The translations under genes were made by a program, and so were the position numbers. A stretch of DNA of 64,000 bases, taken from NCBI RefSeq assembly GCF_003024155.1, contig NZ_CP028136.1, positions 930,001-994,000 of the forward strand. Direction: 5' to 3'. This stretch comes from Christiangramia fulva (GTDB taxonomy: Bacteria > Bacteroidota > Bacteroidia > Flavobacteriales > Flavobacteriaceae). Each line of letters starts with the position of its first letter. Within the stretch, counting starts at the first letter, position 1. The notes beneath the pieces are model-generated. The model worked only from the letters and a program-made list of their open reading frames with translations. It did not search any database and was not told the DNA's origin. Of the stretch, positions 1 to 64,000 are shown one piece after another.

Positions 1-1549
1 GTTTTGAAATGAACCATTCTTCGATCGTCCCGATATAACCGCCCTTCATATATTTTACACTCAGCATCGCATCGCTCACAATGGTCCCTATCTGCAGCCG
101 GTGTCTCATGGCCACGCCTCGATCGTTGATCCTGAATTTTCCGTCTTCCTCGATCTCCACTTTTTTATATTCGTCGTAAGCCTGTAAACTCTGACTTCCT
201 TTGGTGATGAAATTGAGGATCCACTGCCATTCTTCTTCGGTAATTCCCTGAAAGCAAAAAGTCGAAGCCACTTCGGGAAAGATCTCTTTTGGATAAAAAC
301 CGTCGGAAACCGCCAGAGTGTTCAAATACTGTACCAGCACATCAAAACTCATGAGATAGGGAATTCGATCTTCCACCGCCTTCTTTTCAACGGCTTTCTG
401 AAGCGCTGAAGCCTCGATAAGTTCAATTGCGTGGGTAGGCAAAAAATAGATCAGGCTCACTTTTCCGGGCTGATGCCCGCTGCGCCCGGCACGCTGAAGA
501 AATCGCGCTACTCCTTTAGGACCGCCAATCTGAACTATGGTTTCAACTGGCGCAAAATCGACTCCCAGATCAAGACTGGAGGTACAAACCACAGCCTTCA
601 GACTTTCATTCCTGATGGCCTGCTCCACCCAAAGACGCGTTTCTTTATTGATACTCCCGTGATGCATGGCGATCTCCCCGGCCAGCTCAGGATATTTCGC
701 CAGCAGTTTCTGAAACCAGATCTCGCACTGCGACCTGGTATTGGTAAAAAGCAGCGTGGTTCTTGAATTTTTGATAATGGGAACGACCTCATCGATCAGG
801 TGTAATCCTAAATGACCCCGCCACGGAAACTTTTCCATTTTGTCGGGAATGATCGATCTTACCTCGATTTTCTTTTTAAGATCGGCCTTGATCATCACCG
901 AATTTTTCAGTGCCTCAGAATTGGGTCCCAATAAAACCTCTCGGGCCTGCTCGAGGTTCCCAATCGTAGCCGAGATCCCCCAAATTCGAAGATCTTTAGA
1001 AATGGTTTTCAATCTTGAAAGCGCCAGTTCTACCTGTACTCCGCGTTTGCTGCCCAGCAACTCATGCCATTCGTCAATGACAATAGCATTTAAATTCTTG
1101 AATTGTTTTTTATAATTTTTGGAAGAAAGCAGTAAATGCAAACTCTCGGGAGTAGTAATGAGCAAATCTGGCATCGATTTTTTTTGCGCTGCCCGTTCTT
1201 TTTGAGGTGTATCTCCGGTTCTTATCCCCACCGTAAACTGTGTTCCCATCTCTTCTGCAAACCGGCTTGCAGCCTGCTCAATTTCTACGGAAAGAGCTCG
1301 CAGCGGTGTGATCCAAACCGCCTTTAAACCACTTTTATGTTTGGTTGTGTAATCGGGATTTTTTCGAATGTACTCCAGAACAATAGGAATCCATAGCGCA
1401 AAGGTCTTTCCACTGCCTGTAGGCGCGTTAAGCAGACCATTCTTCTTCTGGAGATAAGCATCCCAGGTATCTTTCTGGAACTTGAAAGGCTTCCAATCCT
1501 GACCGGCAAACCAGTTTTCAGCTAAAGTTACAAGTTCCTTTTTGTTCAT
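1..1549 (-). CDS. Ligase-associated DEXH-box helicase (Lhr-like), C-terminus cut by window edge
   Basis: Reading the minus strand from the ATG at 1549 gives 516 codons with no stop before the window edge. The sequence shows helicase motif I (APTGSGKT), motif II as DEWH, SAT (motif III), TTPES, and the motif VI-like stretch QRAGRSGHQPG, which is the pattern of the Lhr family. Lhr-type proteins are 3'-5' DNA or DNA:RNA helicases. This short form is the one that travels with an ATP-dependent ligase and a metallo-beta-lactamase exonuclease, both of which lie just upstream here (2.3-5.0 kb). The usual fourth partner, a metallophosphoesterase, would be expected left of base 1. The gene start is 160 bp after a small lipoprotein gene. 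The missing part is the WH and Lhr-specific C-terminal region. Role in DNA damage response is inferred from the neighbourhood. Confidence 0.93.
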   Translation of the reverse strand, partial: MNKKELVTLAENWFAGQDWKPFKFQKDTWDAYLQKKNGLLNAPTGSGKTFALWIPIVLEYIRKNPDYTTKHKSGLKAVWITPLRALSVEIEQAASRFAEEMGTQFTVGIRTGDTPQKERAAQKKSMPDLLITTPESLHLLLSSKNYKKQFKNLNAIVIDEWHELLGSKRGVQVELALSRLKTISKDLRIWGISATIGNLEQAREVLLGPNSEALKNSVMIKADLKKKIEVRSIIPDKMEKFPWRGHLGLHLIDEVVPIIKNSRTTLLFTNTRSQCEIWFQKLLAKYPELAGEIAMHHGSINKETRLWVEQAIRNESLKAVVCTSSLDLGVDFAPVETIVQIGGPKGVARFLQRAGRSGHQPGKVSLIYFLPTHAIELIEASALQKAVEKKAVEDRIPYLMSFDVLVQYLNTLAVSDGFYPKEIFPEVASTFCFQGITEEEWQWILNFITKGSQSLQAYDEYKKVEIEEDGKFRINDRGVAMRHRLQIGTIVSDAMLSVKYMKGGYIGTIEEWFISK

Positions 1550-1584
1550 ATTTTATTAGTAGATGGAGTCAATTTAAAAGAAAA

Positions 1585-1689
1585 CTGTCTGAAAAATAAG
1601 CCATTCTTATAATATTCAGCGATCATGATTTATGGAAAATTCAGGTTAACAGATCGTCTTTTGAATATTACAGTCTTTTTTTCAGACAG
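1585..1689. repeat. 12-bp inverted repeat in the helicase 5' region
   Basis: CTGTCTGAAAAA at 1585-1596 is repeated in perfect inverse orientation at 1678-1689, separated by about 80 bp, in the gap between the lipoprotein gene and the helicase start. On the minus strand the first arm is followed by a purine-rich stretch and no T-run, so it is not a classical terminator. It could fold in the leader of the helicase mRNA. No function can be assigned. Confidence 0.35.
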
Positions 1690-1709
1690 CTCAATATTTT
1701 TATTTTTTA

Positions 1710-2243
1710 TCAGGTACTTCCCTGTGTTGATTTTCCTTTCGGTTCTTCTACCCTCGGAATTATTGGTTGATGCCCGTTATAAAAGAACTGCGGATAATTA
1801 TGTTTCATAAATTCCTGGTGGATCGAATCCATTTTCCGCACCTGGTCCATAAAATCTTTTGAATTCATATGATGACTGAAAAATCCGCGATTCAAAAAAT
1901 CATTTTCGGGAATAGAATCATTGAAAAACGATTCAAATAAAGCCGACTGGTCATTCATTCCGCTGCTTTGAAAATACTGGCGGAAATTCTGCATCATTCT
2001 GTTCATTTGCGCATCAGAGATCGTATCACCATTGATCGTGTTATACGAATAAACATAGGTGGAATCGTAGCTTATCAGGTTTCCGTTCTCATCGAATTCC
2101 CTGTTTACTTTCCAGCTTCCTTTAGGAGCATTTTGAGCAGTTTTGGCCTGTTCTTCAGTTTCTTTCTTTTCCTTTTTATCCTGAGCGTTACAACTTGTAA
2201 GACTTAGAAGAAGTATTGCCAGCATAAAAAATTTAGTTTTCAT
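1710..2243 (-). CDS. Small hypothetical lipoprotein
   Basis: I do not recognise a family. The protein (177 residues from the ATG at 2243; an upstream TTG at 2252 is a weaker start) has a typical lipoprotein signal: Lys-rich n-region, hydrophobic stretch and lipobox LTSC followed by NAQD. A highly charged Lys/Glu linker (about residues 18-40) follows, then an acidic, Met/Phe/Gln-rich region with repeated short MNR/MND/MDQ motifs and a Pro-rich tail. It is probably anchored at the outer membrane facing the periplasm. It sits between the DNA ligase and the ligase-associated helicase on the same strand, which is odd because those two are cytoplasmic repair proteins. A functional link is not supported by the sequence alone. 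Confidence 0.7.
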   Translation of the reverse strand: MKTKFFMLAILLLSLTSCNAQDKKEKKETEEQAKTAQNAPKGSWKVNREFDENGNLISYDSTYVYSYNTINGDTISDAQMNRMMQNFRQYFQSSGMNDQSALFESFFNDSIPENDFLNRGFFSHHMNSKDFMDQVRKMDSIHQEFMKHNYPQFFYNGHQPIIPRVEEPKGKSTQGST

Positions 2244-2344
2244 TTTGAACAAATTTTAGTTGCACGAAACAGTTAAAAACATTGATGGAATAACAATATA
2301 AATACCATTTTTAATTTTGCATTATTAAAATTTTTCTAAAAAAA

Positions 2345-3937
2345 TCAGGGGATCAAAGCCTTGAGATCTTCGAGGGTGTTGGCATCTTCTATTTTTTTAT
2401 CGGTTCGCCATCGCAAAATTCTGGGGAACCTTGTCGCTACGCCGCTTTTATGACGTTTTGATTCGGCGATGCCTTCAAAAGCAATTTCGAAAACGTGATG
2501 TGGCGTTACGCTTCGTACCGGCCCGAATTTCTCCAGGGTATTTTTCTTGATCCAGGCATCTAATTTTCGGAACTCCTCGTCGGTTAAGCCCGAATAAGCC
2601 TTCGCAAAAGTCACAAGTTCCTGTTTTTCCTCATCCCAGAGTCCGAAGGTATAATCGGTAAAAAGATTGCTTCTTCTCCCGTGCCCCCGCATGGCGTAGG
2701 TTAAAACCGCATCGATGGTAAGCGGATCTACTTTCCATTTCCACCAGTCACCTTTTTTTCGGCCCACCAGGTAAGGTGAATCAAGCCTTTTCAGCATCAA
2801 TCCTTCCGACATGACTTCCCGCGCTCGTTCTCTCTCTTCCGCAGCTTCTTTCCAGCTTTCAAAAGTGATATATTCGGAAAGATGTAACGGAAATTTTTCC
2901 GCAGAGACCTCCTGGTGTAATCTTTCAAGAATTTTCCGCCTTTCCTCAAAAGCCATTTCCCTGATATCTTCACCATCCCATTCCAGCAGATCATAAGCCT
3001 TCAGAATTACAGGTGTTTTTTTAAGCAGATTTTTGGTCACGTTCTTTCTCCCGATTCGGGTTTGCAGGTCTTTAAAAGTTCCAATTTGCCCTTTCGGAAA
3101 AGGGAGAATTTCCCCGTCGATCACCGTTCCGTTGGGAATCACTCCCACAAATGCCTCGAATTCGGGATATTTATCGGTGACAAGTTCTTCGCCACGACTC
3201 CAAACGAAAAGCTCATTATTGCGCACGATCACCTGGGAGCGGATCCCATCCCATTTATGCTCGGCGCTCCAGATTGACGGATCGCCAAGTTCTTCCGGTT
3301 CGTCCTCAATCGCATAGGCCAAATAGAACGGATAGGGTTTGGACAAATAATCCTCCTCATTTTCTTCCAGAATAAGACTATTGAAACTGGTTTTCGAAGG
3401 ATCCCAGTTTCCCATCATCTTATACGCGAGAATATCTTCATCGATATCGGTAGCTTTTGAAAGAGCTCTTGTCATGAGCTTTTGACTCACCCCTATGCGG
3501 AAACTTCCCGTAATAAGTTTGGTAAAAACGAAGCGTTCGTAGTAATTAAGATTTCGCCAGTTTTCGAACAGGTATTCTTTTTTTTCTTCTTCTGAAAGCG
3601 GTTTCAAATCGACAATTTCCTGAAGGAACTGGTTGAGTGATTTTTCGGTGGTACTTTCGGAATTTGGAATGACCAGCGCGATGGTTTCAGCGAGGTCGCC
3701 TACAATATGATAAGATTCCTCAAAAAGCCACAGTGGGATATTTGCCAGTTCTGAAGCCCATTCCCGCATCAAAGTAGTATTAACCGGACGGGGCGGCCGG
3801 CGATGACTGAGAATCGCAATGGTCCAAACCTTATCTTTTGGCGGTGCGTTTTTGAAATATTCGGTAAGCGCGTCGACTTTAAGGCTGGTTTTATTAGTGC
3901 TGTCAAGTTTCCGGATGAGTTCGGCAAATGCCGCCAT
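2345..3937 (-). CDS. ATP-dependent DNA ligase, repair-cluster type
   Basis: 530 residues from the chosen ATG at 3937. The N-terminal DNA-binding domain begins with MAAFAELIRKLDSTNKTS, matching how this family normally starts. The adenylation motif is EHKWDGIR (K is the AMP-accepting lysine). Downstream are DGEILPF (motif III), the motif IV-like SEGLMLKRLDSPY, and WWKWKVD (motif V), followed by an OB-fold and C-terminal region. The enzyme seals DNA nicks with ATP. An in-frame ATG at 4003 would add 22 residues and overlap the exonuclease stop as ATGAGTAA, which is attractive for translational coupling, so the start is not certain. The gene lies directly downstream of the MBL-fold exonuclease and is one of the defining members of the ligase-associated repair cluster. 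Confidence 0.95.
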   Translation of the reverse strand: MAAFAELIRKLDSTNKTSLKVDALTEYFKNAPPKDKVWTIAILSHRRPPRPVNTTLMREWASELANIPLWLFEESYHIVGDLAETIALVIPNSESTTEKSLNQFLQEIVDLKPLSEEEKKEYLFENWRNLNYYERFVFTKLITGSFRIGVSQKLMTRALSKATDIDEDILAYKMMGNWDPSKTSFNSLILEENEEDYLSKPYPFYLAYAIEDEPEELGDPSIWSAEHKWDGIRSQVIVRNNELFVWSRGEELVTDKYPEFEAFVGVIPNGTVIDGEILPFPKGQIGTFKDLQTRIGRKNVTKNLLKKTPVILKAYDLLEWDGEDIREMAFEERRKILERLHQEVSAEKFPLHLSEYITFESWKEAAEERERAREVMSEGLMLKRLDSPYLVGRKKGDWWKWKVDPLTIDAVLTYAMRGHGRRSNLFTDYTFGLWDEEKQELVTFAKAYSGLTDEEFRKLDAWIKKNTLEKFGPVRSVTPHHVFEIAFEGIAESKRHKSGVATRFPRILRWRTDKKIEDANTLEDLKALIP

Positions 3938-3995
3938 TCCACCCTGATCAGAATCCTGGATGCTCTCTGTCTTTTTAACCGATTTGATCTTTTCC

Positions 3996-5018
3996 TTACT
4001 CATTATCCTTTTCCTTATCGCTTTCCAGCTGTCCGGTTTCTCCTTCATACTGAGTTTCTTCGGTTCGCGCGTCATAAGCCTGTTCCCGCAGATACCGGGA
4101 AAAAATATCGGTATAACCATGCGTACAGATCACTTTTTCACAGCCGGTTTCTTTGATGGAGGTCAGCAGTCCCTGCCAGTCACAGTGATCGCTAAGTACA
4201 AATCCGCGGTCGATCGCTCTTCTTCGGCGTGCACCTCTAAAAGTCATCCAGCCGCTGGCCGAAGCGGTCACATACGGAACCATCTTCCGGATCCAGGTCG
4301 AGCCGTGAGCGCTGGGTGGAGCGAGAACAATATTTCCTTTAATTTCCTCCTTTTTGGTCTCGCGGGTAATTCTGATAGTTTCCGGAAAATTAGCCTGAGA
4401 CCTTAGAACTTCCGTCATATTTTCAATTGCTCCGTGGGTATAAATCTTCCCGATGGAAGTATCCAGATGTTTCAGCAAACGCTGGGCTTTTCCGAGAGAA
4501 TAACCAAATAAAATTGAAGTCCTTTCATCCTCTTTATTCTGTTGCCACCACTCATTGATATCGTTCATCACCTGCTCCTGTGGCGTCCATTTAAAAGCGG
4601 GCAGTCCAAAGGTGCATTCAGTAATAAAAGTGTCACATTTTACCGGCTCGTAGGGCACCGCCACGCCGTCATCTTCAGTTTTATAATCTCCTGTAAAAAC
4701 CCAGACTTCGCCCTTATGCTCCACCCGGATTTGAGATGAACCGATGATATGCCCTGCAGGATGCAGCGAAAATTTCACATTATTAATGTTAAAGGTTTCA
4801 TTCCACTCTTTTCCGGCTACTTCAATATCACCTAATCGATGCTTGATAACAGGAACATTGCTTTGGTGCGTGATGTATTTTTTATGTCCCCAACGAGCAT
4901 GATCGGCATGGCCATGAGAAATGATGGCCTTTTCCACCGGGCGCCAGGGATCGAGATATACGTCGGCGGCAGCGCAGTAAATACCTTTGTCATTAAATAC
5001 CAGTAAAGGTGTTTTCAT
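3996..5018 (-). CDS. Ligase-associated putative exonuclease (metallo-beta-lactamase/beta-CASP fold)
   Basis: 340 residues. The metal-binding motif is SHGHADHARWG (HxHxDH) near residue 34, preceded by the conserved YLDPW. The rest of the protein follows the MBL/beta-CASP plan with FTGDYKTEDDG, TECTFGLP and SDHCDWQG motifs, as in the mRNA 3'-end-processing factor-like proteins that accompany bacterial ATP-dependent ligases. The family is thought to act as a DNA exonuclease with the ligase and Lhr helicase in repair. It is the first gene of the minus-strand cluster. Its last codons overlap or abut the ligase N-terminal extension. The C-terminus is acidic and Lys-rich (residues about 320-340) and probably disordered. 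Confidence 0.93.
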   Translation of the reverse strand: MKTPLLVFNDKGIYCAAADVYLDPWRPVEKAIISHGHADHARWGHKKYITHQSNVPVIKHRLGDIEVAGKEWNETFNINNVKFSLHPAGHIIGSSQIRVEHKGEVWVFTGDYKTEDDGVAVPYEPVKCDTFITECTFGLPAFKWTPQEQVMNDINEWWQQNKEDERTSILFGYSLGKAQRLLKHLDTSIGKIYTHGAIENMTEVLRSQANFPETIRITRETKKEEIKGNIVLAPPSAHGSTWIRKMVPYVTASASGWMTFRGARRRRAIDRGFVLSDHCDWQGLLTSIKETGCEKVICTHGYTDIFSRYLREQAYDARTEETQYEGETGQLESDKEKDNE

Positions 5019-5144
5019 ATATCCATTTCTGAGGAAAACTGAATTTAAAACTTTGCGTTTTTTCGCGGAAGCGATTAAGAAAAGATTAGCTAAAGATCAG
5101 CCTATTTTCTACTGTTTTTGATGTTTTTTAGCTTTGTGTTTCTT

Positions 5145-5152
5145 TATATTTG
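5145..5152 (+). promoter_or_regulatory. -7 promoter box upstream of the TerB-like gene
   Basis: TATATTTG matches the Bacteroidota -7 consensus TAnnTTTG and lies 17 bp before the ATG at 5170, leaving a very short leader. A TTTG at 5117-5120 could be the -33 element, but the 24-bp spacing is a little long. Confidence 0.5.
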
Positions 5153-5169
5153 TATATAAAACTACTAGA

Positions 5170-5601
5170 ATGTCTTTTTCAGATTTGTTTGGCTCAGGAG
5201 AGCATTTAAGAAATTTAAGCCACTTTGCTTCTATCGTAAATCTCGCCGCGATAGACGGTGAGATCAATGAAAAGGAGGAAGCGCTGTTACGCCGTTTTGC
5301 CCGAAAACTCGACATCAGCGAAGAGGAATATTCCAAAGTGATGGAAAACCCAAAACTCTTCCCTTTAGTTGGGTATAACAGCGTGGAAAAAAGGCTTGAA
5401 AGACTGCACGATCTTTTCAGGATCATTTATGCCGATCATGATATTGACGAAGAAGAATCTGAACTTGTCAAACGTTACGCTATCGGTCTTGGCTTTTCAA
5501 GTCAGGCTTCAGAAGGTATTATCAAACGATCCATTCAGATCTTCAGCGGGCAGCTGAGTTTCGAAGACTACCGTTATTTACTGGAAAAGGAAAGGGCGTG
5601 A
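5170..5601 (+). CDS. TerB-like helical protein
   Basis: 143 residues starting MSFSDLFG; an upstream ATG at 5134 would add a non-conserved hydrophobic leader and would lie inside the promoter, so 5170 is chosen. The protein is all-helical with the TerB-like pattern: [21 protein letters not shown], then [18 protein letters not shown], each with an acidic D-x-D/E-E-E turn as in tellurite-resistance TerB and DjlA N-terminal domains. These acidic turns may bind metal ions. Cytoplasmic role unknown. The 3' end overlaps the convergent fbp gene by 28 bp. Confidence 0.85.
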
Positions 5602-6620
5602 CTCTGATTTTTCTCATCACTTCTTTTCATAAATTCTTCAGCTTTCTCGACCATTTTTTTGCTTCCGCAGAAGAAAGGGGTGCGCTGGTGTAATTCTGCA
5701 GGTTTAATATCTAATATACGCTGAAAACCATCACTGGCATTTCCTCCGGCCTGTTCCGTAATAAAAGCGATGGGATTGCATTCGTATAACAATCTTAACT
5801 TTCCTTCAGGTGCTTTTGAGGTTTTGGGATAGATAAAAATACCTCCCTTGATCATATTCCTGTGAATATCTGAAACCATCGAGCCAATATACCTGGAAGT
5901 ATAAGGCCGGTCTTCCTTCTCTTCCTGGCAATATTTTATGTAATCTTTCACTCCCTGGGGAAAATGCACATAATTTCCTTCATTTATGGAATAAATTGAT
6001 CCGTTTTCAGGAAATTTCATGTTCGGATGTGAAAGATACCAGCTACCCAGAGCCGGGTTGAGCGTAAAACCGTTTACCCCGTGACCGGTAGTATAAACCA
6101 GCATGGTAGAAGTTCCATAAATAATATAACCTGCTGCCACCTGAAGGTTCCCCGGCTGCAGAAAATCTTCAAGCTGTACCGGAGTTCCAATGGGAGTAAC
6201 CCTTCTATAGATAGAAAAAATAGTTCCTACCGACACATTCACATCTATATTTGAGCTTCCGTCGAGCGGATCCATCAACACTACATATTTATTCTTATTA
6301 TCCCGGTTTTGTCCTGAAATTTGTATAAAATCATCACTTTCTTCAGAAGCGATTCCACATACGATTTCTCTGTTGGTAAGAGTCTGGATAAATTTTCGGT
6401 TGGCATACACGTCGAGCTTTTGCTGGTCCTCACCCTGTACATTGGTTTCGCCATTTGCACCGAGGATATCTACTAATCCGGCTTTATTAACTTCATGATT
6501 TACTACCTTTGCTGCCAGTCGCAGTGAATTGATCAATCTTGAAAGTTCTCCGGAAGAATATGGGAAATCGGCCTGGTTCTCGATGATGAATTCTCCCAGG
6601 GTTTGTTTGGGTGTTGGCAT
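5574..6620 (-). CDS. fbp: Fructose-1,6-bisphosphatase, class I
   Basis: 348 residues, the normal length of class I FBPases. It hydrolyses fructose-1,6-bisphosphate to fructose-6-phosphate in gluconeogenesis. Visible motifs are [12 protein letters not shown], the metal site in SEESDD, and the signature [20 protein letters not shown], followed by [20 protein letters not shown] near the C-terminus. It is monocistronic on the minus strand, with its tail overlapping the TerB-like gene, so antisense pairing of the two mRNA ends is expected. It diverges from the GNAT and aspartate kinase genes. Confidence 0.97.
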
Positions 6621-6724
6621 GTCTCTGATTTATGATTAGGCAGCTAAATTATCAATTTTTGAAGTTACTACATCGTTTTCGTAAATATTATTCGCAATGT
6701 TTACATTAGTTTAAAACAAATTAT

Positions 6725-7213
6725 ATGGAAATTAACATTCGGAAGGCGCAAAAAAAAGATATGGGCGCTGTTTTGGAACTGATCAATGAACTGGCAATTT
6801 TTGAAAAAGAACCCGATGCGGTCATCATCGATGAGAATGATCTAATACGGGATGGTTTTGGTGAAAATCCGGCGTTTCACTGCTTTGTAGCCGAAGCCGA
6901 CGGGAAGATCCAGGGTATGGCACTGATCTATTTCAGATATTCCACCTGGAAGGGAAAGACCGTTCATCTTGAAGATCTTATCGTTCGCGAGGCTTACCGC
7001 GGAAAGGGTCTTGGTTCAGCTTTGTATACAGAGGTCATCCAATTTGCAGCCGACCAGAAAGTAAAACGTATCGAATGGGTGGTACTTAACTGGAATAAAC
7101 CCGCCGCCGATTTCTACCGAAACAGCGGTGCGGATGTATTGGAAGACTGGGATACGGTGCAGATGCACGAAGAAGCCATGCTGAAATATCTTGAAAATAA
7201 AGGCAGGCTTTAA
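6725..7213 (+). CDS. GNAT N-acetyltransferase (paralogue 1)
   Basis: 162 residues with a single GNAT fold. The acetyl-CoA pyrophosphate loop is RGKGLGSALY (RxxGxG/A), preceded by VHLEDLIVREAY. It resembles the diamine/spermidine acetyltransferase subgroup of small GNATs (IRKAQKKDM... LINELAIFEKEPD start; NWNKPAADFYRNSGAD end). The substrate is unknown. It is the first gene of a plus-strand set that continues with a close paralogue and aspartate kinase. Confidence 0.93.
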   Translation: MEINIRKAQKKDMGAVLELINELAIFEKEPDAVIIDENDLIRDGFGENPAFHCFVAEADGKIQGMALIYFRYSTWKGKTVHLEDLIVREAYRGKGLGSALYTEVIQFAADQKVKRIEWVVLNWNKPAADFYRNSGADVLEDWDTVQMHEEAMLKYLENKGRL

Positions 7214-7270
7214 GAGGAGATTAATATTTGTGTGAAAAGCAATCCGTATTTTTGTGAAAAGCCAAAAATA

Positions 7271-7750
7271 ATGGATTATACAATACGCGAAGCCCGAAGA
7301 GAAGATATGCCTTTCGTCCTGGAACTCATCAAGGAACTGGCAGAACACGAAAATCATCTGGATGACGTGGAAGTCAGCGTTGAAGACCTTGAAAAAGAGG
7401 GGTTTGAAAATGGCAATTTCAAATGTTTTGTCGCTGAAGTTGCTGGAAGGATTGAGGGTATGGCACTCGTTTATTTCAGATTCTCAACCTGGAAAGGACG
7501 CACGGTTCACCTCGAAGATCTTATTGTACGCGAAAATATGCGCGGAACCGGCCTTGGAGGAGCCTTATATCAGGCAGTTGTAAAATATGGATATGAACAT
7601 GGCGTTAAACGTATTGAATGGGTAGTTTCTGAAGGAAATGAAAACGCCATCCAGTTCTATGAAAATACGGGCGCCAAGATCAAGGAGACATGGAAGACCG
7701 TTCACATGGAAGAAAGTGGAATCAAAAAAAACATAAAAAAAGGTGATTAA
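7271..7750 (+). CDS. GNAT N-acetyltransferase (paralogue 2)
   Basis: 159 residues from the ATG at 7271 (MDYTIREARREDM); a GTG at 7232 would add an unconserved leader. It is clearly a tandem duplicate of the gene before it: both carry the block FxxSTWKGxTVHLEDLIVRE and the CoA loop RGTGLGGALY, and both end with a NENAIQFYENTGA-type strand. The stop codon overlaps the GTG start of aspartate kinase by 8 bp, so the two are probably translationally coupled. Substrate unknown; coupling to amino acid metabolism is only suggested by position. Confidence 0.92.
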   Translation: MDYTIREARREDMPFVLELIKELAEHENHLDDVEVSVEDLEKEGFENGNFKCFVAEVAGRIEGMALVYFRFSTWKGRTVHLEDLIVRENMRGTGLGGALYQAVVKYGYEHGVKRIEWVVSEGNENAIQFYENTGAKIKETWKTVHMEESGIKKNIKKGD

Positions 7751-8996
7751 TGTCTTCAAATTTGGTGGTGCCTCGGTGAAAGACGCCGAGGGAGTCAGAA
7801 ATTTGATCAATGTTCTAAAAGAGACTGGCAGCGACAACAAGCTCATCGTGGTCTCGGCGATGGGAAAGACGACCAATGCCTTTGAGGTTGTATTAAAAGA
7901 ATATTTAGCCGGAGCTTCTGTTCCTCAAAGCCTCATAGAAGTTAAAGAATATCACTTCAGCATTCTTGATGATCTTTTTCCTGGCAAACAGGATCCTGTT
8001 TATTTACAGGTAGAAAATCATTTCAGGGAACTTCAAAACTTTCTTAACCATAATAAATCCACGCAGTATGATTATGTTTATGACCAGATTGTGTGCTTTG
8101 GTGAACTGATCTCAACCACGATCGTTTCAGCATACCTGAATTCTCAAAATTTCAGGGCAAACTGGCTGGACGCAAGGGAATTCTTAAAAACCGACAGCAC
8201 CTATCGCGATGCACAGGTAAACTGGGAAAAGACCCAGGAGCTCATTCAGAAAAACCTGGACGCATCCAAATTAAACATCACTCAGGGATTCATCGGTTCA
8301 GATCCTAATAATTTCACTACCACGCTGGGCCGCGAAGGCTCTGATTATACTGCGGCTATATTCGCTTATTGTTTGAATGCGAAAAGCGTGACCATCTGGA
8401 AAGATGTTCCGGGAGTTTTAAATGCCGATCCTCGTTTTTTTCAAAAAACACAACTGCTCCATCAAATTTCTTATGAGGAAGCGATCGAACTGGCATTTTA
8501 CGGGGCTTCGGTCATTCACCCAAAAACGCTTCAGCCCTTACAGCGAAAGGAAATTCCGCTTTTTGTCCGCTCTTTTCTGAATCCAAAACAGGAAGGAACG
8601 GCTGTCAGTAAAGGCCATAGACTTATCCCGGAAGTACCCTGCTTCATTGTGAAAAAAGACCAGGTACTGATCTCTCTTTCTTCACTGGATTTTTCCTTTA
8701 TTGTTGAGGAAAATATTTCAGAAATTTTCAGATTATTTCATCAATATCAGATGAAGGTTGATCTTATACAGAATTCCGCGATCAGCTTCCGCGTATGCGT
8801 GGACAACAGATTTAACCAGCTGGAAAAGCTTATCCAGCATTTAAAAGCCAGATTCAAAGTAAGCTTTAAAACCGGGGTTTCGCTCTATACGATCAGGCAT
8901 TTTGATGATGCGGCCATTCAAGACCTAGAAAAGGATAAAAAAGTACTTTTAAAGCAACTTACTCAGAATACGGTGCAACTGGTTACCGAAAACTAA
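7743..8996 (+). CDS. lysC: Aspartate kinase
   Basis: 417 residues. It phosphorylates aspartate, the first step to lysine, threonine, methionine and diaminopimelate. The N-terminus VFKFGGASVKDAEGV and VSAMGKTTNAFE are the kinase signature, with GREGSDYTAAIFA and KDVPGVLNADPRF further on. ACT-like regulatory segments make up the last 130 residues. The start must be the GTG at 7743, because an in-frame stop lies at 7734-7736 and the conserved FKFGGASV begins three residues later. The 8-bp overlap with the GNAT gene supports coupled translation. The name lysC is used for a stand-alone aspartate kinase; no homoserine dehydrogenase domain is present. Confidence 0.95.
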   Translation: MINVFKFGGASVKDAEGVRNLINVLKETGSDNKLIVVSAMGKTTNAFEVVLKEYLAGASVPQSLIEVKEYHFSILDDLFPGKQDPVYLQVENHFRELQNFLNHNKSTQYDYVYDQIVCFGELISTTIVSAYLNSQNFRANWLDAREFLKTDSTYRDAQVNWEKTQELIQKNLDASKLNITQGFIGSDPNNFTTTLGREGSDYTAAIFAYCLNAKSVTIWKDVPGVLNADPRFFQKTQLLHQISYEEAIELAFYGASVIHPKTLQPLQRKEIPLFVRSFLNPKQEGTAVSKGHRLIPEVPCFIVKKDQVLISLSSLDFSFIVEENISEIFRLFHQYQMKVDLIQNSAISFRVCVDNRFNQLEKLIQHLKARFKVSFKTGVSLYTIRHFDDAAIQDLEKDKKVLLKQLTQNTVQLVTEN

Positions 8997-9034
8997 ATTT
9001 GGTTTCTTATTTTTGGTTAAACAAACCGATCAAT

Positions 9035-10837
9035 ATGGGAATCGTTACCGCCAAAGAAGTCGCTAAAGTCATGAACCTGGACAAACTGGGATTCCTGGGC
9101 ACAGGTCTCGGCTGGGTGGTGCTTCAAACTACAAAGCTTTCCCGCATCAATAAAGAATACGATAAACGCAAGGAAATGGAGGCTTTGCCGTTTATCGATT
9201 CCATTCTTCAAAGCTTCGAGATCGACTTTGAAATTCCCGAAAAAGATCTGAAACGTATTCCGAAAACCGGACCTTTTATTACCATTTCCAACCATCCCCT
9301 GGGCGGAATTGACGGAATGATTTTGATGAAATTGCTTCTTGAACAACGCTCAGACTATAAGATCATCGCTAATTTTTTACTGCACAGGCTCGATCCGCTC
9401 CGGCCAAATATTATGCCTGTGAATCCTTTTGAAAATCACAAGGAAGCAAAATCGAGTATTGGAGGAATGAAGGAGGCGCTTTCACATTTGCGAGACGGGA
9501 AAGCGCTGGGAATTTTTCCCGCCGGCGAGGTTTCGACCTATCGGGATAAAAAAATGATCGTCGATAAAGAATGGGAACCTGCAGCCATGAAGCTCATCCA
9601 AAAGGCAAAGGTGCCGGTGGTCCCTATTTATTTTCATGCCAAGAACAGCGTTTTTTTCTATAGACTGGCATCTATAAGCGATATTCTGAGAACAGCCAAG
9701 CTGCCTAGCGAAATGCTGACCCAGAAAAAGCGAAAAATATATGTGAGAATTGGCAACCAGATCTCTGTTGAAGATCAGGCGCAACAGGAAAATCTGGAAT
9801 CATTTACCGCTTTTTTACGCCGAAAAACCTATATGCTTGCCAATGTTTATGAGCGTAAGAAATTATTTGAAAAAATTCCGAAGACACTAAAATTGCCAAG
9901 ATCACCAAAGGAAATTGCCGTGGAAACAAGCCAGTCTTTAATGACCGAAGAGATCGAAACCTGCAGAAGACTGGATAAAAGGCTGCTTCAAAGCAAAAAT
10001 TACGAGGTGTTTCTCGCGAAAAAAGAGATCATCCCTCATATACTTTCAGAAATTGGCCGATTAAGAGAGATCACCTTTCGGGAAGTGGGTGAAGGCACCA
10101 ATAATAGCACAGACCTTGATCCGTTTGACGATTATTACTACCATCTTTTCCTGTGGGACAACGAGGCAAAGAAAATAGCCGGAGCCTATCGAATGGGAAT
10201 GGGCCAGGAAATTTTTGCCGAACATGGAATTGATGGCTTCTATCTGCAGGATCTTTTCAGGTTTGAACCTGAGCTGTACCAGATGATGAGCCAGTCGATC
10301 GAAATGGGCCGGGCATTCATCATTAAAGAATACCAGCAAAAACCCATGCCCCTATTCCTTTTATGGAAAGGAATTGTGCACTGTACCTTGAGATTTCCCG
10401 AGCATAAATACCTCATTGGTGGAGTAAGCATCAGCAATAAGTTTAGCAATTTTTCCAAATCGCTGATGATCGAATTCATGAAATCGAACTATTACGATCC
10501 TTATGTCGCCCAGTATGTAAGGCCTAAAAAAGAATTTAAGGTAAAGCTGAAAGACGCCGATAAAGACCTGGTATTTGATGAAAGTGAAGCCGATTTGAAT
10601 AAATTCGACAAGATCATCGATGAGCTGGAAACCGAAAACCTTCGACTGCCGGTGCTCATCAAAAAATACATTAAGCAGAATGCGAAAGTTGTGGCTTTTA
10701 ATGTGGATCCGCTGTTTAATAACGCCGTAGACGGGCTCATGTACATTCGTATCGCCGATCTTCCGGAAAGTACCGTAAAACCGGTGATGGAAGAGTTTCA
10801 GAAGGAACTGGAAGAAAAGAATTCAGGACACGTTTGA
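9035..10837 (+). CDS. olsF: Bifunctional acyltransferase, OlsF-like (amino-acid lipid synthesis)
   Basis: 600 residues from the ATG at 9035; a TTG at 8999 gives an unconserved 12-residue leader. The N-terminal half is a lysophospholipid-type acyltransferase with the NHPLGGID (NHx4D) motif near residue 86 and a FPAGEVST block. The C-terminal half (about 310-520) is a GNAT-like N-acyltransferase of the OlsB/hemolysin type, with REITFREVGEG and the YYYHLFLWD and YRMGMG segments. This order of O- then N-acyltransferase domains is that of OlsF, which makes ornithine lipids in Serratia and Flavobacterium. Bacteroidota may use glycine instead, so the head group is not certain. It acts at the inner face of the cytoplasmic membrane. 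Confidence 0.85.
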   Translation: MGIVTAKEVAKVMNLDKLGFLGTGLGWVVLQTTKLSRINKEYDKRKEMEALPFIDSILQSFEIDFEIPEKDLKRIPKTGPFITISNHPLGGIDGMILMKLLLEQRSDYKIIANFLLHRLDPLRPNIMPVNPFENHKEAKSSIGGMKEALSHLRDGKALGIFPAGEVSTYRDKKMIVDKEWEPAAMKLIQKAKVPVVPIYFHAKNSVFFYRLASISDILRTAKLPSEMLTQKKRKIYVRIGNQISVEDQAQQENLESFTAFLRRKTYMLANVYERKKLFEKIPKTLKLPRSPKEIAVETSQSLMTEEIETCRRLDKRLLQSKNYEVFLAKKEIIPHILSEIGRLREITFREVGEGTNNSTDLDPFDDYYYHLFLWDNEAKKIAGAYRMGMGQEIFAEHGIDGFYLQDLFRFEPELYQMMSQSIEMGRAFIIKEYQQKPMPLFLLWKGIVHCTLRFPEHKYLIGGVSISNKFSNFSKSLMIEFMKSNYYDPYVAQYVRPKKEFKVKLKDADKDLVFDESEADLNKFDKIIDELETENLRLPVLIKKYIKQNAKVVAFNVDPLFNNAVDGLMYIRIADLPESTVKPVMEEFQKELEEKNSGHV

Positions 10838-11034
10838 CAATTAATATTTATCAATTAACAATTAACAAAGCTGGGGGTTTAATTACAACTGCAGAAAATT
10901 AGTTTTTTAGTGCATTTCAACCGGTGGCTTAAAACCTCAAAATAAAACACGAACGTTAAGATTAAGTTATACCTCCCGCTCCTTTTAGGTGTTTTTTCCG
11001 TTCATTGCTATATTGTAAAAAAGACAAACAGACT

Positions 11035-11682
11035 ATGGAAAAAATACTTATAGCCGGCGCTACCGGCGATACCGGAAAACGAGTTATAGAAATTCTTAAC
11101 AACTCGCAAAACTTTACTCCTGTTGCCATGATCAGAGACGAAGCGCAGCAACAGATCTTTGATGATATGGAAGTGGAAACAGTGCATGCCGATTTGGAAA
11201 AGGAGGTTGACCACGCCTTAAAAGGAATTGATAAGGTGATCTTCGCCGCAGGTTCGGGCGGTCATACAGGTCCCGAGAAGACTACTGCCGTTGACCAGGA
11301 TGGAGCAATAAAGCTGATAGATGCAGCAAAAAAGGCTAAGGTTAAAAAATTTATCATGCTCAGTGCAATGGGAACCGATAAGCCCGAAGAAAATAAAGAG
11401 CTGGAACATTATTTAAAAGCCAAGAAAAAGGCTGATGATCACCTTAAAGCCAGCGGACTTACTTACACGATTGTGCGCCCGGGACGACTTACCCACGACA
11501 TGGGAGTTGCCAAAGTTAAGGTGGCTGAAAAATTAAATGAAAGGGGGGAAATTGCACGTGATGACGTGGCTTTTCTTTTGGTGATGAGCCTGGCAGATCC
11601 GTTAGTGAAAAATATGGAATTCGAGGCCCTCGAAGGTGATGAACCTATTAAACAGGCGTTGATCGAAATTTCAGATCTATAG
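11035..11682 (+). CDS. NAD(P)-binding atypical SDR (NmrA/SDR5-like)
   Basis: 215 residues from the ATG at 11035. The N-terminal dinucleotide-binding loop is ILIAGATGDTGKRV (TGxxGxxG type). The middle has FAAGSGGHTGPEKT and KFIMLSAMG, and the YTIVRPGRLTHD strand follows, as in the small YwnB/SDR5 proteins. The classical YxxxK of SDRs is present only as HYLKAKKKAD, so redox activity is plausible but unproven. It is monocistronic: AT-rich leader with a TATATTG element upstream and a strong terminator 6 bp after the stop. Confidence 0.88.
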   Translation: MEKILIAGATGDTGKRVIEILNNSQNFTPVAMIRDEAQQQIFDDMEVETVHADLEKEVDHALKGIDKVIFAAGSGGHTGPEKTTAVDQDGAIKLIDAAKKAKVKKFIMLSAMGTDKPEENKELEHYLKAKKKADDHLKASGLTYTIVRPGRLTHDMGVAKVKVAEKLNERGEIARDDVAFLLVMSLADPLVKNMEFEALEGDEPIKQALIEISDL

Positions 11683-11687
11683 ACTAA

Positions 11688-11716
11688 AAAAACCCGGAAC
11701 TTTTTTCCGGGTTTTT
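11688..11716 (+). terminator. Rho-independent terminator of the SDR gene
   Basis: Perfect 11-bp arms AAAAACCCGGA (11688-11698) and TCCGGGTTTTT (11706-11716), ending in a T-run. The A-run on the other side means it may also stop the convergent dehydrogenase transcript. Confidence 0.9.
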
Positions 11717-11753
11717 TAATTTATTCTAAACAGAAGGGATTAATTTATTCCTT

Positions 11754-12746
11754 TTATAATTGCTCTTCTTTATAATCGCCCTCTCCAAACTCTTTAATGA
11801 TCTTATCGGCGATCACCTCGGCGAGCTTTCGGTGAGATTCTTTTGTCCAGCCGGCAACATGCGGACTCAATAAAGTATTGGGCATAAACATGAGTTCACG
11901 CATTGCTTTCGGAATAGGATCTGCAGCACGAATGGCTATATTATTAGGATTTGAAAACAGACTTTCAAAAGAAGATTTTTCATATTCCAGCACATCGAGA
12001 CCCGCGCCATAAATCTTACCTTCTTTCAAAGCTTCCACCAGGTCGGCGGTAACAACGTTTTTCCCTCTTGAAGTATTAATGAACCAGAAAGGTTTCCTGA
12101 ACTTCGAAATAAATTCGCTGTTCACCATCTGGTTTGTCTTTTCTGTCCAAGGCACGTGCAGGCTTACCACATCGGCTTTTTCAAAGAACTCATCGTATTC
12201 TACCTGCCGGGCATTTTCATCGGCAATTCCCTTTTTAATATCGTAAAAGATCACATCCACCTCAAAACCACGTAGTTTTTTGGCAAAAGCTTTTCCCATA
12301 TTTCCATAACCGAATAATCCCACAGTTTTGCCGTCGAGTTCCACACCCCGGTTTTCCTCGCGCTGCCAAAGGCCTTCTCGTACCTCTCTATCGGCTTTAT
12401 TCAATTTATTAAAAAGGGAAAGCAGCATGCCGAGGGAATGTTCTCCTACCGCATTGGCATTGCCTTCAGGAGCCGAAAAAAGTTTGATCCCATGTTTTTC
12501 GGCATAATCCACATCTATACTTTCCAAACCGGCACCCACGCGGGCAATAAATTTGAGGTTTGGAGCAGCATCGATGAATTCACGATCGATCTTATAACGA
12601 CTTCGAATGACGATCCCGTCGTAAAGATGCTGGTTCTGTAAAGTTTCTTCTCTGGATTGCTGGTAAGCTTCAATGTTGTGATGTCCCGCTTCAGCCAGCT
12701 TTTTAATTAATGCCGGATGATTGGTATCAGCGTGAAGAATGATCAT
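11754..12746 (-). CDS. D-2-hydroxyacid dehydrogenase (phosphoglycerate dehydrogenase-like)
   Basis: 330 residues from the ATG at 12746; a GTG at 12767 adds seven residues. It is a Rossmann-fold D-isomer-specific dehydrogenase: VGLFGYGNMGKAFAKK is the NAD loop, followed by the active-site Arg in NTSRGK, the Glu in DVLEYEKSSF and the His in SPHVAGWT. The SerA-like N-terminal half (LHADTNHPAL) is unusual in detail, and there is no C-terminal ACT domain, so it could be a short 3-phosphoglycerate dehydrogenase or act on another 2-keto acid. It is the last gene of the minus-strand run that starts at serS and is 109 bp after mgtE. Confidence 0.9.
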   Translation of the reverse strand: MIILHADTNHPALIKKLAEAGHHNIEAYQQSREETLQNQHLYDGIVIRSRYKIDREFIDAAPNLKFIARVGAGLESIDVDYAEKHGIKLFSAPEGNANAVGEHSLGMLLSLFNKLNKADREVREGLWQREENRGVELDGKTVGLFGYGNMGKAFAKKLRGFEVDVIFYDIKKGIADENARQVEYDEFFEKADVVSLHVPWTEKTNQMVNSEFISKFRKPFWFINTSRGKNVVTADLVEALKEGKIYGAGLDVLEYEKSSFESLFSNPNNIAIRAADPIPKAMRELMFMPNTLLSPHVAGWTKESHRKLAEVIADKIIKEFGEGDYKEEQL

Positions 12747-12855
12747 TTTTTCTGATTTGTTTTTCACTTCAGTTTCTAAAAAATTCAGAAGTGATTATCT
12801 GAATTTTCGCGACTACAAAGTTAAAGAATGATTTGAACTGAATGCAAAAATCAGG

Positions 12856-14208
12856 TTAAAACCCGAGAATAGCCTTGGCAATAAGGAAATAAGTAAGGAT
12901 ACCGAAAACGTCATTACTGGTCGTAATAAATGGCCCGGTCGCTACCGCAGGATCTATGTTGTTTTTATCCAGAAGAATAGGAATAAACGTTCCGATTAAT
13001 GCGGCGATAACGATCACTGAAATCAGCGCGATGCCTATACTAAGGGATTCGGTAATAGAGGTATGAAAAAAGTAAAAACTTATAACAAACACTATAAGGG
13101 CAATTGCCAGACCGTTGATAAGTCCCAGTCCAAATTCTTTAAAAAGACGTGAAAGCATATTTCCTTTCAGGGTATCATTGGCCAGACCCTGTACCACGAT
13201 CGCACTTGATTGTACACCGACGTTTCCCGCAGTGGCCTGAATAAGAGGCACAAAAATGAGCAGCTCCTTATAATCGGTTAAAATGGTTTGAAAACCCGAA
13301 ATGATACTCGCCGCACCCAAACCTCCAAACATTCCAATAAGCAGCCAGGGCAAACGCGCACGGGTTTGCTTGAAAAGATTGTCATCGGCCTCCACATCTT
13401 CCGAGATACCTGCCGCCATCTGGTAATCTTTTTCGGCTTCTTCCCGAACGAAATCCAGAATATCGTCAATAGTAATTCTACCCACCAGGCGACCCATTTC
13501 ATCAACAACAGGAATCGCTTCCAGATCATATTTCTGCATGATACGGGCTACCTCTTCCCCTTCGGTATGAACGGTGACATAATCTACCTGCGGAATATAC
13601 ACATCACTGATGTTGGCATGACTGGGCGCGGTAAGCAAATCTTTTAAGGAGAGTCTTCCCTTCAGCTTATTTTTGTCGTCAACGACATAAATCGAATGTA
13701 CCCGGGTGACATTTTCGGCCTGTTTGCGCATTTCGGTCATACAACCGGTCACACTCCAGTTCTCATTCACCTTAACCAGCTCTTTTGCCATCAAACCACC
13801 GGCAGAATCTTCGTCATAACGCAGCAGTTCAACAATATGATCGGCATGTTCTTCGTCATCGATCTCGGCAATTACATTCTGTTGAAGTTCAGGGGAGAGT
13901 TCAGAAATGATATCGGCCGCGTCATCGGTGTCCATCTGGGTAAGCTCATTCGCTATCTCCCGCGGAGAAAGATTTTCCAGAATTCGTTCCCGCAGCCCTT
14001 CCTCAAGTTCCATAAGGGCAACCGAGGTCTGTTCACTGTTGAGTAATTTTACAAGATAGGTGGCTTCTTCTAAATTGAGTTCCGTTAGAATTTCGGCAAT
14101 ATCAGCGTGGTGGACATCTTCAAGATGCAGCAGCAATTCCTCATCGTTTCTTTCTTCGATGAGAAATTTGATTTTTTCAATTAATTCTTCACTGATCTTA
14201 AACTGCAT
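12856..14208 (-). CDS. mgtE: Magnesium transporter MgtE
   Basis: 450 residues from the ATG at 14208. It shows the full MgtE plan: an N-terminal helical superhelix (about 1-125), a pair of CBS domains (about 130-250, with [15 protein letters not shown] and [16 protein letters not shown]), a plug helix, and five membrane helices. The pore-region motif [19 protein letters not shown] and the final helix motif [15 protein letters not shown] are clear. It imports Mg2+ and is gated by Mg2+ binding between the N and CBS domains. Its start overlaps the 3' end of rsmA by 11 bp, indicating one transcript. Confidence 0.96.
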
Positions 14209-15013
14209 AAGGCTCAATTTTTAAAGTCAGGTCTATAAACTGTTGAAATGAAAGCTGTTCCGGACGGAAATCAAAGATAGCATCTTCTCTCAAATTATCA
14301 GGAAGATTAAGACTTTTTAAACTATTGCGTAAGGTTTTACGTCTTTGGTTAAATGCCATTTTCACGACACGAAAGAACAATTTCTCATTGCATTTCAAAT
14401 GAAAATCAGGTTTTCTGGTGAGTTTTAAAACGCCACTGTCAACTTTTGGTGGCGGATTGAACACCGAAGGCGGAACGGTAAACAAATATTCGGCCTCATA
14501 AAATGCCTGTACCAGAACACTTAAAATACCGTAAGTTTTTGATCCCGCTTTTTCACAGATACGTTTAGCAACTTCTTTTTGGAACATACCTGAAAATTCT
14601 GGGATCTGTTCCCTTATTTCCAGCATTTTAAACACGATCTGCGAAGAAATATTATAAGGAAAATTACCAATAATGGCTAACTGTTCCTCGCCGAAGATTT
14701 CGGAAAGATCAAATTTCAAAAAATCCTTCTCATGGATCCTGTTCTCAAGCTGTGGATAATTCTCCTTCAGGTATTCTACACTTTCGGTATCGATCTCGAT
14801 CACGTGGATTTCGGCATCTTTCTGAAGCAGATATTTGGTAAGCACCCCCATCCCCGGACCGATCTCCAACACCTTATTATAACCGGAATAGCTCAGGGTA
14901 TCGGCAATTTTCGAGGCGACATTCTCATCTTTCAGAAAATGCTGACCGAGATGTTTTTTAGCGCGTACCTGATCTCCTCGATGAGGATTGTATTGGGGCT
15001 TTCTCTTTTTCAT
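14198..15013 (-). CDS. rsmA: 16S rRNA dimethyladenosine transferase
   Basis: 271 residues. It dimethylates A1518 and A1519 near the 3' end of 16S rRNA. Typical RsmA/KsgA motifs are [30 protein letters not shown] (SAM loop), IEIDTESV, and [11 protein letters not shown] (catalytic NxPY), with the C-terminal [13 protein letters not shown]. The N-terminus has an extra basic stretch ([12 protein letters not shown]). It overlaps mgtE and is 27 bp downstream of the DUF4286 gene. Confidence 0.97.
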
Positions 15014-15040
15014 AGCTTTTATTCTTCAGAAAAATTCTGA

Positions 15041-15349
15041 TCATTGCTCGCTGATCACCTCCAGCTCGGTGCGGAAGGACACGAATTTTCCTTCAAAAGG
15101 CTTCGATTTTCCGCGTAATTCTTCGGCGTTTTCCGCATAATACCGCTCAAGCTTTTCCTTGCTTTCGGTGGTGTACTGAATGGAATAGGTGATTCCGCCC
15201 ATAGGTTCTTTCACCATCACTCTCGTCATCAGCGCTTTGGAGAATTTTCCGGTATCCAGCATATCAGGAATATGTTCTTCTTTCATCCATTTTACCCAAT
15301 CATCATGAATATCTTCCTGAACGTTAATGGTCACGTTGTATATGTACAT
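15041..15349 (-). CDS. DUF4286 family protein
   Basis: 102 residues, small dimeric ferredoxin-like fold expected from the alternating strands (MYIYNVTINV, ITYSIQYTT, FVSFRTELEVI). The conserved EEHIPDMLDTGKF motif is that of the DUF4286 family, which is common in Bacteroidota next to rsmA or serS. No catalytic residues can be named. It is in the serS-mgtE run, 22 bp after the TPR gene. Confidence 0.88.
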   Translation of the reverse strand: MYIYNVTINVQEDIHDDWVKWMKEEHIPDMLDTGKFSKALMTRVMVKEPMGGITYSIQYTTESKEKLERYYAENAEELRGKSKPFEGKFVSFRTELEVISEQ

Positions 15350-15371
15350 TGATAAAATTTTAAATTAGGGA

Positions 15372-17156
15372 TTATTCGATGCTGTCCCCGCGAAGCATCC
15401 TGTATTTCTTTCGTGCTTCCACAAAATAAATACTGTCGGCAAAGTTAAAGATAATTTGCTCGTAATATTTTTTGGCACTTTCAGGATCGTTGAGCTGGTT
15501 CGCATAGAGCTCGGCCAGGAAATAATTGGCATTATCGGCCAGAATATCTTTCCCGTACAGGTTGATGATTTTCAGGTAATTATCTTCAGCCTTTTTATAT
15601 TCATGCTCTTTTTCGTACAACTTGGCCTGTGAATATAACGCCTCGTCTTCAATCTTCTCACCTTTGTGGTTGACCAGGAGTGAATCTAGCTTATTGATGG
15701 CCTGCCTGTTCTTTTTCTGAAACGCCAGTAAATCGGCCTTCGCATATTCTTTCAGGGCTACCTGTGTAGAATCTTCCAGCGTGTTATCGCTGATAAAGAG
15801 GCTCAGCTCCATCGCATCATTGGCAATGAGTTGCGAGGTTGAAGCTTTAAGAATATCGAGCTGCGTTTTCGCCCATTCAAAATCACCTTTGTAATAACTC
15901 GTTTTCGCTACCTTAAAACGTGCATTTTGCGACATTTCATCATTCTTTACCAGGTTCTGGATCTGGGAATAATAGATCAGTGCCTCGTTGAATTTTTCCT
16001 GCATGACCAAAATATCGGCAAGCGCCATCTTCACCTGTGCCTTATTAAAATCGGACCTGGCTAAGCTTTCTGTTTGTCTTAAGATAGCGACGGCTTCATC
16101 TTTACGATCTAATCTGAAAGCAAGGAAATTGGCATAATCGATCTTCAGGTCAAAGGTTTCGGGAATATCGCCATATTCTGAAAGCAAAGCTTCATAATCA
16201 GATTTTATCTTTTCGAGCTCTTTTTCTGAAGCTGTTTCTTCTTCTAATCCTATTAAAAAATGACGCGCCTGAAGATTAAAAATCCGGGATGGTGACTCTT
16301 CGATCGTATAATTTATGATCTCTTTGGCATCTTCATATGCCTTATTTTCTTTTGCCATCACTGCCAGATTCAAAATTCCCTGCAGGCTCTTTTCACTTCG
16401 TTTGTAGATCGCCTTTTCCTGCGCGAAGGCCTTTCCATAATCTTTTTGCTGAACAAAAAGCCAGCTCAGCATTTCGTTGTACAACAAATCGGGATTTTCC
16501 TGAAGTCTTTTTAAAAGCAATTTTCTGAAAATAACATTCGCTTCATTGGAAGGATCTTCGGTGATATAACGACTGAACTCCCGGTTGGCAATTCCGTAGA
16601 ATTTCATGTCGTCTTCGATGAGATCGAGATAATTGCTGAACATTTCTTCGGTATTCCCCAGTTCCCCGTTTATCCGCGCAAGCTGGAGGCTGAAGTTCCC
16701 ATCACCGCTGAGCTCCATTGCCCGCTTGTAGGCTTTGGCTGCATAATCGAGTAAATTATACTGTTCAAAAGCGCGGCCGATGGAATAGCCGAAATTTGGT
16801 CTTCCTTCCACAATTTGCAAGGCTTCATCATAGAATTGGGTCGCTCTTTCAGCCTTGTTCTGCAAGTCGAAATTGTGACCAAGTTCAATGAGAATGGTAG
16901 GATTGTTCGCACTATTATTGAGACGTTCGAAAAGCAGTTTTTCCGCGGAAGCGAAATCTTCCATTTGCTGATACGAGGAAACCACGCCATCGAAATAGAC
17001 GGGATTCCCCGGATTTTCTTCCAATAACTGCTGATATACCCGAAGCGCTTTTTTATATTCCCCCTGTTCAAAGAAGTTCTTCGCGAGCTGGTCGTTCTGG
17101 GCATTGACAACCAATCCGCCTAAAAAGCACAACATTATAAAAACAAAACAGCGCAT
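15372..17156 (-). CDS. Secreted tetratricopeptide-repeat protein
   Basis: 594 residues. A signal peptide (MRCFVFIMLCFLGGLVVNAQ) directs it to the periplasm. About ten or more TPR-like helix pairs follow, for example QGEYKKALRVYQQLLEENPGN and EHEYKKAEDNYLKIINLYG. Such proteins are scaffolds for protein complexes; the C-terminal repeats resemble the outer-membrane lipoprotein YfgL/BamD style but no specific partner can be named. An alternative start at 17135 would shorten the signal peptide too far. The start codon lies in one arm of a strong hairpin that ends the serS gene region (see 17145-17184). Confidence 0.9.
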   Translation of the reverse strand: MRCFVFIMLCFLGGLVVNAQNDQLAKNFFEQGEYKKALRVYQQLLEENPGNPVYFDGVVSSYQQMEDFASAEKLLFERLNNSANNPTILIELGHNFDLQNKAERATQFYDEALQIVEGRPNFGYSIGRAFEQYNLLDYAAKAYKRAMELSGDGNFSLQLARINGELGNTEEMFSNYLDLIEDDMKFYGIANREFSRYITEDPSNEANVIFRKLLLKRLQENPDLLYNEMLSWLFVQQKDYGKAFAQEKAIYKRSEKSLQGILNLAVMAKENKAYEDAKEIINYTIEESPSRIFNLQARHFLIGLEEETASEKELEKIKSDYEALLSEYGDIPETFDLKIDYANFLAFRLDRKDEAVAILRQTESLARSDFNKAQVKMALADILVMQEKFNEALIYYSQIQNLVKNDEMSQNARFKVAKTSYYKGDFEWAKTQLDILKASTSQLIANDAMELSLFISDNTLEDSTQVALKEYAKADLLAFQKKNRQAINKLDSLLVNHKGEKIEDEALYSQAKLYEKEHEYKKAEDNYLKIINLYGKDILADNANYFLAELYANQLNDPESAKKYYEQIIFNFADSIYFVEARKKYRMLRGDSIE

Positions 17157-17184
17157 ATGTAAATATAAACATTTGCGCTGTTTT
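17145..17184 (-). terminator. Hairpin/terminator of serS that also covers the TPR start codon
   Basis: Perfect 11-bp arms AAAACAGCGCA (17145-17155) and TGCGCTGTTTT (17174-17184), extended by four more pairs after one mismatch, with an 8-nt loop. On the minus strand the stem is followed by T-rich sequence (TGTTTTGTTTTTATAA). The ATG of the TPR gene is inside the downstream arm, so any read-through message would have its start codon paired. Confidence 0.75.
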
Positions 17185-17205
17185 TGAAGAATATGTTAAA
17201 AAGGA

Positions 17206-18477
17206 TTAATCAATCCTGTCGAAGCCGCAGTAGGGTTTTAAAACTTCCGGAATTTCTATACCATTTTCGGTCTGGTAATTTTCCAAAATTCCCGCCAGCA
17301 CTCTTGGCAATGCAAGCGCACTGCCGTTAAGCGTATGTACCAGCTCTTTCTTATTTTCTTTATCCTTGTAACGCAGTTTCAATCGATTGGCCTGGAAGGT
17401 CTCGAAATTTGAAACAGAACTGATCTCCAGCCAGCGATCCTGAGCGGTTGAAAACACCTCGAAATCATAGGTCAGGGCAGAAGTAAAACCAAGGTCTCCT
17501 CCGCAGAGACGAAGAATGCGGTAAGGCAGTTTTAGTTCTTGCAGAAGGCATTTTATATGCGCAACCATATCGTCTAAAGCCGCATAAGAATTTTCGGGTT
17601 TTTCCAGCCGAACAATTTCCACTTTATCAAACTGATGAAGCCGATTGAGTCCGCGCACATGAGCCCCGTATGATCCGGCTTCCCTTCTGAAACACGGAGT
17701 ATAGCCCGTACATTTAACAGGAAAATCATCTTCGGTCATCAAATTATCACGGAACATGTTGGTAATAGGCACTTCAGCTGTCGGAATCAAATAAAGGTCA
17801 TCGGCGGTAACGTGGTACATCTGCCCTTCCTTATCTGGCAGCTGACCGGTTCCATAACCTGAAGCTTCATTCACCATCAATGGCAGCTGGAATTCGGTGT
17901 AGCCGGCCTCGGTAGCCTTATCTAAAAACCAGGCGATCAAAGCGCGTTGTAAGCGGGCTCCTTTTCCTTTATACACAGGAAATCCAGCGCCAGTCACTTT
18001 ATTCCCCAGCTCGAAATCGATGATATCGTATTTCTTCGCCAGTTCCCAGTGTGGCAAGGCACCTTCGGCAAGTTTAGGAATATCGCCTTCGCGATAAACT
18101 TCTTCATTGTCTTCCTCACTTTTTCCTGCCGGAACGGATTCATGCGGAATATTTGGAATTGTATAAAGTAAAGCCTGAAGTTCTTCGATAGCTTTGCTGA
18201 GCTTTTCAGAAAGTTCTTTGGATTCTTCTTTCAGTTTTCCGGTTTTCTCCTTCAGCAGATTCGCCTTTTGATGCTCTCCGGTTTTAAAAAGCAACCCGAT
18301 CTCTTTAGAAAGTTGGTTGGAACTGGCCAGGGTATCATCGAGCTTTGTCTGAGTGGCACGACGGGTTTCATCAAGCTCCAAAACCTGATCGAAAAGCTCT
18401 TCGGCATCAAAATTTCTTTTTTTCAGGGCTTTGATATAAGCATCCCTGTTTTCTGCAATATTGGAAACCTGTAACAT
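17206..18477 (-). CDS. serS: Seryl-tRNA synthetase
   Basis: 423 residues, normal length for a bacterial class II SerRS. The N-terminal 110 residues form the tRNA-binding coiled coil (LLFKTGEHQKANLLKEKTGKLKEE). Motif 2 is CFRREAGSYGAHVRGLNRLHQFDKVE and motif 3 is NGSALALPRVLAGILENYQ. It charges tRNA-Ser and, in the absence of specialised enzymes, tRNA-Sec. It leads the minus-strand run, and a hairpin with terminator character follows it. Confidence 0.97.
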   Translation of the reverse strand: MLQVSNIAENRDAYIKALKKRNFDAEELFDQVLELDETRRATQTKLDDTLASSNQLSKEIGLLFKTGEHQKANLLKEKTGKLKEESKELSEKLSKAIEELQALLYTIPNIPHESVPAGKSEEDNEEVYREGDIPKLAEGALPHWELAKKYDIIDFELGNKVTGAGFPVYKGKGARLQRALIAWFLDKATEAGYTEFQLPLMVNEASGYGTGQLPDKEGQMYHVTADDLYLIPTAEVPITNMFRDNLMTEDDFPVKCTGYTPCFRREAGSYGAHVRGLNRLHQFDKVEIVRLEKPENSYAALDDMVAHIKCLLQELKLPYRILRLCGGDLGFTSALTYDFEVFSTAQDRWLEISSVSNFETFQANRLKLRYKDKENKKELVHTLNGSALALPRVLAGILENYQTENGIEIPEVLKPYCGFDRID

Positions 18478-18563
18478 TAGGTCAGTTTTTATCCGTTAAA
18501 ATCAGCTGCAAATGTAAGAAAAGCGGGGCACAAATAGTAGCTTATCAATACCTGCAAATTGTA

Positions 18564-19763
18564 TTATTCCTTCGCATTCAAATTATCGAGATCGGTTTGG
18601 TAGAATTCCCATTCCGGGTCACCGGTCGCTTTTACCAATTCCAGTGCTCTTTCATAATTCCTTCTTGCTTTCTCAACCTCTCCCTTCTTTTCATAAGCCA
18701 TCCCTAAAGTGGAGTAGGCATCAAAGGAATCTGGGTAATGTTCGGTATTATATTTAAAAGCCTCAACCGCCGCATCAAGAAATTCAGGTTCTTTCATTAG
18801 GGCAAATCCAAGATCTGTCATTGCATTTTCACTGCTCAGTTCAAAACCGTATTTCTCTGAAAGTCCTGAATAATAAGACTCAATTTCTTCCATCACTTTT
18901 TGAGGTCCTCCTTTTGCAAGAATTTCTTCTTTTGATCTGGGCACCTCATATTGTAAATCAGCGAAGATGAATTTTAATCCGTTATAAATAGAGGGATAGC
19001 TAACCGTGCCGTGGGTATACTCAAACATAGGGTCAAACCTGAATTGCAGGTCCACGTCGTTATGCTCCTTAATATATGAGGTGAATTTACCTGTAAGAAT
19101 ATAGGTATTTCCCAGCATCGTTCCCCCTTCATTCGCTATACTCATGTAAAACTTTGAATGAATATCCTGGTGATCTTTTAATACCTCGCCAAGCTCTTTT
19201 TTAAGGATGGGATTCTCGTACCACAAACTCGGACTGATAGTCAAATAGGCATCAAAAAGTTCCGGATCCTTAAAAAAAGTATATACGTTGAACAAACCTC
19301 CCAAAGAATGACCTACAATAATTTTATAAGGCGCTGCTCGATAATTCTTATTTACGTAAGGAATAAGTTCTTTACCAAGAAAATCAGTGAAGGCATCTGC
19401 TCCACCTGCATTGGGAAGTCTCTTTTTATTAGCATCATCTAAAATTTCGGTGCCTGGTGTAAGATCCCGGTTACGCCTGGTATTTCTAATTCCGATTATG
19501 ATCATATCCGGAATTAATTCATTTAGAACAAGACTGTTTAAAGTCCCTACAGCTTTGTCGAATTTATAATAACTGTCCAGAAGGTACATTACCGGATAGG
19601 TTTTCTGGCTGTTTTCATAGTTTTTCGGAAGGTGAATATCTAACAACCTATCTTCATTCTGAATTTTTGAATGAAAAGTGATTGTTTTTCCAATGACAAT
19701 ATCTTTTTGGCCGAATGCCGTAAAACCGACAATCAGAAACAGAAATAATATTTTAAATCTCAT
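18564..19763 (-). CDS. Secreted alpha/beta-hydrolase esterase (Fes/IroE-like) with TPR tail
   Basis: 399 residues from the ATG at 19763, chosen because it yields a clean signal peptide (FKILFLFLIVGFTAFGQ) and does not run into the HTTM gene. The esterase core contains YPVMYLLDS, the nucleophile elbow VGHSLGGLF, and a C-terminal YTHGTVSYP segment with the likely catalytic His. This is the putative esterase (DUF, 'esterase D-like') family that includes enterochelin and trilactone hydrolases. The last 100 residues carry two TPR-like repeats (YSTLGMAYEKKGEVEKARRNYERAL). Substrate unknown; a siderophore or acyl-ester is possible. Periplasmic. Confidence 0.88.
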   Translation of the reverse strand: MRFKILFLFLIVGFTAFGQKDIVIGKTITFHSKIQNEDRLLDIHLPKNYENSQKTYPVMYLLDSYYKFDKAVGTLNSLVLNELIPDMIIIGIRNTRRNRDLTPGTEILDDANKKRLPNAGGADAFTDFLGKELIPYVNKNYRAAPYKIIVGHSLGGLFNVYTFFKDPELFDAYLTISPSLWYENPILKKELGEVLKDHQDIHSKFYMSIANEGGTMLGNTYILTGKFTSYIKEHNDVDLQFRFDPMFEYTHGTVSYPSIYNGLKFIFADLQYEVPRSKEEILAKGGPQKVMEEIESYYSGLSEKYGFELSSENAMTDLGFALMKEPEFLDAAVEAFKYNTEHYPDSFDAYSTLGMAYEKKGEVEKARRNYERALELVKATGDPEWEFYQTDLDNLNAKE

Positions 19764-19806
19764 GAATGAAATTGAGGTTGGTTGATAAAGTATTAAAGCT
19801 ATGGAA

Positions 19807-21126
19807 TTATTCTTTAGGAGAAGGTAAAATCCAGTCGTTATGCTTAAAATGATGCCATTTCTCAGCGGCAAGATCTACATGAGGATCAATTAAAGGATGG
19901 AATTTATCCCCGTTTACGCTTACTTTTCCTTCTACATAAACCTCCACATCCTTGCCTTTTTCGGCAAATTCGTTTTTAAGTCGTTGGGCAAACTGCCAGA
20001 TCATATCTGGCTTTGAAGACAATGAGTGCAATTGTTTTCGGGAAAGGTATTTTTTATTATCTATGAAAATGGTGTCCTCAGTTCCCTTTTCCACAACTTT
20101 AAATCTTTCGGTTCCGCTTTTCCCGCGCAACATCATCCGCCAGCTAAGTCGGTGACCCTCCTCGGTCCATAAAACATCGTCTTTAATGAACCAATGTCTG
20201 AGTGGCAGCGAAATTTGAATAATAAACCAGATCGCCATAAAAGCGATTAAAGCATTTCGATAAGCAGGAATTATAATTTCACCTTTATCATAATACTCTT
20301 TTTTACCCCTGAGGAAAAACTTATTGATGGTTTTCGCCGGAAAGAAAAAGATGATGAATGCCAGTGAGAGATAAGGGAAAATTCCTATTTGGAAAATAAA
20401 ACTGTTGAACAGGTGAAAGAAGATGGCGGCGATAAAGGCGAAAATTCTGGTTCTTTTCCACAGCAATAAAGGAACATTCAGCAGATCGAAGAAAATGCCG
20501 AAATATGCAATGGCATATCGCACCCACGGGTGCTGTAAAAATCCGCCCACCAGCCAGTAATCCTTCTTAGTTTTCATTAAATAAGCCGGGAAAGTCCCAT
20601 CAAGCCAGTCGGGATAGATCTTGGCAATCGAAGCGTAGGTATATACGATCCAGAGCTGTAGCACGATAAAAATCCATACCCAGCGTGGCATGGAAATACG
20701 CCGGATTTCCGGATTTCGCCAGGCATCTATGGAAAGCCATCGATGTGCCGGCAAAAGAAGCATGATCATGCACAGCAGCATTAATAAATAATAGTGATTA
20801 TTATAGCTTGATTTCTGCATGAGATATACAGCGGTCCACATCAGGCCGTAGCAGAACATGCTGAACCTGTATTTTAAACCGACCATTACCAGGAGGCCGA
20901 ATATCCCCATAATGGCGTAATACCAGATCATGCCATTGCCCGGGAGCGGTTGCAAAAAATCAAATCCTATGAAATTAAAGGTGAATTGAGGTTCGATCAA
21001 ATTTCGTCGAACCCAGCCGGTAAAAATGGCCTGAAAAGCTTCGATGGCTATCAACAAACCGAAAAAAACGCGGAAAACTACCAGTCCCGAATTATCGATT
21101 CGTTTAAAAAGCCAGCGGTCAAGCAT
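19807..21126 (-). CDS. HTTM-domain membrane protein (vitamin K-dependent carboxylase-like)
   Basis: 439 residues from the ATG at 21126. At least seven hydrophobic helices are visible, with the HTTM core in the first 300 residues (GLVVFRVFFGLLIAIEAF; SYNNHYYLLMLLCMIMLLLP; WIVYTYASIAKIYPDWLDG; IFFHLFNSFIFQIGIFPYL). The last 150 residues are soluble and probably periplasmic (FIDNKKYLSRKQLHSL). The HTTM fold is shared with eukaryotic gamma-glutamyl carboxylase, but bacterial substrates are unknown. The start ATGCTTGA overlaps the ribF stop by 8 bp, which indicates translational coupling to flavin synthesis genes. Confidence 0.92.
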   Translation of the reverse strand: MLDRWLFKRIDNSGLVVFRVFFGLLIAIEAFQAIFTGWVRRNLIEPQFTFNFIGFDFLQPLPGNGMIWYYAIMGIFGLLVMVGLKYRFSMFCYGLMWTAVYLMQKSSYNNHYYLLMLLCMIMLLLPAHRWLSIDAWRNPEIRRISMPRWVWIFIVLQLWIVYTYASIAKIYPDWLDGTFPAYLMKTKKDYWLVGGFLQHPWVRYAIAYFGIFFDLLNVPLLLWKRTRIFAFIAAIFFHLFNSFIFQIGIFPYLSLAFIIFFFPAKTINKFFLRGKKEYYDKGEIIIPAYRNALIAFMAIWFIIQISLPLRHWFIKDDVLWTEEGHRLSWRMMLRGKSGTERFKVVEKGTEDTIFIDNKKYLSRKQLHSLSSKPDMIWQFAQRLKNEFAEKGKDVEVYVEGKVSVNGDKFHPLIDPHVDLAAEKWHHFKHNDWILPSPKE

Positions 21127-22054
21127 AATTGTCTTTGATGAATTGTTTCGAGAAGGCACGGTCCTGCTTCATGGCAATCTTCAGCTGTTCTACAGAGTCA
21201 AATTTCTTTTCATCCCGAATACGCACAAGCAATTCAATTTGAAGTTCTTTTCCGTAAAGATCTTTATCAAGATCAAAAAAATAAGTCTCTATAGTCTGCT
21301 CCTTTCCACCAACAGTTGGATTGGTACCGATATTCATCATTCCAAAACAGGCAATGCCATCGATAAGAGAACGCACCGTATACACTCCATTTTTGGGAAT
21401 AAGCTTGTAATCTTCTTCAATTTGAAGATTGGCAGTGGGAAAACCTAAATCTTTCCCTATTCCGCGGCCTCTGACAATTTTTCCAGTGAGCGTGAAAGGA
21501 TGCTCGAGGTACAAATTCGCCTTTTCCACCTTTCCTTCTTCCAGGGCTTTGCGGATCTTTGTAGAGCTTACCGCCACTTCTTCCACGTCTTGTTGAGAGA
21601 TCTCCTCTACCTCAAAACCAAATTCCTCGCCGAATTTTCGCAGGTCATTGATATCGGCTGTACGATTTCTTCCGAAACGATGGTCATAGCCAATGATCAC
21701 TTTTTTAGCATTGAGCTTATGAACCAGGATATCCCGCACAAATTCCAGCGCGGTGAGACGTGAGAACTGGTGGGTAAAAGGATGAATTACCAGATGATCA
21801 ATCCCAGTTTCCTCCAGTAACTGGCGTTTTTCGGCGATGGTATTGATAAGTTTAATGCCGCTTTCTTTTTGCAATACCATTCTAGGATGCGGAAAAAAAG
21901 TTAGCACCACCGAGTCCAGGTGATTGGCATGAGCCGAATTCACAAGGCGTTCAATTATCTTTCGATGTCCGGCATGTACCCCGTCAAAAGTCCCAATGGT
22001 CACTACCGTTTGCCGGTCGCTGCTAAATGAATTTGCTCCTTTATATTCTTTCAA
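21119..22054 (-). CDS. ribF: Bifunctional riboflavin kinase / FAD synthetase
   Basis: 311 residues. The N-terminal FAD synthetase part has TIGTFDGVHAGHRKI and GYDHRFGRNRTAD; the C-terminal kinase part has RGRGIGKDLGFPTANL and MNIGTNPTVGG. It makes FMN and then FAD. The only start that keeps the conserved N-terminus is a TTG at 22054, five bases after the pth stop; this is a rare start codon but the alignment leaves no better one. It is coupled to the HTTM gene behind it. Confidence 0.95.
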   Translation of the reverse strand: MKEYKGANSFSSDRQTVVTIGTFDGVHAGHRKIIERLVNSAHANHLDSVVLTFFPHPRMVLQKESGIKLINTIAEKRQLLEETGIDHLVIHPFTHQFSRLTALEFVRDILVHKLNAKKVIIGYDHRFGRNRTADINDLRKFGEEFGFEVEEISQQDVEEVAVSSTKIRKALEEGKVEKANLYLEHPFTLTGKIVRGRGIGKDLGFPTANLQIEEDYKLIPKNGVYTVRSLIDGIACFGMMNIGTNPTVGGKEQTIETYFFDLDKDLYGKELQIELLVRIRDEKKFDSVEQLKIAMKQDRAFSKQFIKDNYA

Positions 22055-22059
22055 AATTC

Positions 22060-22686
22060 CTATTTTCCGTTAAATGAATTCATGGTATTTGAAACTCCGG
22101 CGGTACCAAAAGAAAGAATAAGTTCTGCGGAAGTTTCCAAGCGTTCGGGCAATTTCTTCTTTTCCTCACCTTCCCATTCCCCCAGAACATAATCAATTTG
22201 CTGACCTTTGGAAAATTCATCGCTTATTCCAAACCTGAAACGATTGTATTTTGTGGTATTCAATTGTGCCTGCACATCTTTTAAGCCATTGTGACCGCCG
22301 TCGCTGCCCTTCGTCTTTAGCCGAAGCGTCCCAAAAGAGAGATTCAAATCATCGGTAACGATCAGGAGGTTTTCCAGCGAGATTTTTTCCTTCTGCATCC
22401 AGTAATTCACGGCTTTACCGCTTAAATTCATGTAGGTGCTGGGTTTCAGCAAAATAAAAGTACGGCCTTTATACCTGAAGGTGGCGACATCGCCAAGCTT
22501 TTGGGTTTCAAAGGAAGTTTCCTGTTTTTCAGCAAGTTTATCGAGAATCTTAAAGCCAATATTATGGCGTGTATTTTCGTATTTGGGACCGATGTTTCCA
22601 AGGCCTACGATCAAAAATTTCTTCATAGGGTCTATTTTCTCCCCGGTTTCTTTTTTTCCTAATATCCTTCCGAAGAATGAAAGCAT
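22060..22686 (-). CDS. pth: Peptidyl-tRNA hydrolase
   Basis: 208 residues as read from the ATG at 22686; an in-frame ATG at 22626 gives the textbook start [13 protein letters not shown], and the 20-residue leader before it may or may not be made. Catalytic motifs are [16 protein letters not shown] (His in RHNIG), [10 protein letters not shown], and [23 protein letters not shown]. It recycles peptidyl-tRNA released during stalled translation. It follows rplY by 166 bp, with a terminator in between, and leads into ribF. Confidence 0.95.
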
Positions 22687-22787
22687 TCAGATTATTTGAT
22701 GAAAATTTTAGTTCCTAGTAAGTAAAGATAAAATTAATCAGATACTTTCTCTTCAGAAAAAAGCGAGGGGATAAATTTATATAAAAA

Positions 22788-22830
22788 CAAAAAAGCATTC
22801 CGTACACCGGAATCCGGTTGGGGAATGCTT
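22788..22830 (-). terminator. Terminator after rplY
   Basis: Arms AAGCATTCC (22793-22801) and GGAATGCTT (22822-22830) enclose a second small palindrome (CCGGAATCCGG). Read on the minus strand the stem is followed by TTTTTTGTTTTT. It separates rplY from pth. Confidence 0.85.
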
Positions 22831-22852
22831 CTTCATAATTGTTTAAAAAAGG

Positions 22853-23509
22853 TTACTCTTTATCTTCTCCCTCTTTTACTGCAGCCACATCTTCACTTTC
22901 AGTAGCTGGAACTTCATCTGCTGCTACTTCGTCTTCGTCTTCTTCAAGATCTTCAATGATATTACGTGAAGTTCTTACCTGACAAATTACGGTATTATCT
23001 GGATGCTGAATTTTGTAATCTTCGCTGGCTACCTCAGTCACATAAAGTTTCTGACCAATTTTAAGTTTGGTAACGTTAGCCACGATATAATCTGGAAGAT
23101 TTCCCGGCACACCTCTAACCTTAAGGCGGCGAAGGTTGTAACGAAGAACTCCCCCGTTTTTAACCCCACGAGCCACACCTTCGGTATGGATAGGAATTTC
23201 CATAGTAATAGGTCTGTCTTCGAAAATCTGGTAGAAATCTACGTGCATGATGGCATCGGTTACAGGATGGAATTGAATATCCTGAAGGATGGCATCATAA
23301 GATTCTCCACTCTCCAACTTGATTTTTACAGTGTGTACGTCTGGAGTATACACTAAGCTCTGGAATGCGATTTCCTCGGCTGCAAAGTGTAGTGGATCAC
23401 CCTCTACCCCGTACAATACGCAAGGAACCTGTCCAGCATTACGCAGTGCTTTCGTTGCCTTCTTGCCTACGCTTTCTCTTTTAGATCCGTTGATCGTAAT
23501 TGATTTCAT
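22853..23509 (-). CDS. rplY: 50S ribosomal protein L25 (general stress protein Ctc type)
   Basis: 218 residues, the long CTC form. The 5S rRNA-binding L25 domain covers about residues 1-95 ([31 protein letters not shown]) and the TL5 C-terminal beta domain about 100-190. A very acidic tail ([15 protein letters not shown]...) ends the protein. It is usually cotranscribed with prs, which is 2.3 kb away here on the same strand because a plus-strand ppx gene lies between them. Confidence 0.96.
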
Positions 23510-24021
23510 TTAAAATGATTTTAGTTAACAAATGTCGTCAAGTTCTTCATGAACCGCCTTCATTTGCGTAAAAATTTTCTGGCTGCAAAAGTAAGTCTTT
23601 TTTAGAATCTATAAAATGCTGAAGCAGAAAAGTTTCCTAAAATACAAAGTACAAATTTAAAATTGAGGATCATTCTTTCATATTGGTTATTGTTACTTCT
23701 ATTTCCCTTCTGAATTTTGAACTTTTTGCTCTCGGATTTCCACTTGAAATGCCTATTTCTAGAATATTTAATTAAAAGATGCTGAAACAAGTTCAGCATG
23801 ACGAGTTTAAAGAATTGATTATTGATAATTGTAAAATTTATAGGAGGCAGCTATTTTTTTGTATCTCTTAATTAAAAGATCCTGAACAGGTTCAGCATGA
23901 CGATATTTAAAGAATTGCCTTCGTACTTCCTAACTTCGTAACTCTAAATTCATTTCACAAAGTCTTATCATGCTATCCCCATAATTTTAAGTAAATTGAA
24001 GTCATCGTCAATAAACCTGTT
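23510..24021. other. Intergenic region between rplY and ppx with decayed repeats
   Basis: This 512-bp gap is AT-rich and holds no convincing gene. Short reading frames here are shadows of the repeat elements described at 23769-23917. The rplY leader and promoter should lie at the left end and the ppx promoter at the right end; no clear TAnnTTTG box was identified for either. Confidence 0.5.
23769..23917. repeat. Two copies of a 50-bp intergenic repeat with a small palindrome
   Basis: Copy one (23769-23818) and copy two (about 23868-23917) share TTAATTAAAAGAT, then a palindromic core of the form CTGAA-ACAAG-TTCAG followed by CATGACGA, then TTTAAAGAATTG. The core (GCTGAAACAAGTTCAGC in copy one) can fold as a short hairpin. 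Elements with 'CTGAAacaaGTTCAGcATGACG' are widespread between genes in Bacteroidota, so these are probably members of a dispersed miniature repeat family. Confidence 0.7.
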
Positions 24022-25620
24022 ATGACCGATTTTTCTGATAATGAATCGCCAACAAAGCGTATCGCCGCGATCGACCTGGGGACAAATTCTTTCCATGCCG
24101 TGATCGTGGATATCTATCCGGACGGAAGTTTTCGCACTATCGATAAGCTGAAGGAAATGGTCATTCTCGCCGAAAAAGGCATGGACAACTACCTCAGCGA
24201 AGATGCCATGCAACGCGGACTTGATGCCCTGAAACGCATTAAATTCCTTTGCGACAGCCAGCAGGTGGAAGAGATCCTAGCCTATGCGACCAGTGCGATT
24301 CGCGAGGCCCGGAATGGAGGTGATTTTATCCAGAGGATGATCGATGAAGTAGATATCAAGGCGAGGGCAATTTCAGGGAAAATGGAAGCCGAAATGATTG
24401 GCCTGGCGGTTCGGCATAATATCGCCCTTTCAGAAGAAATGGTCCTGATGGTCGATATTGGCGGTGGTAGCGTGGAGTTTATCATAGGAAATGTTGATGA
24501 ATTCATTTATTACAACAGCCTGAAACTTGGAGTGGCAAGGATGGCAGCGAAATTTGTGAGCCATGATCCCATTACCAAAAAAGAGATCAAAAATTTAAAA
24601 GATCACTACCAGAAAACCCTGGGAGAAGTGGAAAAAATTGTAAAGGAACATTCGGTGAAAACGATGATCGGTTCTTCAGGAACCATGGAAAACATAGCCG
24701 CGATGATCGCCAGCCGAAATTCGATCAACGCTTCGATCACTCTTAATGAACTGGTTTTTCACGATGATGAATTCATTCCTTTTTATGAAAAATTCATCAG
24801 GCTGGATAAAAAGGAAAGGCTGAAAGAGAAACAACTGGAAGATAAAAGAGTCGATATCATCAATCCGGGCATGGTATTGCTGAAATTTCTGATCGAAGAA
24901 CTGAATATTCAGAATATTAAAATTTCAGAAGCCGCATTGCGTGATGGTATGATCATCGATTTTATCAATAAGGAAAAACCAAAGTTATCACTGGTAGCCA
25001 ATTTTCCCGATCCGCGGAAGCGCAGCATTTATGAATTGCTGCGAAAGACAAACTGGATGGAACAGCATTCCACGCATGTCGCCAATATGGGCCTTCAAAT
25101 ATTTGACGAATTTCAGGCAGATCTAAAGCTCACCGAAAACGACCGGGAATTACTGAATTACGCTTCTTTGCTGCATGATATCGGCTATTATATTTCCTTT
25201 AGAAAACATCACAAACACGCGCTTTACCTCATCAGAAATTCAGATCTGCGAGGTTTTACCGATGACGAGATCAATATTATGGCCAATGTGGCCCGTTATC
25301 ACAGGCGGTCCACACCTAAGAAGAGGCATCCGTTCTATAAACAGCTCGACAAGCCGCTTCGGAAACGCATCAAGAAATTATCGGCAATATTGAGAATAGC
25401 TGATGGACTTGATCGCAGCCACTATCAAAATGTGAAAAGCCTGGAAATTGAAAACGGTAAGGAAAAGGTGAAACTTCTAATCACCACTGAAGGTGACCCT
25501 GAACTGGAGATCTGGGGAGCCGAACGCAAATCGGAATTATTCAAAAAAGTGACAGGCAAAGAGCTTGAGATCTTTGCAGTAACCCATGAGCAAAAGCTCA
25601 AGGCTACTAAAAACAAATGA
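24022..25620 (+). CDS. ppx: Exopolyphosphatase/GppA-type phosphatase fused to an HD domain
   Basis: 532 residues. The N-terminal actin-like ASKHA part (1-310) has the phosphate-1 loop AAIDLGTNSFH, the middle VDIGGGSVEF, and GSSGTMENI. The C-terminal half (about 330-500) is an HD hydrolase-type domain with LLHDIGYYIS, the neighbouring HHKHALYLI and ARYHRR, and DGLDRSHYQ. Ppx/GppA enzymes remove phosphate from polyphosphate or from pppGpp. The HD module is common in long forms. The gene is on the opposite strand to both flanking genes and lies between rplY and prs, bordered by short repeats on both sides. Confidence 0.92.
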   Translation: MTDFSDNESPTKRIAAIDLGTNSFHAVIVDIYPDGSFRTIDKLKEMVILAEKGMDNYLSEDAMQRGLDALKRIKFLCDSQQVEEILAYATSAIREARNGGDFIQRMIDEVDIKARAISGKMEAEMIGLAVRHNIALSEEMVLMVDIGGGSVEFIIGNVDEFIYYNSLKLGVARMAAKFVSHDPITKKEIKNLKDHYQKTLGEVEKIVKEHSVKTMIGSSGTMENIAAMIASRNSINASITLNELVFHDDEFIPFYEKFIRLDKKERLKEKQLEDKRVDIINPGMVLLKFLIEELNIQNIKISEAALRDGMIIDFINKEKPKLSLVANFPDPRKRSIYELLRKTNWMEQHSTHVANMGLQIFDEFQADLKLTENDRELLNYASLLHDIGYYISFRKHHKHALYLIRNSDLRGFTDDEINIMANVARYHRRSTPKKRHPFYKQLDKPLRKRIKKLSAILRIADGLDRSHYQNVKSLEIENGKEKVKLLITTEGDPELEIWGAERKSELFKKVTGKELEIFAVTHEQKLKATKNK

Positions 25621-25633
25621 CTCTTTAATTGTT

Positions 25634-25801
25634 GAGATTGCTTCGTCGCTTCGCTCCTCGCAAAGACGATGAAGTTAGAATTACGAAATTAAAAGTACGA
25701 GCTAAAGAATAATTTTACTGCGAACGAAGTGAAACATTCTTTATACCCTATACATTTTACAACCACTAATAAACGAGAGATTGCTTCGTCGCTTCGCTCC
25801 T
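25634..25801. repeat. 25-bp direct repeat pair downstream of ppx
   Basis: An identical 25-base sequence beginning GAGATTGCTTCGTCGC occurs at 25634-25658 and 25777-25801. In the first copy it is followed by CGCAAAGACGATG, giving a small internal palindrome (TCGTCGC...). Such 'GATTGCTTCGTCG...CGCAAAGACG' units are typical dispersed intergenic repeats in flavobacteria. The 236-bp gap holds nothing else recognisable. Confidence 0.7.
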
Positions 25802-25856
25802 GACAGATAATTCGTAGTTCTTTATTCTAACTTCCTTCTTCCTTGGTACTTCCAGA

Positions 25857-26792
25857 TTACATAATGAATTTGGAGCTGATCGAGCGGTTATCCTGAACCC
25901 TTCTCATCACATCAGCAAAAAGTTCGGCGCAACTCACCACTCTTATCTTTCGGTTTTCTTCCCTTAAAGGAATGGAATCGGTGACTATAAGCTCCTGAAG
26001 TTTGGAATTAGAGATCTTTTTATAAGCGTCGCCAGAAAGTACCGGGTGCGTACAAATGGCACGAACGCTAAGCGCCCCGCGTTCCATCATCAAATCGGCT
26101 GCCCGCGTAAGAGTTCCTGCCGTATCTACCATATCGTCTACTAAAACCACATTTTTTCCAGTAACGTCGCCAATTAACTCCATATGAGAAATCACATTGG
26201 CTTTGGCGCGCTGCTTATAACAGATCACCACATCGCTTTCCAGTGCTTTGGAATAAGCATACGCTCTTTTGGAACCTCCCATATCTGGCGAAGCAATGGT
26301 AAGATTATCGAGATTAAGACTTTTCAAATATGGAAGAAAAACGGTGCTCGCATACAGATGATCCACGGGTTTTTCGAAGAATCCCTGGATCTGGTCGGCA
26401 TGCAGATCCATGGTGATTATTCTTGTAGCTCCCGCTGTTTCGAGAATGCTGGCGATCATTTTGGCCGCGATAGGCACCCTTGGTTTGTCTTTTCTATCCT
26501 GCCGAGCCCAGCCAAAATAAGGCATCACCGCGGTAATATGCCTTGCAGAAGCTCTTTTCGCCGCATCGAGCATTAAAAGCATTTCCATTAGATGGTCGCT
26601 TCCCGGGTGGGTGGACCCGATGATAAAAACGCGGGATCCTCTTACCGATTCTTCAAAAGAAGGCTGAAATTCGCCATCACTATAAGTAGAAGTGATCACG
26701 TTACCCAGTTTGCTTCCGTAATGTTCGGCAATTTTCTCTGCTAGTTCGCGGCTTTGGCTACAATTAAAAATCTTTGCTTCGGTGGTAGGCAT
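25857..26792 (-). CDS. prs: Ribose-phosphate pyrophosphokinase
   Basis: 311 residues, standard length. It makes PRPP from ribose-5-phosphate and ATP for purine, pyrimidine, His and Trp synthesis. Motifs are FNCSQSRELAEKIAEHYG at the start, GWARQDRKDKPRVPIAAK, DLHADQIQGFF, and the PRPP-binding loop VLVDDMVDTAGTL. The minus strand would normally carry rplY right behind it; the ppx gene breaks that order here. Confidence 0.97.
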   Translation of the reverse strand: MPTTEAKIFNCSQSRELAEKIAEHYGSKLGNVITSTYSDGEFQPSFEESVRGSRVFIIGSTHPGSDHLMEMLLMLDAAKRASARHITAVMPYFGWARQDRKDKPRVPIAAKMIASILETAGATRIITMDLHADQIQGFFEKPVDHLYASTVFLPYLKSLNLDNLTIASPDMGGSKRAYAYSKALESDVVICYKQRAKANVISHMELIGDVTGKNVVLVDDMVDTAGTLTRAADLMMERGALSVRAICTHPVLSGDAYKKISNSKLQELIVTDSIPLREENRKIRVVSCAELFADVMRRVQDNRSISSKFIM

Positions 26793-26952
26793 TGTTGTGT
26801 TGTTGTGTTTGGCGTAAGTTATTACAAATTTAAAAATTATTTGTTGCCCGGGTCGTTGAAAACAGGAAGTCCTGAAAGAATCGGAAATTTTTATTGAAAT
26901 TAATTAAATTCACGGCAATCAAATTTCGTAGTAAAATTCTAAATAAATATCG

Positions 26953-27936
26953 ATGAAGAAAAGAAAACTGGGAAGAAATGGATTTGAAATTAGTGAAATT
27001 GGCCTGGGATGCTGGCAGCTTGGCGGAGACTGGGGAGAAAAGATCGATAAAGAAAAGGCCGAAGAGATTCTCGAAACTGCTGTTAAGCATGAAATTAGTT
27101 TTTTTGATACAGCCGATGTTTATGGCGATGGACGCAGCGAAAAACTCATTGGAGAATTTTTGAAGAAGAACCAGGCCGACGTCAAAGTTGCCACTAAATT
27201 TGGAAGAAAAAGTGACATTTTTCCTGATCATTATTCTGAAAAGGCACTGCGCAATTGCGTGGAAGATTCCAGGAAAAGATTAGGTGTTGAAAGGATTGAC
27301 CTGCTTCAGCTCCATTGTATTCCTTTTGAAGAATTGAAAAAAGAAGAGGTCTTTGAATGGCTGAGGAAATTGAAAAAGGAAGGCAAAATTGCCAATTTTG
27401 GTGCCAGTGTGGAGAGTGTGGAAGAAGGATTGTTCTGCCTGGAGCAGGAAGGACTTCAGTCTTTACAGATCATTTTTAATATTTTCAGGCAGAAACCGGC
27501 CAAAGAATTATTACCTAAAGCCAAAGAAAAAGGCGTGGGTATTATTGTTCGTCTGCCGCTCGCCAGCGGACTCCTTACCGGTAAATTTTCCAAAGACACC
27601 AGCTTTTCTGATAAAGACCACCGAAATTTTAACCGCGATGGACAGGCTTTTAATGTGGGCGAAACTTTTGCCGGACTTCCTTTTGAAAAAGGCGTTGAAC
27701 TGGCGAACGAGCTGAAAGAAATTTGTCCGTCAACAATGAATCCCACCGAAATGTCCCTGAGGTGGATCCTGGATCATGAAGAAGTTTCTACCATTATTCC
27801 CGGTGCGAGCTCGACGAAACATATTGCAGGTAATGCAAGGGTAAGCTCACTTCCTTCTCTTTCTGAAGATCTTAAAGACAGGATCTCACGGTTTTATAAT
27901 GAAAAAGTTCATGATCATATCCGCGGAGTTTATTAA
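26953..27936 (+). CDS. Aldo/keto reductase
   Basis: 327 residues, TIM-barrel AKR. The tetrad is visible: Asp and Tyr in FFDTADVYGDGRSE, Lys in VATKFGRK, His in LLQLHC. The NADP-binding end is IPGASSTKHIAGNA. The 'GLGCWQLGGDWG' start is like the YajO/general stress protein 69 group. Substrate unknown. A GNAT gene follows 22 bp after the stop in the same direction, so the two are probably co-transcribed. It diverges from prs. Confidence 0.93.
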   Translation: MKKRKLGRNGFEISEIGLGCWQLGGDWGEKIDKEKAEEILETAVKHEISFFDTADVYGDGRSEKLIGEFLKKNQADVKVATKFGRKSDIFPDHYSEKALRNCVEDSRKRLGVERIDLLQLHCIPFEELKKEEVFEWLRKLKKEGKIANFGASVESVEEGLFCLEQEGLQSLQIIFNIFRQKPAKELLPKAKEKGVGIIVRLPLASGLLTGKFSKDTSFSDKDHRNFNRDGQAFNVGETFAGLPFEKGVELANELKEICPSTMNPTEMSLRWILDHEEVSTIIPGASSTKHIAGNARVSSLPSLSEDLKDRISRFYNEKVHDHIRGVY

Positions 27937-27958
27937 GAATTAATTCAGATTTGATATT

Positions 27959-28411
27959 ATGATCAAAAAACTTGATCATCAAAATATAGCTACCGCAAGA
28001 AAAATACGCGCCGTTTTTCAGGTTTCTTATGCGGTGGAAGCCGAACTTTTAAAAGCAGCAGACTTTCCTCCGCTGAAAAGACCTCTTGAAGGATTTACCG
28101 GAAGCAGCAACGAATTTTTCGGTTTTTTTGAGGAAAAGGAGCTGGCCGGCGTGATGGAAATCGATGAAAAGAAAGATTCTGTTCATATTCAAAGCCTGGT
28201 TGTTCAGCCTAAATTCTTCAGAAAAGGGATCGGGAAAAAACTTGTAGATTTTGCCTTCAGCAATTATAAAACTAAGCTTTTCACCGTAGAAACAGGCGCA
28301 GCCAATGGCCCTGCCACTAATCTTTACCTTCAAACCGGATTTACAAAATTAGAGGAATTCGATACCGATCACGGAATTAGAAAAGTACGGTTTGAAAAAC
28401 CCTTTATATAA
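27959..28411 (+). CDS. GNAT N-acetyltransferase
   Basis: 150 residues, single GNAT domain. The acetyl-CoA loop is RKGIGKKLVDFA, preceded by VHIQSLVVQPKFF, and the last strands hold VETGAANGPATNLYLQTGF with the typical N/Y pair. It is not closely related to the two paralogues at 6.7-7.7 kb. Substrate unknown. It follows the aldo/keto reductase closely. Confidence 0.9.
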   Translation: MIKKLDHQNIATARKIRAVFQVSYAVEAELLKAADFPPLKRPLEGFTGSSNEFFGFFEEKELAGVMEIDEKKDSVHIQSLVVQPKFFRKGIGKKLVDFAFSNYKTKLFTVETGAANGPATNLYLQTGFTKLEEFDTDHGIRKVRFEKPFI

Positions 28412-28568
28412 CCTGATATCCATTAATGTAAAGAGATTTACCTGTAAACCCCATTCTTATTTTATTAATTTTCAAGGTTTTATAACTTAAAAAGATTTAT
28501 CTTTCCTGTTTTGGAATTTAGCCTCACTTAATCCCCAATCTCTAATTTTTTTGAAATATTCAAGGACC

Positions 28569-29639
28569 ATGAAAAATATAATGACTTTATTTTTGGCTGG
28601 AATTCTAATTTCCGGGACCTGTTTTTGTCAATCGGTTGATAGTATTATCACAGAAGCCGATCAATTTCTAAATTCTTTATCTGAAAAACAGCAGGCTATC
28701 ATAAACGCAGACTTCGAGGATTCTTTGCGTACGAAATGGACTAATCTTCCAGTGGGAATGGCACCAAGGCCCGGGTTAAGATATGGAGAGCTTTCTGAAG
28801 AAAGCAGAATAAAATACCACCATCTTCTCTCAAACATCCTGAGTTCACAGGGATATTTGAAAGTCACCAGCATCATGACCCTGGATGATATTCTAAATGA
28901 AATCTACGATACGGCTCACCGAAAAAAAGAAATTGACGATAAAACCTATCAGGAAATAAGGGATTTAAACTGGGGCTACGAAAACTATTTCGTTTCCTTC
29001 TGGGGAGAACCTAATATAACCGAGACCTGGGGTATGAAACTGGAAGGTCACCACATCTCTCTAAATTTAACAGCTACAGGAAATGAATTTTCCCTTACAC
29101 CTATGTTCCTGGGAACCGATCCTGCCGAAGTTCACACGACCAAATTTGCCGGATTGCGTATTCTGAATAAAGAAGAAGATTATGGCTTTCACCTCATCAA
29201 TTCTCTAACCAAAGATCAGAAATCAATGGCCACCCTGAGCGAGGAAGTTCCAGCAGATATTATTACTAATCCGAATTTCAAAGGCCGATTAACCGAATAT
29301 AAGGGAATTAAAAGCGGCCAGATGAATCCCAAGCAAAAACAGTTGCTGAAGTTCATAATTGAAGAATATATCAACAATCTGGAGCACGAAAAAGCAGCTG
29401 AATATTTATCTAAAATCGAAAAATCGGGTATTGATAATGTTTATTTCGCGTGGATTGGCAGTTATCAACATCAAAAACCACATTATTACATCATCAACGG
29501 GCCCGATTTTATAATTGAATATGATAACGTTGGTTTCCAGAAAAACGGAAATCACATCCACACCATCTGGCGCGAAAAAGGAAATGATTTTGGGGAAGAT
29601 ATCTTAAGAAACCACTACGTGCTGGATCATAAAAAATAG
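28569..29639 (+). CDS. Secreted DUF3500 family protein
   Basis: 356 residues from the ATG at 28569; a TTG at 28551 adds six residues. A signal peptide (ILISGTCFCQ, with cleavage near Cys/Gln) is present. The conserved blocks are LSEKQQAIINADFEDSLRTKWTNLP, LLSNILSSQGY, FWGEPNITETWGMKLEGHHISLN and GLRILNKEEDYGF, the signature of DUF3500. Members are secreted proteins of unknown activity with many conserved His, Trp and Asp residues (for example the C-terminal HYYIINGPDFIIEYDN). It may be an enzyme with a metal site in EGHH, which is an inference. Confidence 0.87.
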   Translation: MKNIMTLFLAGILISGTCFCQSVDSIITEADQFLNSLSEKQQAIINADFEDSLRTKWTNLPVGMAPRPGLRYGELSEESRIKYHHLLSNILSSQGYLKVTSIMTLDDILNEIYDTAHRKKEIDDKTYQEIRDLNWGYENYFVSFWGEPNITETWGMKLEGHHISLNLTATGNEFSLTPMFLGTDPAEVHTTKFAGLRILNKEEDYGFHLINSLTKDQKSMATLSEEVPADIITNPNFKGRLTEYKGIKSGQMNPKQKQLLKFIIEEYINNLEHEKAAEYLSKIEKSGIDNVYFAWIGSYQHQKPHYYIINGPDFIIEYDNVGFQKNGNHIHTIWREKGNDFGEDILRNHYVLDHKK

Positions 29640-29688
29640 CTTTATGCCTCCAGGATTCTATCTTCTAAAAGGTCACCCTCAAACCCAA

Positions 29689-30435
29689 TTATAGCTGCGA
29701 GAAATCAAGCGGTTTCAAATAGGTCTGAATGATATTGGAAACCGTATTCGCATATTCTTCCATTCCTGAGATTCGTTTCCAATCGGCATCGCTTCCAAAT
29801 TTTTGCCACCTGTCAGCATTCTCAGCCTTGTCTTTGGTCGCCAACATATAGGTCAGGGAAGGCATGTGATCGCCGGCAATATTTCTTCCGAAGAAAACAA
29901 TGGGAAAATCAATATTTTTAAAAATTGCGAATTCATCCTGGTTGAACATTTTTAACTTCCGTCTCAGAGCGTCTTCATTATAACCATGATAGGTACGAAG
30001 CTCAAAGAATTGAGCATCTTCAGAAGGCGTTTTTAATTGTGGGAAACCTGTGGTTGATTTCATCACACTGGTTTCATAGCGCTGGTAAGGAAATTTTTCC
30101 GGAGAAATTGACCAAAAAGCCTTAGCAGCGGCCTGGTACTGCTCGTCTTTTCGTAGCTCAACCGGCATATTTGCATAATCCTGTGCACTTGCATAAGGGA
30201 TGAGCAGATATAATTTCTTTGGTAAGGTGGCCGAAGCCTCTTCAAAAGCACCAACAGATTTTACCCCATGCCGATTTAAGGCCGGGATGAGCGCGTTTTG
30301 AAAATAATCGTGCAATGGTTTTTCAGAATTTCCGAATTTTAAATGATAAATTCTCAATTCATAAACTTCATCCTGGGCATAGGATGAAAGAAATATAAAA
30401 AATGAACAAATTAATAGTAAGCCTCGTGAGATCAT
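29689..30435 (-). CDS. Secreted NIPSNAP family protein
   Basis: 248 residues with a signal peptide (LLLICSFFIFLSSYAQ). Two ferredoxin-like NIPSNAP modules follow: YELRIYHLKFGNSEKP in the first and FELRTYHGYNEDALRRKL in the second, ending with the conserved SLTYMLATKDKAENADRWQKF. NIPSNAP proteins are small-molecule-binding or dimerising modules with no established catalytic role. Monocistronic, minus strand. Confidence 0.9.
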   Translation of the reverse strand: MISRGLLLICSFFIFLSSYAQDEVYELRIYHLKFGNSEKPLHDYFQNALIPALNRHGVKSVGAFEEASATLPKKLYLLIPYASAQDYANMPVELRKDEQYQAAAKAFWSISPEKFPYQRYETSVMKSTTGFPQLKTPSEDAQFFELRTYHGYNEDALRRKLKMFNQDEFAIFKNIDFPIVFFGRNIAGDHMPSLTYMLATKDKAENADRWQKFGSDADWKRISGMEEYANTVSNIIQTYLKPLDFSQL

Positions 30436-30567
30436 AATGCATTATTTTTAAACAGATTTCGAATTTAGCATATTTCTCTAACAATTCCTCTTTTTCTGAT
30501 ATTTCTCACTTTTTTCGGACTTTTTATTTCTGACCTTTAATGGTTATTAATTAAACTTTACAAGATC

Positions 30568-30792
30568 ATGAAAAAAAATATGGGAAGAACAGATAAAATT
30601 GTCAGGCTGATAATTGCTGCTGCGCTATTGATCCTTTACGCCACAGAAGTTGTTGAAGGAACCTGGGGAATAATTTTTCTAATTCTTGCAGGCATTCTTG
30701 TGCTAACGAGCCTCGTAAGTTTTTGTCCGCTTTATGCGCCATTTCACCTTCACACTAACAGAAATAAGAATAAGCAGGAAAAAGTGGTTTAA
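30568..30792 (+). CDS. Small inner-membrane protein, DUF2892 (YgaP-like)
   Basis: 74 residues with the DUF2892 start NMGRTDKIVRL and two membrane helices (LIIAAALLILYATEVV; WGIIFLILAGILVLTSLV) followed by the conserved FCPLYAPF, and a basic C-terminus. The Cys-Pro pair is conserved in the family. Function unknown. It has its own short leader. Confidence 0.85.
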   Translation: MKKNMGRTDKIVRLIIAAALLILYATEVVEGTWGIIFLILAGILVLTSLVSFCPLYAPFHLHTNRNKNKQEKVV

Positions 30793-30815
30793 TAGTGTTA
30801 AGTAGCTGAAAGGGC

Positions 30816-31493
30816 TTACTCTTTTCTTTGTTTTCGTTTTTTTCTTTTATTCCTGATAAATTCCACGGCCACCGGAATCAGGGATAATATGATTATGCCT
30901 AAAAGAACGATCTCAAAATTCTGCTTCACAAAACTCAAATTTCCGAAGAAGTAACCCAGAAAAACAAGTAGTACAACCCATCCCGTACCGCCAATGACAT
31001 TATAACGAATAAATTTTTTAAAGTGCATATCACCCACCCCGGCCACAAAAGGCGCGAAAGTGCGGATAATAGGAACGAAACGTGCAATGATGATGGTTTT
31101 TGAACCATGTTTGGCATAGAAATCATGTGTTTTGTCAATATTCTTCTGGCTCACAAGCTGCTTTCCGAAAACTTTCCAGCCTAAAACCCGGAGTCCCACG
31201 GTACTACCCAGATAATAATTAAGACTGTCGCCCAAAATAGCTGCGGCGGCCATGGCAATTAAAATTACAGCCAGGCTAAGCTGCGCGGTTTCCCCTGAAT
31301 CATTCTGAACACCGGCGCAAAAAGTCCCGGCAGTAAAAAGAAGGGAATCTCCCGGAAGAAATGGCATGATCACCAGGCCGGTTTCAATAAAAATAAATCC
31401 GAAAAGAATAGCATACACCCAAATTCCATAATTCATGATCATGGTGAAAAGGTGGCTGTCAAGGTTTAGCAGAAAATCAATTACGCTATTCAA
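30816..31493 (-). CDS. DedA family membrane protein
   Basis: 225 residues with the DedA/SNARE-associated motif: FIETGLVIMPFLPGDSLLFTAGT, then ARFVPIIRTFAPFVAGVGDMHFKKFIRYNVIGGTGWV. Four to five hydrophobic helices are visible, with reentrant loops. The family works as a phospholipid (C55-P or phosphatidylethanolamine) scramblase or flippase coupled to proton motive force. The start that preserves the conserved N-terminus is a TTG at 31493; internal ATGs lie inside a helix. The C-terminus is strongly basic. Confidence 0.9.
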   Translation of the reverse strand: MNSVIDFLLNLDSHLFTMIMNYGIWVYAILFGFIFIETGLVIMPFLPGDSLLFTAGTFCAGVQNDSGETAQLSLAVILIAMAAAAILGDSLNYYLGSTVGLRVLGWKVFGKQLVSQKNIDKTHDFYAKHGSKTIIIARFVPIIRTFAPFVAGVGDMHFKKFIRYNVIGGTGWVVLLVFLGYFFGNLSFVKQNFEIVLLGIIILSLIPVAVEFIRNKRKKRKQRKE

Positions 31494-31563
31494 AATATAC
31501 GCTCAAATTTAGATTTTTGAAAGTACAGCGTTTTTAGGCCAAATTCCAGCGCAATCAATATTT

Positions 31564-31770
31564 TTAGGTCAATTTTACCGATTCCTTCACAGTTTTTAAC
31601 TCACTCCACGTGTGAAAATTGGCGAAAAATCCCAAGGCCCCAGCATTCCCGATGAGGTCAAAGACCAGATCTTGATATTGCATGGTGGCAAGATCAAGAT
31701 CGATAAGCCCGAAAACGTAGGCGCCGTGGTATCGCTGATTTTCTAGCTGGAATAAAATATAAATTCTCAA
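31564..31770 (-). CDS. Short hypothetical ORF, possible gene remnant
   Basis: 68 residues, no family recognised. The stretch around QYQDLVFDLIGNAGALGFF resembles the end of a membrane protein of the VanZ or DUF2238 kind, but the rest of such a protein is missing. The plus strand also reads open for about 45 codons here. This may be a decayed gene tail rather than a functional gene. Confidence 0.2.
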   Translation of the reverse strand: MRIYILFQLENQRYHGAYVFGLIDLDLATMQYQDLVFDLIGNAGALGFFANFHTWSELKTVKESVKLT

Positions 31771-31822
31771 GAGATCTCTGCAAATAATTATCAGCGGGCA
31801 TTTTACTGTGTGAATTTTTTTA

Positions 31823-31830
31823 TATTTTTG
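31823..31830 (+). promoter_or_regulatory. -7 promoter box of the tRNA-Leu/GIY-YIG unit
   Basis: TATTTTTG fits TAnnTTTG and lies 12 bp before the tRNA-Leu 5'-copy at 31843, the spacing expected for a tRNA promoter. No comparable box is seen between the GIY-YIG gene and the intact tRNA, so this is probably the only promoter for the whole unit. Confidence 0.55.
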
Positions 31831-31851
31831 CCGTCCAATTATGCTCGAGTG

Positions 31852-31871
31852 CCTACCTTTCGGCAGGCAGG
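31852..31871. repeat. 20-nt palindromic insert, copy 1
   Basis: CCTACCTTTCGGCAGGCAGG lies cleanly between nt 9 and nt 10 of the tRNA-Leu copy. It shares 15 of 20 positions with copy 2 and can fold with a CCTxCCT/AGGCAGG stem. Confidence 0.75.
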
Positions 31872-31885
31872 GCGGAATTGGTAGA

Positions 31886-31905
31886 CCTGTCTGCCGACAG
31901 GCAGG
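31886..31905. repeat. 20-nt palindromic insert, copy 2
   Basis: CCTGTCTGCCGACAGGCAGG lies cleanly inside the D-arm of the tRNA-Leu copy. It is a near-perfect palindrome, and of the same length, orientation and family as copy 1. Confidence 0.75.
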
Positions 31906-31917
31906 CGCGCTGAAAAA

Positions 31918-32163
31918 ATGATTACAGTTTATGCTATTTCAAGTATATATCATCACTACATAGATGTAGGGATGACAGAAAATATAGAAGAACGGTTTAA
32001 ACGACATAATTCAGGAAGAGAAAAAACAACAAAAGCTTATCTTCCTTTTGAGCTAATTTTTACCGAGCTTTGCGAAAACAGAGTAGAAGGTAGAAAAAGA
32101 GAGAAATACTGGAAATCTGGTATTGGAAAGGAAAAATTAAAAAGGCTCAGAAAATTAAAATAA
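31918..32163 (+). CDS. Small GIY-YIG endonuclease inserted at tRNA-Leu
   Basis: 81 residues. It has the GIY-YIG fold of the UvrC N-terminal/YhbQ type: TVYAISS and YIDVGMT stand for the GIY and YIG strands, Arg in ERFKRHNSG is the catalytic arginine, and Glu in KREKYWKSG is the metal-binding residue. The start ATG follows the truncated tRNA copy by five A residues, and the stop TAA ends one base before the intact tRNA-Leu. Stand-alone GIY-YIG nucleases can act as homing enzymes. The tight packing suggests the gene is transcribed with the tRNA and that RNase P cuts its mRNA 3' end. Target and activity are not known. Confidence 0.85.
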   Translation: MITVYAISSIYHHYIDVGMTENIEERFKRHNSGREKTTKAYLPFELIFTELCENRVEGRKREKYWKSGIGKEKLKRLRKLK

Positions 32164-32164
32164 T

Positions 32165-32246
32165 GCTCGAGTGGCGGAACTGGTAGACGCGCTGGATTCA
32201 AAATCCAGTTTCTTCGGAAGTGCGGGTTCGATTCCCGCCTCGAGTA
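32165..32246 (+). tRNA. tRNA-Leu (anticodon CAA)
   Basis: 82 nt. The acceptor stem is GCTCGAG/CTCGAGT (first pair G-T), with discriminator A and no encoded CCA. The D-arm carries GGTAGAC. The anticodon stem CTGGA/TCCAG holds loop TTCAAAA with anticodon CAA. There is a variable arm (TTTCTTCGGAAG) typical of type II tRNAs, and a TTCGATT T-loop. It is followed by a strong terminator and then the integrase gene, so it is the likely attachment site for the mobile element. Confidence 0.96.
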
Positions 32247-32271
32247 CTTTTTAAACATCAAATCGAATTAA

Positions 32272-32304
32272 AACCCCGTAAATCTCAGTGTTTACGGGGT
32301 TTTT
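32272..32304 (+). terminator. Terminator after tRNA-Leu
   Basis: Perfect 11-bp arms AACCCCGTAAA (32272-32282) and TTTACGGGGTT (32291-32301), loop TCTCAGTG, then TTTT. It ends the tRNA transcript before the integrase. Confidence 0.92.
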
Positions 32305-32355
32305 AATTTTTAACATATCCATTTAATACCATCTAAATTCAACTAAAAAGGGGGG

Positions 32356-32398
32356 AATTCGGGAACACTTAGAAATTTTTTTTAGGTGCCCCCGAATT
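32356..32398. repeat. Imperfect inverted repeat between tRNA-Leu and the integrase
   Basis: AATTCGGG (32356-32363) and CCCGAATT (32391-32398) pair, and the match continues through CAC/GTG after two mismatches. The loop is T-rich. Position near the element end suggests an integrase arm site, an excision-related site or an operator. This is an inference. Confidence 0.4.
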
Positions 32399-32486
32399 AC
32401 ACGTAACCACCTGTTAAATAAACCTTTACACATTTTTTATTTTATTGATTTGAGCTACATTTATTTCAAATTTTTAAACGAAAAGG

Positions 32487-33704
32487 ATGCAAAATTTACT
32501 TTCAATCTTATTCTTCATCAGAAAGAGTAAAGGTATAGAAGCAACTGAAGGCACAATTTACCTCCGAATTACCTATAACGGACAGAGATCTGAAATCAGT
32601 ACCTTCCGAAAAGTTGTGCTTTCAAAGTGGAATGCAAAAGCAAATAAAGTTACCGGAACCTCCTCCCAAGCAAGGCAGATTAACAGAAGCCTTGAAATAA
32701 TAAAAAATGAAATACACGAGATTTATCAAAAATTTCTAAAAGAGGGAGAGGAAATATCTGCGGTTAAGATTAAGAATGAATATTTAGGAGAAGGGGAAAA
32801 CAAAAAGTCCATTCTTGCAATGTTTGATGAGCACAATCAAAGAATGGAGAAGCTGGTTGGAAAAGATTACTCTTTTAGAACCCTCCAGAGATATAAAACA
32901 ACCCAGAAACATCTGAAGTTTTTTATCGCTGATAGTTTCAAAAGCAATGATTTTCCTGTTAATAATCTAGATACTAAATTTATTAATAGCTTTATTTATT
33001 ACTTAAAAACTGTCGTAAATCTTTCTCATAACTCATCTCTTAAGTACCTCGCTTATTTAAAAAAGATTGTACGAGTAGCATACGCTAATGGTTGGATAGA
33101 TAAAGATCCTTTCTACAATTTTAAATTAAAACTTCAAAAAATTGATCGTGAGTTTCTAAATAAAGAGGAGATAATCAAAATAATGGAGAAGGAATTTTTA
33201 ATTCCTAGAATGGAACATGTAAGAGATGTTTTTCTATTTTCCTGTTATACTGGTTTAGCATTTTCAGATGTACAAAAATTGACCGAAAATGATATTGTTA
33301 AAGGGATAGATGGAAATCTATGGATTAAAACCAAACGAACTAAAACGAAGGTTTTGAGCAGTATTCCTTTACTCCCTGTTGCCGAAAAAATCATTCAAAA
33401 ATATCAAGGCAATGAATATCCCCAAAAGAAGCTACTTCCGGTTTATTCAAATCAAAAAATGAATAGCTATCTTAAAGAAATCGCCGACAGCTGCGGAATT
33501 AAAAAGAACCTTACTTTTCATATGGCCAGGCATACCTTTGCTACGACAGTTACCTTATCTAATGGAGTTCCTATTGAATCAGTCAGCAAAATGCTAGGCC
33601 ATAGTTCTCTTAAAACAACTCAGCATTACGCCAAAATTCTAGATGAAAAACTAAGTGAAGACATGAACATTCTAAAGCAGAGGATATCGGTGGCAAATAA
33701 ATAG
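32487..33704 (+). CDS. Tyrosine recombinase / integrase, CTn-NBU type
   Basis: 405 residues. It has an Arm DNA-binding domain (1-90), a SAM-like core-binding domain (about 110-205) and the catalytic domain (210-400). Catalytic residues visible are the Lys in KTKRTKTK, HMARHTFA (His and Arg), LGHSSLKTT, and the nucleophile Tyr in QHYAKI. The position of the first catalytic arginine reads TGLAFSD, so it is not Arg in that motif; this substitution is known for the CTnDOT-related integrases. It directly follows tRNA-Leu and is expected to recombine the element into the tRNA. Confidence 0.93.
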   Translation: MQNLLSILFFIRKSKGIEATEGTIYLRITYNGQRSEISTFRKVVLSKWNAKANKVTGTSSQARQINRSLEIIKNEIHEIYQKFLKEGEEISAVKIKNEYLGEGENKKSILAMFDEHNQRMEKLVGKDYSFRTLQRYKTTQKHLKFFIADSFKSNDFPVNNLDTKFINSFIYYLKTVVNLSHNSSLKYLAYLKKIVRVAYANGWIDKDPFYNFKLKLQKIDREFLNKEEIIKIMEKEFLIPRMEHVRDVFLFSCYTGLAFSDVQKLTENDIVKGIDGNLWIKTKRTKTKVLSSIPLLPVAEKIIQKYQGNEYPQKKLLPVYSNQKMNSYLKEIADSCGIKKNLTFHMARHTFATTVTLSNGVPIESVSKMLGHSSLKTTQHYAKILDEKLSEDMNILKQRISVANK

Positions 33705-33987
33705 TGACATGGATTTCCTAAACGGTGAATTCGAGAAGTACTTTTCTTTTCCTTTTTTACGAAGATCTATGTAATTCGTTTAAAAATCTCAAATACGGAA
33801 AATTTTAGGTAAGAGGTCATATGATATTAAAAGGTTTCATTTACTGTAGGAATAAAATTAATCTTCTTACCATTTTACATTATTTTCAATCAAAATAAAT
33901 GTTTTATAAATAATATTCATTTTAAATATCATTTTTGTAATTTTCATTGAAGTATTGTCAATACTTTGACTGTAATGAATTTACAAG

Positions 33988-35199
33988 ATGAAAGATCCAA
34001 GTTCCTATATCCGGGTCGGTACCCAGTATTATAAAAAGGTACAAATACCTACCATTTCAGGTCATACTAATCATAGCTTGATTCCATGGACTATGGAAAC
34101 CATTCGCCAGGATCATGGTAAAACCTTTCTGGGTCAGATTCCAAAATATGATGGCTTCACCTGTATTCCCGATCACTTAAATTTTCAATCCACCTACCAT
34201 ACTTTTTATAATACCTATGCTCCGCTTAGTCATGAGCCAGCCGAAGGCAGCATTAAACGATCCCTGGAATTCATAGATCACATCTTTGGGACTCACAGTG
34301 AACTCGGATTGGACTACCTGCAATTACTTTTTACCCGGCCTACTCAAATCCTTCCCATCTTGTGCCTGGTCTCCCAGGAACGCTCTACTGGAAAAAGCAC
34401 CTTTTTAAAATGGCTGAAGCATATCTTTCAGGGGAACCTGACCTACTTAGTCAATGATGATTTCAGCAGCCAGTTCAATTCAGATTGGACTAGCAAATTA
34501 CTGATCTGCATCGATGAAGTTTTATTTAATAAAGAGGAGCTGACCGAACGTATCAAATACCTAAGCACGACCAATTACAATAAGCTCGAAGCAAAAGGAA
34601 AGGATAAACGGGAAGTAGAGTTTTTTGGGAAGTTTATTCTCTGCAGTAACAACGAAGAAAACTTTATCAAGATCGATCAGCATGAAACCCGGTTTTGGGT
34701 GCTGAAGGTTCCAAAGGCTAAAAAGGAAGAAACAGAATTCCTCGAAAAGCTCCGCCAGGAGATCCCGGCCTTTCTTTATTTCCTTACTAGGCGACAAATG
34801 CATACTACAAAGAAAACACGCATGTGGTTTACGCCGGAACAAATTGAGACCAAAGCTTTACGACAGCTGGTTTATAATAATAGAAGCCGGGTAGAGAAGG
34901 AATTGGCAAGTCTGCTTTTCACTCTTATGGAGTCGGATGATGCTGAGGAGATTAAAATCTGCCCTGTGGATGCCTTACATGCACTGGGTAAATCCAGGGT
35001 ACGTACGGATCTCACACAAATCCGGAAAATACTTAAAAAAGACTGGAACCTGACCAATCAGCCCAATTCCAACCGCTACCTCCGATTTGTGATCTACGGC
35101 GATGGAGATATCAACTGGAGAGAAGCTAAAGGACGTTATTTCACCATAAATAAAATGTTTTTACAGCAGCAGTTTGGAGACCCTAAGGAGGCAAAATGA
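33988..35199 (+). CDS. Primase-helicase-like P-loop ATPase (DUF5906/VapE-type, D5-like)
   Basis: 403 residues. The central domain is an SF3/VapE-like ATPase: Walker A SQERSTGKSTFL near residue 130, Walker B LLICIDEV near residue 170, then a sensor-type CSNNEENF and an arginine finger region ETRFWVL. The N-terminus (IRVGTQYYKK) is the usual start of element-borne helicases in Bacteroidota, and the C-terminal winged-helix-like part follows residue 290. It is expected to unwind element DNA during replication. It precedes the origin-like iteron cluster. Confidence 0.88.
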   Translation: MKDPSSYIRVGTQYYKKVQIPTISGHTNHSLIPWTMETIRQDHGKTFLGQIPKYDGFTCIPDHLNFQSTYHTFYNTYAPLSHEPAEGSIKRSLEFIDHIFGTHSELGLDYLQLLFTRPTQILPILCLVSQERSTGKSTFLKWLKHIFQGNLTYLVNDDFSSQFNSDWTSKLLICIDEVLFNKEELTERIKYLSTTNYNKLEAKGKDKREVEFFGKFILCSNNEENFIKIDQHETRFWVLKVPKAKKEETEFLEKLRQEIPAFLYFLTRRQMHTTKKTRMWFTPEQIETKALRQLVYNNRSRVEKELASLLFTLMESDDAEEIKICPVDALHALGKSRVRTDLTQIRKILKKDWNLTNQPNSNRYLRFVIYGDGDINWREAKGRYFTINKMFLQQQFGDPKEAK

Positions 35200-35217
35200 T
35201 GCCAGGTCAAACAAAAA

Positions 35218-35443
35218 TGATGAATTGATGACAAAATGATGACAAGGAATCCTCAATAGTGACGGGGGCTTCCGGGTGCTGTCATCGTTTCATCATTTTT
35301 GAATAGAATATTGGAGGGTACACTTATAGTTTTTCTCTTTTTTTTGATGAATTGATGACAAAGTATAATAACATCAGTAATAATAAGGGTTTAGGCTGTC
35401 ATCATTTTGTCATCAAACTGTCATCAAAATGAAAATGATGACA
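35218..35443. repeat. Iteron-like repeat cluster (candidate origin of replication)
   Basis: The octamer TGATGACA occurs four times in direct orientation (35226, 35237, 35353, 35436) and its complement TGTCATCA three times perfectly (35397, 35408, 35419) plus once with one change (35280). An 18-bp unit TGATGAATTGATGACAAA is repeated exactly at 35218-35235 and 35345-35362. The region sits between the helicase gene and the primase gene of the element and is AT-rich. It looks like an iteron origin at which an initiator binds. Function is inferred. Confidence 0.6.
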
Positions 35444-35538
35444 GAACATAAGAAAAGACGTACAAGATACTAAAGCCGTCAAAATTTCATCATTCGAAAT
35501 GCTGTTGAAATATAAAATGAAGCGTGCCTTTTCACTAC

Positions 35539-35585
35539 TTACCTAAACAAAACCCCGTCTATGGGTGAGGGCTTTGTTTAGGTAA
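35539..35585. repeat. Strong 13-bp hairpin upstream of the primase gene
   Basis: Perfect arms TTACCTAAACAAA (35539-35551) and TTTGTTTAGGTAA (35573-35585), with CCC/GGG adding pairs inside. It is followed by AAAAAG and not by a T-run, so it is not an obvious terminator for the plus strand. It could be a single-strand initiation site for the primase or a regulatory stem. Confidence 0.6.
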
Positions 35586-35682
35586 AAAAGAGAAAGAATG
35601 AATAAGACTAACATCACTATATATTTTTCAATTCAACTGCAAATCCATACGACTGGTTTGGATAGCATTAAAAGTAAGGCTC

Positions 35683-36552
35683 ATGAGAGCGCGAAAACTA
35701 ACCTGTGAAAAAGCCCGCAATATTTGCATTGTGGACACGCTGGCAAAACTGGGGCACTTTCCCAGTAGGAGAACGGAGAAAGAAGCCTGGTTCCTGAGTC
35801 CCCTTCGGTCAGAAACACAGGCCTCTTTCAAAGTGTCTTTGAAACTGAATCGATGGTATGACTTCGGAATTGGCAAAGGTGGCAACGTCATTGACCTGGT
35901 TTGCCAAGTATGCGATTGCTCGGTTGGTGAAGCCCTGGAGTACCTGTCCGACGAATTACCGATTTACAACTTTCAGGGTTCTGTATCCGATACTTCTACA
36001 AAGAAGAGCAGAAATACCATCATCAAAGTCAAAACGATCACCCAAAGTCACCTAAAGAAGTATGTGCGATCCAGAGGTATTTCCCTAGAAGTAGCCAGAA
36101 CCTATTGCAAGGAAGTTTGGTATGAATCTCACGGGAAAACCTATTACGCCATAGGACTTCAGAATAAAAAAGGTGGCTGGGAACTTCGCAACCTCTATTC
36201 TAAAACCTCCAGCTCCCCTAAAACTTATACGTATCTCCAAAAGAAAAAAGAAAACCTGATTGTTTGCGAAGGAATGTTTGATCTGTTATCCATTGCTGAA
36301 GTTTATCCGAAGGAAATAGAAAGTACTGATATCATCGTTTTAAACTCACTTTCATTTTTACCCCGGATTATCTCATGTTTTAAGAAGTACAAATCGGTGG
36401 ATCTCTATCTGGATAATGATAAACCCGGAAAGAAAAATACCACCGAATTACTAAAGCATTATCACCATATAAAAGACCAAAGTCATCGCTATAAAAACCA
36501 TAAAGACCTCAATGAAAAACTAACTTGTGGACACCAAATTTCCACAGCCTAA
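35683..36552 (+). CDS. Toprim primase without the zinc cysteines
   Basis: 289 residues. The N-terminal 90 residues have the shape of a CHC2 primase zinc-binding domain (LSPLRSETQASFKVSLKLNRWYDFGIGKGGNVIDLV), but the zinc-binding Cys and His positions are replaced. The C-terminal Toprim domain has the catalytic Glu in LIVCEGMFDLLS and the DxD-type pair in YLDNDKPGKKN. This type of primase is common on NBU and other mobilizable elements of Bacteroidota and would prime the element's own replication or the transferred strand. The start at 35683 follows the non-coding origin-like region. Confidence 0.88.
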   Translation: MRARKLTCEKARNICIVDTLAKLGHFPSRRTEKEAWFLSPLRSETQASFKVSLKLNRWYDFGIGKGGNVIDLVCQVCDCSVGEALEYLSDELPIYNFQGSVSDTSTKKSRNTIIKVKTITQSHLKKYVRSRGISLEVARTYCKEVWYESHGKTYYAIGLQNKKGGWELRNLYSKTSSSPKTYTYLQKKKENLIVCEGMFDLLSIAEVYPKEIESTDIIVLNSLSFLPRIISCFKKYKSVDLYLDNDKPGKKNTTELLKHYHHIKDQSHRYKNHKDLNEKLTCGHQISTA

Positions 36553-36568
36553 AAACATTTTTTGAATA

Positions 36569-36609
36569 GCAAAGCAAGATGTGTCATTGTCATGACAATC
36601 TTGCTTTGC
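36569..36609 (+). other. oriT-like hairpin
   Basis: Arms GCAAAGCAAGAT (36569-36580) and ATCTTGCTTTGC (36598-36609) are perfect, and inner arms TGTCAT (36582-36587) and ATGACA (36592-36597) extend the stem to 18 pairs with one bulged G and a 4-nt loop. GCCCGGAGGTTGC follows directly. It lies just upstream of mobC and the relaxase gene, the usual position of oriT in Bacteroidota mobilizable elements. The nick site is not determined. Confidence 0.75.
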
Positions 36610-36633
36610 GCCCGGAGGTTGCAAAGATTAAAA

Positions 36634-36930
36634 ATGAAACGGGAAGTCATCCAGATTCGATGCTCGATCTACGAGAAAAAGCTACTCAAAAAAAGAGCGG
36701 CCAGGGCCGGAATTTCCCTTTCAGAATATCTAAGAGCCACTGCCTTTAAAATTAATATTGTAGAAAGACTCACCCCGGAACAACTGGAATGCTACCAGAT
36801 GCTGGTAAAGTATAAAAACAATTTTATACGAATCAGTAATATGTTTAAAAAGCGAGATCCTCAATTGGCTAAAAATGTGGAAGCGCTGGCCGAAGAAATA
36901 CGACAACACCTCTACCATTTTAAAAGATGA
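36634..36930 (+). CDS. mobC: MobC-type relaxosome accessory protein
   Basis: 98 residues from the ATG at 36634 (MKREVIQIRCSIYEKK); an upstream start at 36562 would run through the oriT hairpin. The RHH-like N-terminus and the motif RAARAGISLSEYLRATAF are the signature of MobC/BmgB accessory proteins, which bind oriT and help the relaxase open the strand. The C-terminal half is helical (LAKNVEALAEEIRQHLYHFK). It overlaps the relaxase start by ATGA, so both are translated together. Confidence 0.9.
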   Translation: MKREVIQIRCSIYEKKLLKKRAARAGISLSEYLRATAFKINIVERLTPEQLECYQMLVKYKNNFIRISNMFKKRDPQLAKNVEALAEEIRQHLYHFKR

Positions 36931-37799
36931 TCGGAAAGGGGCAATCCATATCAAGAACCCAGGCGTCTATAGCCTATGGCTGGAACCAGGAGAAAGAGGC
37001 GGAAGTGGTACTCAAAGAACACCTTGCGGGTGATACTCCCAAACAAATCGCTGAAGAATTCCAGATCATTCAATCTCAGAATGAGAGGTGCATTAAAAAC
37101 ACCTTAAGTTTTGTGGTGAGTCCTACCATCAAAGATGGTAAAGAATTAAGCCATAAAGACCTGGAGAAAATTGCCCAACGATTTATAAATGAAATGAAAC
37201 TTCAGAACCACCAGGCCATAGGTTTTGTACATAAGGACAAGCAGCACACTCATATTCATATCTATGCCAATCGAATTAGTCTAACCGGGCAAACCTATAG
37301 AGACAATTTTATTGGCAAACGAAGCCAGATCGCAGCAGATAATGTTGCCAAACAACTAGGTCTAACCCGGGTAAGGGAAGTACAACAGGAAAAAATCCAG
37401 GAATTAAAATGGCAACGTCTTGTCATACAAAAGCATCATCAACAGGTGATGGAAACCAGGCCGAAATCACTGGATGAATATATCGATAAAATGAAGGCTT
37501 GTAAGGTAAAGGTCATACCCAGTATCAACAAATCGAACCAGCTGCAGGGGTTTCGGTTCGAGTATAAAGGAGCCAATTTAAAAGGAAGCGAAGTACACCG
37601 ATCTATGAGCGGTAGTAAACTGATCGCTGAGATTTCCCAGAATAATAGTTACACTAGACTCCGAGAAGTCCCTCAAACTTTAAAATTGCTAAATAATACT
37701 GTCGAACTTAGCACGAACATGGCTGGTAAAATAGCTAAAGATCTGGCCAAGCAGGTGATCAAGAGAGGCCTTGATACCGGACTGGGTATGGGATATTAA
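36927..37799 (+). CDS. mobB: Relaxase / mobilization nuclease (MobB-type, MOBP-like)
   Basis: 290 residues. The N-terminal 150 residues are a relaxase domain: ISRTQASIAYGWNQEKEAE at the start, HQAIGFVHKDKQHTHIHIYANRI as the metal-binding histidine motif, and the Tyr candidates in the first 20 residues for DNA linkage. A helical and basic linker follows (KWQRLVIQKHHQQ). It would nick at the oriT hairpin upstream. The protein is short compared with self-transmissible relaxases and agrees with a mobilizable element that depends on another system. Confidence 0.9.
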   Translation: MIGKGQSISRTQASIAYGWNQEKEAEVVLKEHLAGDTPKQIAEEFQIIQSQNERCIKNTLSFVVSPTIKDGKELSHKDLEKIAQRFINEMKLQNHQAIGFVHKDKQHTHIHIYANRISLTGQTYRDNFIGKRSQIAADNVAKQLGLTRVREVQQEKIQELKWQRLVIQKHHQQVMETRPKSLDEYIDKMKACKVKVIPSINKSNQLQGFRFEYKGANLKGSEVHRSMSGSKLIAEISQNNSYTRLREVPQTLKLLNNTVELSTNMAGKIAKDLAKQVIKRGLDTGLGMGY

Positions 37800-37811
37800 A
37801 ATAACTAAAAG

Positions 37812-38264
37812 ATGAAAAAGCTGGATGAAATTATGGAACTAATGGCCGATGAAATGGCCGATTTTAAAAATGCCCTTATAAAACTAGAAGCATTATCAAA
37901 AGAGCTTAATGATATGAGCATTCCGATAAGTACTACAGCTATAGATAAGAACCTTAAAGATTTTCTTAGAAACCAGAAGGAAGCCAATAATGAAAAAGAG
38001 GAGTTACTTAAGGGTATTACTACTCAATTAAAGCAAAGCAGTCTTATTCCAAAATATATTCTACTTCTTTTTGGCAGCTGTTTACTAATAATGCTAATCA
38101 TGTTCGGTTACTTTATCTATTCTGACAAAATTGAAGAAGCGCAGCGATTTGAAATTTACCGGGCAGTTTCTGAATCAGAGTTAGAATCCTATCAATTTTA
38201 TTTTTCTGAAAATTCCAAGATCAAAGAAGTGTATTGCAAATGGCTGGAACAATCCTATAAGTAG
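37812..38264 (+). CDS. Hypothetical membrane protein with coiled coil, element tail
   Basis: 150 residues. The first 85 residues are a charged helical coiled coil (MKKLDEIMELMADEMADFKNALIKL), then one membrane helix (YILLLFGSCLLIMLIMFGYFIY), and a short outer part. It follows the relaxase by 12 bp and is likely part of the same transcript. Similar 'MobB-tail' membrane proteins occur in other Bacteroidota mobilizable elements. A role in relaxosome docking is possible but not shown. Confidence 0.75.
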   Translation: MKKLDEIMELMADEMADFKNALIKLEALSKELNDMSIPISTTAIDKNLKDFLRNQKEANNEKEELLKGITTQLKQSSLIPKYILLLFGSCLLIMLIMFGYFIYSDKIEEAQRFEIYRAVSESELESYQFYFSENSKIKEVYCKWLEQSYK

Positions 38265-38498
38265 TTGTTCGCCCTATTTTGTTTTTACTTCACGCTTTGC
38301 CGTACACTATAAAAACAACAAAGGAACCACTCGCAAGATCAGGCTTGGATGAGATGCGAAGACTGAATCATGTGCAATAAGTATTACTGCCCCCAACGTG
38401 AATTTTGAAGGCATTTTTTTTGCAATCCAATGAAAAACAAATACCGAAATTAACTTAAAAACAACAGTATTGGTTTAAATTATGTGGAGTATTACATA

Positions 38499-41400
38499 TT
38501 AATATTCCAGGCGACGACGCTCCGCCTCCTCATCTTGACGCTCCGCCTCTAAAAGATAACTTCTAGCCATATTTTCAAAGATTTGAGCAACGTTTGGGTA
38601 TTTGAACTTGAAATCATCGGACAACTTTCGAAAATAAGAGGCTCTTTCACGTTCAATGTCTCCACCATCAAAAGCACCTCGAGAAGTAAAACTTCTTTTA
38701 TTAAACATCCCAGAAGAATAATTTTGTTTTATACTGTCACTGTTGATTGATTCAATAACCTCAAAAATTGTTTCGTTTGGCCATTCTGGAACATTCTCAG
38801 GGTACTGTGCCAAAAGTTTTCCTATTTCCGAATCAGCAACCTTTAAGCGCTCTACATCCACAGCAAGTTCTCTTGCTTTCTTAATCCAGTCCCATAAGAC
38901 TTCTTTATCTATTGTATTGTCTTCTTGTAATCCTGGGATTTTCTTCCAAGAATGTAGTAGATGATAGGACTGTTTTCCTCTGGACCTAAAAACTTCATCT
39001 GAAATATCTTCCTTTTCCTTTTCAAGTAATTCTTGGTCTTTTGGTAGGTATAACCACTTAAGCACATCTATAAAAAATGAAGGGTTTGTGGCAAGCTCAT
39101 CTTCTAAGTTCTTTGGATTTCTATTTGAGCCATAAGAATCCATTAGCGCCAAGTAATACCATTCTAATTGAATCAGTTTTGGCCGGTCGATATCTCGTTT
39201 ATCCAGTTCTTCGAAAATTCGCTCAATTTCGTGCCCCTTGAATCTAGCTTTTTCATCTGCTTCTTGAGTTACGGCTTTTTCAAGTATTTCAATCAACAGT
39301 TCACTTTTGACTTTTTCAGGCCTTAAGTAAGCCACATCGATGGCAGAAAAAAACCTTTTGTAACTTAAAAGTTGATTAAGCCCGTACTCAACTTCATCTT
39401 CAGTAGCGTGCAAAAAACGTGGATAAACACTACACCAATACAAATCCTGAACTTCTTTATCCTGTTCAGAAATAAAATTCCATAATTGCATATTTTGGTC
39501 TAGTGGAATCAATACGTTTGAAAGCACTTTGTGACTAAAGCTCTCTTCCTTCAGTTTATTAAATAATGATTTTACCCAATCAAATCCTTCTAAAACTGAT
39601 TTACGGTACATAAAACCATGACTAAATCTTATGTAAGGGTCTTCATCTTCGAGACTGCTACATACTGAGAGCACATCATCTTCAGTAAGATTAACTCTGG
39701 CAAAAGCGTCACCAAAAATCCAAAATTCCTTCAAATCATTTCGCAAGGCTAAAGCTTCCTCTACACCTAGACTATCAATCAGTTCTTCAACAGCTTGTTT
39801 CCTAGCCTCATCATCTTGATTTTGTTTGAGTGCATATCTGTTAACACCATCACGCTTTTCGTACTTACAGCCTTCTGGAAATTCTAAATGATGGTTATTG
39901 AACAACCAACTGTTTTGCTTTACAACATCCTCCGGTTGAAGCTTATGATATAATCTTTCATAGCGCTTCAGTTCTTCTTCTGGCAATGCCCATTTAGTAT
40001 CAGAATGAGACCTATGCCGATATAAAATATTTCTCAAAGTCTCCCAGGTAGTAAATTCTTCTTGTTTGACAACCTGGTGCACTTCTTCAGCCCAATCCAA
40101 AACTCGTTTCCTATCTTTTGGACTCAATTCCGTTGTTGCCTTTAACACTTGAGCGAATTTCTTTTCATCATTATCAAATAATTCTATTAACATTTTAACT
40201 ACAGCCGTATGGGTATCCCAAATTTCTTGATAGGTTCTAGTTAAGTTAGTGTTCATATCAAACATACGCCAACGCATCTTGTGTGTGAATTGACCTACAC
40301 CATGGCTATTAGGTAACAATCTGATCAGTAAATTCCAGCCTTTTTGTTTTTCTTGAATAGTGACCTCCTTAAGAATTTGAATCCTTTCATCAATGGAAGC
40401 CAAAGTTTGATGATGCCAAGGTTTGTAAATTTCTACAATACTATTTATTGGCCTATTTGATAAATGACCGCCAGGGTCAAGTCGTGCAAGTATTAGCAGA
40501 ATCAAACTGGCATCTTTCAAATAAGCTGGAAACCAAGCAAGACTTTCTAAAGCCCACAGCAATCCAGTGTGATGACTTGTTTTATGCAGAAAGCCTTCCT
40601 CTTCCTGAAACAAATCCATTATTTCTGGTTCATCCTTTTCTAAAGAGGCTTTGATGGCTTTCAAAAAGCTATTAGGTGACGCTTCTGAAATTAAAGGTAA
40701 GTCACGGTCTAGTGAAATCCAAAGCTCTCCTGTAGCATCTTTTACCAAATCTTGAATTATTGAATCTACCCAGCCTTGTGGATTACCAATGTTAATACTC
40801 ACACTATCGCCCAAGCGAGCAATTAATATTAGGGACTGTGTTAAACCTTGTCGCGACCAGGCCGAAAACTTTCGTTTTTGATTAAACCGCGAAGCAAAAT
40901 CATCATTCTTTGGGTTCGCAATTGGATTACCACTTTTGAAAGCCATTTCAAAACACTCTTTTAGCAGCTGAAAATCATTCATTACAAGATTTGAAGCAAG
41001 ATTTGTCCATAAGTCTAAAGGCGACGTCAGTCGCCAAGTTTCACCAATTTGTAATATGGGTGACTCGTCCAAATTTTTCCATTTGTTTAGGACTTGCTTG
41101 TAATCATCATACGGTTGTTTAGCAAGTTTTTCTAAAAGCTCTATATCTCCCTTGAATGTTTCATCCCACCTGCCAATTAACAGGGCTGGTATAACCTCGC
41201 GAATATCTTGTTCGGTAAGCCATTTTGCTTTATTGTACGGAAAACCAAGAAGTTTTTTCAATATAGTAATATTCCGACCGGATTCACGGGAAAATTTTTC
41301 AGCCTCATTCTTTTCGACCCCACTTTGTGTTAAGCCTTTAATCTGACCATCTCTGTCAATAGTGGGTAGTGTAATCGTATCTTGGTTGAAATCGTCATCG

Positions 41401-42290
41401 GCACCTAAAGGCACAAGGACGTGATGTCCTCGACCCACAGCAGTGTATAGTGGTTGGTAGTCTTCGAATCTTGGTATAAGATTTAAGTTTAAGTCGTTGT
41501 TATACTTTATAGAACGAAAATTCCCTTCAGTATCAACAATTAGTGCTTTAGAAAAGAATTCTTGCGCATATTCATCTCCAAATTTTTTTGCACAAGCAAC
41601 TATAAAAGCGATCGCCTCATTTTTCGTAGAAGCTTTAATAGCTTTAAGGGACGGATCGCTATTCAAAATAGCTAGTAACTTTTCCTTTTCAATTTCTCTA
41701 CCAGCAATTACGGTTTCAGGTAAAAGTTCTATCCCATTGGGGCCAACTGACCATTCTTCCCAAAATTCGTCTGCAGTCATCATGCCATCTGTGGGATAAG
41801 ATGCACCTACACCATTTTGGGAAGCAAACCATCTTGAAACAGATGATGCATCATCCAACCACTGTTCTATATCTACGGAATCATATACTCGGACATCTTT
41901 CCAAATCCCTTCGGCTTTTTTTTCAGCAATCCATTCATCCTTTTTTGTCCATAATCGAGGTGTTACAAAAATGAAAACACATTCTGTTGGTTCGAAGCTT
42001 AAAGGTTTATCCTTCCTTTTTTCATATTCACCATTTGCTTTTCCTTTAATATCTAAATCGGTTCCAAGCTCCCATAACGAAACTCCCTGGGGTACGTAAG
42101 CTGTATCAGATTCACAATTCACTATACCATCCCAGCCACCGATGTAGGTTGCACTACCCCAGGCCATTTTTGCCCTGGTACTTTTTGGTGAAGTCGCTCT
42201 AATGAGCCTTGAAATTAGATAAGGTAGTGTGGACTTTGATAAAACAGTATCCGCCCAGTTTTGCAAATGGTTTCGAGTTATTAATCCCAT
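38499..42290 (-). CDS. Large candidate defence protein with PD-(D/E)xK-like N-terminus
   Basis: 1263 residues; the family is not named with certainty. The first 155 residues look like a PD-(D/E)xK nuclease of the Mrr/restriction kind: Asp54 in GGWDG, Glu74 in SLWELG, and Lys82/Lys84 in DIKGKANGEYEKR, followed by FVTPRLW and a YDSVDIEQWLDD helix. Next (about 180-260) is a stretch like a STAND NTPase entry (VIAGREIEKEKLLAIL, then KASTKNEAIAF), but the Walker A lysine pattern is missing. The remaining about 950 residues are helical and acidic without a clear motif and end in EEAERRRLEY. It lies on the minus strand among accessory genes. A DUF2971 gene precedes it by 173 bp. Defence function is inferred from size, N-terminus and context. 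Confidence 0.75.
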   Translation of the reverse strand: MGLITRNHLQNWADTVLSKSTLPYLISRLIRATSPKSTRAKMAWGSATYIGGWDGIVNCESDTAYVPQGVSLWELGTDLDIKGKANGEYEKRKDKPLSFEPTECVFIFVTPRLWTKKDEWIAEKKAEGIWKDVRVYDSVDIEQWLDDASSVSRWFASQNGVGASYPTDGMMTADEFWEEWSVGPNGIELLPETVIAGREIEKEKLLAILNSDPSLKAIKASTKNEAIAFIVACAKKFGDEYAQEFFSKALIVDTEGNFRSIKYNNDLNLNLIPRFEDYQPLYTAVGRGHHVLVPLGADDDFNQDTITLPTIDRDGQIKGLTQSGVEKNEAEKFSRESGRNITILKKLLGFPYNKAKWLTEQDIREVIPALLIGRWDETFKGDIELLEKLAKQPYDDYKQVLNKWKNLDESPILQIGETWRLTSPLDLWTNLASNLVMNDFQLLKECFEMAFKSGNPIANPKNDDFASRFNQKRKFSAWSRQGLTQSLILIARLGDSVSINIGNPQGWVDSIIQDLVKDATGELWISLDRDLPLISEASPNSFLKAIKASLEKDEPEIMDLFQEEEGFLHKTSHHTGLLWALESLAWFPAYLKDASLILLILARLDPGGHLSNRPINSIVEIYKPWHHQTLASIDERIQILKEVTIQEKQKGWNLLIRLLPNSHGVGQFTHKMRWRMFDMNTNLTRTYQEIWDTHTAVVKMLIELFDNDEKKFAQVLKATTELSPKDRKRVLDWAEEVHQVVKQEEFTTWETLRNILYRHRSHSDTKWALPEEELKRYERLYHKLQPEDVVKQNSWLFNNHHLEFPEGCKYEKRDGVNRYALKQNQDDEARKQAVEELIDSLGVEEALALRNDLKEFWIFGDAFARVNLTEDDVLSVCSSLEDEDPYIRFSHGFMYRKSVLEGFDWVKSLFNKLKEESFSHKVLSNVLIPLDQNMQLWNFISEQDKEVQDLYWCSVYPRFLHATEDEVEYGLNQLLSYKRFFSAIDVAYLRPEKVKSELLIEILEKAVTQEADEKARFKGHEIERIFEELDKRDIDRPKLIQLEWYYLALMDSYGSNRNPKNLEDELATNPSFFIDVLKWLYLPKDQELLEKEKEDISDEVFRSRGKQSYHLLHSWKKIPGLQEDNTIDKEVLWDWIKKARELAVDVERLKVADSEIGKLLAQYPENVPEWPNETIFEVIESINSDSIKQNYSSGMFNKRSFTSRGAFDGGDIERERASYFRKLSDDFKFKYPNVAQIFENMARSYLLEAERQDEEAERRRLEY

Positions 42291-42463
42291 TATATTACGG
42301 TATTATCAATAATTTCCTATAGATAACATATTAAGGACCTTCTTATTAAGAAATTCTGAGGGACTATTTTTTAATTTCATTTTAGTAAATAAAAATAGGA
42401 AAATATAAGGTTTTCTTTTTTTAGATGCTTGTTTCTAGAGAAAACAGAAGTTTACGATAGAGT

Positions 42464-43237
42464 TTACTCGTATAAAAGACCATAAGAAAGATGTAATTCA
42501 GGATCTCTTTTAATGCGTTGATACACCTTAATTTGAGGATATTTCCTTTTTACGACATCAATTACTTGGTCAATAAAATCGTTATCGGCTTTGTGACCAA
42601 TAAGGATATTTTTCAAAGCTATTGGTTTAAACTTGACTTGGCCGATTTTGTCCTTCAGAACCCTAAGTTCTTTCTCGTAAGACCATTTTTTTGTTTTCTT
42701 GAAAAAGAGCTCAGTAATGTGTTCATCGTCTGTAATGGCATTAAACACTTGCTTTTTTAATTCATTTACATAGGTAATTGGTCGCCAGCCATCAAAAAAA
42801 TGTTTGTCTTCATTCATATCAAAATGCAGGCATAAGCCCTTATCGTTTTTGGAATATTCTGCCCATAGCTTATAATTCATTGGGTACATTGTAAAGCAGG
42901 CTATGCCAGTATTTTCTATATAGGGTTTTACTTTCGCTTTCGCGAAAACCATTAAATCCTTATCGGTCAATTTTGCTATGTAGTCTTTGGTGATGGAATT
43001 TGGTACATATTGATTTAAGGTGCTCCGAAGCTCATTAACTTCATAAATGCCATCATTTAACTCAACAAATTCTGGGTTTGAGTCCAGCTCATCATTAAGC
43101 TTCGTGCGGGTTTGAAAAAACACATAATTATTTTCAAGTTCATCCAAAGTATTTCTGCCAGGTGAACGAAAACGGAACGTATTGGGCGGAAACATTGGAA
43201 TCAGATATTCATCCAAAGGATTTATAAAATCATTCAT
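42464..43237 (-). CDS. DUF2971 family protein
   Basis: 257 residues. The conserved features of DUF2971 are visible: N-terminal FRFRSPGRNTLDELENN and FQTRTKLNDELDSNPEF, the central IACFTMYPMNYKLWAEYSKNDKGLCLHFD, and the later KTKKWSYEKELRVL. The family function is not established; members often sit in defence or mobile regions. It precedes the 1263-residue gene on the same strand and may be its partner. The 5' region (43238-43644) is 407 bp of AT-rich DNA. Confidence 0.85.
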   Translation of the reverse strand: MNDFINPLDEYLIPMFPPNTFRFRSPGRNTLDELENNYVFFQTRTKLNDELDSNPEFVELNDGIYEVNELRSTLNQYVPNSITKDYIAKLTDKDLMVFAKAKVKPYIENTGIACFTMYPMNYKLWAEYSKNDKGLCLHFDMNEDKHFFDGWRPITYVNELKKQVFNAITDDEHITELFFKKTKKWSYEKELRVLKDKIGQVKFKPIALKNILIGHKADNDFIDQVIDVVKRKYPQIKVYQRIKRDPELHLSYGLLYE

Positions 43238-43644
43238 ACTTTAAAAGTAAAAATTATTCTGCTTTTTTCCCTGGCAGCAGTTTTCTTTCTTACCGCTCAA
43301 TACACTTTTTAAGTTGTCTATCTATCCTTACATCTAAAAATTATCACAAATATTGCAGTTCCTGTCAGTTCCATTGATAAATTAAGGTAAACCTAACCAT
43401 TAACTAATAACTCAGGCCATATTATTTATATAATTGTCGAAAAACCACAAAATCATGCAAAGCATCGTTTACACTTAGTTTTTTCGCTAAGCCCAGTGAG
43501 CATGGTAACTGAAATCTCTTATCGGAAAATTCTAATGCTTGAATTAAATATGCCGGTAGAATAACAAAATAGAAATATCTGCTACGTCTATCTCATAATT
43601 GGACACCTATACCTATATCGGATTAAATATTTCCACTTGTGTTC
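43238..43644. other. AT-rich intergenic region, no gene seen
   Basis: No supported coding sequence, RNA or strong hairpin was found in these 407 bp. It separates the DUF2971/large-protein pair from the acyltransferase gene and could include the end of the mobile element, but no repeat of the tRNA-Leu 3' end is present. Confidence 0.4.
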
Positions 43645-44799
43645 TTAATAATTTCGTAAATAACTAAAAATCTCTTTTAATTTTTTTTCCTTTCGAGCCT
43701 TTCCTTTAATTCCAAATAAAGGTTGAATAATTTCAATCTTCAATATAATCCTGTCGTATATGAAAAAAGTAATCCCAAAAGTTAGAATTACCATAAGAGT
43801 GAATTTAGTAAATAAGTTCCATTCAAGATTTTGAAAGAAATATGCAACTACAACGATTATAGTTTGGTGTAAAATATAAAACGGGTATACAGCTCTGTTA
43901 GCATAAGATAGAGACTGTCGTGATTTATTAAGGTATTTCGAAGCATAACCGAATAAGGTCAACATCCAACTACCTGTATTAATGACACTGATAAATGGCT
44001 CTATAACAACAGTGTTAGGCATCTGTATTTTAACGCAAAGTAATATTGTAAAAGAGATAATTGCTAAGGCTAAAAGCTTTCTTCGATCTCTTTGAACTGT
44101 TTTCCAAAAAACTTCTCCAACTGATATAAACAGAAAACCATAAAAAAACAACAACAAGTTATATCCAATCGTAAACCAATCATTAATAAAAAAGAAGGTC
44201 TGGGGAAACTGCGGTTTTAAAAAAATTTCCGCTAAAAGTAATGGGAAAACAAACAAAAAAAATCCAGTAGATTTCCTTAAAACTAATTTTGAATAATTAA
44301 CCAAAATATTATTTCTATGGCTTCTTAGATAAATGAATATGGGAGTCAATAATAGCGAGAAACATAGAAGGTAAGGCAGAAACCATAAATGATGCCAGCT
44401 TAAATTCCCATGCGGATAGAGTCCGGTGTTCCACATGGTACGAAGAAATAGAAGATAGCTCCCAGAAAATTGGCCTTTCGAAATTCTTTCCAAATATATT
44501 TGGGGAGGTACAATTATTAGAATTCCAAATATTAAGGGAATTAATAACCTCTTTAACCTCTCCTTTATAAATTGTAAACCTGTACGTTTTGCCAGAGCAT
44601 AAGAGGTTCCCATTCCAGAAATAACAAATAAAATTGGCAAGCGCCATTGGTTAATAAAAATCATTGGAATTTCTAACCAGGGATATAATTTATTATTTTT
44701 AATATGCCAATCCCATGGCACAAAAAACATTCCTATATGATAAAAAATAAGTAATCCGAAAACAATTACTCTAAGCCAATCTAAATCGTATCTACGCAT
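43645..44799 (-). CDS. Membrane acyltransferase (acyltransferase 3 family)
   Basis: 384 residues from the ATG at 44799 (MRRYDLDWLRVI); the upstream reading start is not conserved. About ten membrane helices are visible. Family motifs are YDLDWLR at the start, the FYHIGMFF stretch with the conserved His, and FVISGMGTSYALAKRTG. These integral enzymes transfer acyl (often acetyl or succinyl) groups to sugars or lipids at the membrane. The sequence is closest in style to the glucan-modifying OpgC/YrhL kind. It is 91 bp behind a LytTR regulator and probably controlled by it. Confidence 0.9.
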   Translation of the reverse strand: MRRYDLDWLRVIVFGLLIFYHIGMFFVPWDWHIKNNKLYPWLEIPMIFINQWRLPILFVISGMGTSYALAKRTGLQFIKERLKRLLIPLIFGILIIVPPQIYLERISKGQFSGSYLLFLRTMWNTGLYPHGNLSWHHLWFLPYLLCFSLLLTPIFIYLRSHRNNILVNYSKLVLRKSTGFFLFVFPLLLAEIFLKPQFPQTFFFINDWFTIGYNLLLFFYGFLFISVGEVFWKTVQRDRRKLLALAIISFTILLCVKIQMPNTVVIEPFISVINTGSWMLTLFGYASKYLNKSRQSLSYANRAVYPFYILHQTIIVVVAYFFQNLEWNLFTKFTLMVILTFGITFFIYDRIILKIEIIQPLFGIKGKARKEKKLKEIFSYLRNY

Positions 44800-44890
44800 A
44801 ACAAAATAATTTATGCGGCAAATGTAAAATCTCAACTCACTCGAAAACTGAGATTGTTACTAATAACAAGTTCTTGTGATGAATTGCAAC

Positions 44891-45760
44891 CTATTGATAC
44901 TTAAACTGGTTATAGACGACGTTGAATTTTTTTAAATTACTTCGGGAGACCGGTATTTGAATATCTGTATTATTAAGTAGAATAGAATAACCTTGCGCAT
45001 TTCCAGAAATTTTCTCAATCTTATTAAGATTTAGAAGATACGAACGATGAGTTTTAACGATCCAACTACAATTTTTTAATTGGTCTTCTAGTTCTTTTAA
45101 ACTAATTCTTTTTACTTCTTTTGTTAATTGGAGGTCTTCTCCTTCCAAAACAAATTCTACATAATTCCCTTCTGCTTTTGCAAACATTAATTTTTCAACA
45201 TTTAAATCGAAGGTGTCTATTTGTGTTTGGGTGTGAATCCTGAAAGTTTTTGAGGTGATAGTATGCTCAAAGGGCGAAGCTCCTAATTTGGCAGCTTTCT
45301 TTGAATTACTTTTATATAATCTGATAAAGTTTAATGGGATTATAAAGAGAATCAATAATATTCCTACTAACCAGGTATGTAATATTTCTTCCCATAAATA
45401 AAATATGGAAATATTATCAGGATTATTATAAATAATAGGCCTGATTAGATAATTGCCAAATCCAACTAATAGCAAAAGAAATATGAGATGAGTAATTTCT
45501 TTTCCCAAATTCCATTTTTCTTCTTCAGGTCTTAAATTATTTATAGAGAAGTATATAAAGAATAGGAATGCAGCAACTAACCCATGAATTGAACATATAA
45601 AAAAGAAATTGAATACATGTTCAGAAGAGTTGACATTAAAAGGCTCAAATAAATAGGTAAAAAAAAAGAAAAATGTAAAAACAATTAGAGTTTCTAATGG
45701 AAGGTCCTTTTGGTTGTAATAATAGGTATATGGCTGCTTTAAGGTATGAATTAATTTCAT
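44891..45760 (-). CDS. Membrane-anchored LytTR transcription regulator
   Basis: 289 residues. About four membrane helices fill the N-terminal 150 residues (LIVFTFFFFFTYLFEPF; FNFFFICSIHGLVAAFLFF; LLLLVGFGNYLI; WLVGILLILFIIPLNFI). The C-terminal LytTR DNA-binding domain (about 185-285) has KLMFAKAEGNYVEF, then SWIVKTHRSYLLNLNKI and DIQIPVSRSNLKKF. No response-regulator receiver domain is present. The acyltransferase downstream is its likely target. The IS481 element is inserted 75 bp upstream of its start, which may alter its expression. Confidence 0.9.
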   Translation of the reverse strand: MKLIHTLKQPYTYYYNQKDLPLETLIVFTFFFFFTYLFEPFNVNSSEHVFNFFFICSIHGLVAAFLFFIYFSINNLRPEEEKWNLGKEITHLIFLLLLVGFGNYLIRPIIYNNPDNISIFYLWEEILHTWLVGILLILFIIPLNFIRLYKSNSKKAAKLGASPFEHTITSKTFRIHTQTQIDTFDLNVEKLMFAKAEGNYVEFVLEGEDLQLTKEVKRISLKELEDQLKNCSWIVKTHRSYLLNLNKIEKISGNAQGYSILLNNTDIQIPVSRSNLKKFNVVYNQFKYQ

Positions 45761-45834
45761 TGATAGAAAAATAATCCCAAAAGTAGTTAATTTAGGCTAA
45801 AGAAGAGAAGACCAATGAGCGGGGGCATTTAACC

Positions 45835-47148
45835 TGAAATAGCCACGATAAAATCTGACAGTTAAGAATTATATTTAAAGTAGTTAAAAGATAAATATTA
45901 ATCCTTAAAACTGTCAGAATGAATACAGAAACAAAGGTAATTAAATCTAAGGTAGGTTTATTACAACTCGCAGAACAATTAGGGAACGTATCCCAGGCCT
46001 GTAAACTTTTCGGATATAGCAGGGACAGCTTCTATCGTTTTAAAGATCTTTACGATCAGGGAGGAGAACTAGCATTACGAGAACTGAACCGAAGAAAGCC
46101 TAATCTAAAGAAAAGAATTGAAGAAGAGGTAGAAAAGGCAGTAGTACAGATTGCTTTTGATTATCCTGCCTTTGGGCAACTTCGAGCTTCAAATGAACTG
46201 AAGAAGAAAGGTGTTTTTATTTCACCGGCAGGTGTGAGATGTGTTTGGCTGCGCAATGACCTGGAAACTTTTAAAAAGAGATTAAAGTATTTAGAAGCCA
46301 GGATGTCTCAAGATGGATTGGTTCTCACAGAATCTCAGCTTACTGCCCTGGAAAAGGCTAAGGAAGAAAAGAAAGCTCACGGAGAGATAGAAACTCATCA
46401 TCCCGGTTATCTTAGGGCCCAGGATACCTATTATGTGGGAACCATCAAAGGAGTTGGAAGGATCTATCAGCAGACTTTTATTGATACCTATTGCAAGGTT
46501 GCTCACGCTAAACTTTATGATCGTAAAAATGCTTTGGTGGCTGCAGATATGCTAAATGACCGGGTACTGCCCTTCTATGAAGAGCAAGAACTACGACTTT
46601 TGAGGATCCTAACAGATAGGGGCACCGAATTCTGTGGTCATAGAGAGCATCACGAGTATCAGCTTTACCTGGCTATTGAAGATATAGACCATACAAAAAC
46701 TAAGGCTAAAAGCCCACAGACCAATGGAATCTGTGAACGCTTCCACAGAACAATCCAGGACGAGTTCTACGCCATTGCATTTAGGAAAAAGATCTATGCT
46801 TCCATTGAGGAAATACAGGCAGATCTGGATGTTTGGTTAGAATACTACAACAATGAAAGAACCCATTCTGGAAAACATTGTTTTGGAAAAACTCCGATGC
46901 AAACATTGCTTGATAGTAAACATTTGGCTGATGAAAAAATGCTGGATTTACAATCCGAAAACTTCGTACCTTTAATAGAGGCAGGTAAAGCGGAAACAGG
47001 CTCTGGTGGAGATCAACCTGTCAGGAATAACCTGTCTGATGACTGGAATGGTCAAGGGGCTCCAAACGAGCCCCTAAATCAGAATTATTCCAAGAGTCAA
47101 AATGCCTAAAAAAACTCTTAACTGTCAGACAAAATCGGAGCTATTACA
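45835..47148. mobile_element. IS481-family insertion sequence
   Basis: About 1314 bp with one transposase gene and imperfect terminal inverted repeats of about 36 bp. Both ends share TG-AATAGC-(2)-CGAT then TCTGACAGTTAAGA-TT; the left copy starts at 45835 and the right copy, reversed, ends at 47148. No target duplication is recognised beside the ends. It separates the LytTR/acyltransferase pair from the mannan locus. Confidence 0.8.
45919..47109 (+). CDS. IS481-family transposase
   Basis: 396 residues. The N-terminal helix-turn-helix region contains VGLLQLAEQLGNVSQACKLFGYSRDSFYRF. The DDE catalytic core shows the first Asp in RAQDTYYVG, the second in LTDRGTEFCG, and the Glu in TNGICERFHRTIQDEFY, followed by YYNNERTHSGKHCFGKTP. 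The IS appears intact, with one uninterrupted gene and both ends, and could be active. A GC-clamped C-terminal tail (GSGGDQPVRNNLS) is unusual but present in related ISs. Confidence 0.93.
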   Translation: MNTETKVIKSKVGLLQLAEQLGNVSQACKLFGYSRDSFYRFKDLYDQGGELALRELNRRKPNLKKRIEEEVEKAVVQIAFDYPAFGQLRASNELKKKGVFISPAGVRCVWLRNDLETFKKRLKYLEARMSQDGLVLTESQLTALEKAKEEKKAHGEIETHHPGYLRAQDTYYVGTIKGVGRIYQQTFIDTYCKVAHAKLYDRKNALVAADMLNDRVLPFYEEQELRLLRILTDRGTEFCGHREHHEYQLYLAIEDIDHTKTKAKSPQTNGICERFHRTIQDEFYAIAFRKKIYASIEEIQADLDVWLEYYNNERTHSGKHCFGKTPMQTLLDSKHLADEKMLDLQSENFVPLIEAGKAETGSGGDQPVRNNLSDDWNGQGAPNEPLNQNYSKSQNA

Positions 47149-47152
47149 AATA

Positions 47153-47251
47153 ATGAAAAACGGTAATGTCTATCCTAAATGGGCGGTAATTATTTTTGTT
47201 ATTTCATTATTTATAAATTTTGCGTTCGTATTATATTTATTAATTGTCTGA
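47153..47251 (+). CDS. Very short single-pass membrane ORF next to the IS
   Basis: 32 residues: MKNGNVYPKWAVIIFVISLF... with one hydrophobic helix. It starts 5 bp after the right IS end. No family is known. It may be a real small protein, or the tail of a gene cut by the IS. Confidence 0.25.
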   Translation: MKNGNVYPKWAVIIFVISLFINFAFVLYLLIV

Positions 47252-47338
47252 CATTTATTTGATTTTTTTACACTTGGCTTCAAATGAAAAAAAGTTATTT
47301 GAATTTAAAACCATAAGATTTTTCTTTAATTAAATGAG

Positions 47339-49279
47339 TTATAATTTTTTAGTTAGAAGTGAAATAAAGCTCGCCTTTTCCGCTTCGAATTTTAGCTCTC
47401 CATTCTTTACAATAAGTGTTTTCCCCTTTTTAAATGAATCATCACTATTAGTAGTATACACATTAAATTTTTTAACCTGTTCCGGGATTCCTTTAATGAC
47501 AAAGCTTCTTCGATTCCCTTCATTTACCATATGGATCGCATAATTACTGTGTCCATCTCCCAAAGCAGTAGCGGTGACCAAACGATCCTTGGTGTTTATG
47601 GGCAAAATTTGAAGCCCTTTTGGAGTAGTGCCAAGCTGCTTCAAATTGAAAAAGCGCTGGGTAGGATGCAAATCTTCGTCATTATTCCCAAAAACTCCTC
47701 CGCCGGACAAAATTGAATAATCTGAAGTTAACTGCCACTGCAAAATACTCAGTGGCTGGGCATATTTCAGGATTTTTAAATACACTCTAATTTCTTCCAG
47801 AGCATAGCCCGGTTCCTGAAAGATTTCAGGGTAACGCCAGGCTCCCGCATCGATACTGCCCTCACCAACGAAAAGAGGCTCCTTAACCCGGTTTGAAATA
47901 TCAAACCACTTTATGAGATTCTCTCTGCTGTAACCCCTCCAGGAATGAAAAGAAACCCCGCCAATGTACGGAAGACTTTCGGGATTTATAGAGGCTAGTT
48001 CCGTGAAATCATATCCGTTCGCATCTGCCGTATCACCCAGGAGAAGCTTGGTTTCCAACCCGGCTTTTTTAAAATACTCACCAAGTTCCGCGATCAACTG
48101 CTCTTGTTCCTCGGGAGTTTGCCTTACATCAATGCCGAGATCAGATTCGTTGAAGGAAAACATCTTCACCTTAACTCCATATTCTTCTTTAAGATATTTG
48201 ATGTATGAAGTAATTGACTCGTAAATTTTTTCTTTTTGCGAGGGGTCTAACTGATTCCCTCGACTGCCATCGAGATTGACTCCCTTTGTCAACGCCCCTT
48301 TTACCGCCCACTGCGGAGGAAACCAGGTGGCCAGGATTACGGGAATTCCTTTTTTATCAAGGCGCTGTGCCAGTTCCATGGCTGCTTTTACTTTGGGATC
48401 CAGTGTTCCTTTTTTTGCGTCTGTCAACGGATTTTTCAAGGTATCGGGATCCCACTGTCGCCAGGGGAGTTCTACTCTGGCCCAGCTTACCGGTAAATTC
48501 TCTAGGGCATAATCTATCACGTCGGGATCTACCTTTGGATTTTGCAGCCTGAAATTACCGCCAATCCCGTCAAATTTTTTTCCGGGCTGGGAGGGATAGA
48601 GTTTCAAAGTAACTGGTGAATTCCCACTGCCTCCGGAAACTTCCATCTCAAAGTCCTTTTGGTAAGTGCTATCCTTAGACATTTCTCCGTTTGCTATAGC
48701 GAAATTCAGGATAGCTTGTTCCTTTTCCCTGGTAATGCTGAATTCCACAGGAGATGAAGGTCTTATCGTTATTTTTCCTATTCCCGACTGGAGCGCCACC
48801 TCATTTACAATATTTTTATACATTAAGTTTTTAAAACCTTTTTCCGAAAGGCTGTCCAGCCTCATCGTGCTAAGCGGCTCAATGGTTAGTTTGCCATCCT
48901 TTAAAAAGCTCTGCGGCAGTTTTATCCTGAAATAAGCTCCGTTAACAAGGGTGTCTTTAGTGCTTTGAAGGCTTACATTTATATTAACCGATTTTTCTTT
49001 CGAAATTATCGACTCTCGCCAGTGGAAATTTTTCATTTCATATTCGAAAATCTTTTCATTTCCCTCGCGGTGAAAACTGGTTTTCTGCCCTTCCTTCCGG
49101 GTTTCCCAGGAATCATTCCACTGATTTAACAATAACAAACTGGTCTCAAATTCCAAAAAACCATCTTCCGTACGAATACCCTTAAGATTTCCCCAGGTTT
49201 CAAATTCGGCCTGGGAAAAAATCTGCTGGTAAAAACCAAAAAAAACTATAAGTATTAAAAACCTAATTTTTAATTCCAT
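47339..49279 (-). CDS. Secreted clan GH-A glycoside hydrolase, GH30-like
   Basis: 646 residues. Signal peptide (FLILIVFFGFYQQIFSQ). The first 230 residues are a beta-rich domain; the catalytic TIM barrel starts near KFDGIGGNFRLQNP. The acid/base candidate is Glu in FSFNESDLGID and the nucleophile candidate is Glu in FVGEGSIDAGAW, which match the spacing of clan GH-A. A C-terminal beta domain follows (IPEQVKKFNVYT). GH30 is my best guess; the exact family is uncertain. In this locus it would attack beta-linked glucose, mannose or xylose side parts. It overlaps the GH26 stop by 17 bp and is the last gene of the GH9-GH26 transcript. Confidence 0.85.
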   Translation of the reverse strand: MELKIRFLILIVFFGFYQQIFSQAEFETWGNLKGIRTEDGFLEFETSLLLLNQWNDSWETRKEGQKTSFHREGNEKIFEYEMKNFHWRESIISKEKSVNINVSLQSTKDTLVNGAYFRIKLPQSFLKDGKLTIEPLSTMRLDSLSEKGFKNLMYKNIVNEVALQSGIGKITIRPSSPVEFSITREKEQAILNFAIANGEMSKDSTYQKDFEMEVSGGSGNSPVTLKLYPSQPGKKFDGIGGNFRLQNPKVDPDVIDYALENLPVSWARVELPWRQWDPDTLKNPLTDAKKGTLDPKVKAAMELAQRLDKKGIPVILATWFPPQWAVKGALTKGVNLDGSRGNQLDPSQKEKIYESITSYIKYLKEEYGVKVKMFSFNESDLGIDVRQTPEEQEQLIAELGEYFKKAGLETKLLLGDTADANGYDFTELASINPESLPYIGGVSFHSWRGYSRENLIKWFDISNRVKEPLFVGEGSIDAGAWRYPEIFQEPGYALEEIRVYLKILKYAQPLSILQWQLTSDYSILSGGGVFGNNDEDLHPTQRFFNLKQLGTTPKGLQILPINTKDRLVTATALGDGHSNYAIHMVNEGNRRSFVIKGIPEQVKKFNVYTTNSDDSFKKGKTLIVKNGELKFEAEKASFISLLTKKL

Positions 49280-50243
49280 CCCTGTTTATCGTCTTAGAAA
49301 AATTATAAATCTCTTTTACACGCTCCTTGCTGTTAGCAGTTGTAAGCCAGTTGGACCAGACCATGAACCACGACCATTTTGGCTGCTTCTCCAAAATATT
49401 GGTTTTAGGCAATTCGCCTACTTCCCCCAGCGCTATTGGTTTCCCATCGGCAAGTTCGAGCAAAGACTCATAATCTTTTTGCTCATAATCGTAATGATAA
49501 ACATCGGTTGCAAGGACATCCACATAGTCTGCTCCTGGATAAAAATCGAGGTAATCGTAGGCCTCATCAAAAGGAATGTCCCGCGGCGCATTGGCATTCC
49601 ACACCCAAATCAAATTATTAAGTTTATGATAATTGGTAAGCCTGTCATAAAGCATTTTCCAGAGTTTTTTGTAGCCTTCGGGATTATTCCCCCACCAAAA
49701 CCAGACTCCGTTCATCTCATGGTAAGGTCTCCACAATACCGGTACGCCTGCCTTTTGCAATTCTATGAGATGGGAAGCGAGGTTATCTACCTGCTCAAGC
49801 CATTTGATATGAATTTTGGTTCCCGGCTCCATCAGCTCTTGCCATTTTTTATCGTTAAATTCATTCTGTACGCTAGTACTCCAACCGTAGGGAGGATCAT
49901 CACCTGGCCTTCCAACATGCCACATCAGGGTAATGATGGCTCCTTTTTTATGATTTTCAATGGCTGCCTGTACGGTGCGAGGACCGGGATCTGTCTTACC
50001 ATTCCAGTAAAAATCGGTTCCCAAAATGGAAGGGTATTTTCCGGTAATGTTATACGCTAGATCGTAAAACTCATCGGGTGATTCGTTATAGCTGTGCTGT
50101 CCCGATAAAATTTTACCGTCCAATGAATAAATATAATTCAGTAAATCTCGGGCTTCCTCGGAAGCATTGGGATTAACCGGTTTCTGGGCGAAACAGCAAA
50201 TTGTGGAAAACAAAATACCCAGAGTAATAATTAGCTTTTTCAT
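49263..50243 (-). CDS. Endo-beta-1,4-mannanase, GH26
   Basis: 326 residues, with signal peptide (LITLGILFSTICCFAQ). It has the GH26 acid/base Glu in LWRPYHEMNG, the nucleophile Glu in ALGEVGELP, and the family start GKILSGQHSYNESPDEF. ITLMWHVG and WFWWG line the substrate cleft. It cuts beta-1,4-mannan backbones. The start ATGA overlaps the GH9 stop, and the GH30-like gene start overlaps its end. The presence of this enzyme is the strongest single sign that the locus is for mannans. Confidence 0.93.
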   Translation of the reverse strand: MKKLIITLGILFSTICCFAQKPVNPNASEEARDLLNYIYSLDGKILSGQHSYNESPDEFYDLAYNITGKYPSILGTDFYWNGKTDPGPRTVQAAIENHKKGAIITLMWHVGRPGDDPPYGWSTSVQNEFNDKKWQELMEPGTKIHIKWLEQVDNLASHLIELQKAGVPVLWRPYHEMNGVWFWWGNNPEGYKKLWKMLYDRLTNYHKLNNLIWVWNANAPRDIPFDEAYDYLDFYPGADYVDVLATDVYHYDYEQKDYESLLELADGKPIALGEVGELPKTNILEKQPKWSWFMVWSNWLTTANSKERVKEIYNFSKTINRDGIKN

Positions 50244-52723
50244 GGCTTTTCGTTTAACAGTTTATCTGCCGCAAGCACCAGAAAGAGATAATCGGTGGTT
50301 CCCCCGCCCAGTACATATTCCGTTTGTTGCCATAAGAAAGACCATTCCAGCAATTCAGGGAAATCGGGTCGTATCAGGGCAGTGCCGGAACCTATTCCAC
50401 CGGGAATAAAAGAAAAATCGCCGCGGTTCATCCCATAGGCCTGTGTAATGGAGCGTGCCCCTACACCTGAAGCAAAAGAAGAGGTATTCACGCCAGGATG
50501 CGCTCCCAGAATGAAATTCAGCGCATCAAGCAGGTACTTTTCAGGAAAAACTTCGGGATAGCTGGTATGCAAAAAATATTGTTTCATTCCAAAATTCTGA
50601 ATTCCCCAACCGGCACCCCAGATATTGGGTTCATAAGGAACGCCATAGGGTGTTTTTTCACCTTCTGCCTCTATGGTTTTATAATAATTCCTGGCAGCTT
50701 CCTGCATGGCCGTGGTAAATTTTTTATTACCGATGAGTGAAAGGATGGGCCCGATTCTCCAGCCGGTATCACCGAAATTGGAAATAATATCATCCTTATT
50801 TTTTAATATGAAATCGGCGTACTTTTCTTCCCTGGTTGTTTGCAGCAGTTCTGCCGCCAGGTCTACTTTATCGAGAGAGGAATTACTGTTGACGCTATTC
50901 CAGGTTTCACGGGCAATTTGCAGGCATTTGGCTGCCAGTTCGGGGTCATATTCTTTTAAAACACGTGCAGAAGCGGCCAGGGCAGCGGCCGTGGCAAGCT
51001 CTCTGGGAGGATTGTTCTCCGTGAATACCCCCCGATCGTCGGAACCTCCTTGATTTTGGGTGGTATCATTCGGTTTTTTTTCAGAATAAATCTTGTTATC
51101 GGTTTGGTTCACGGGATCGCCCAGCAGAACATACTGTCGCTTGGTAGGGGAGATTATGCCCCTGTAAAATCGGCCTAAGGATTCATACCCACCCACAATC
51201 GAAAGCGCTCCATGTTCAATTTGCTGAATGATATCTGGGATGCCGTCGGGTTGCAGGATTTCCACCAGCCTATTTTTCTCATCGATGCTGGTATTATCAT
51301 ACTGTACATCAAAGATTTCGTAAATATGCGTCAGTCCCTGAATCGTTGAAGCCTGGGACTCCACCCTCAGATCGTAATCGCCGGCATCATGCCAGCCACC
51401 AATGTTCAGGCCGGGAACGTGCTCCCCGCCTTTATATTTAGTGAGTGTTTCGTGCCCCTGAAGATAGCCGTCAAAATGATTGGTATCCACGGGGGCCATG
51501 CGGGCATCATCCATGTGGCAGAGGCCATGCCACACCTTATAGCGGTCGTTTACACGCATGTGGCACATTTGAACCGGCAGAAAATATTCCAGGGTGGGCT
51601 GCCAGACACCTCTTTTATAAACGTCTTTACTGATCTTAAACGGCACGGTAGTAAAACCGGAATATTTTATCACGTACATCCCGGGTTCCTTCACTTCACT
51701 GAAATCGAAGGTGAAATATTTATACCGCAAAAAATTGCCCCATTTTTCAGGTTTTTTAGACAATACTTCGGAATAACCGCCTTCAGGTTCAATTTTCATC
51801 AAGTGAACCGGCTGCGGATCGGTAGTGTTTTTATCGGTTTCGATGACTGCTTTTTTCTCCTGCCCGGGATGGTAACCAACCTGGGAAATTTGAACTACCG
51901 GCTGATAGGTATAATCTTTTAAAGCGTTCGGTGTTACCAGCCATTCAACGGCTCCTTTGGTCTTTCCGGGGGGAACGAGTGAGCGCACGACATACCAGCC
52001 ATTGCTGTGAATGGCTCTTCCGTCCAGCAATTCAAGCTTATTTTCTCCCAGATTCTGAATAGTCAGCGTTTGTGCCGGAGTGCCCGGCGCCACGACAAGT
52101 TTTTTCCCTATGGCTAATGGCTGAAGCCGGTATTCGTCGTCTTCATTGTAAAATCCGGGACCATCGGCCTGCCGGGGGAAAATTCCGAATTCATCATCCA
52201 TATAGAACGACTTGCCAAATAAAATTCCCGGAAACAGTTCAATATTCAGCCCCACTTTTCCCACCCAGTCTTCCGGTAATGGTTCATCGAGGTCTATGAT
52301 GATCTTAAAGGATTTTCCCTCTGGTTTGACTTTAAGAGTATAGCTTAAATTCAAATCCGGATAAATTATGGGATTGAAACCGGTACGGTTTTTTGAAGAA
52401 TCGGGATACTGCATTCGCACACTGATGATCTTTTCCTGCCTATCCACCTTTCGCTGGCCCACCTTCGGAACCGGCTGCCACTGCCCGGGCGCAGGCTCCA
52501 GCCGAAGATCCCCATTGGTAGCCACGCGCAATCCATTTTGAATGATCCCCACACCGCCCTGATGGCTTTCCGGATAGAAATCGTGAGCGAGCATGACATT
52601 AGCCCCACGTCTTTCCAGGTATTCCTGATCGTTTATATGAAAATCGTCAAGAGTATCAGCCTGATTTTGAGCATTTGCAACACAGATCCCGGCAAAGACA
52701 AAAAAGAACAAAAAACGACTCAT
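50240..52723 (-). CDS. Secreted GH9 family glycoside hydrolase
   Basis: 827 residues with signal peptide (FLFFFVFAGICVANAQ). The N-terminal 270 residues are an extra beta-rich domain of unknown role, then a CelD_N-type Ig-like domain (VQISQVGYHPGQEKKAV; near 285-380), then the (alpha/alpha)6 catalytic domain from about 390. The catalytic Asp pair is in GGWHDAGDYDLR, and the conserved end has LGAHPGVNTSSFASGVG and the acid Glu in WQQTEYVLGGGTTDYLF. GH9 members mainly cleave beta-1,4-glucan, so here it probably acts on glucomannan. It leads the transcript GH9-GH26-GH30 and is diverging from the epimerase gene. Confidence 0.92.
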   Translation of the reverse strand: MSRFLFFFVFAGICVANAQNQADTLDDFHINDQEYLERRGANVMLAHDFYPESHQGGVGIIQNGLRVATNGDLRLEPAPGQWQPVPKVGQRKVDRQEKIISVRMQYPDSSKNRTGFNPIIYPDLNLSYTLKVKPEGKSFKIIIDLDEPLPEDWVGKVGLNIELFPGILFGKSFYMDDEFGIFPRQADGPGFYNEDDEYRLQPLAIGKKLVVAPGTPAQTLTIQNLGENKLELLDGRAIHSNGWYVVRSLVPPGKTKGAVEWLVTPNALKDYTYQPVVQISQVGYHPGQEKKAVIETDKNTTDPQPVHLMKIEPEGGYSEVLSKKPEKWGNFLRYKYFTFDFSEVKEPGMYVIKYSGFTTVPFKISKDVYKRGVWQPTLEYFLPVQMCHMRVNDRYKVWHGLCHMDDARMAPVDTNHFDGYLQGHETLTKYKGGEHVPGLNIGGWHDAGDYDLRVESQASTIQGLTHIYEIFDVQYDNTSIDEKNRLVEILQPDGIPDIIQQIEHGALSIVGGYESLGRFYRGIISPTKRQYVLLGDPVNQTDNKIYSEKKPNDTTQNQGGSDDRGVFTENNPPRELATAAALAASARVLKEYDPELAAKCLQIARETWNSVNSNSSLDKVDLAAELLQTTREEKYADFILKNKDDIISNFGDTGWRIGPILSLIGNKKFTTAMQEAARNYYKTIEAEGEKTPYGVPYEPNIWGAGWGIQNFGMKQYFLHTSYPEVFPEKYLLDALNFILGAHPGVNTSSFASGVGARSITQAYGMNRGDFSFIPGGIGSGTALIRPDFPELLEWSFLWQQTEYVLGGGTTDYLFLVLAADKLLNEKP

Positions 52724-52861
52724 TGAATTGGTTTTAGAAAATAAAACTACTTGAATAGCCTGCCCGGCCTTAATACTTTTTTATCTATTCCTTATAGGAT
52801 TTTTTCAGGATAGCAACTTATTCTCCCGCTTCGCATATATTTAAACTAAATCTTATTCAGA

Positions 52862-54205
52862 ATGAAATTAAACATTTTTTTAATGATTTTTCTTTTACCA
52901 TTCTATCCGGTAATAGCTCAAGAGAATCAAAGGAATGAACAGGTTGTTGATGAAATGAAAAAGGCCGTGAAAACCGATCTGCTCGATAAATGGTATCCTT
53001 TGGCCATCGATAATGAGGACGGCGGATTTTACAGTGAAATCACCTATAACTTCAAGCTTGGTGAGAAGCAGGATAAAATGATCGTGACCCAGGCCAGGAA
53101 TGTATGGACGACCTCCAAAGCCTCGCAGCTCTACCCTGAACAGAAAGCCGAATATTTGCGGTATGCAGACCATGGTTTTCAGTTTTTAAAGGAGGTGATG
53201 TGGGATAAAAAGAATGGCGGATTTCACAATTTGGTGACCAAAGATGGAAAACCCATACTAAAGGAAGGCGAAGAAAAAACAGCCTATGGAAATTCCTTTG
53301 CACTTTATGCACTGGCGGCCTATTATGATGCTTCCGGAAATGAAGAGGCTTTGGAAATGGCAAAAAAGACTTTTTTATGGCTGGAAAAACACAGCCATGA
53401 CCCGGTGAACAAAGGCTATTATCAGTCTATGCAACTCGATGGCACTCCCATAGAGAGAGACAGCAGTTTTGCCTCCACCTCTGATGTGGGATACAAAGAT
53501 CAAAACAGCTCAATCCATTTGCTCGAGGCCTTCACCGAACTATACCATGTTTGGCCCGATCAACTGGTAGCCAAACGGCTGGAAGAACTATTATTACTCA
53601 TAAGGGACAGGATTGTTAGCGATAGGAATTATATGAACCTGTTTTTCACTCCCGACTGGAAAGCAGTGAGTTTCCAGAATGAAAGCCGGGAAAACATACA
53701 GAAGCATTACTATCTCGACCATGTTTCATTTGGGCATGATGTGGAAACCGCCTACCTGATGAAGGAAGCCTCGGAAGCCCTGCACAGGGATGATATTGAA
53801 AAAACGATCGCCAGAGGAAAGAAGATGGTAGATCATGCGCTGGAAAATGGCTGGGATAAGGAAAAAGGAGGATTTTATGACGGCGGTTATTATTTCAAAG
53901 GAGCCGATTCACTGGAGATCGTGAATAGCGATAAAAACTGGTGGTCCCAGGCGGAAGGCCTGAACAGCCTCCTGCTCATGGACGAACTTTTTCCTAATGA
54001 CCCGCACAACTACCGGGATCACTTCGAGCAACTCTGGAAATATACCAAGACCTATTTAATGGATGACCGGTTTGGCGGCTGGTATGAATGGGGCCAGGAT
54101 ACCCGGCCCGAGACTAAAAACGATCTAAAAGGACATATCTGGAAGGCCACTTACCATGACTTCCGGGCACTTACGAACTGCATCAAAAGGCTTGAAAAGA
54201 ATTGA
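52862..54205 (+). CDS. AGE-family sugar 2-epimerase with signal peptide (mannobiose/cellobiose 2-epimerase type)
   Basis: 447 residues of (alpha/alpha)6 barrel in the N-acylglucosamine 2-epimerase family. The arginine site QARNVWTTSKA, the HYYLDHVSFGHDVETAYL histidine and HIWKATYHDFRA histidine are the catalytic set of cellobiose and mannobiose epimerases. These turn the reducing-end mannose of mannobiose to glucose for phosphorolysis. The unusual point is the N-terminal signal peptide (FLMIFLLPFYPVIAQ), since characterised members are cytoplasmic; it implies action in the periplasm. It is the only plus-strand gene of the locus. TATATTTA at 52836-52843 is a near-consensus -7 box. It ends 4 bp from the convergent GH27 gene. 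Confidence 0.9.
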   Translation: MKLNIFLMIFLLPFYPVIAQENQRNEQVVDEMKKAVKTDLLDKWYPLAIDNEDGGFYSEITYNFKLGEKQDKMIVTQARNVWTTSKASQLYPEQKAEYLRYADHGFQFLKEVMWDKKNGGFHNLVTKDGKPILKEGEEKTAYGNSFALYALAAYYDASGNEEALEMAKKTFLWLEKHSHDPVNKGYYQSMQLDGTPIERDSSFASTSDVGYKDQNSSIHLLEAFTELYHVWPDQLVAKRLEELLLLIRDRIVSDRNYMNLFFTPDWKAVSFQNESRENIQKHYYLDHVSFGHDVETAYLMKEASEALHRDDIEKTIARGKKMVDHALENGWDKEKGGFYDGGYYFKGADSLEIVNSDKNWWSQAEGLNSLLLMDELFPNDPHNYRDHFEQLWKYTKTYLMDDRFGGWYEWGQDTRPETKNDLKGHIWKATYHDFRALTNCIKRLEKN

Positions 54206-54209
54206 ATTC

Positions 54210-55418
54210 TTAGCTTTTCAGTCGCAGCGTCAATACATCGTGAGAAGGCAGGCTGGCTTCCAATTCCTTTTGTGTGCTGCCCATTGATGTATGCTTCCAG
54301 ACATCATATAGCTTATACTGGGCATTATTGAAATCGACCTTATAGGAAAAATCAGGGTCTTCGAAGGGATGATCTTTCCAGTTAAAATCTATTTTCCTTT
54401 CCTGTTCTGAACGATTTAAAAATGTCACCGCCCATTCATCATTTGCCAGGGGCTTCACCCAGACTTCCAGCCCGTCATCTTCAGAATACTTGAACGCCTG
54501 AACTCCAAGCCTGTCCTGGTTAATAGAAATCACATCCTTATTAGTAAGGATAGCCCGGGTAGTTTCATTCATATTTCGAAGATCATTGCCGGCTATGAGA
54601 GGCGCAGCGATCATGCACCACATCGTAAAATGCGCCCTGTCTTCGCTGGTGCTCATCCCGTTACCCACTTCAAGCATATCAGGATCGTTCCAGTGCCCGG
54701 GGCCGGCATAATTACGAAGTCCTTTTTGCATATCCAGAATCCGCAGGATTCCCCAGGAAGACCAGTCCCCGTGATCTTCTTCGCAATCCCAGCAGGGGTA
54801 GATATCACCTGTAGTTCTCCAGAGGTGGCCTATATCTTCAGCCCATTCCCAGGGTTGATTGTCACCCCATTCACAAATGCTTAAAACGATAGGTTTGCCC
54901 GCCTCATAAAGTGCATCGCGCATGGTGAGATATGCTCCTTCTGCCTTAAGCCCTTCGGTATTGCACCAGTCGTATTTCAGGTAATCCACGCCCCATTCGG
55001 CATAGGTTTGAGCATCCTGGTATTCCCTTCCGCGGCTGCCTGGTTTTCCACCGCAGGTTTGCCAGCCGGCATCGGAATAAATCCCGAATTTCAGGCCTTT
55101 GGAGTGCACATAATCAACGAGTGCCTTCATCCCCGATGGAAACTTTTCCTTATTGGCATGGATAAAACCCTTTTCATCACGCTCCCCGTGCCAGCAGTCA
55201 TCTATGATGATATATTCATACCCGGCGTCTTTCATACCTGAAGCCACCATGGCATCGGCTGTTTCACGAATTAATTCTTCATTCACGTCGCAGGCGAACT
55301 TATTCCAGGAATTCCAACCCATAGGGGGCGTTTGGGCAAGGTCATCAAATTTTTGACAGAAACCCTTAGCGCCCATACAGAACAAAAAGATGAATAAGAA
55401 GTACTTAGTTTTTACCAT
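54210..55418 (-). CDS. Alpha-galactosidase, GH27
   Basis: 402 residues with signal peptide (LFIFLFCMGAKGFCQ). The GH27 core is clear: PPMGWNSWN, the nucleophile Asp in YLKYDWCNTEG, the acid/base Asp in HWNDPDMLEVG, and IIIDDCWHGERD. A C-terminal beta domain follows residue 300. It removes alpha-1,6-galactose branches from galactomannan. It stands last on the minus strand after the SusCD run but is separated from the FAS1 gene by a hairpin, so its level may be lower. Confidence 0.95.
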   Translation of the reverse strand: MVKTKYFLFIFLFCMGAKGFCQKFDDLAQTPPMGWNSWNKFACDVNEELIRETADAMVASGMKDAGYEYIIIDDCWHGERDEKGFIHANKEKFPSGMKALVDYVHSKGLKFGIYSDAGWQTCGGKPGSRGREYQDAQTYAEWGVDYLKYDWCNTEGLKAEGAYLTMRDALYEAGKPIVLSICEWGDNQPWEWAEDIGHLWRTTGDIYPCWDCEEDHGDWSSWGILRILDMQKGLRNYAGPGHWNDPDMLEVGNGMSTSEDRAHFTMWCMIAAPLIAGNDLRNMNETTRAILTNKDVISINQDRLGVQAFKYSEDDGLEVWVKPLANDEWAVTFLNRSEQERKIDFNWKDHPFEDPDFSYKVDFNNAQYKLYDVWKHTSMGSTQKELEASLPSHDVLTLRLKS

Positions 55419-55444
55419 TCCTATTTATTTTAAAATTTTCAAAA

Positions 55445-55473
55445 AAAGAAATTCCCTGCTATAAACAGGGAAT
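55445..55473 (-). terminator. Hairpin between the FAS1 lipoprotein and GH27 genes
   Basis: ATTCCCTG (55451-55458) and CAGGGAAT (55466-55473) form an 8-bp stem with a 7-nt loop. On the minus strand it is followed by TTCTTTTTTTG. It may end or attenuate the SusCD transcript before GH27. Confidence 0.8.
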
Positions 55474-55510
55474 ATTCTTCGTGAACTATTAAGCTAATAC
55501 AACAATTAAA

Positions 55511-58003
55511 CTACAATTTTTCAAATCTCACATTGTCTATTGCAAAATTGAGAAGTACATCCGCGCCTTCGAAAGCCATTCCAAATTCAGCATCTATAAG
55601 ACTAAAATCTGGCACTCCGAGCACTGACAAGGGAATACTGACAGTTTCCCATTCACCATCGGTATCAAATGCATCCCCGCTATCATTCCATGGCTCCCAA
55701 TCATAGAAAGCATCTACTCCATCGGCATCATGAAAGCGAATTCGGAATGTACCCTGTGAAATAGGTTCTATGGTATAAATATCAAATTTCAGGACATAAT
55801 CATTCACATCGGCGCCCACCATATCAGCTCCGTAGAAAGTAGAATGGTCATTCCTCCAGAATAAATCTACCCAGCCTGTACCGCCGGTCTGGAAGTTGGC
55901 ACGACCATAATTACTTCCGTCCAATGTAATTGCGGCATCATTTTCAACATTTACATTTCCCCACCAGGGATCTTTTCCATCCCAGTCAAAGAATACGGCA
56001 TCGGTATCTGTGACGGGATCTGGGCCGCCACAACCAGGAGTATCAAAACGTACATTATCGATGGCAAAATTCAACAGCACATCGGCACCCTCGAATGCCA
56101 TTCCAAATTCCGCATCAATCTGGCTAAAATCAGTAACCCCAATTTCAGCTAAAGGAATTTCAATGGTTTCCCAACCGTCGGTATCAAAGGGTTCTCCGGT
56201 ATCGTTCCAGGGCTGCCAGTCATAGAATACATCATTGCCATCGGCATCATGAAAACGAATTCGGAATTTACCTGCCGAAATTGGTTCCAAAACATTGATA
56301 TCAAATTTGAGAGAATAGTCACTGATATTCGTACCTACCACGTCGGCGCCATAGAAAGTAGAATGATCATTTCTCCAGAAGAGGTCAACCCATCCGGTGC
56401 CACCTGTCTGGAAATTGGCTCTACCATAACTTTCCCCATCCAGAGAAAGAGAAGCATCATTTTCAGGGGTCACATTTCCCCACCATTGATCTTTTCCATT
56501 CCAGTCAAAGAATACCAGACTTTCGTCTTTTACGGGGCACTGGCCTCCTTCGGCAGTTTCTATACCAAGAGCGCTTACCAGATCGGCAGGCACGAGAACC
56601 CGGTTAATTTCATGAATGACGCCGTTAGTTGCGCCTACGTTTGCATTTACGATCTGAGAAGGGATTGCCTCTTCGAAACTTGGTCGTAATCTTGCATTTT
56701 CTCCACTAAGATCAGCAGTTATTTCATCACCATACACAGTAGAAATCGTTCCTCCGTCAGTCAACTGGCTAGACATGAGAACTCCGGCATGCAGGTGATA
56801 ATTCAATAATTCTTTCAGAATTTCTATTTCTTCAGGAGTATCAAAATCATCAAGGCTGTCGAAATTATTTATAGTAGCGAACAGCGCGGTAAATGCATCG
56901 TTATTTGGAACGAAGGCGGTATATTCTTCCGAAGTTAAGGCACTGGTAAGACCAGCCTTTTCTATAGCTGCCAGGAAAGTAGTATAGCCTTTATCTTCAC
57001 TGCGTTCTTTAATGTCAAGCGTGGCACTAAGAATATCCTGAAAAACGCTTTCAGGAAGAAGTACCTTATCCACGCCATGCACCACACCGTTTATGGCCTG
57101 AATATCGGTCATTCCAAAACCGGCAGTATCATAACTTCCATCCGTGATTACAAGATCGTCTCCTACGGAAAGGGTTCCCCCCTGCATCGTAGTATAAGTT
57201 TCCCCACCTATTGCATCGGAACGCAGATTTTCACCTGTAACTGCGTGATACATCAGAATTTCCTGTAGCACATCGGTAGGCACATCGCTTAAATTAGACC
57301 ATCCGAAGGCTCCATTAAGCTGTGCCATTAAATTTTCAAAAGCCGCATTAGTGGGAGCAAATAAAGTAAGAGGATAATTTTCACTTTCAGGGTCATTTAA
57401 AGAAAGAGCATCACCCAGATCAGCCAATTCAATTGCTTCAGCAAGAGAAGAAAATTCAGGGTTTGCCTGCGCCTGTGTGACTACAGTTGGCGGCACCAGT
57501 ACATTATCTATAACGTGTAAGACACCGTTGGTAGAGCCAATATCAAAAGAGCCACTTACCAGTGAAGCTGTCCCGTTAAGAGTTAAATCGCCATTTTTGT
57601 TTATGAAAAGGCTAAGGTTGTTCCCTCCGGGACCCGTTGCCATTGTGGTTTTATAACCCGAGGTTAAAGTAGAGGTGAAATCGGCCGTAACGGTACTGAT
57701 TACATGATTAAGCAGCAAATTTTCAAGCTCTTCGTCACTGTATGCCGACATATCTAAGTTCTCAAAGGCCGCATTATTTGGAGCGAAAACAGTGTAGGTG
57801 GAGGTGCTCCTAAAAGTCGAATCCAAACCGGTTTGCACCATGGCTTCAGAAAGCATTGACAATTGATCGGTTTGGGTGATGATCTCCGTTAAATTACGCG
57901 GATCATCTCCTAACTGAGGATAAATATCATCATCGTCATCACAGGAGCTCAAGCTTGTCAACACTAGCAGTATTAACAAATAATATATTCTGGATAATTT
58001 CAT
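55511..58003 (-). CDS. Surface lipoprotein with three FAS1 domains and two tandem binding-like modules
   Basis: 830 residues. Lipobox SLSSC followed by DDDDD is a surface-export type signal in Bacteroidota. Three fasciclin (FAS1) domains occupy about residues 37-170, 175-320 and 322-480, each ending in the GVxHxIDxVLVP type motif. Two near-identical beta modules follow (about 495-660 and 670-830), each with FFDWNGKDQWWGNV or FFDWDGKDPWWGNV and GRANFQTGGTGWVDLFWRND, and each ending in GMAFEGADVLLNFAIDNVRF. The modules resemble carbohydrate-binding folds. It lies in the SusCD transcript and is likely a surface glycan-binding protein. Confidence 0.85.
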   Translation of the reverse strand: MKLSRIYYLLILLVLTSLSSCDDDDDIYPQLGDDPRNLTEIITQTDQLSMLSEAMVQTGLDSTFRSTSTYTVFAPNNAAFENLDMSAYSDEELENLLLNHVISTVTADFTSTLTSGYKTTMATGPGGNNLSLFINKNGDLTLNGTASLVSGSFDIGSTNGVLHVIDNVLVPPTVVTQAQANPEFSSLAEAIELADLGDALSLNDPESENYPLTLFAPTNAAFENLMAQLNGAFGWSNLSDVPTDVLQEILMYHAVTGENLRSDAIGGETYTTMQGGTLSVGDDLVITDGSYDTAGFGMTDIQAINGVVHGVDKVLLPESVFQDILSATLDIKERSEDKGYTTFLAAIEKAGLTSALTSEEYTAFVPNNDAFTALFATINNFDSLDDFDTPEEIEILKELLNYHLHAGVLMSSQLTDGGTISTVYGDEITADLSGENARLRPSFEEAIPSQIVNANVGATNGVIHEINRVLVPADLVSALGIETAEGGQCPVKDESLVFFDWNGKDQWWGNVTPENDASLSLDGESYGRANFQTGGTGWVDLFWRNDHSTFYGADVVGTNISDYSLKFDINVLEPISAGKFRIRFHDADGNDVFYDWQPWNDTGEPFDTDGWETIEIPLAEIGVTDFSQIDAEFGMAFEGADVLLNFAIDNVRFDTPGCGGPDPVTDTDAVFFDWDGKDPWWGNVNVENDAAITLDGSNYGRANFQTGGTGWVDLFWRNDHSTFYGADMVGADVNDYVLKFDIYTIEPISQGTFRIRFHDADGVDAFYDWEPWNDSGDAFDTDGEWETVSIPLSVLGVPDFSLIDAEFGMAFEGADVLLNFAIDNVRFEKL

Positions 58004-58027
58004 GAGTGTGTGTTTTATTATCAGTTT

Positions 58028-58060
58028 TTTTGAGATGTCCCGGAAGCCATATCCGGGACA
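58028..58060 (-). terminator. Hairpin between the TIG and FAS1 lipoprotein genes
   Basis: TGTCCCGGA (58036-58044) and TCCGGGACA (58052-58060) form a perfect 9-bp GC-rich stem with a 7-nt loop; on the minus strand it is followed by TCTCAAAAAAAC. It lacks a strong T-run, so it may act as an attenuator or an mRNA-stability stem. Confidence 0.6.
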
Positions 58061-58095
58061 CGTTCATAGTTTTTTAATTATCCTTTTTCCAGATT

Positions 58096-59178
58096 TTACA
58101 GGAAACCAAAATCATCTATATAAAATATATACTGTGCTTTACCTGTATTGGAAGACTCCTGGAAATCCAGACGGAAAATAGTGTTTGGTTCTCCTCCATT
58201 CGGATAAAAATTCGAAAGAGGGATCACAACTTTCTTCCATTCCCCAGGAATAAGTTCGATTTGCTGATGAGTAGCATTTCCATCAAAATCATTGATCGCA
58301 AGCGTCACAGAATCGCCCGGAGCGCCGGTCCCGTAAAGAGATACGGTGATAGCTTCATATTGATCGAAAGGAATATCAGGAGCGAGGAATGTAATACCAG
58401 ACCATCCTTCTCTAACGCTTTTTATCGAATATTCGCCTAAAGCTGGATCGGTGTTCTGAGCATCAAATGTTCCACCCCACTGGCTCATTTCCCAATCTGG
58501 GTTCAGAGCATCGATGAAAATTGAATAACTAAATCCATAGGATTCCGATTGAGCCACAGCGCCTCTTGATGTTTCAAGATAAATATAAGCCTGTTCTACT
58601 CCGGAAGGCACCGCTACGGTCACTTCGGTTTCAGAAACTGAAAGAATTTCGGCTTCTCTTTCAACTAAATTTCCGTTCTCCTCAGACCCTGAAACGAAGG
58701 TCACTTTAGTTGTCTCAGAAAAATCCCCTCCATGAAGAGTTACCGTTTTAACTCCATCAACAGTAGCTTCGGTATACTCTTCAATGGTAAGAAGTGAAAA
58801 GTCATATTCCGTTGTACCGTATAAATTAACAAGAGTCATCTTGTTATTCTGACCCACGTAGGGTGCATTTTCAGGAATAGTCACAAAAGTGAGCTCATCT
58901 GTAGTCAATGCCGGATTAAAGCCAGCCTGTACCCCATTGAAATAAATTTCTGTTAAGGAAGCCAAATTCTTCCCCCGAATTATATATGTATTTTCAAGTA
59001 CCCCCTGGGTCACAGGGATATCTTCCCGGGCCTCTGAGACGCTGGTTACTACCGGAGGCTCTTTAGCTGAATCTATCGATTCCGTAGCAAATTCATCCTC
59101 ACATGATACTAAAGAAAATACACTAATTAGCAGTATCATGAAGGAAAAGAATCCTTTATTTAATGTTCCTTTTTTCAT
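58096..59178 (-). CDS. TIG/IPT-domain surface lipoprotein (SusE-like)
   Basis: 360 residues with lipobox SLVSC followed by EDEF. IPT/TIG-like repeats are seen at about 40-120 (VSEAREDIPVTQG... NTYIIRGKNLASLTEIYFNGV) and 125-215 (VTLHGGDFSETTKVTF). The C-terminal part (220-360) is a beta sandwich like a carbohydrate-binding module: YSIKSVREGWSGITF, EWKKVVIPLSNFYPNGG and IFYIDDFGF. Such proteins take the SusE/SusF position after SusD and bind glycans at the surface. It begins 15 bp after the SusD stop. Confidence 0.88.
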   Translation of the reverse strand: MKKGTLNKGFFSFMILLISVFSLVSCEDEFATESIDSAKEPPVVTSVSEAREDIPVTQGVLENTYIIRGKNLASLTEIYFNGVQAGFNPALTTDELTFVTIPENAPYVGQNNKMTLVNLYGTTEYDFSLLTIEEYTEATVDGVKTVTLHGGDFSETTKVTFVSGSEENGNLVEREAEILSVSETEVTVAVPSGVEQAYIYLETSRGAVAQSESYGFSYSIFIDALNPDWEMSQWGGTFDAQNTDPALGEYSIKSVREGWSGITFLAPDIPFDQYEAITVSLYGTGAPGDSVTLAINDFDGNATHQQIELIPGEWKKVVIPLSNFYPNGGEPNTIFRLDFQESSNTGKAQYIFYIDDFGFL

Positions 59179-59193
59179 GTTATATTTTTTAGT

Positions 59194-60789
59194 TTATTGT
59201 CCGTCTTCAAAATCATATGGCACCGGCGGTTCAAGTAAGGCAGGGTTATTCTGTGTTTCATTACTAGGGTAAGGAAACAGTAGATCATCTGCCGTTGGAG
59301 TATAATGTTCAGAGTTCACCGTTGGAGGGTCAGTATCATTATTGAAGGTTCCTCTTTCGGTATTCGATAAGTAATCGATAGCAAATTCCGGCCCTCTTCT
59401 AACTACATCATACCACCATTCGAATTCAAAAGCAAGTTCAATTCTTCTCTCGTGAAATACATCTTCCAGTGTAGGGTTTTCAAGATCTTCCAGCCCGGCT
59501 CTGCGACGAACTTTATTGAGAGATTCTACACCTTTTTCGTATGGACCGCCACCTCTTAGTGCTGCTTCCGCATTGATCAGAAGGAGTTCTCCATATCGTA
59601 AGATGTACGTATTATTGGGATAACTTTGCATGGCTCCTCCTCCATTCGTGGATGGATTCCCTACTACATATTTTTTAATACCCACATTTGTTCCCTGGTG
59701 GTTTACATTTTCTGAAACCGTGTACCCCCCATTTAAATCGGGATAATAAGCTCCCGGGGCCATGATAGTGGCATAATATCTTAAATCCTCATCTGTATCT
59801 TCATAAGCAGCCTGAAGGTCTAAAGATGGACCGATAGCCGACCAGCCATCAGAAAACCCGGTAATTCCGGCCTGGGCGAAAAGAGACTGTAACCCATTCC
59901 CTTCTGCATACTGCCCGGAAGTAGACCACTGCAGTGCAAAAATAGATTCGGGATTATTATCATTCGCGGTTAGGAAAAGATCGTAATAGCTTCCCGAAGG
60001 ATCCCCATCTTCAGCATCCCCTCCGTAGAGTTTAAATTCCCCCGAATTGATAACTTCTTCTGAAAGCTGATAGGCTTTAGACCAGTCTTCCTGGTAGAGA
60101 TAAATTTTAGATAGCATCGCTTTTGCCGAACCACTGGAAACCCGTGCATTTTCATCATAATTGGAACCTCTTGTTTTATCTTCGAGATTTTCCATCGCAA
60201 ATTCAAGATCCCTTATAATGAACTTATATACATCTTCTACCGGATTTCTTGGAACCACAGGTTCTAAAACATACTCAGTATTATCGGCGATGATTGGAAC
60301 GGACCCAAAAATCCTCACCAAATAAAAATAAGCGGTAGCTCTTATAAATCTTGCTTCCCCCAGGGCGTTGTTCAACACCTCTGGTGAAACATCGGGCCCA
60401 ACAGCTTTAGGTAAAGTGTTTATCAGCGAGTTTGACTGAGCAATTACTGCATACAGAGATTCCCATGCCTGAGTAAGGGTTCCATGCTCACCGGTGATGG
60501 CAAAGTTGTCAAAATCGGCATTTCGAGGATCCCATGTGCGACCGTTACCAGAACTCAACTCCCCAATTGCCCATGCTACATTAGTGATAAAATTATACCA
60601 GGGTTTGGAGTATAGATGATTTGTTGAAGCCCTTACCTGAGCATCTGTTTTATAGAAGGTATCAACACTGTAAGAATCTTCCGGTGGTCTTTCTAAAAAG
60701 TCTTTGCTACAGGAAGGGAAGCATAGCAAAACAGCTATGGCAGCTCCAATCATCAAGAACTTTGATTTGAATAAATTCTTCATCTTCAT
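59194..60789 (-). CDS. SusD family nutrient-binding outer-membrane lipoprotein
   Basis: 531 residues from the ATG at 60789; an upstream ATG at 60807 would overlap the SusC stop. Lipobox FPSC is followed by SKDFLERPPED, the normal SusD start. TPR-type helices (SSGNGRTW; RFIRATAYFYLVRIFG; SGSAKAMLSKIYLYQEDWSKAYQL) and the conserved ending RRRAGL and RIELAFEFEWWYDVVRRG are present. It covers the SusC pore and binds the oligosaccharide. It starts 4 bp after the SusC stop. Confidence 0.95.
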   Translation of the reverse strand: MKMKNLFKSKFLMIGAAIAVLLCFPSCSKDFLERPPEDSYSVDTFYKTDAQVRASTNHLYSKPWYNFITNVAWAIGELSSGNGRTWDPRNADFDNFAITGEHGTLTQAWESLYAVIAQSNSLINTLPKAVGPDVSPEVLNNALGEARFIRATAYFYLVRIFGSVPIIADNTEYVLEPVVPRNPVEDVYKFIIRDLEFAMENLEDKTRGSNYDENARVSSGSAKAMLSKIYLYQEDWSKAYQLSEEVINSGEFKLYGGDAEDGDPSGSYYDLFLTANDNNPESIFALQWSTSGQYAEGNGLQSLFAQAGITGFSDGWSAIGPSLDLQAAYEDTDEDLRYYATIMAPGAYYPDLNGGYTVSENVNHQGTNVGIKKYVVGNPSTNGGGAMQSYPNNTYILRYGELLLINAEAALRGGGPYEKGVESLNKVRRRAGLEDLENPTLEDVFHERRIELAFEFEWWYDVVRRGPEFAIDYLSNTERGTFNNDTDPPTVNSEHYTPTADDLLFPYPSNETQNNPALLEPPVPYDFEDGQ

Positions 60790-60793
60790 ATTT

Positions 60794-63700
60794 TTATAAT
60801 TCAACATTCAGCCCCATTGTAAATGTTCGGGGCGATGGGTAACGCCCATTATCAACCCCCATGAGCAGGGCATTTTGGTTATAATTCCCTACTTCCGGGT
60901 CATATCCTGAATAGTTGGTTAGAGTGTATAAATTCTGGACGCTGCCATAAATTTTAAGATAGCTTAGTCCTATTTTTTTAGTAGTGCGGGCGGGTAAGGT
61001 ATAGCCCAGGGTTAGGTTCTGTACTCTAAGATAGGAACCATCTTCAATATATCTATCGGAAATATTAATGTTTGGAGTATCATTACGCGCTAAACGAGGT
61101 GAGCTGGCATCCGGATTATCTATCGACCAGTAATCCAGTACAGAAGGCGCCTGGTTCACATAGTAGCTATTGGCCGCCGTAAGCGTTCTATTTACCGCAT
61201 TGAAAATATCATTCCCGTAAGATCCCTGTAGGAAAATGGAAAGATCAAAAGCCTTATAAGTGAAATTGTTCTGGAAACCGAAAGTAAAGTCGGGATGCGG
61301 GTTACCAATTACGGTTCTATCATCGTTATTGATAACTCCGTCACCGTTGATATCTTTAAATTTAACATCCCCAAGCCAGGTTGAACTGAAAAGTGCATCT
61401 TCGAACGGACGTCCAAACTGAATTGGAGCCCCTTCTATATCAGAAGTGGTTCTGAATAAGCCTTCCACCTGGTAACCGTAAAACATTCCAACGGGCTCAC
61501 CTACTTTAGTCTGGGTAATATTCTGATTAGAATCATTTAGACTCAGATCTCCATTAATAGTCAAATCTCCCAGGAGTTCAGTAACCTTATTATCATAATG
61601 GGAAAAAGTCAAAGATGATTTCCAGTTAAAATCATGCTCTCCCAGCGTGGAATAACTCAGAGTAATATCAAAGCCTTTATTTACCATTTCGCCGAGATTT
61701 ACCCAGGGAGCGGTAATGGCACCGGGAGAATTCCCACCGGTCACAAAATCAGTCACCGCCAGTTGATACAAAAAGTCTTTTGAGACTTTACGATACACCT
61801 CAACCGTGGCATTTAATCTTGAATTTAAAAGTCCAAAATCAACTCCAATATTTGTTTGGGTAGAAGATTCCCAGGTTAAATCGGGATTTTCGTAATTAGC
61901 GAATTCAAAGCCTGTTCCCAAGCCCGTACTTATAGTATTCAATCTTACACCGTATGCAAAATTTGGAATGGCCTGGTTTCCAACTTCACCATAACCTCCA
62001 TAGATTTTAATATTTTGAAGGGCTTCAAAGTCTTCCATAAAACTTTCATTTGAAAGTCTCCAGGAAGCAGAAACTGAAGGGAAGTACCCCCATTTGTGTC
62101 CTTCGGCAAACTTGGAAGATCCATCTGCCCGCAAGGACGCAGTTAAATTATATCTGTTATCAAAAGAATAAATCAAACGGCCGAAGTAAGATTCCAGAGC
62201 TGAGCTACCTTTATACTGATCTGTATAATCGTTAGCATCTCCTGTACCAAGAACCGGAACATCATTGCTTACAAAATCTCCGTCCTGGGCTATTACTCCT
62301 CCCCAGGAAGATTCCTGCACTTCCTGCCCTGCAAGGAAGGTCACATCATGCTTTTCATTAAAGGTATCATGGAAAGTAAGAAGGTTTTTTATGATCCAGA
62401 AATCATTGTTTTCCCTTCTTACGCTTAAGCTGTTTTCACCTCTTTCCAAGGCTCCATAAGTAAAAGTGGGCTGGAAACGATCATTCAGGTTATACCCGAA
62501 ATCTCCTCCAAATTCTGTTCTGAAGCTAAGGTTATCGGCAATTGTAAACTCTGCAAAAAGATTTCCAAAGAGTCTGTTTCTGGTGAGTTTATTGTCTATA
62601 CTCAATGCTTCTGCAATCGGATTCCTTATACCAAATGCGATCTCATCGGCAGTAACCGGCCCCGCGAATGATCCATCGGGATTATATACTGCTCTGGCAG
62701 GATTATTTAATAATGACAATGAAATAATACCATTACTGGCATTGTTCAAAGTAATTTTGTCATTTGTTCTACTTCCGGTCATGGTGATACCGGTTTTTAT
62801 CCAGTCATTGATCTCAGCATTGACATTAGCCCTAACTGTAATTCTGTCAAAACCTGAACCTATAACAGTTCCTTCCTGATCGGTATAGGAAGAAGAGATA
62901 TAATAATCTATTTTTTCCGAAGCGCCTGAAAAAGACAGTTCATGGTTTGTCTGCATGGCATTGTCAAAAATTTCAGCCTGCCAGTCAGTCCCCCGGCCTA
63001 ATAAACTGGGATTTAGAAATTCAATTTGCTGATTCAGGCCGTAAATTGCCCCAATCGTGTTCTGCAATTCAGCATACTGCTGAAGATTCATTACATCAAT
63101 TTTATTGGTAGGCTGCTGAATAGCGGCGTATGTACTATAGCTAAGTTTCCCTTTTCCCTTTCTTCCTTTTTTTGTGGTTATAATTACCACACCATTAGAA
63201 CCTCGCGATCCATAAATAGCCGTAGCCGATGCATCTTTTAAAATATCGATAGACTCGATATCATTAGGATTCAATGCTGCCAAAGGACTAACATCGGTTT
63301 CTCCTTCCCCGTCAGCAGTTGATCTTCCACTGGTGGCTATATTCCTGGAATCCCCAGAAACCGGAACACCATCTATTATATACAAGGGTTCGCTGGAGCC
63401 CGTAATAGTATTAACTCCACGGATTTTAACCGACACTGAAGCCCCGGGACGACCTGAGTTCTTGGTGACCATTACCCCTGCGGCCCTACCTTGCATCAAT
63501 TGATCGACACTCACCTGAGGAATATCATTCAGCTCCTCAGCATCAATCCTGGAAACAGAACCGCTGATATTCTCTTTCAGCTGTGAACCATAACCAATTA
63601 CGACAACTTCTTCAAGGCTTTCAGAATCTTCGTCGAGAGTAATACTTAAATTTTCCCCTCCGGAAACTTTTACTTCCTGGGTAACGAAGCCTACAAAGCT

Positions 63701-63949
63701 AAACACGAGTACAGCATTATCCCCCACCTGTATTTCAAAGTTGCCATCAAAATCAGTGGTGGTACCGTTATTGGTGTTTTTTTCAATCACATTTACCCCA
63801 AGCAGAGGCAAACCGTTTGTATCGGTAACATTTCCGCGCACCGTGTTTTGTGCCACCCCTAGTTGGGCAAAAAAACAAAAGAGAACTATTAAAAGTAATT
63901 TTCCCTCTCGCGGTAAACCGTTTTTACTTTTAAGTAATTTAATGTGCAT
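60794..63949 (-). CDS. SusC family TonB-dependent outer-membrane transporter
   Basis: 1051 residues from the ATG at 63949 (MHIKLLKSKNG); a TTG at 63958 is less likely. Signal peptide (LLLIVLFCFFAQLGVAQ), then a carboxypeptidase D-like regulatory domain (VRGNVTDTNGLPLLGVNVIEK), then the TonB box-like EEVVVIGYGSQ and plug (SGRPGASVSVKIRGVNTI; GSRGSNGVVIITTKKG), then the 22-strand barrel. With SusD it imports oligosaccharides. It is the first gene of the minus-strand locus. Its promoter lies between 63950 and the edge, where no clear -7 box was identified. Confidence 0.96.
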   Translation of the reverse strand: MHIKLLKSKNGLPREGKLLLIVLFCFFAQLGVAQNTVRGNVTDTNGLPLLGVNVIEKNTNNGTTTDFDGNFEIQVGDNAVLVFSFVGFVTQEVKVSGGENLSITLDEDSESLEEVVVIGYGSQLKENISGSVSRIDAEELNDIPQVSVDQLMQGRAAGVMVTKNSGRPGASVSVKIRGVNTITGSSEPLYIIDGVPVSGDSRNIATSGRSTADGEGETDVSPLAALNPNDIESIDILKDASATAIYGSRGSNGVVIITTKKGRKGKGKLSYSTYAAIQQPTNKIDVMNLQQYAELQNTIGAIYGLNQQIEFLNPSLLGRGTDWQAEIFDNAMQTNHELSFSGASEKIDYYISSSYTDQEGTVIGSGFDRITVRANVNAEINDWIKTGITMTGSRTNDKITLNNASNGIISLSLLNNPARAVYNPDGSFAGPVTADEIAFGIRNPIAEALSIDNKLTRNRLFGNLFAEFTIADNLSFRTEFGGDFGYNLNDRFQPTFTYGALERGENSLSVRRENNDFWIIKNLLTFHDTFNEKHDVTFLAGQEVQESSWGGVIAQDGDFVSNDVPVLGTGDANDYTDQYKGSSALESYFGRLIYSFDNRYNLTASLRADGSSKFAEGHKWGYFPSVSASWRLSNESFMEDFEALQNIKIYGGYGEVGNQAIPNFAYGVRLNTISTGLGTGFEFANYENPDLTWESSTQTNIGVDFGLLNSRLNATVEVYRKVSKDFLYQLAVTDFVTGGNSPGAITAPWVNLGEMVNKGFDITLSYSTLGEHDFNWKSSLTFSHYDNKVTELLGDLTINGDLSLNDSNQNITQTKVGEPVGMFYGYQVEGLFRTTSDIEGAPIQFGRPFEDALFSSTWLGDVKFKDINGDGVINNDDRTVIGNPHPDFTFGFQNNFTYKAFDLSIFLQGSYGNDIFNAVNRTLTAANSYYVNQAPSVLDYWSIDNPDASSPRLARNDTPNINISDRYIEDGSYLRVQNLTLGYTLPARTTKKIGLSYLKIYGSVQNLYTLTNYSGYDPEVGNYNQNALLMGVDNGRYPSPRTFTMGLNVEL

Positions 63950-64000
63950 AAGAATCAATTGGCTATTTTATTCAACTATTATAGTATTCATAATATTCAA

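Follow-up and report, generated by a model that had tools for sequence, protein, structure and literature searches.

The locus studied here is probably a member of a widespread family of minimal homing-type elements that are targeted to tRNA genes and rebuild the invaded tRNA from a half that they carry, a reading that rests on sequence comparison. It is found in Christiangramia fulva (the genus was formerly called Gramella), in a window of 64,000 nucleotides, i.e., the whole stretch that was analysed, which corresponds to positions 930001-994000 of a one-contig genome of 4.38 Mb. tRNA genes are favoured entry points of mobile DNA, and in bacteria the known occupants are mainly integrases at the 3' end and introns. 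In the present case, a family of nucleases, 81 residues long in the window, appears to inhabit tRNA genes across a phylum and to rebuild them, and its layout would place expression of the tRNA behind the nuclease's own message.

From left to right, the locus consists of a promoter element, the 5' half of a tRNA-Leu gene, a GIY-YIG nuclease gene, a single base, an intact tRNA-Leu(CAA) gene and a terminator-like repeat (Table 1). The sequence-only reading had proposed that a tRNA-type promoter stands at the upstream partial copy and that the stop codon of the nuclease falls one base before the full tRNA-Leu, and both proposals hold. The sole plus-strand string of the -7 type (TANNTTTG) within 31701-32260 is located at 31823-31830, ahead of the partial copy, and no such string is present directly before 32165 on that strand and in that range; positions 31821-31830 were compared with TAnnTTTG, which we take to be the Bacteroidota -7 promoter consensus. 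The ORF (31918-32163) ends with a TAA stop codon one base ahead of the tRNA, which starts at 32165. When the C. fulva genome was searched with tRNA-Leu(CAA), the window copy and one 71% match were recovered, and there was no second strong match. A group I intron was rejected, since Rfam gathering scores give only the tRNA in the 64 kb and this tRNA is complete.

Table 1. Features of the occupied tRNA-Leu(CAA) locus, in window coordinates.
Feature	Position	Strand	Evidence
Bacteroidota-type -7 promoter element TATATTTTTG of the original tRNA-Leu gene (putative)	31821..31830	+	matches TAnnTTTG
Dead 5' half of tRNA-Leu (tRNA nt 1-30) with two palindromes	31843..31912	+	interrupted-copy alignment
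Palindromic insert 1, 20 bp, after tRNA nt 9	31852..31871	+	sequence and alignment
Palindromic insert 2, 20 bp, end of D-loop	31886..31905	+	sequence and alignment
Minimal GIY-YIG nuclease gene, 81 aa	31918..32163	+	PF01541, E 2.8e-12
Intact tRNA-Leu(CAA)	32165..32247	+	ARAGORN; Rfam 32165-32246, 59.8 bits
Terminator-like inverted repeat with T-run behind the tRNA	32270..32303	+	13 nt arms, 100% complementary

The upstream copy had also been described as 30 nt of tRNA-Leu. The copy itself is real, but it is not a clean, uninterrupted run of 30 nt, since two 20-bp palindromes break it. The stub (31843-31912) is made up of GCTCGAGTG, the first palindrome (31852-31871), GCGGAATTGGTAGA, the second palindrome (31886-31905) and CGCGCTG. 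In an alignment that tolerates insertions, the window stub (row L056) scores 44.5, compared to at most 25.5 in its five shuffles, and 33 of the 34 aligned positions are identical to tRNA-Leu, with the two palindromes as additional inserts. Folding of 31831-31930 as RNA predicts a strong hairpin (-41.8 kcal/mol, z -4.23), in which the two palindromes pair together. Inserts after tRNA nt 9, the position of palindrome 1, are present in other Leu loci too, and palindrome 2 is shared, as an identical 20-mer, by 10 of the 19 further Leu-CAA loci with the half before the nuclease in the family set (defined below). In addition, the stub and the full copy differ at one base of the D-loop: the stub reads AATTGG, as do 19 of 20 empty relatives, and the full copy reads AACTGG, as does 1 of the 20. 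Such a difference, here of a single base, would be expected had the element brought along the 5' half of the rebuilt gene, the stub then being what is left of the host's original half.

To compare occupied and empty sites, 21 tRNA-Leu(CAA) loci of the same genus were inspected, with flanks of up to 1.5 kb (only 98 bp upstream in L038); the promoter string was judged by eye, and the absence of a GIY-YIG gene was called by tblastn at E 1e-5. In 20 of the 21 loci, a TATnnTTTTG-type string lies directly before an intact tRNA-Leu(CAA) and there is no GIY-YIG gene. The remaining locus (G003) is occupied as in the window, with stop codons within its nuclease. These are occupied and empty alleles of the same site, to which the window adds a further occupied one. 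Relatives without the nuclease gene had been expected to show the promoter directly before an intact tRNA-Leu, and the 20 empty loci bear this out; together with the recurrence described below, they support the earlier proposal that the layout is that of a nuclease element that entered a tRNA gene and restored a full copy of it. Two genomes stand outside the count of 21, the incomplete G020, which gave no match, and G002. In G002 (L052, G002:C54:170398-173440), the native promoter and tRNA-Leu nt 1-43 are followed, 24 bp on, by a different complete tRNA-Leu(CAA), and a 3' tRNA-Leu half is located elsewhere (L048); L052 gives the impression of an integrative element that came with a tRNA of its own. 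A search for synteny with the DedA-like neighbour gave no hit in the 21 genus loci.

A tyrosine integrase gene starts at 32487, 240 bp behind the tRNA-Leu, and 3' tRNA-Leu halves, of the kind left by integrase insertions, are present in relatives. The stub and the full copy might then derive from this neighbouring element, or from an ordinary tandem duplication, with the nuclease as a passenger, an explanation that we consider distinctly improbable. Homologues of the integrase (51-78%) are located behind empty tRNA-Leu genes in G016, G021 and G011 (3 of the 21 genus loci), which implies that the integrase element and the nuclease unit are separable, and no integrase homologue lies within the flanks of the occupied locus in G003. 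With the window integrase as the query, a match is found in 7 of the 110 family loci, the window included, whereas the other 103 have none within the sequence covered by each locus; moreover, the nuclease recurs at many tRNA types in target-specific lineages, which also argues against this explanation. The integrase was rejected as the carrier of the nuclease unit on account of its homologues at empty genes and the only 7 of 110 loci matched. Since such homologues also follow empty tRNA-Leu genes, the neighbouring mobilisable element (32487-38264) appears to be a separate tRNA-Leu element. Besides the tyrosine integrase gene, it has DUF5906 and Toprim genes, as well as ORFs that look relaxase-like by eye, and its far end was not found by a search for tRNA 3'-end repeats. 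Minus-strand ORFs of 1263 and 257 aa (38499-43237) lie behind the mobilisation genes and are possibly cargo.

The pairing of a small GIY-YIG gene with a tRNA gene recurs widely. A profile of seven such proteins has a match in 231 of 299 genomes of the bacterial family at E 1e-5, and not every match is tRNA-linked. The family set of 110 loci was taken from the top of the ranked match list, apart from five listed places (30 loci, the window's own included, and 80 further ones), with neighbouring copies merged. A same-strand tRNA abuts the nuclease in 96 of these 110 loci (nearest-tRNA rule, best matches listed), a rate that holds for best matches to tRNA-linked queries and is not valid for every small GIY-YIG gene. 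Control windows were placed in the same loci at a distance of more than 400 bp, and only 5 of 832 are tRNA-adjacent; chance adjacency was rejected on this comparison. The nearest-tRNA rule finds no adjacent tRNA at the other 14 loci, several of which lie where a contig ends. As targets, the family set has Leu-CAA (22), Arg-TCG (22), Met (18), Pro-TGG (12), Ala-GGC (9), Arg-ACG (7), Pro-GGG (5) and Ser-GCT (1, on a cut contig), with 14 unassigned.

Wider searches gave a similar picture, with 41 of 50 loci tRNA-adjacent, although nine of the 50 had already been covered by the first set. Of the 22 loci that come from outside the order, 20 adjoin a tRNA, and Leu-CAG, Leu-GAG, Leu-TAA, Arg-CCT, Arg-TCT, Cys-GCA and Ser-GCT are added as targets. 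In a set of named genomes, which was found via peptide patterns of the window protein and shares some genomes with the family set, 71 of 79 loci are tRNA-adjacent, 52 of them at tRNA-Leu(CAA), and of the eight that are not, six lie at the end of a contig. A few loci of this set are filed as Chlorobiota, WOR-3 or Patescibacteria, which are metagenome bins whose filing was taken as given. Other tRNA/GIY-YIG pairs in related genomes, which the sequence-only reading had called for, are therefore present in large numbers (96/110, 20/22 and 71/79).

The unit exists in two mirror forms. Among the 96 assigned family loci, the order is half, nuclease, full tRNA in 80 and full tRNA, nuclease, half in 16. 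The half copy was assessed in 95 of the 110 loci; excluded were the 14 whose tRNA is unassigned and the one labelled Ser. In an alignment allowing insertions, it scores above the best of 475 shuffles in 80 of the 95 and not above in 15, and in the wider sets it exceeds the best shuffle in 78 of 88 loci. Halves that stand before the nuclease begin at tRNA nt 1 in 70 of 80 loci and end at nt 28-41, around the anticodon arm, in 52 of 80; 20 of the 80 extend further and 8 end earlier, and in 10 of the 80 the alignment continues past tRNA nt 55, to nearly full length. Of the 15 halves behind the nuclease, 13 extend as far as the 3' end of the tRNA. The loci thus vary both in the entry point and in the form of the stub.

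The halves are frequently interrupted, as in the window. Inserts of at least 8 nt at nt 22-24, the end of the D-loop, number 47 in the family set, and inserts of at least 12 nt at nt 21-24 number 53 in the wider sets. By a simple self-complementarity rule applied to the family set, 50 of 103 inserts of at least 12 nt are self-complementary, compared to 2 of 103 after shuffling, and at least one clear palindrome lies in the half at 44 of 95 loci. The stop codon of the nuclease is inside the tRNA in 52 of the 80 'before' loci, where cutting by RNase P would remove it; in the window it lies one base upstream.

Another feature of the family is the presence of arrays. At least two nuclease matches, spaced 230-520 bp apart and up to eight in number, are found in 23 of the 110 loci, and in 19 of these 23 at least one neighbouring pair is at least 95% alike. 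L123 (G170:C34:5991-10772) contains an array of eight GIY-YIG units, and behind each of them stands a 3' piece of tRNA-Met that a palindrome interrupts; the array lies behind a 3' tRNA-Met half, and no complete tRNA was called in its 4.8 kb. Arrays bring to mind the phage enzyme SegB, which amplifies a tRNA-Tyr segment, with segB genes near tRNAs in phages (PMC13096335). The present unit might likewise be a tRNA-dosage device, in which the nuclease amplifies its tRNA to outlast tRNA-cutting defences. L186 (G376:C1:1610778-1614008), outside the family, would fit this, as it has two full tRNA-Met genes with GIY-YIG matches behind each, so that the full tRNA is repeated, and L103 and L131 carry further tRNA-Met-like pieces. 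However, the family arrays inspected repeat the nuclease and the dead half, and none has two full target-type tRNAs; the full target tRNA is single, and these arrays bring no increase in the dosage of working tRNA. In viral contigs, moreover, close relatives are found at only two loci. A SegB-like dosage function is thus disfavoured, and we regard it as highly improbable.

The window protein consists of little more than the catalytic domain. Pfam detects GIY-YIG only (residues 2-68 of 81), the structure model is one short domain (pLDDT 95.6), and no separate DNA-binding domain was recognised by Pfam or in the predicted model. The catalytic Tyr of the YIG motif is present in 104 of 105 aligned proteins; the window protein alone has an Asp (Asp16), and the remaining strongly conserved residues (Tyr, Arg, Glu and Lys) are retained. 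Rows shorter than 60 aa (L081, L095, L103, L139 and L152) were dropped from this count and from the tree below. The replacement of the Tyr suggests that the window copy is probably inactive and, consequently, probably not itself mobile now. The window protein has no NCBIfam name, and no relatives were matched in annotated phages and plasmids at E 1e-5; in viral contigs, a close relative used as the query gave the two loci mentioned above, one of them at a contig end. Its identity is 74-76% to Galbibacter (74% for the protein of Galbibacter orientalis) and 65% to the stop-broken copy of the congener (G003), and this greater nearness to Galbibacter suggests movement between genera.

Profile matches of the nuclease are to UPF0213, Slx1 and I-TevI chains, and the nearest solved relatives are UPF0213 and Slx1, with weak fold matches (best E 1.5e-3, none at E 0.001 or better). 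UPF0213 and Slx1 are, to our knowledge, not mobile enzymes, and it is conceivable that the nuclease is a domesticated host gene for DNA repair or tRNA quality control that is kept beside tRNAs by selection for co-expression. A stop codon inside the tRNA, as in the 52 loci above, would tie tRNA maturation to nuclease translation, and the window copy is probably inactive yet has kept its reading frame open, both of which agree with such a role. Nevertheless, the occurrence is patchy inside one genus, copies are stop-broken or split or stand in tandem arrays, and the family set has seven assigned isoacceptor targets, besides one Ser row. A host gene is therefore an improbable explanation.

The nuclease lineages follow the tRNA that they adjoin. 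In a tree of 114 proteins over 77 columns, in which most forks are weak, the target labels require 35 changes, compared to 82 when shuffled, and none of 200 shuffles was as low. All 23 Leu rows (Leu-CAA and Leu-GAG, in both mirror forms) fall in one group with a support of 96. The Pro rows and the rows with the half behind at Met form other groups (supports 98 and 99), which are joined by unassigned rows, and the Pro group also holds the cut-contig Ser row. This clustering by target could partly reflect descent.

Based on the results presented above, a mechanism for the homing-type element may be proposed. Close to the anticodon arm of an intact tRNA gene, the nuclease would cut the DNA or promote its breakage. 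The break in the empty gene would then be repaired from an occupied copy, with the tRNA itself as the homology on both sides: one repair end would pair with the stub and the other with the full tRNA, and the nuclease and the rebuilt half would be copied in, whatever the flanking sequence. In this manner, the element would supply the tRNA half that restores a working gene, either the 5' or the 3' half being replaced, and the other half would remain as the stub. The host promoter would stay in front, where it is indeed located, as a single promoter for the stub, the nuclease and the tRNA, and RNase P would free the tRNA from the shared transcript; such an element would presumably be hard to lose. 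The rebuilt tRNA would again be a target, so that repeated events would give arrays. In the window, the nuclease has probably since lost its activity (Asp16 in place of Tyr), which would have left it as a fixed occupant. If correct, this mechanism would explain many small genes annotated as 'GIY-YIG nuclease family', as well as tRNA fragments and a dispersed palindrome, in Bacteroidota genomes.

Some points speak against this homing reading. A bare catalytic domain has no known way to read a tRNA gene, and the reading has to account for the choice of a single tRNA gene by a protein that lacks a recognisable DNA-binding domain. Furthermore, self-cutting should be a problem, as the presumed target is present in intact form in the rebuilt tRNA. 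The variation in stubs and entry points, the 15 of 95 half copies that do not exceed the shuffles, the 14 family loci with no adjacent tRNA and the weak forks of the tree count against it as well. The stub is also more than a simple leftover host half would predict, because palindrome 2 is identical letter for letter between genera, and it must have been copied with the element or added each time.

The palindrome is not confined to the stubs. With at most two mismatches, it is dispersed in 108 of the 299 family genomes, in 104 of the 231 with a GIY-YIG match versus 4 of the 68 without. The counts of palindromes and of GIY-YIG genes are correlated (Spearman 0.47, with stub copies included and kinship between genomes ignored). 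A further reading, which we hold tentatively and consider rather unlikely, is that the bare GIY-YIG domain, the tRNA half and the 20-bp palindrome make up a three-part mobile class, in which the nuclease recognises folded DNA and the dispersed palindromes are non-autonomous passengers. Rather than reading a long sequence, the nuclease would recognise the tRNA gene or the palindrome in cruciform shape, by analogy with the relative Slx1, which recognises branched DNA. If true, this would be a REP-like system run by a GIY-YIG enzyme. Like the REP palindromes and their RAYT genes, the present units combine a small nuclease gene with palindrome copies dispersed in the same genomes; RAYT proteins are HuH/Y1 enzymes, not GIY-YIG.

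Among the systems compared, the closest precedents of the tRNA-targeted element are the SegB-tRNA loci of T-even phages and the endonuclease ORFs of fungal mitochondria. SegB is described as a free-standing GIY-YIG homing endonuclease of T-even phages that is linked to tRNA genes (PMC13096335). SegB and the present units both have a GIY-YIG nuclease beside tRNA genes, no intron and tandem amplification of the nuclease segment. On the other hand, SegB is phage-borne and amplifies a full tRNA, whereas the present loci are chromosomal and the protein is the catalytic domain only; the present unit includes a tRNA half, often with a palindrome, and the full target tRNA is single in the arrays inspected. 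In Allomyces atp6 and in Glomus atp6, atp9, cox2 and nad3, mobile endonuclease ORFs bring a replacement end of the host gene and leave the native end as a duplicate, which resembles relatives more than the inserted end does, and the ORF and the gene share a transcript (PMC3630166). Similarly, in the present units an incomplete second copy of the tRNA gene stands at the other end of the ORF (80/95 and 78/88 loci, and the window). The fungal cases differ in that they concern protein genes in mitochondria and mostly LAGLIDADG enzymes, with no palindrome mentioned in the passages compared, whereas the present ones concern chromosomal tRNA genes of bacteria. Group I introns in bacterial tRNA genes, with endonucleases acting at the anticodon region, are likewise selfish occupants that do not kill an essential tRNA (PMC3984707), but the present tRNA is complete in the DNA and has no intron. 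The comparison included a word search of a 2006 GIY-YIG survey (PMC1564403). Among the open-licence PubMed Central matches listed, no tRNA-linked GIY-YIG elements of bacterial chromosomes were found, which is weak evidence of absence. Since the chromosomal, tRNA-half, bare-domain form is absent from those matches, we judge it to be a new form of a known kind of element, and the recurrence of the three-part arrangement at many tRNA genes suggests that small mobile elements of a hitherto undescribed family enter essential tRNA genes and keep them functional.

The C. fulva genome has 13 PF01541 places, eight of which were scanned by ARAGORN; among these eight, only that of the window has a called tRNA within 1.5 kb, and one other has a tmRNA. 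In the latter (L004, G000:C1:243873-247070), the tmRNA gene is followed at approximately 165 bp by a small GIY-YIG gene and preceded at approximately 190 bp by a dispersed palindrome. Another place (L005, G000:C1:3526292-3529498) stands between tRNA-Met 3' pieces that ARAGORN does not call; by eye, it is a second unit of this genome, in which a tRNA-Met 3' half is followed by the GIY-YIG gene and by a second 3' half interrupted by a palindrome. In L002 (G000:C1:1851327-1854545), a GIY-YIG gene of another lineage, without a tRNA link, is located inside a repeat array with five copies of a repeat of approximately 123 bp and one step of 456. The GIY-YIG genes of L001, L003 and L009 also appear, by eye, to be embedded in other repeats, hinting that small GIY-YIG genes and repeats are associated more widely.
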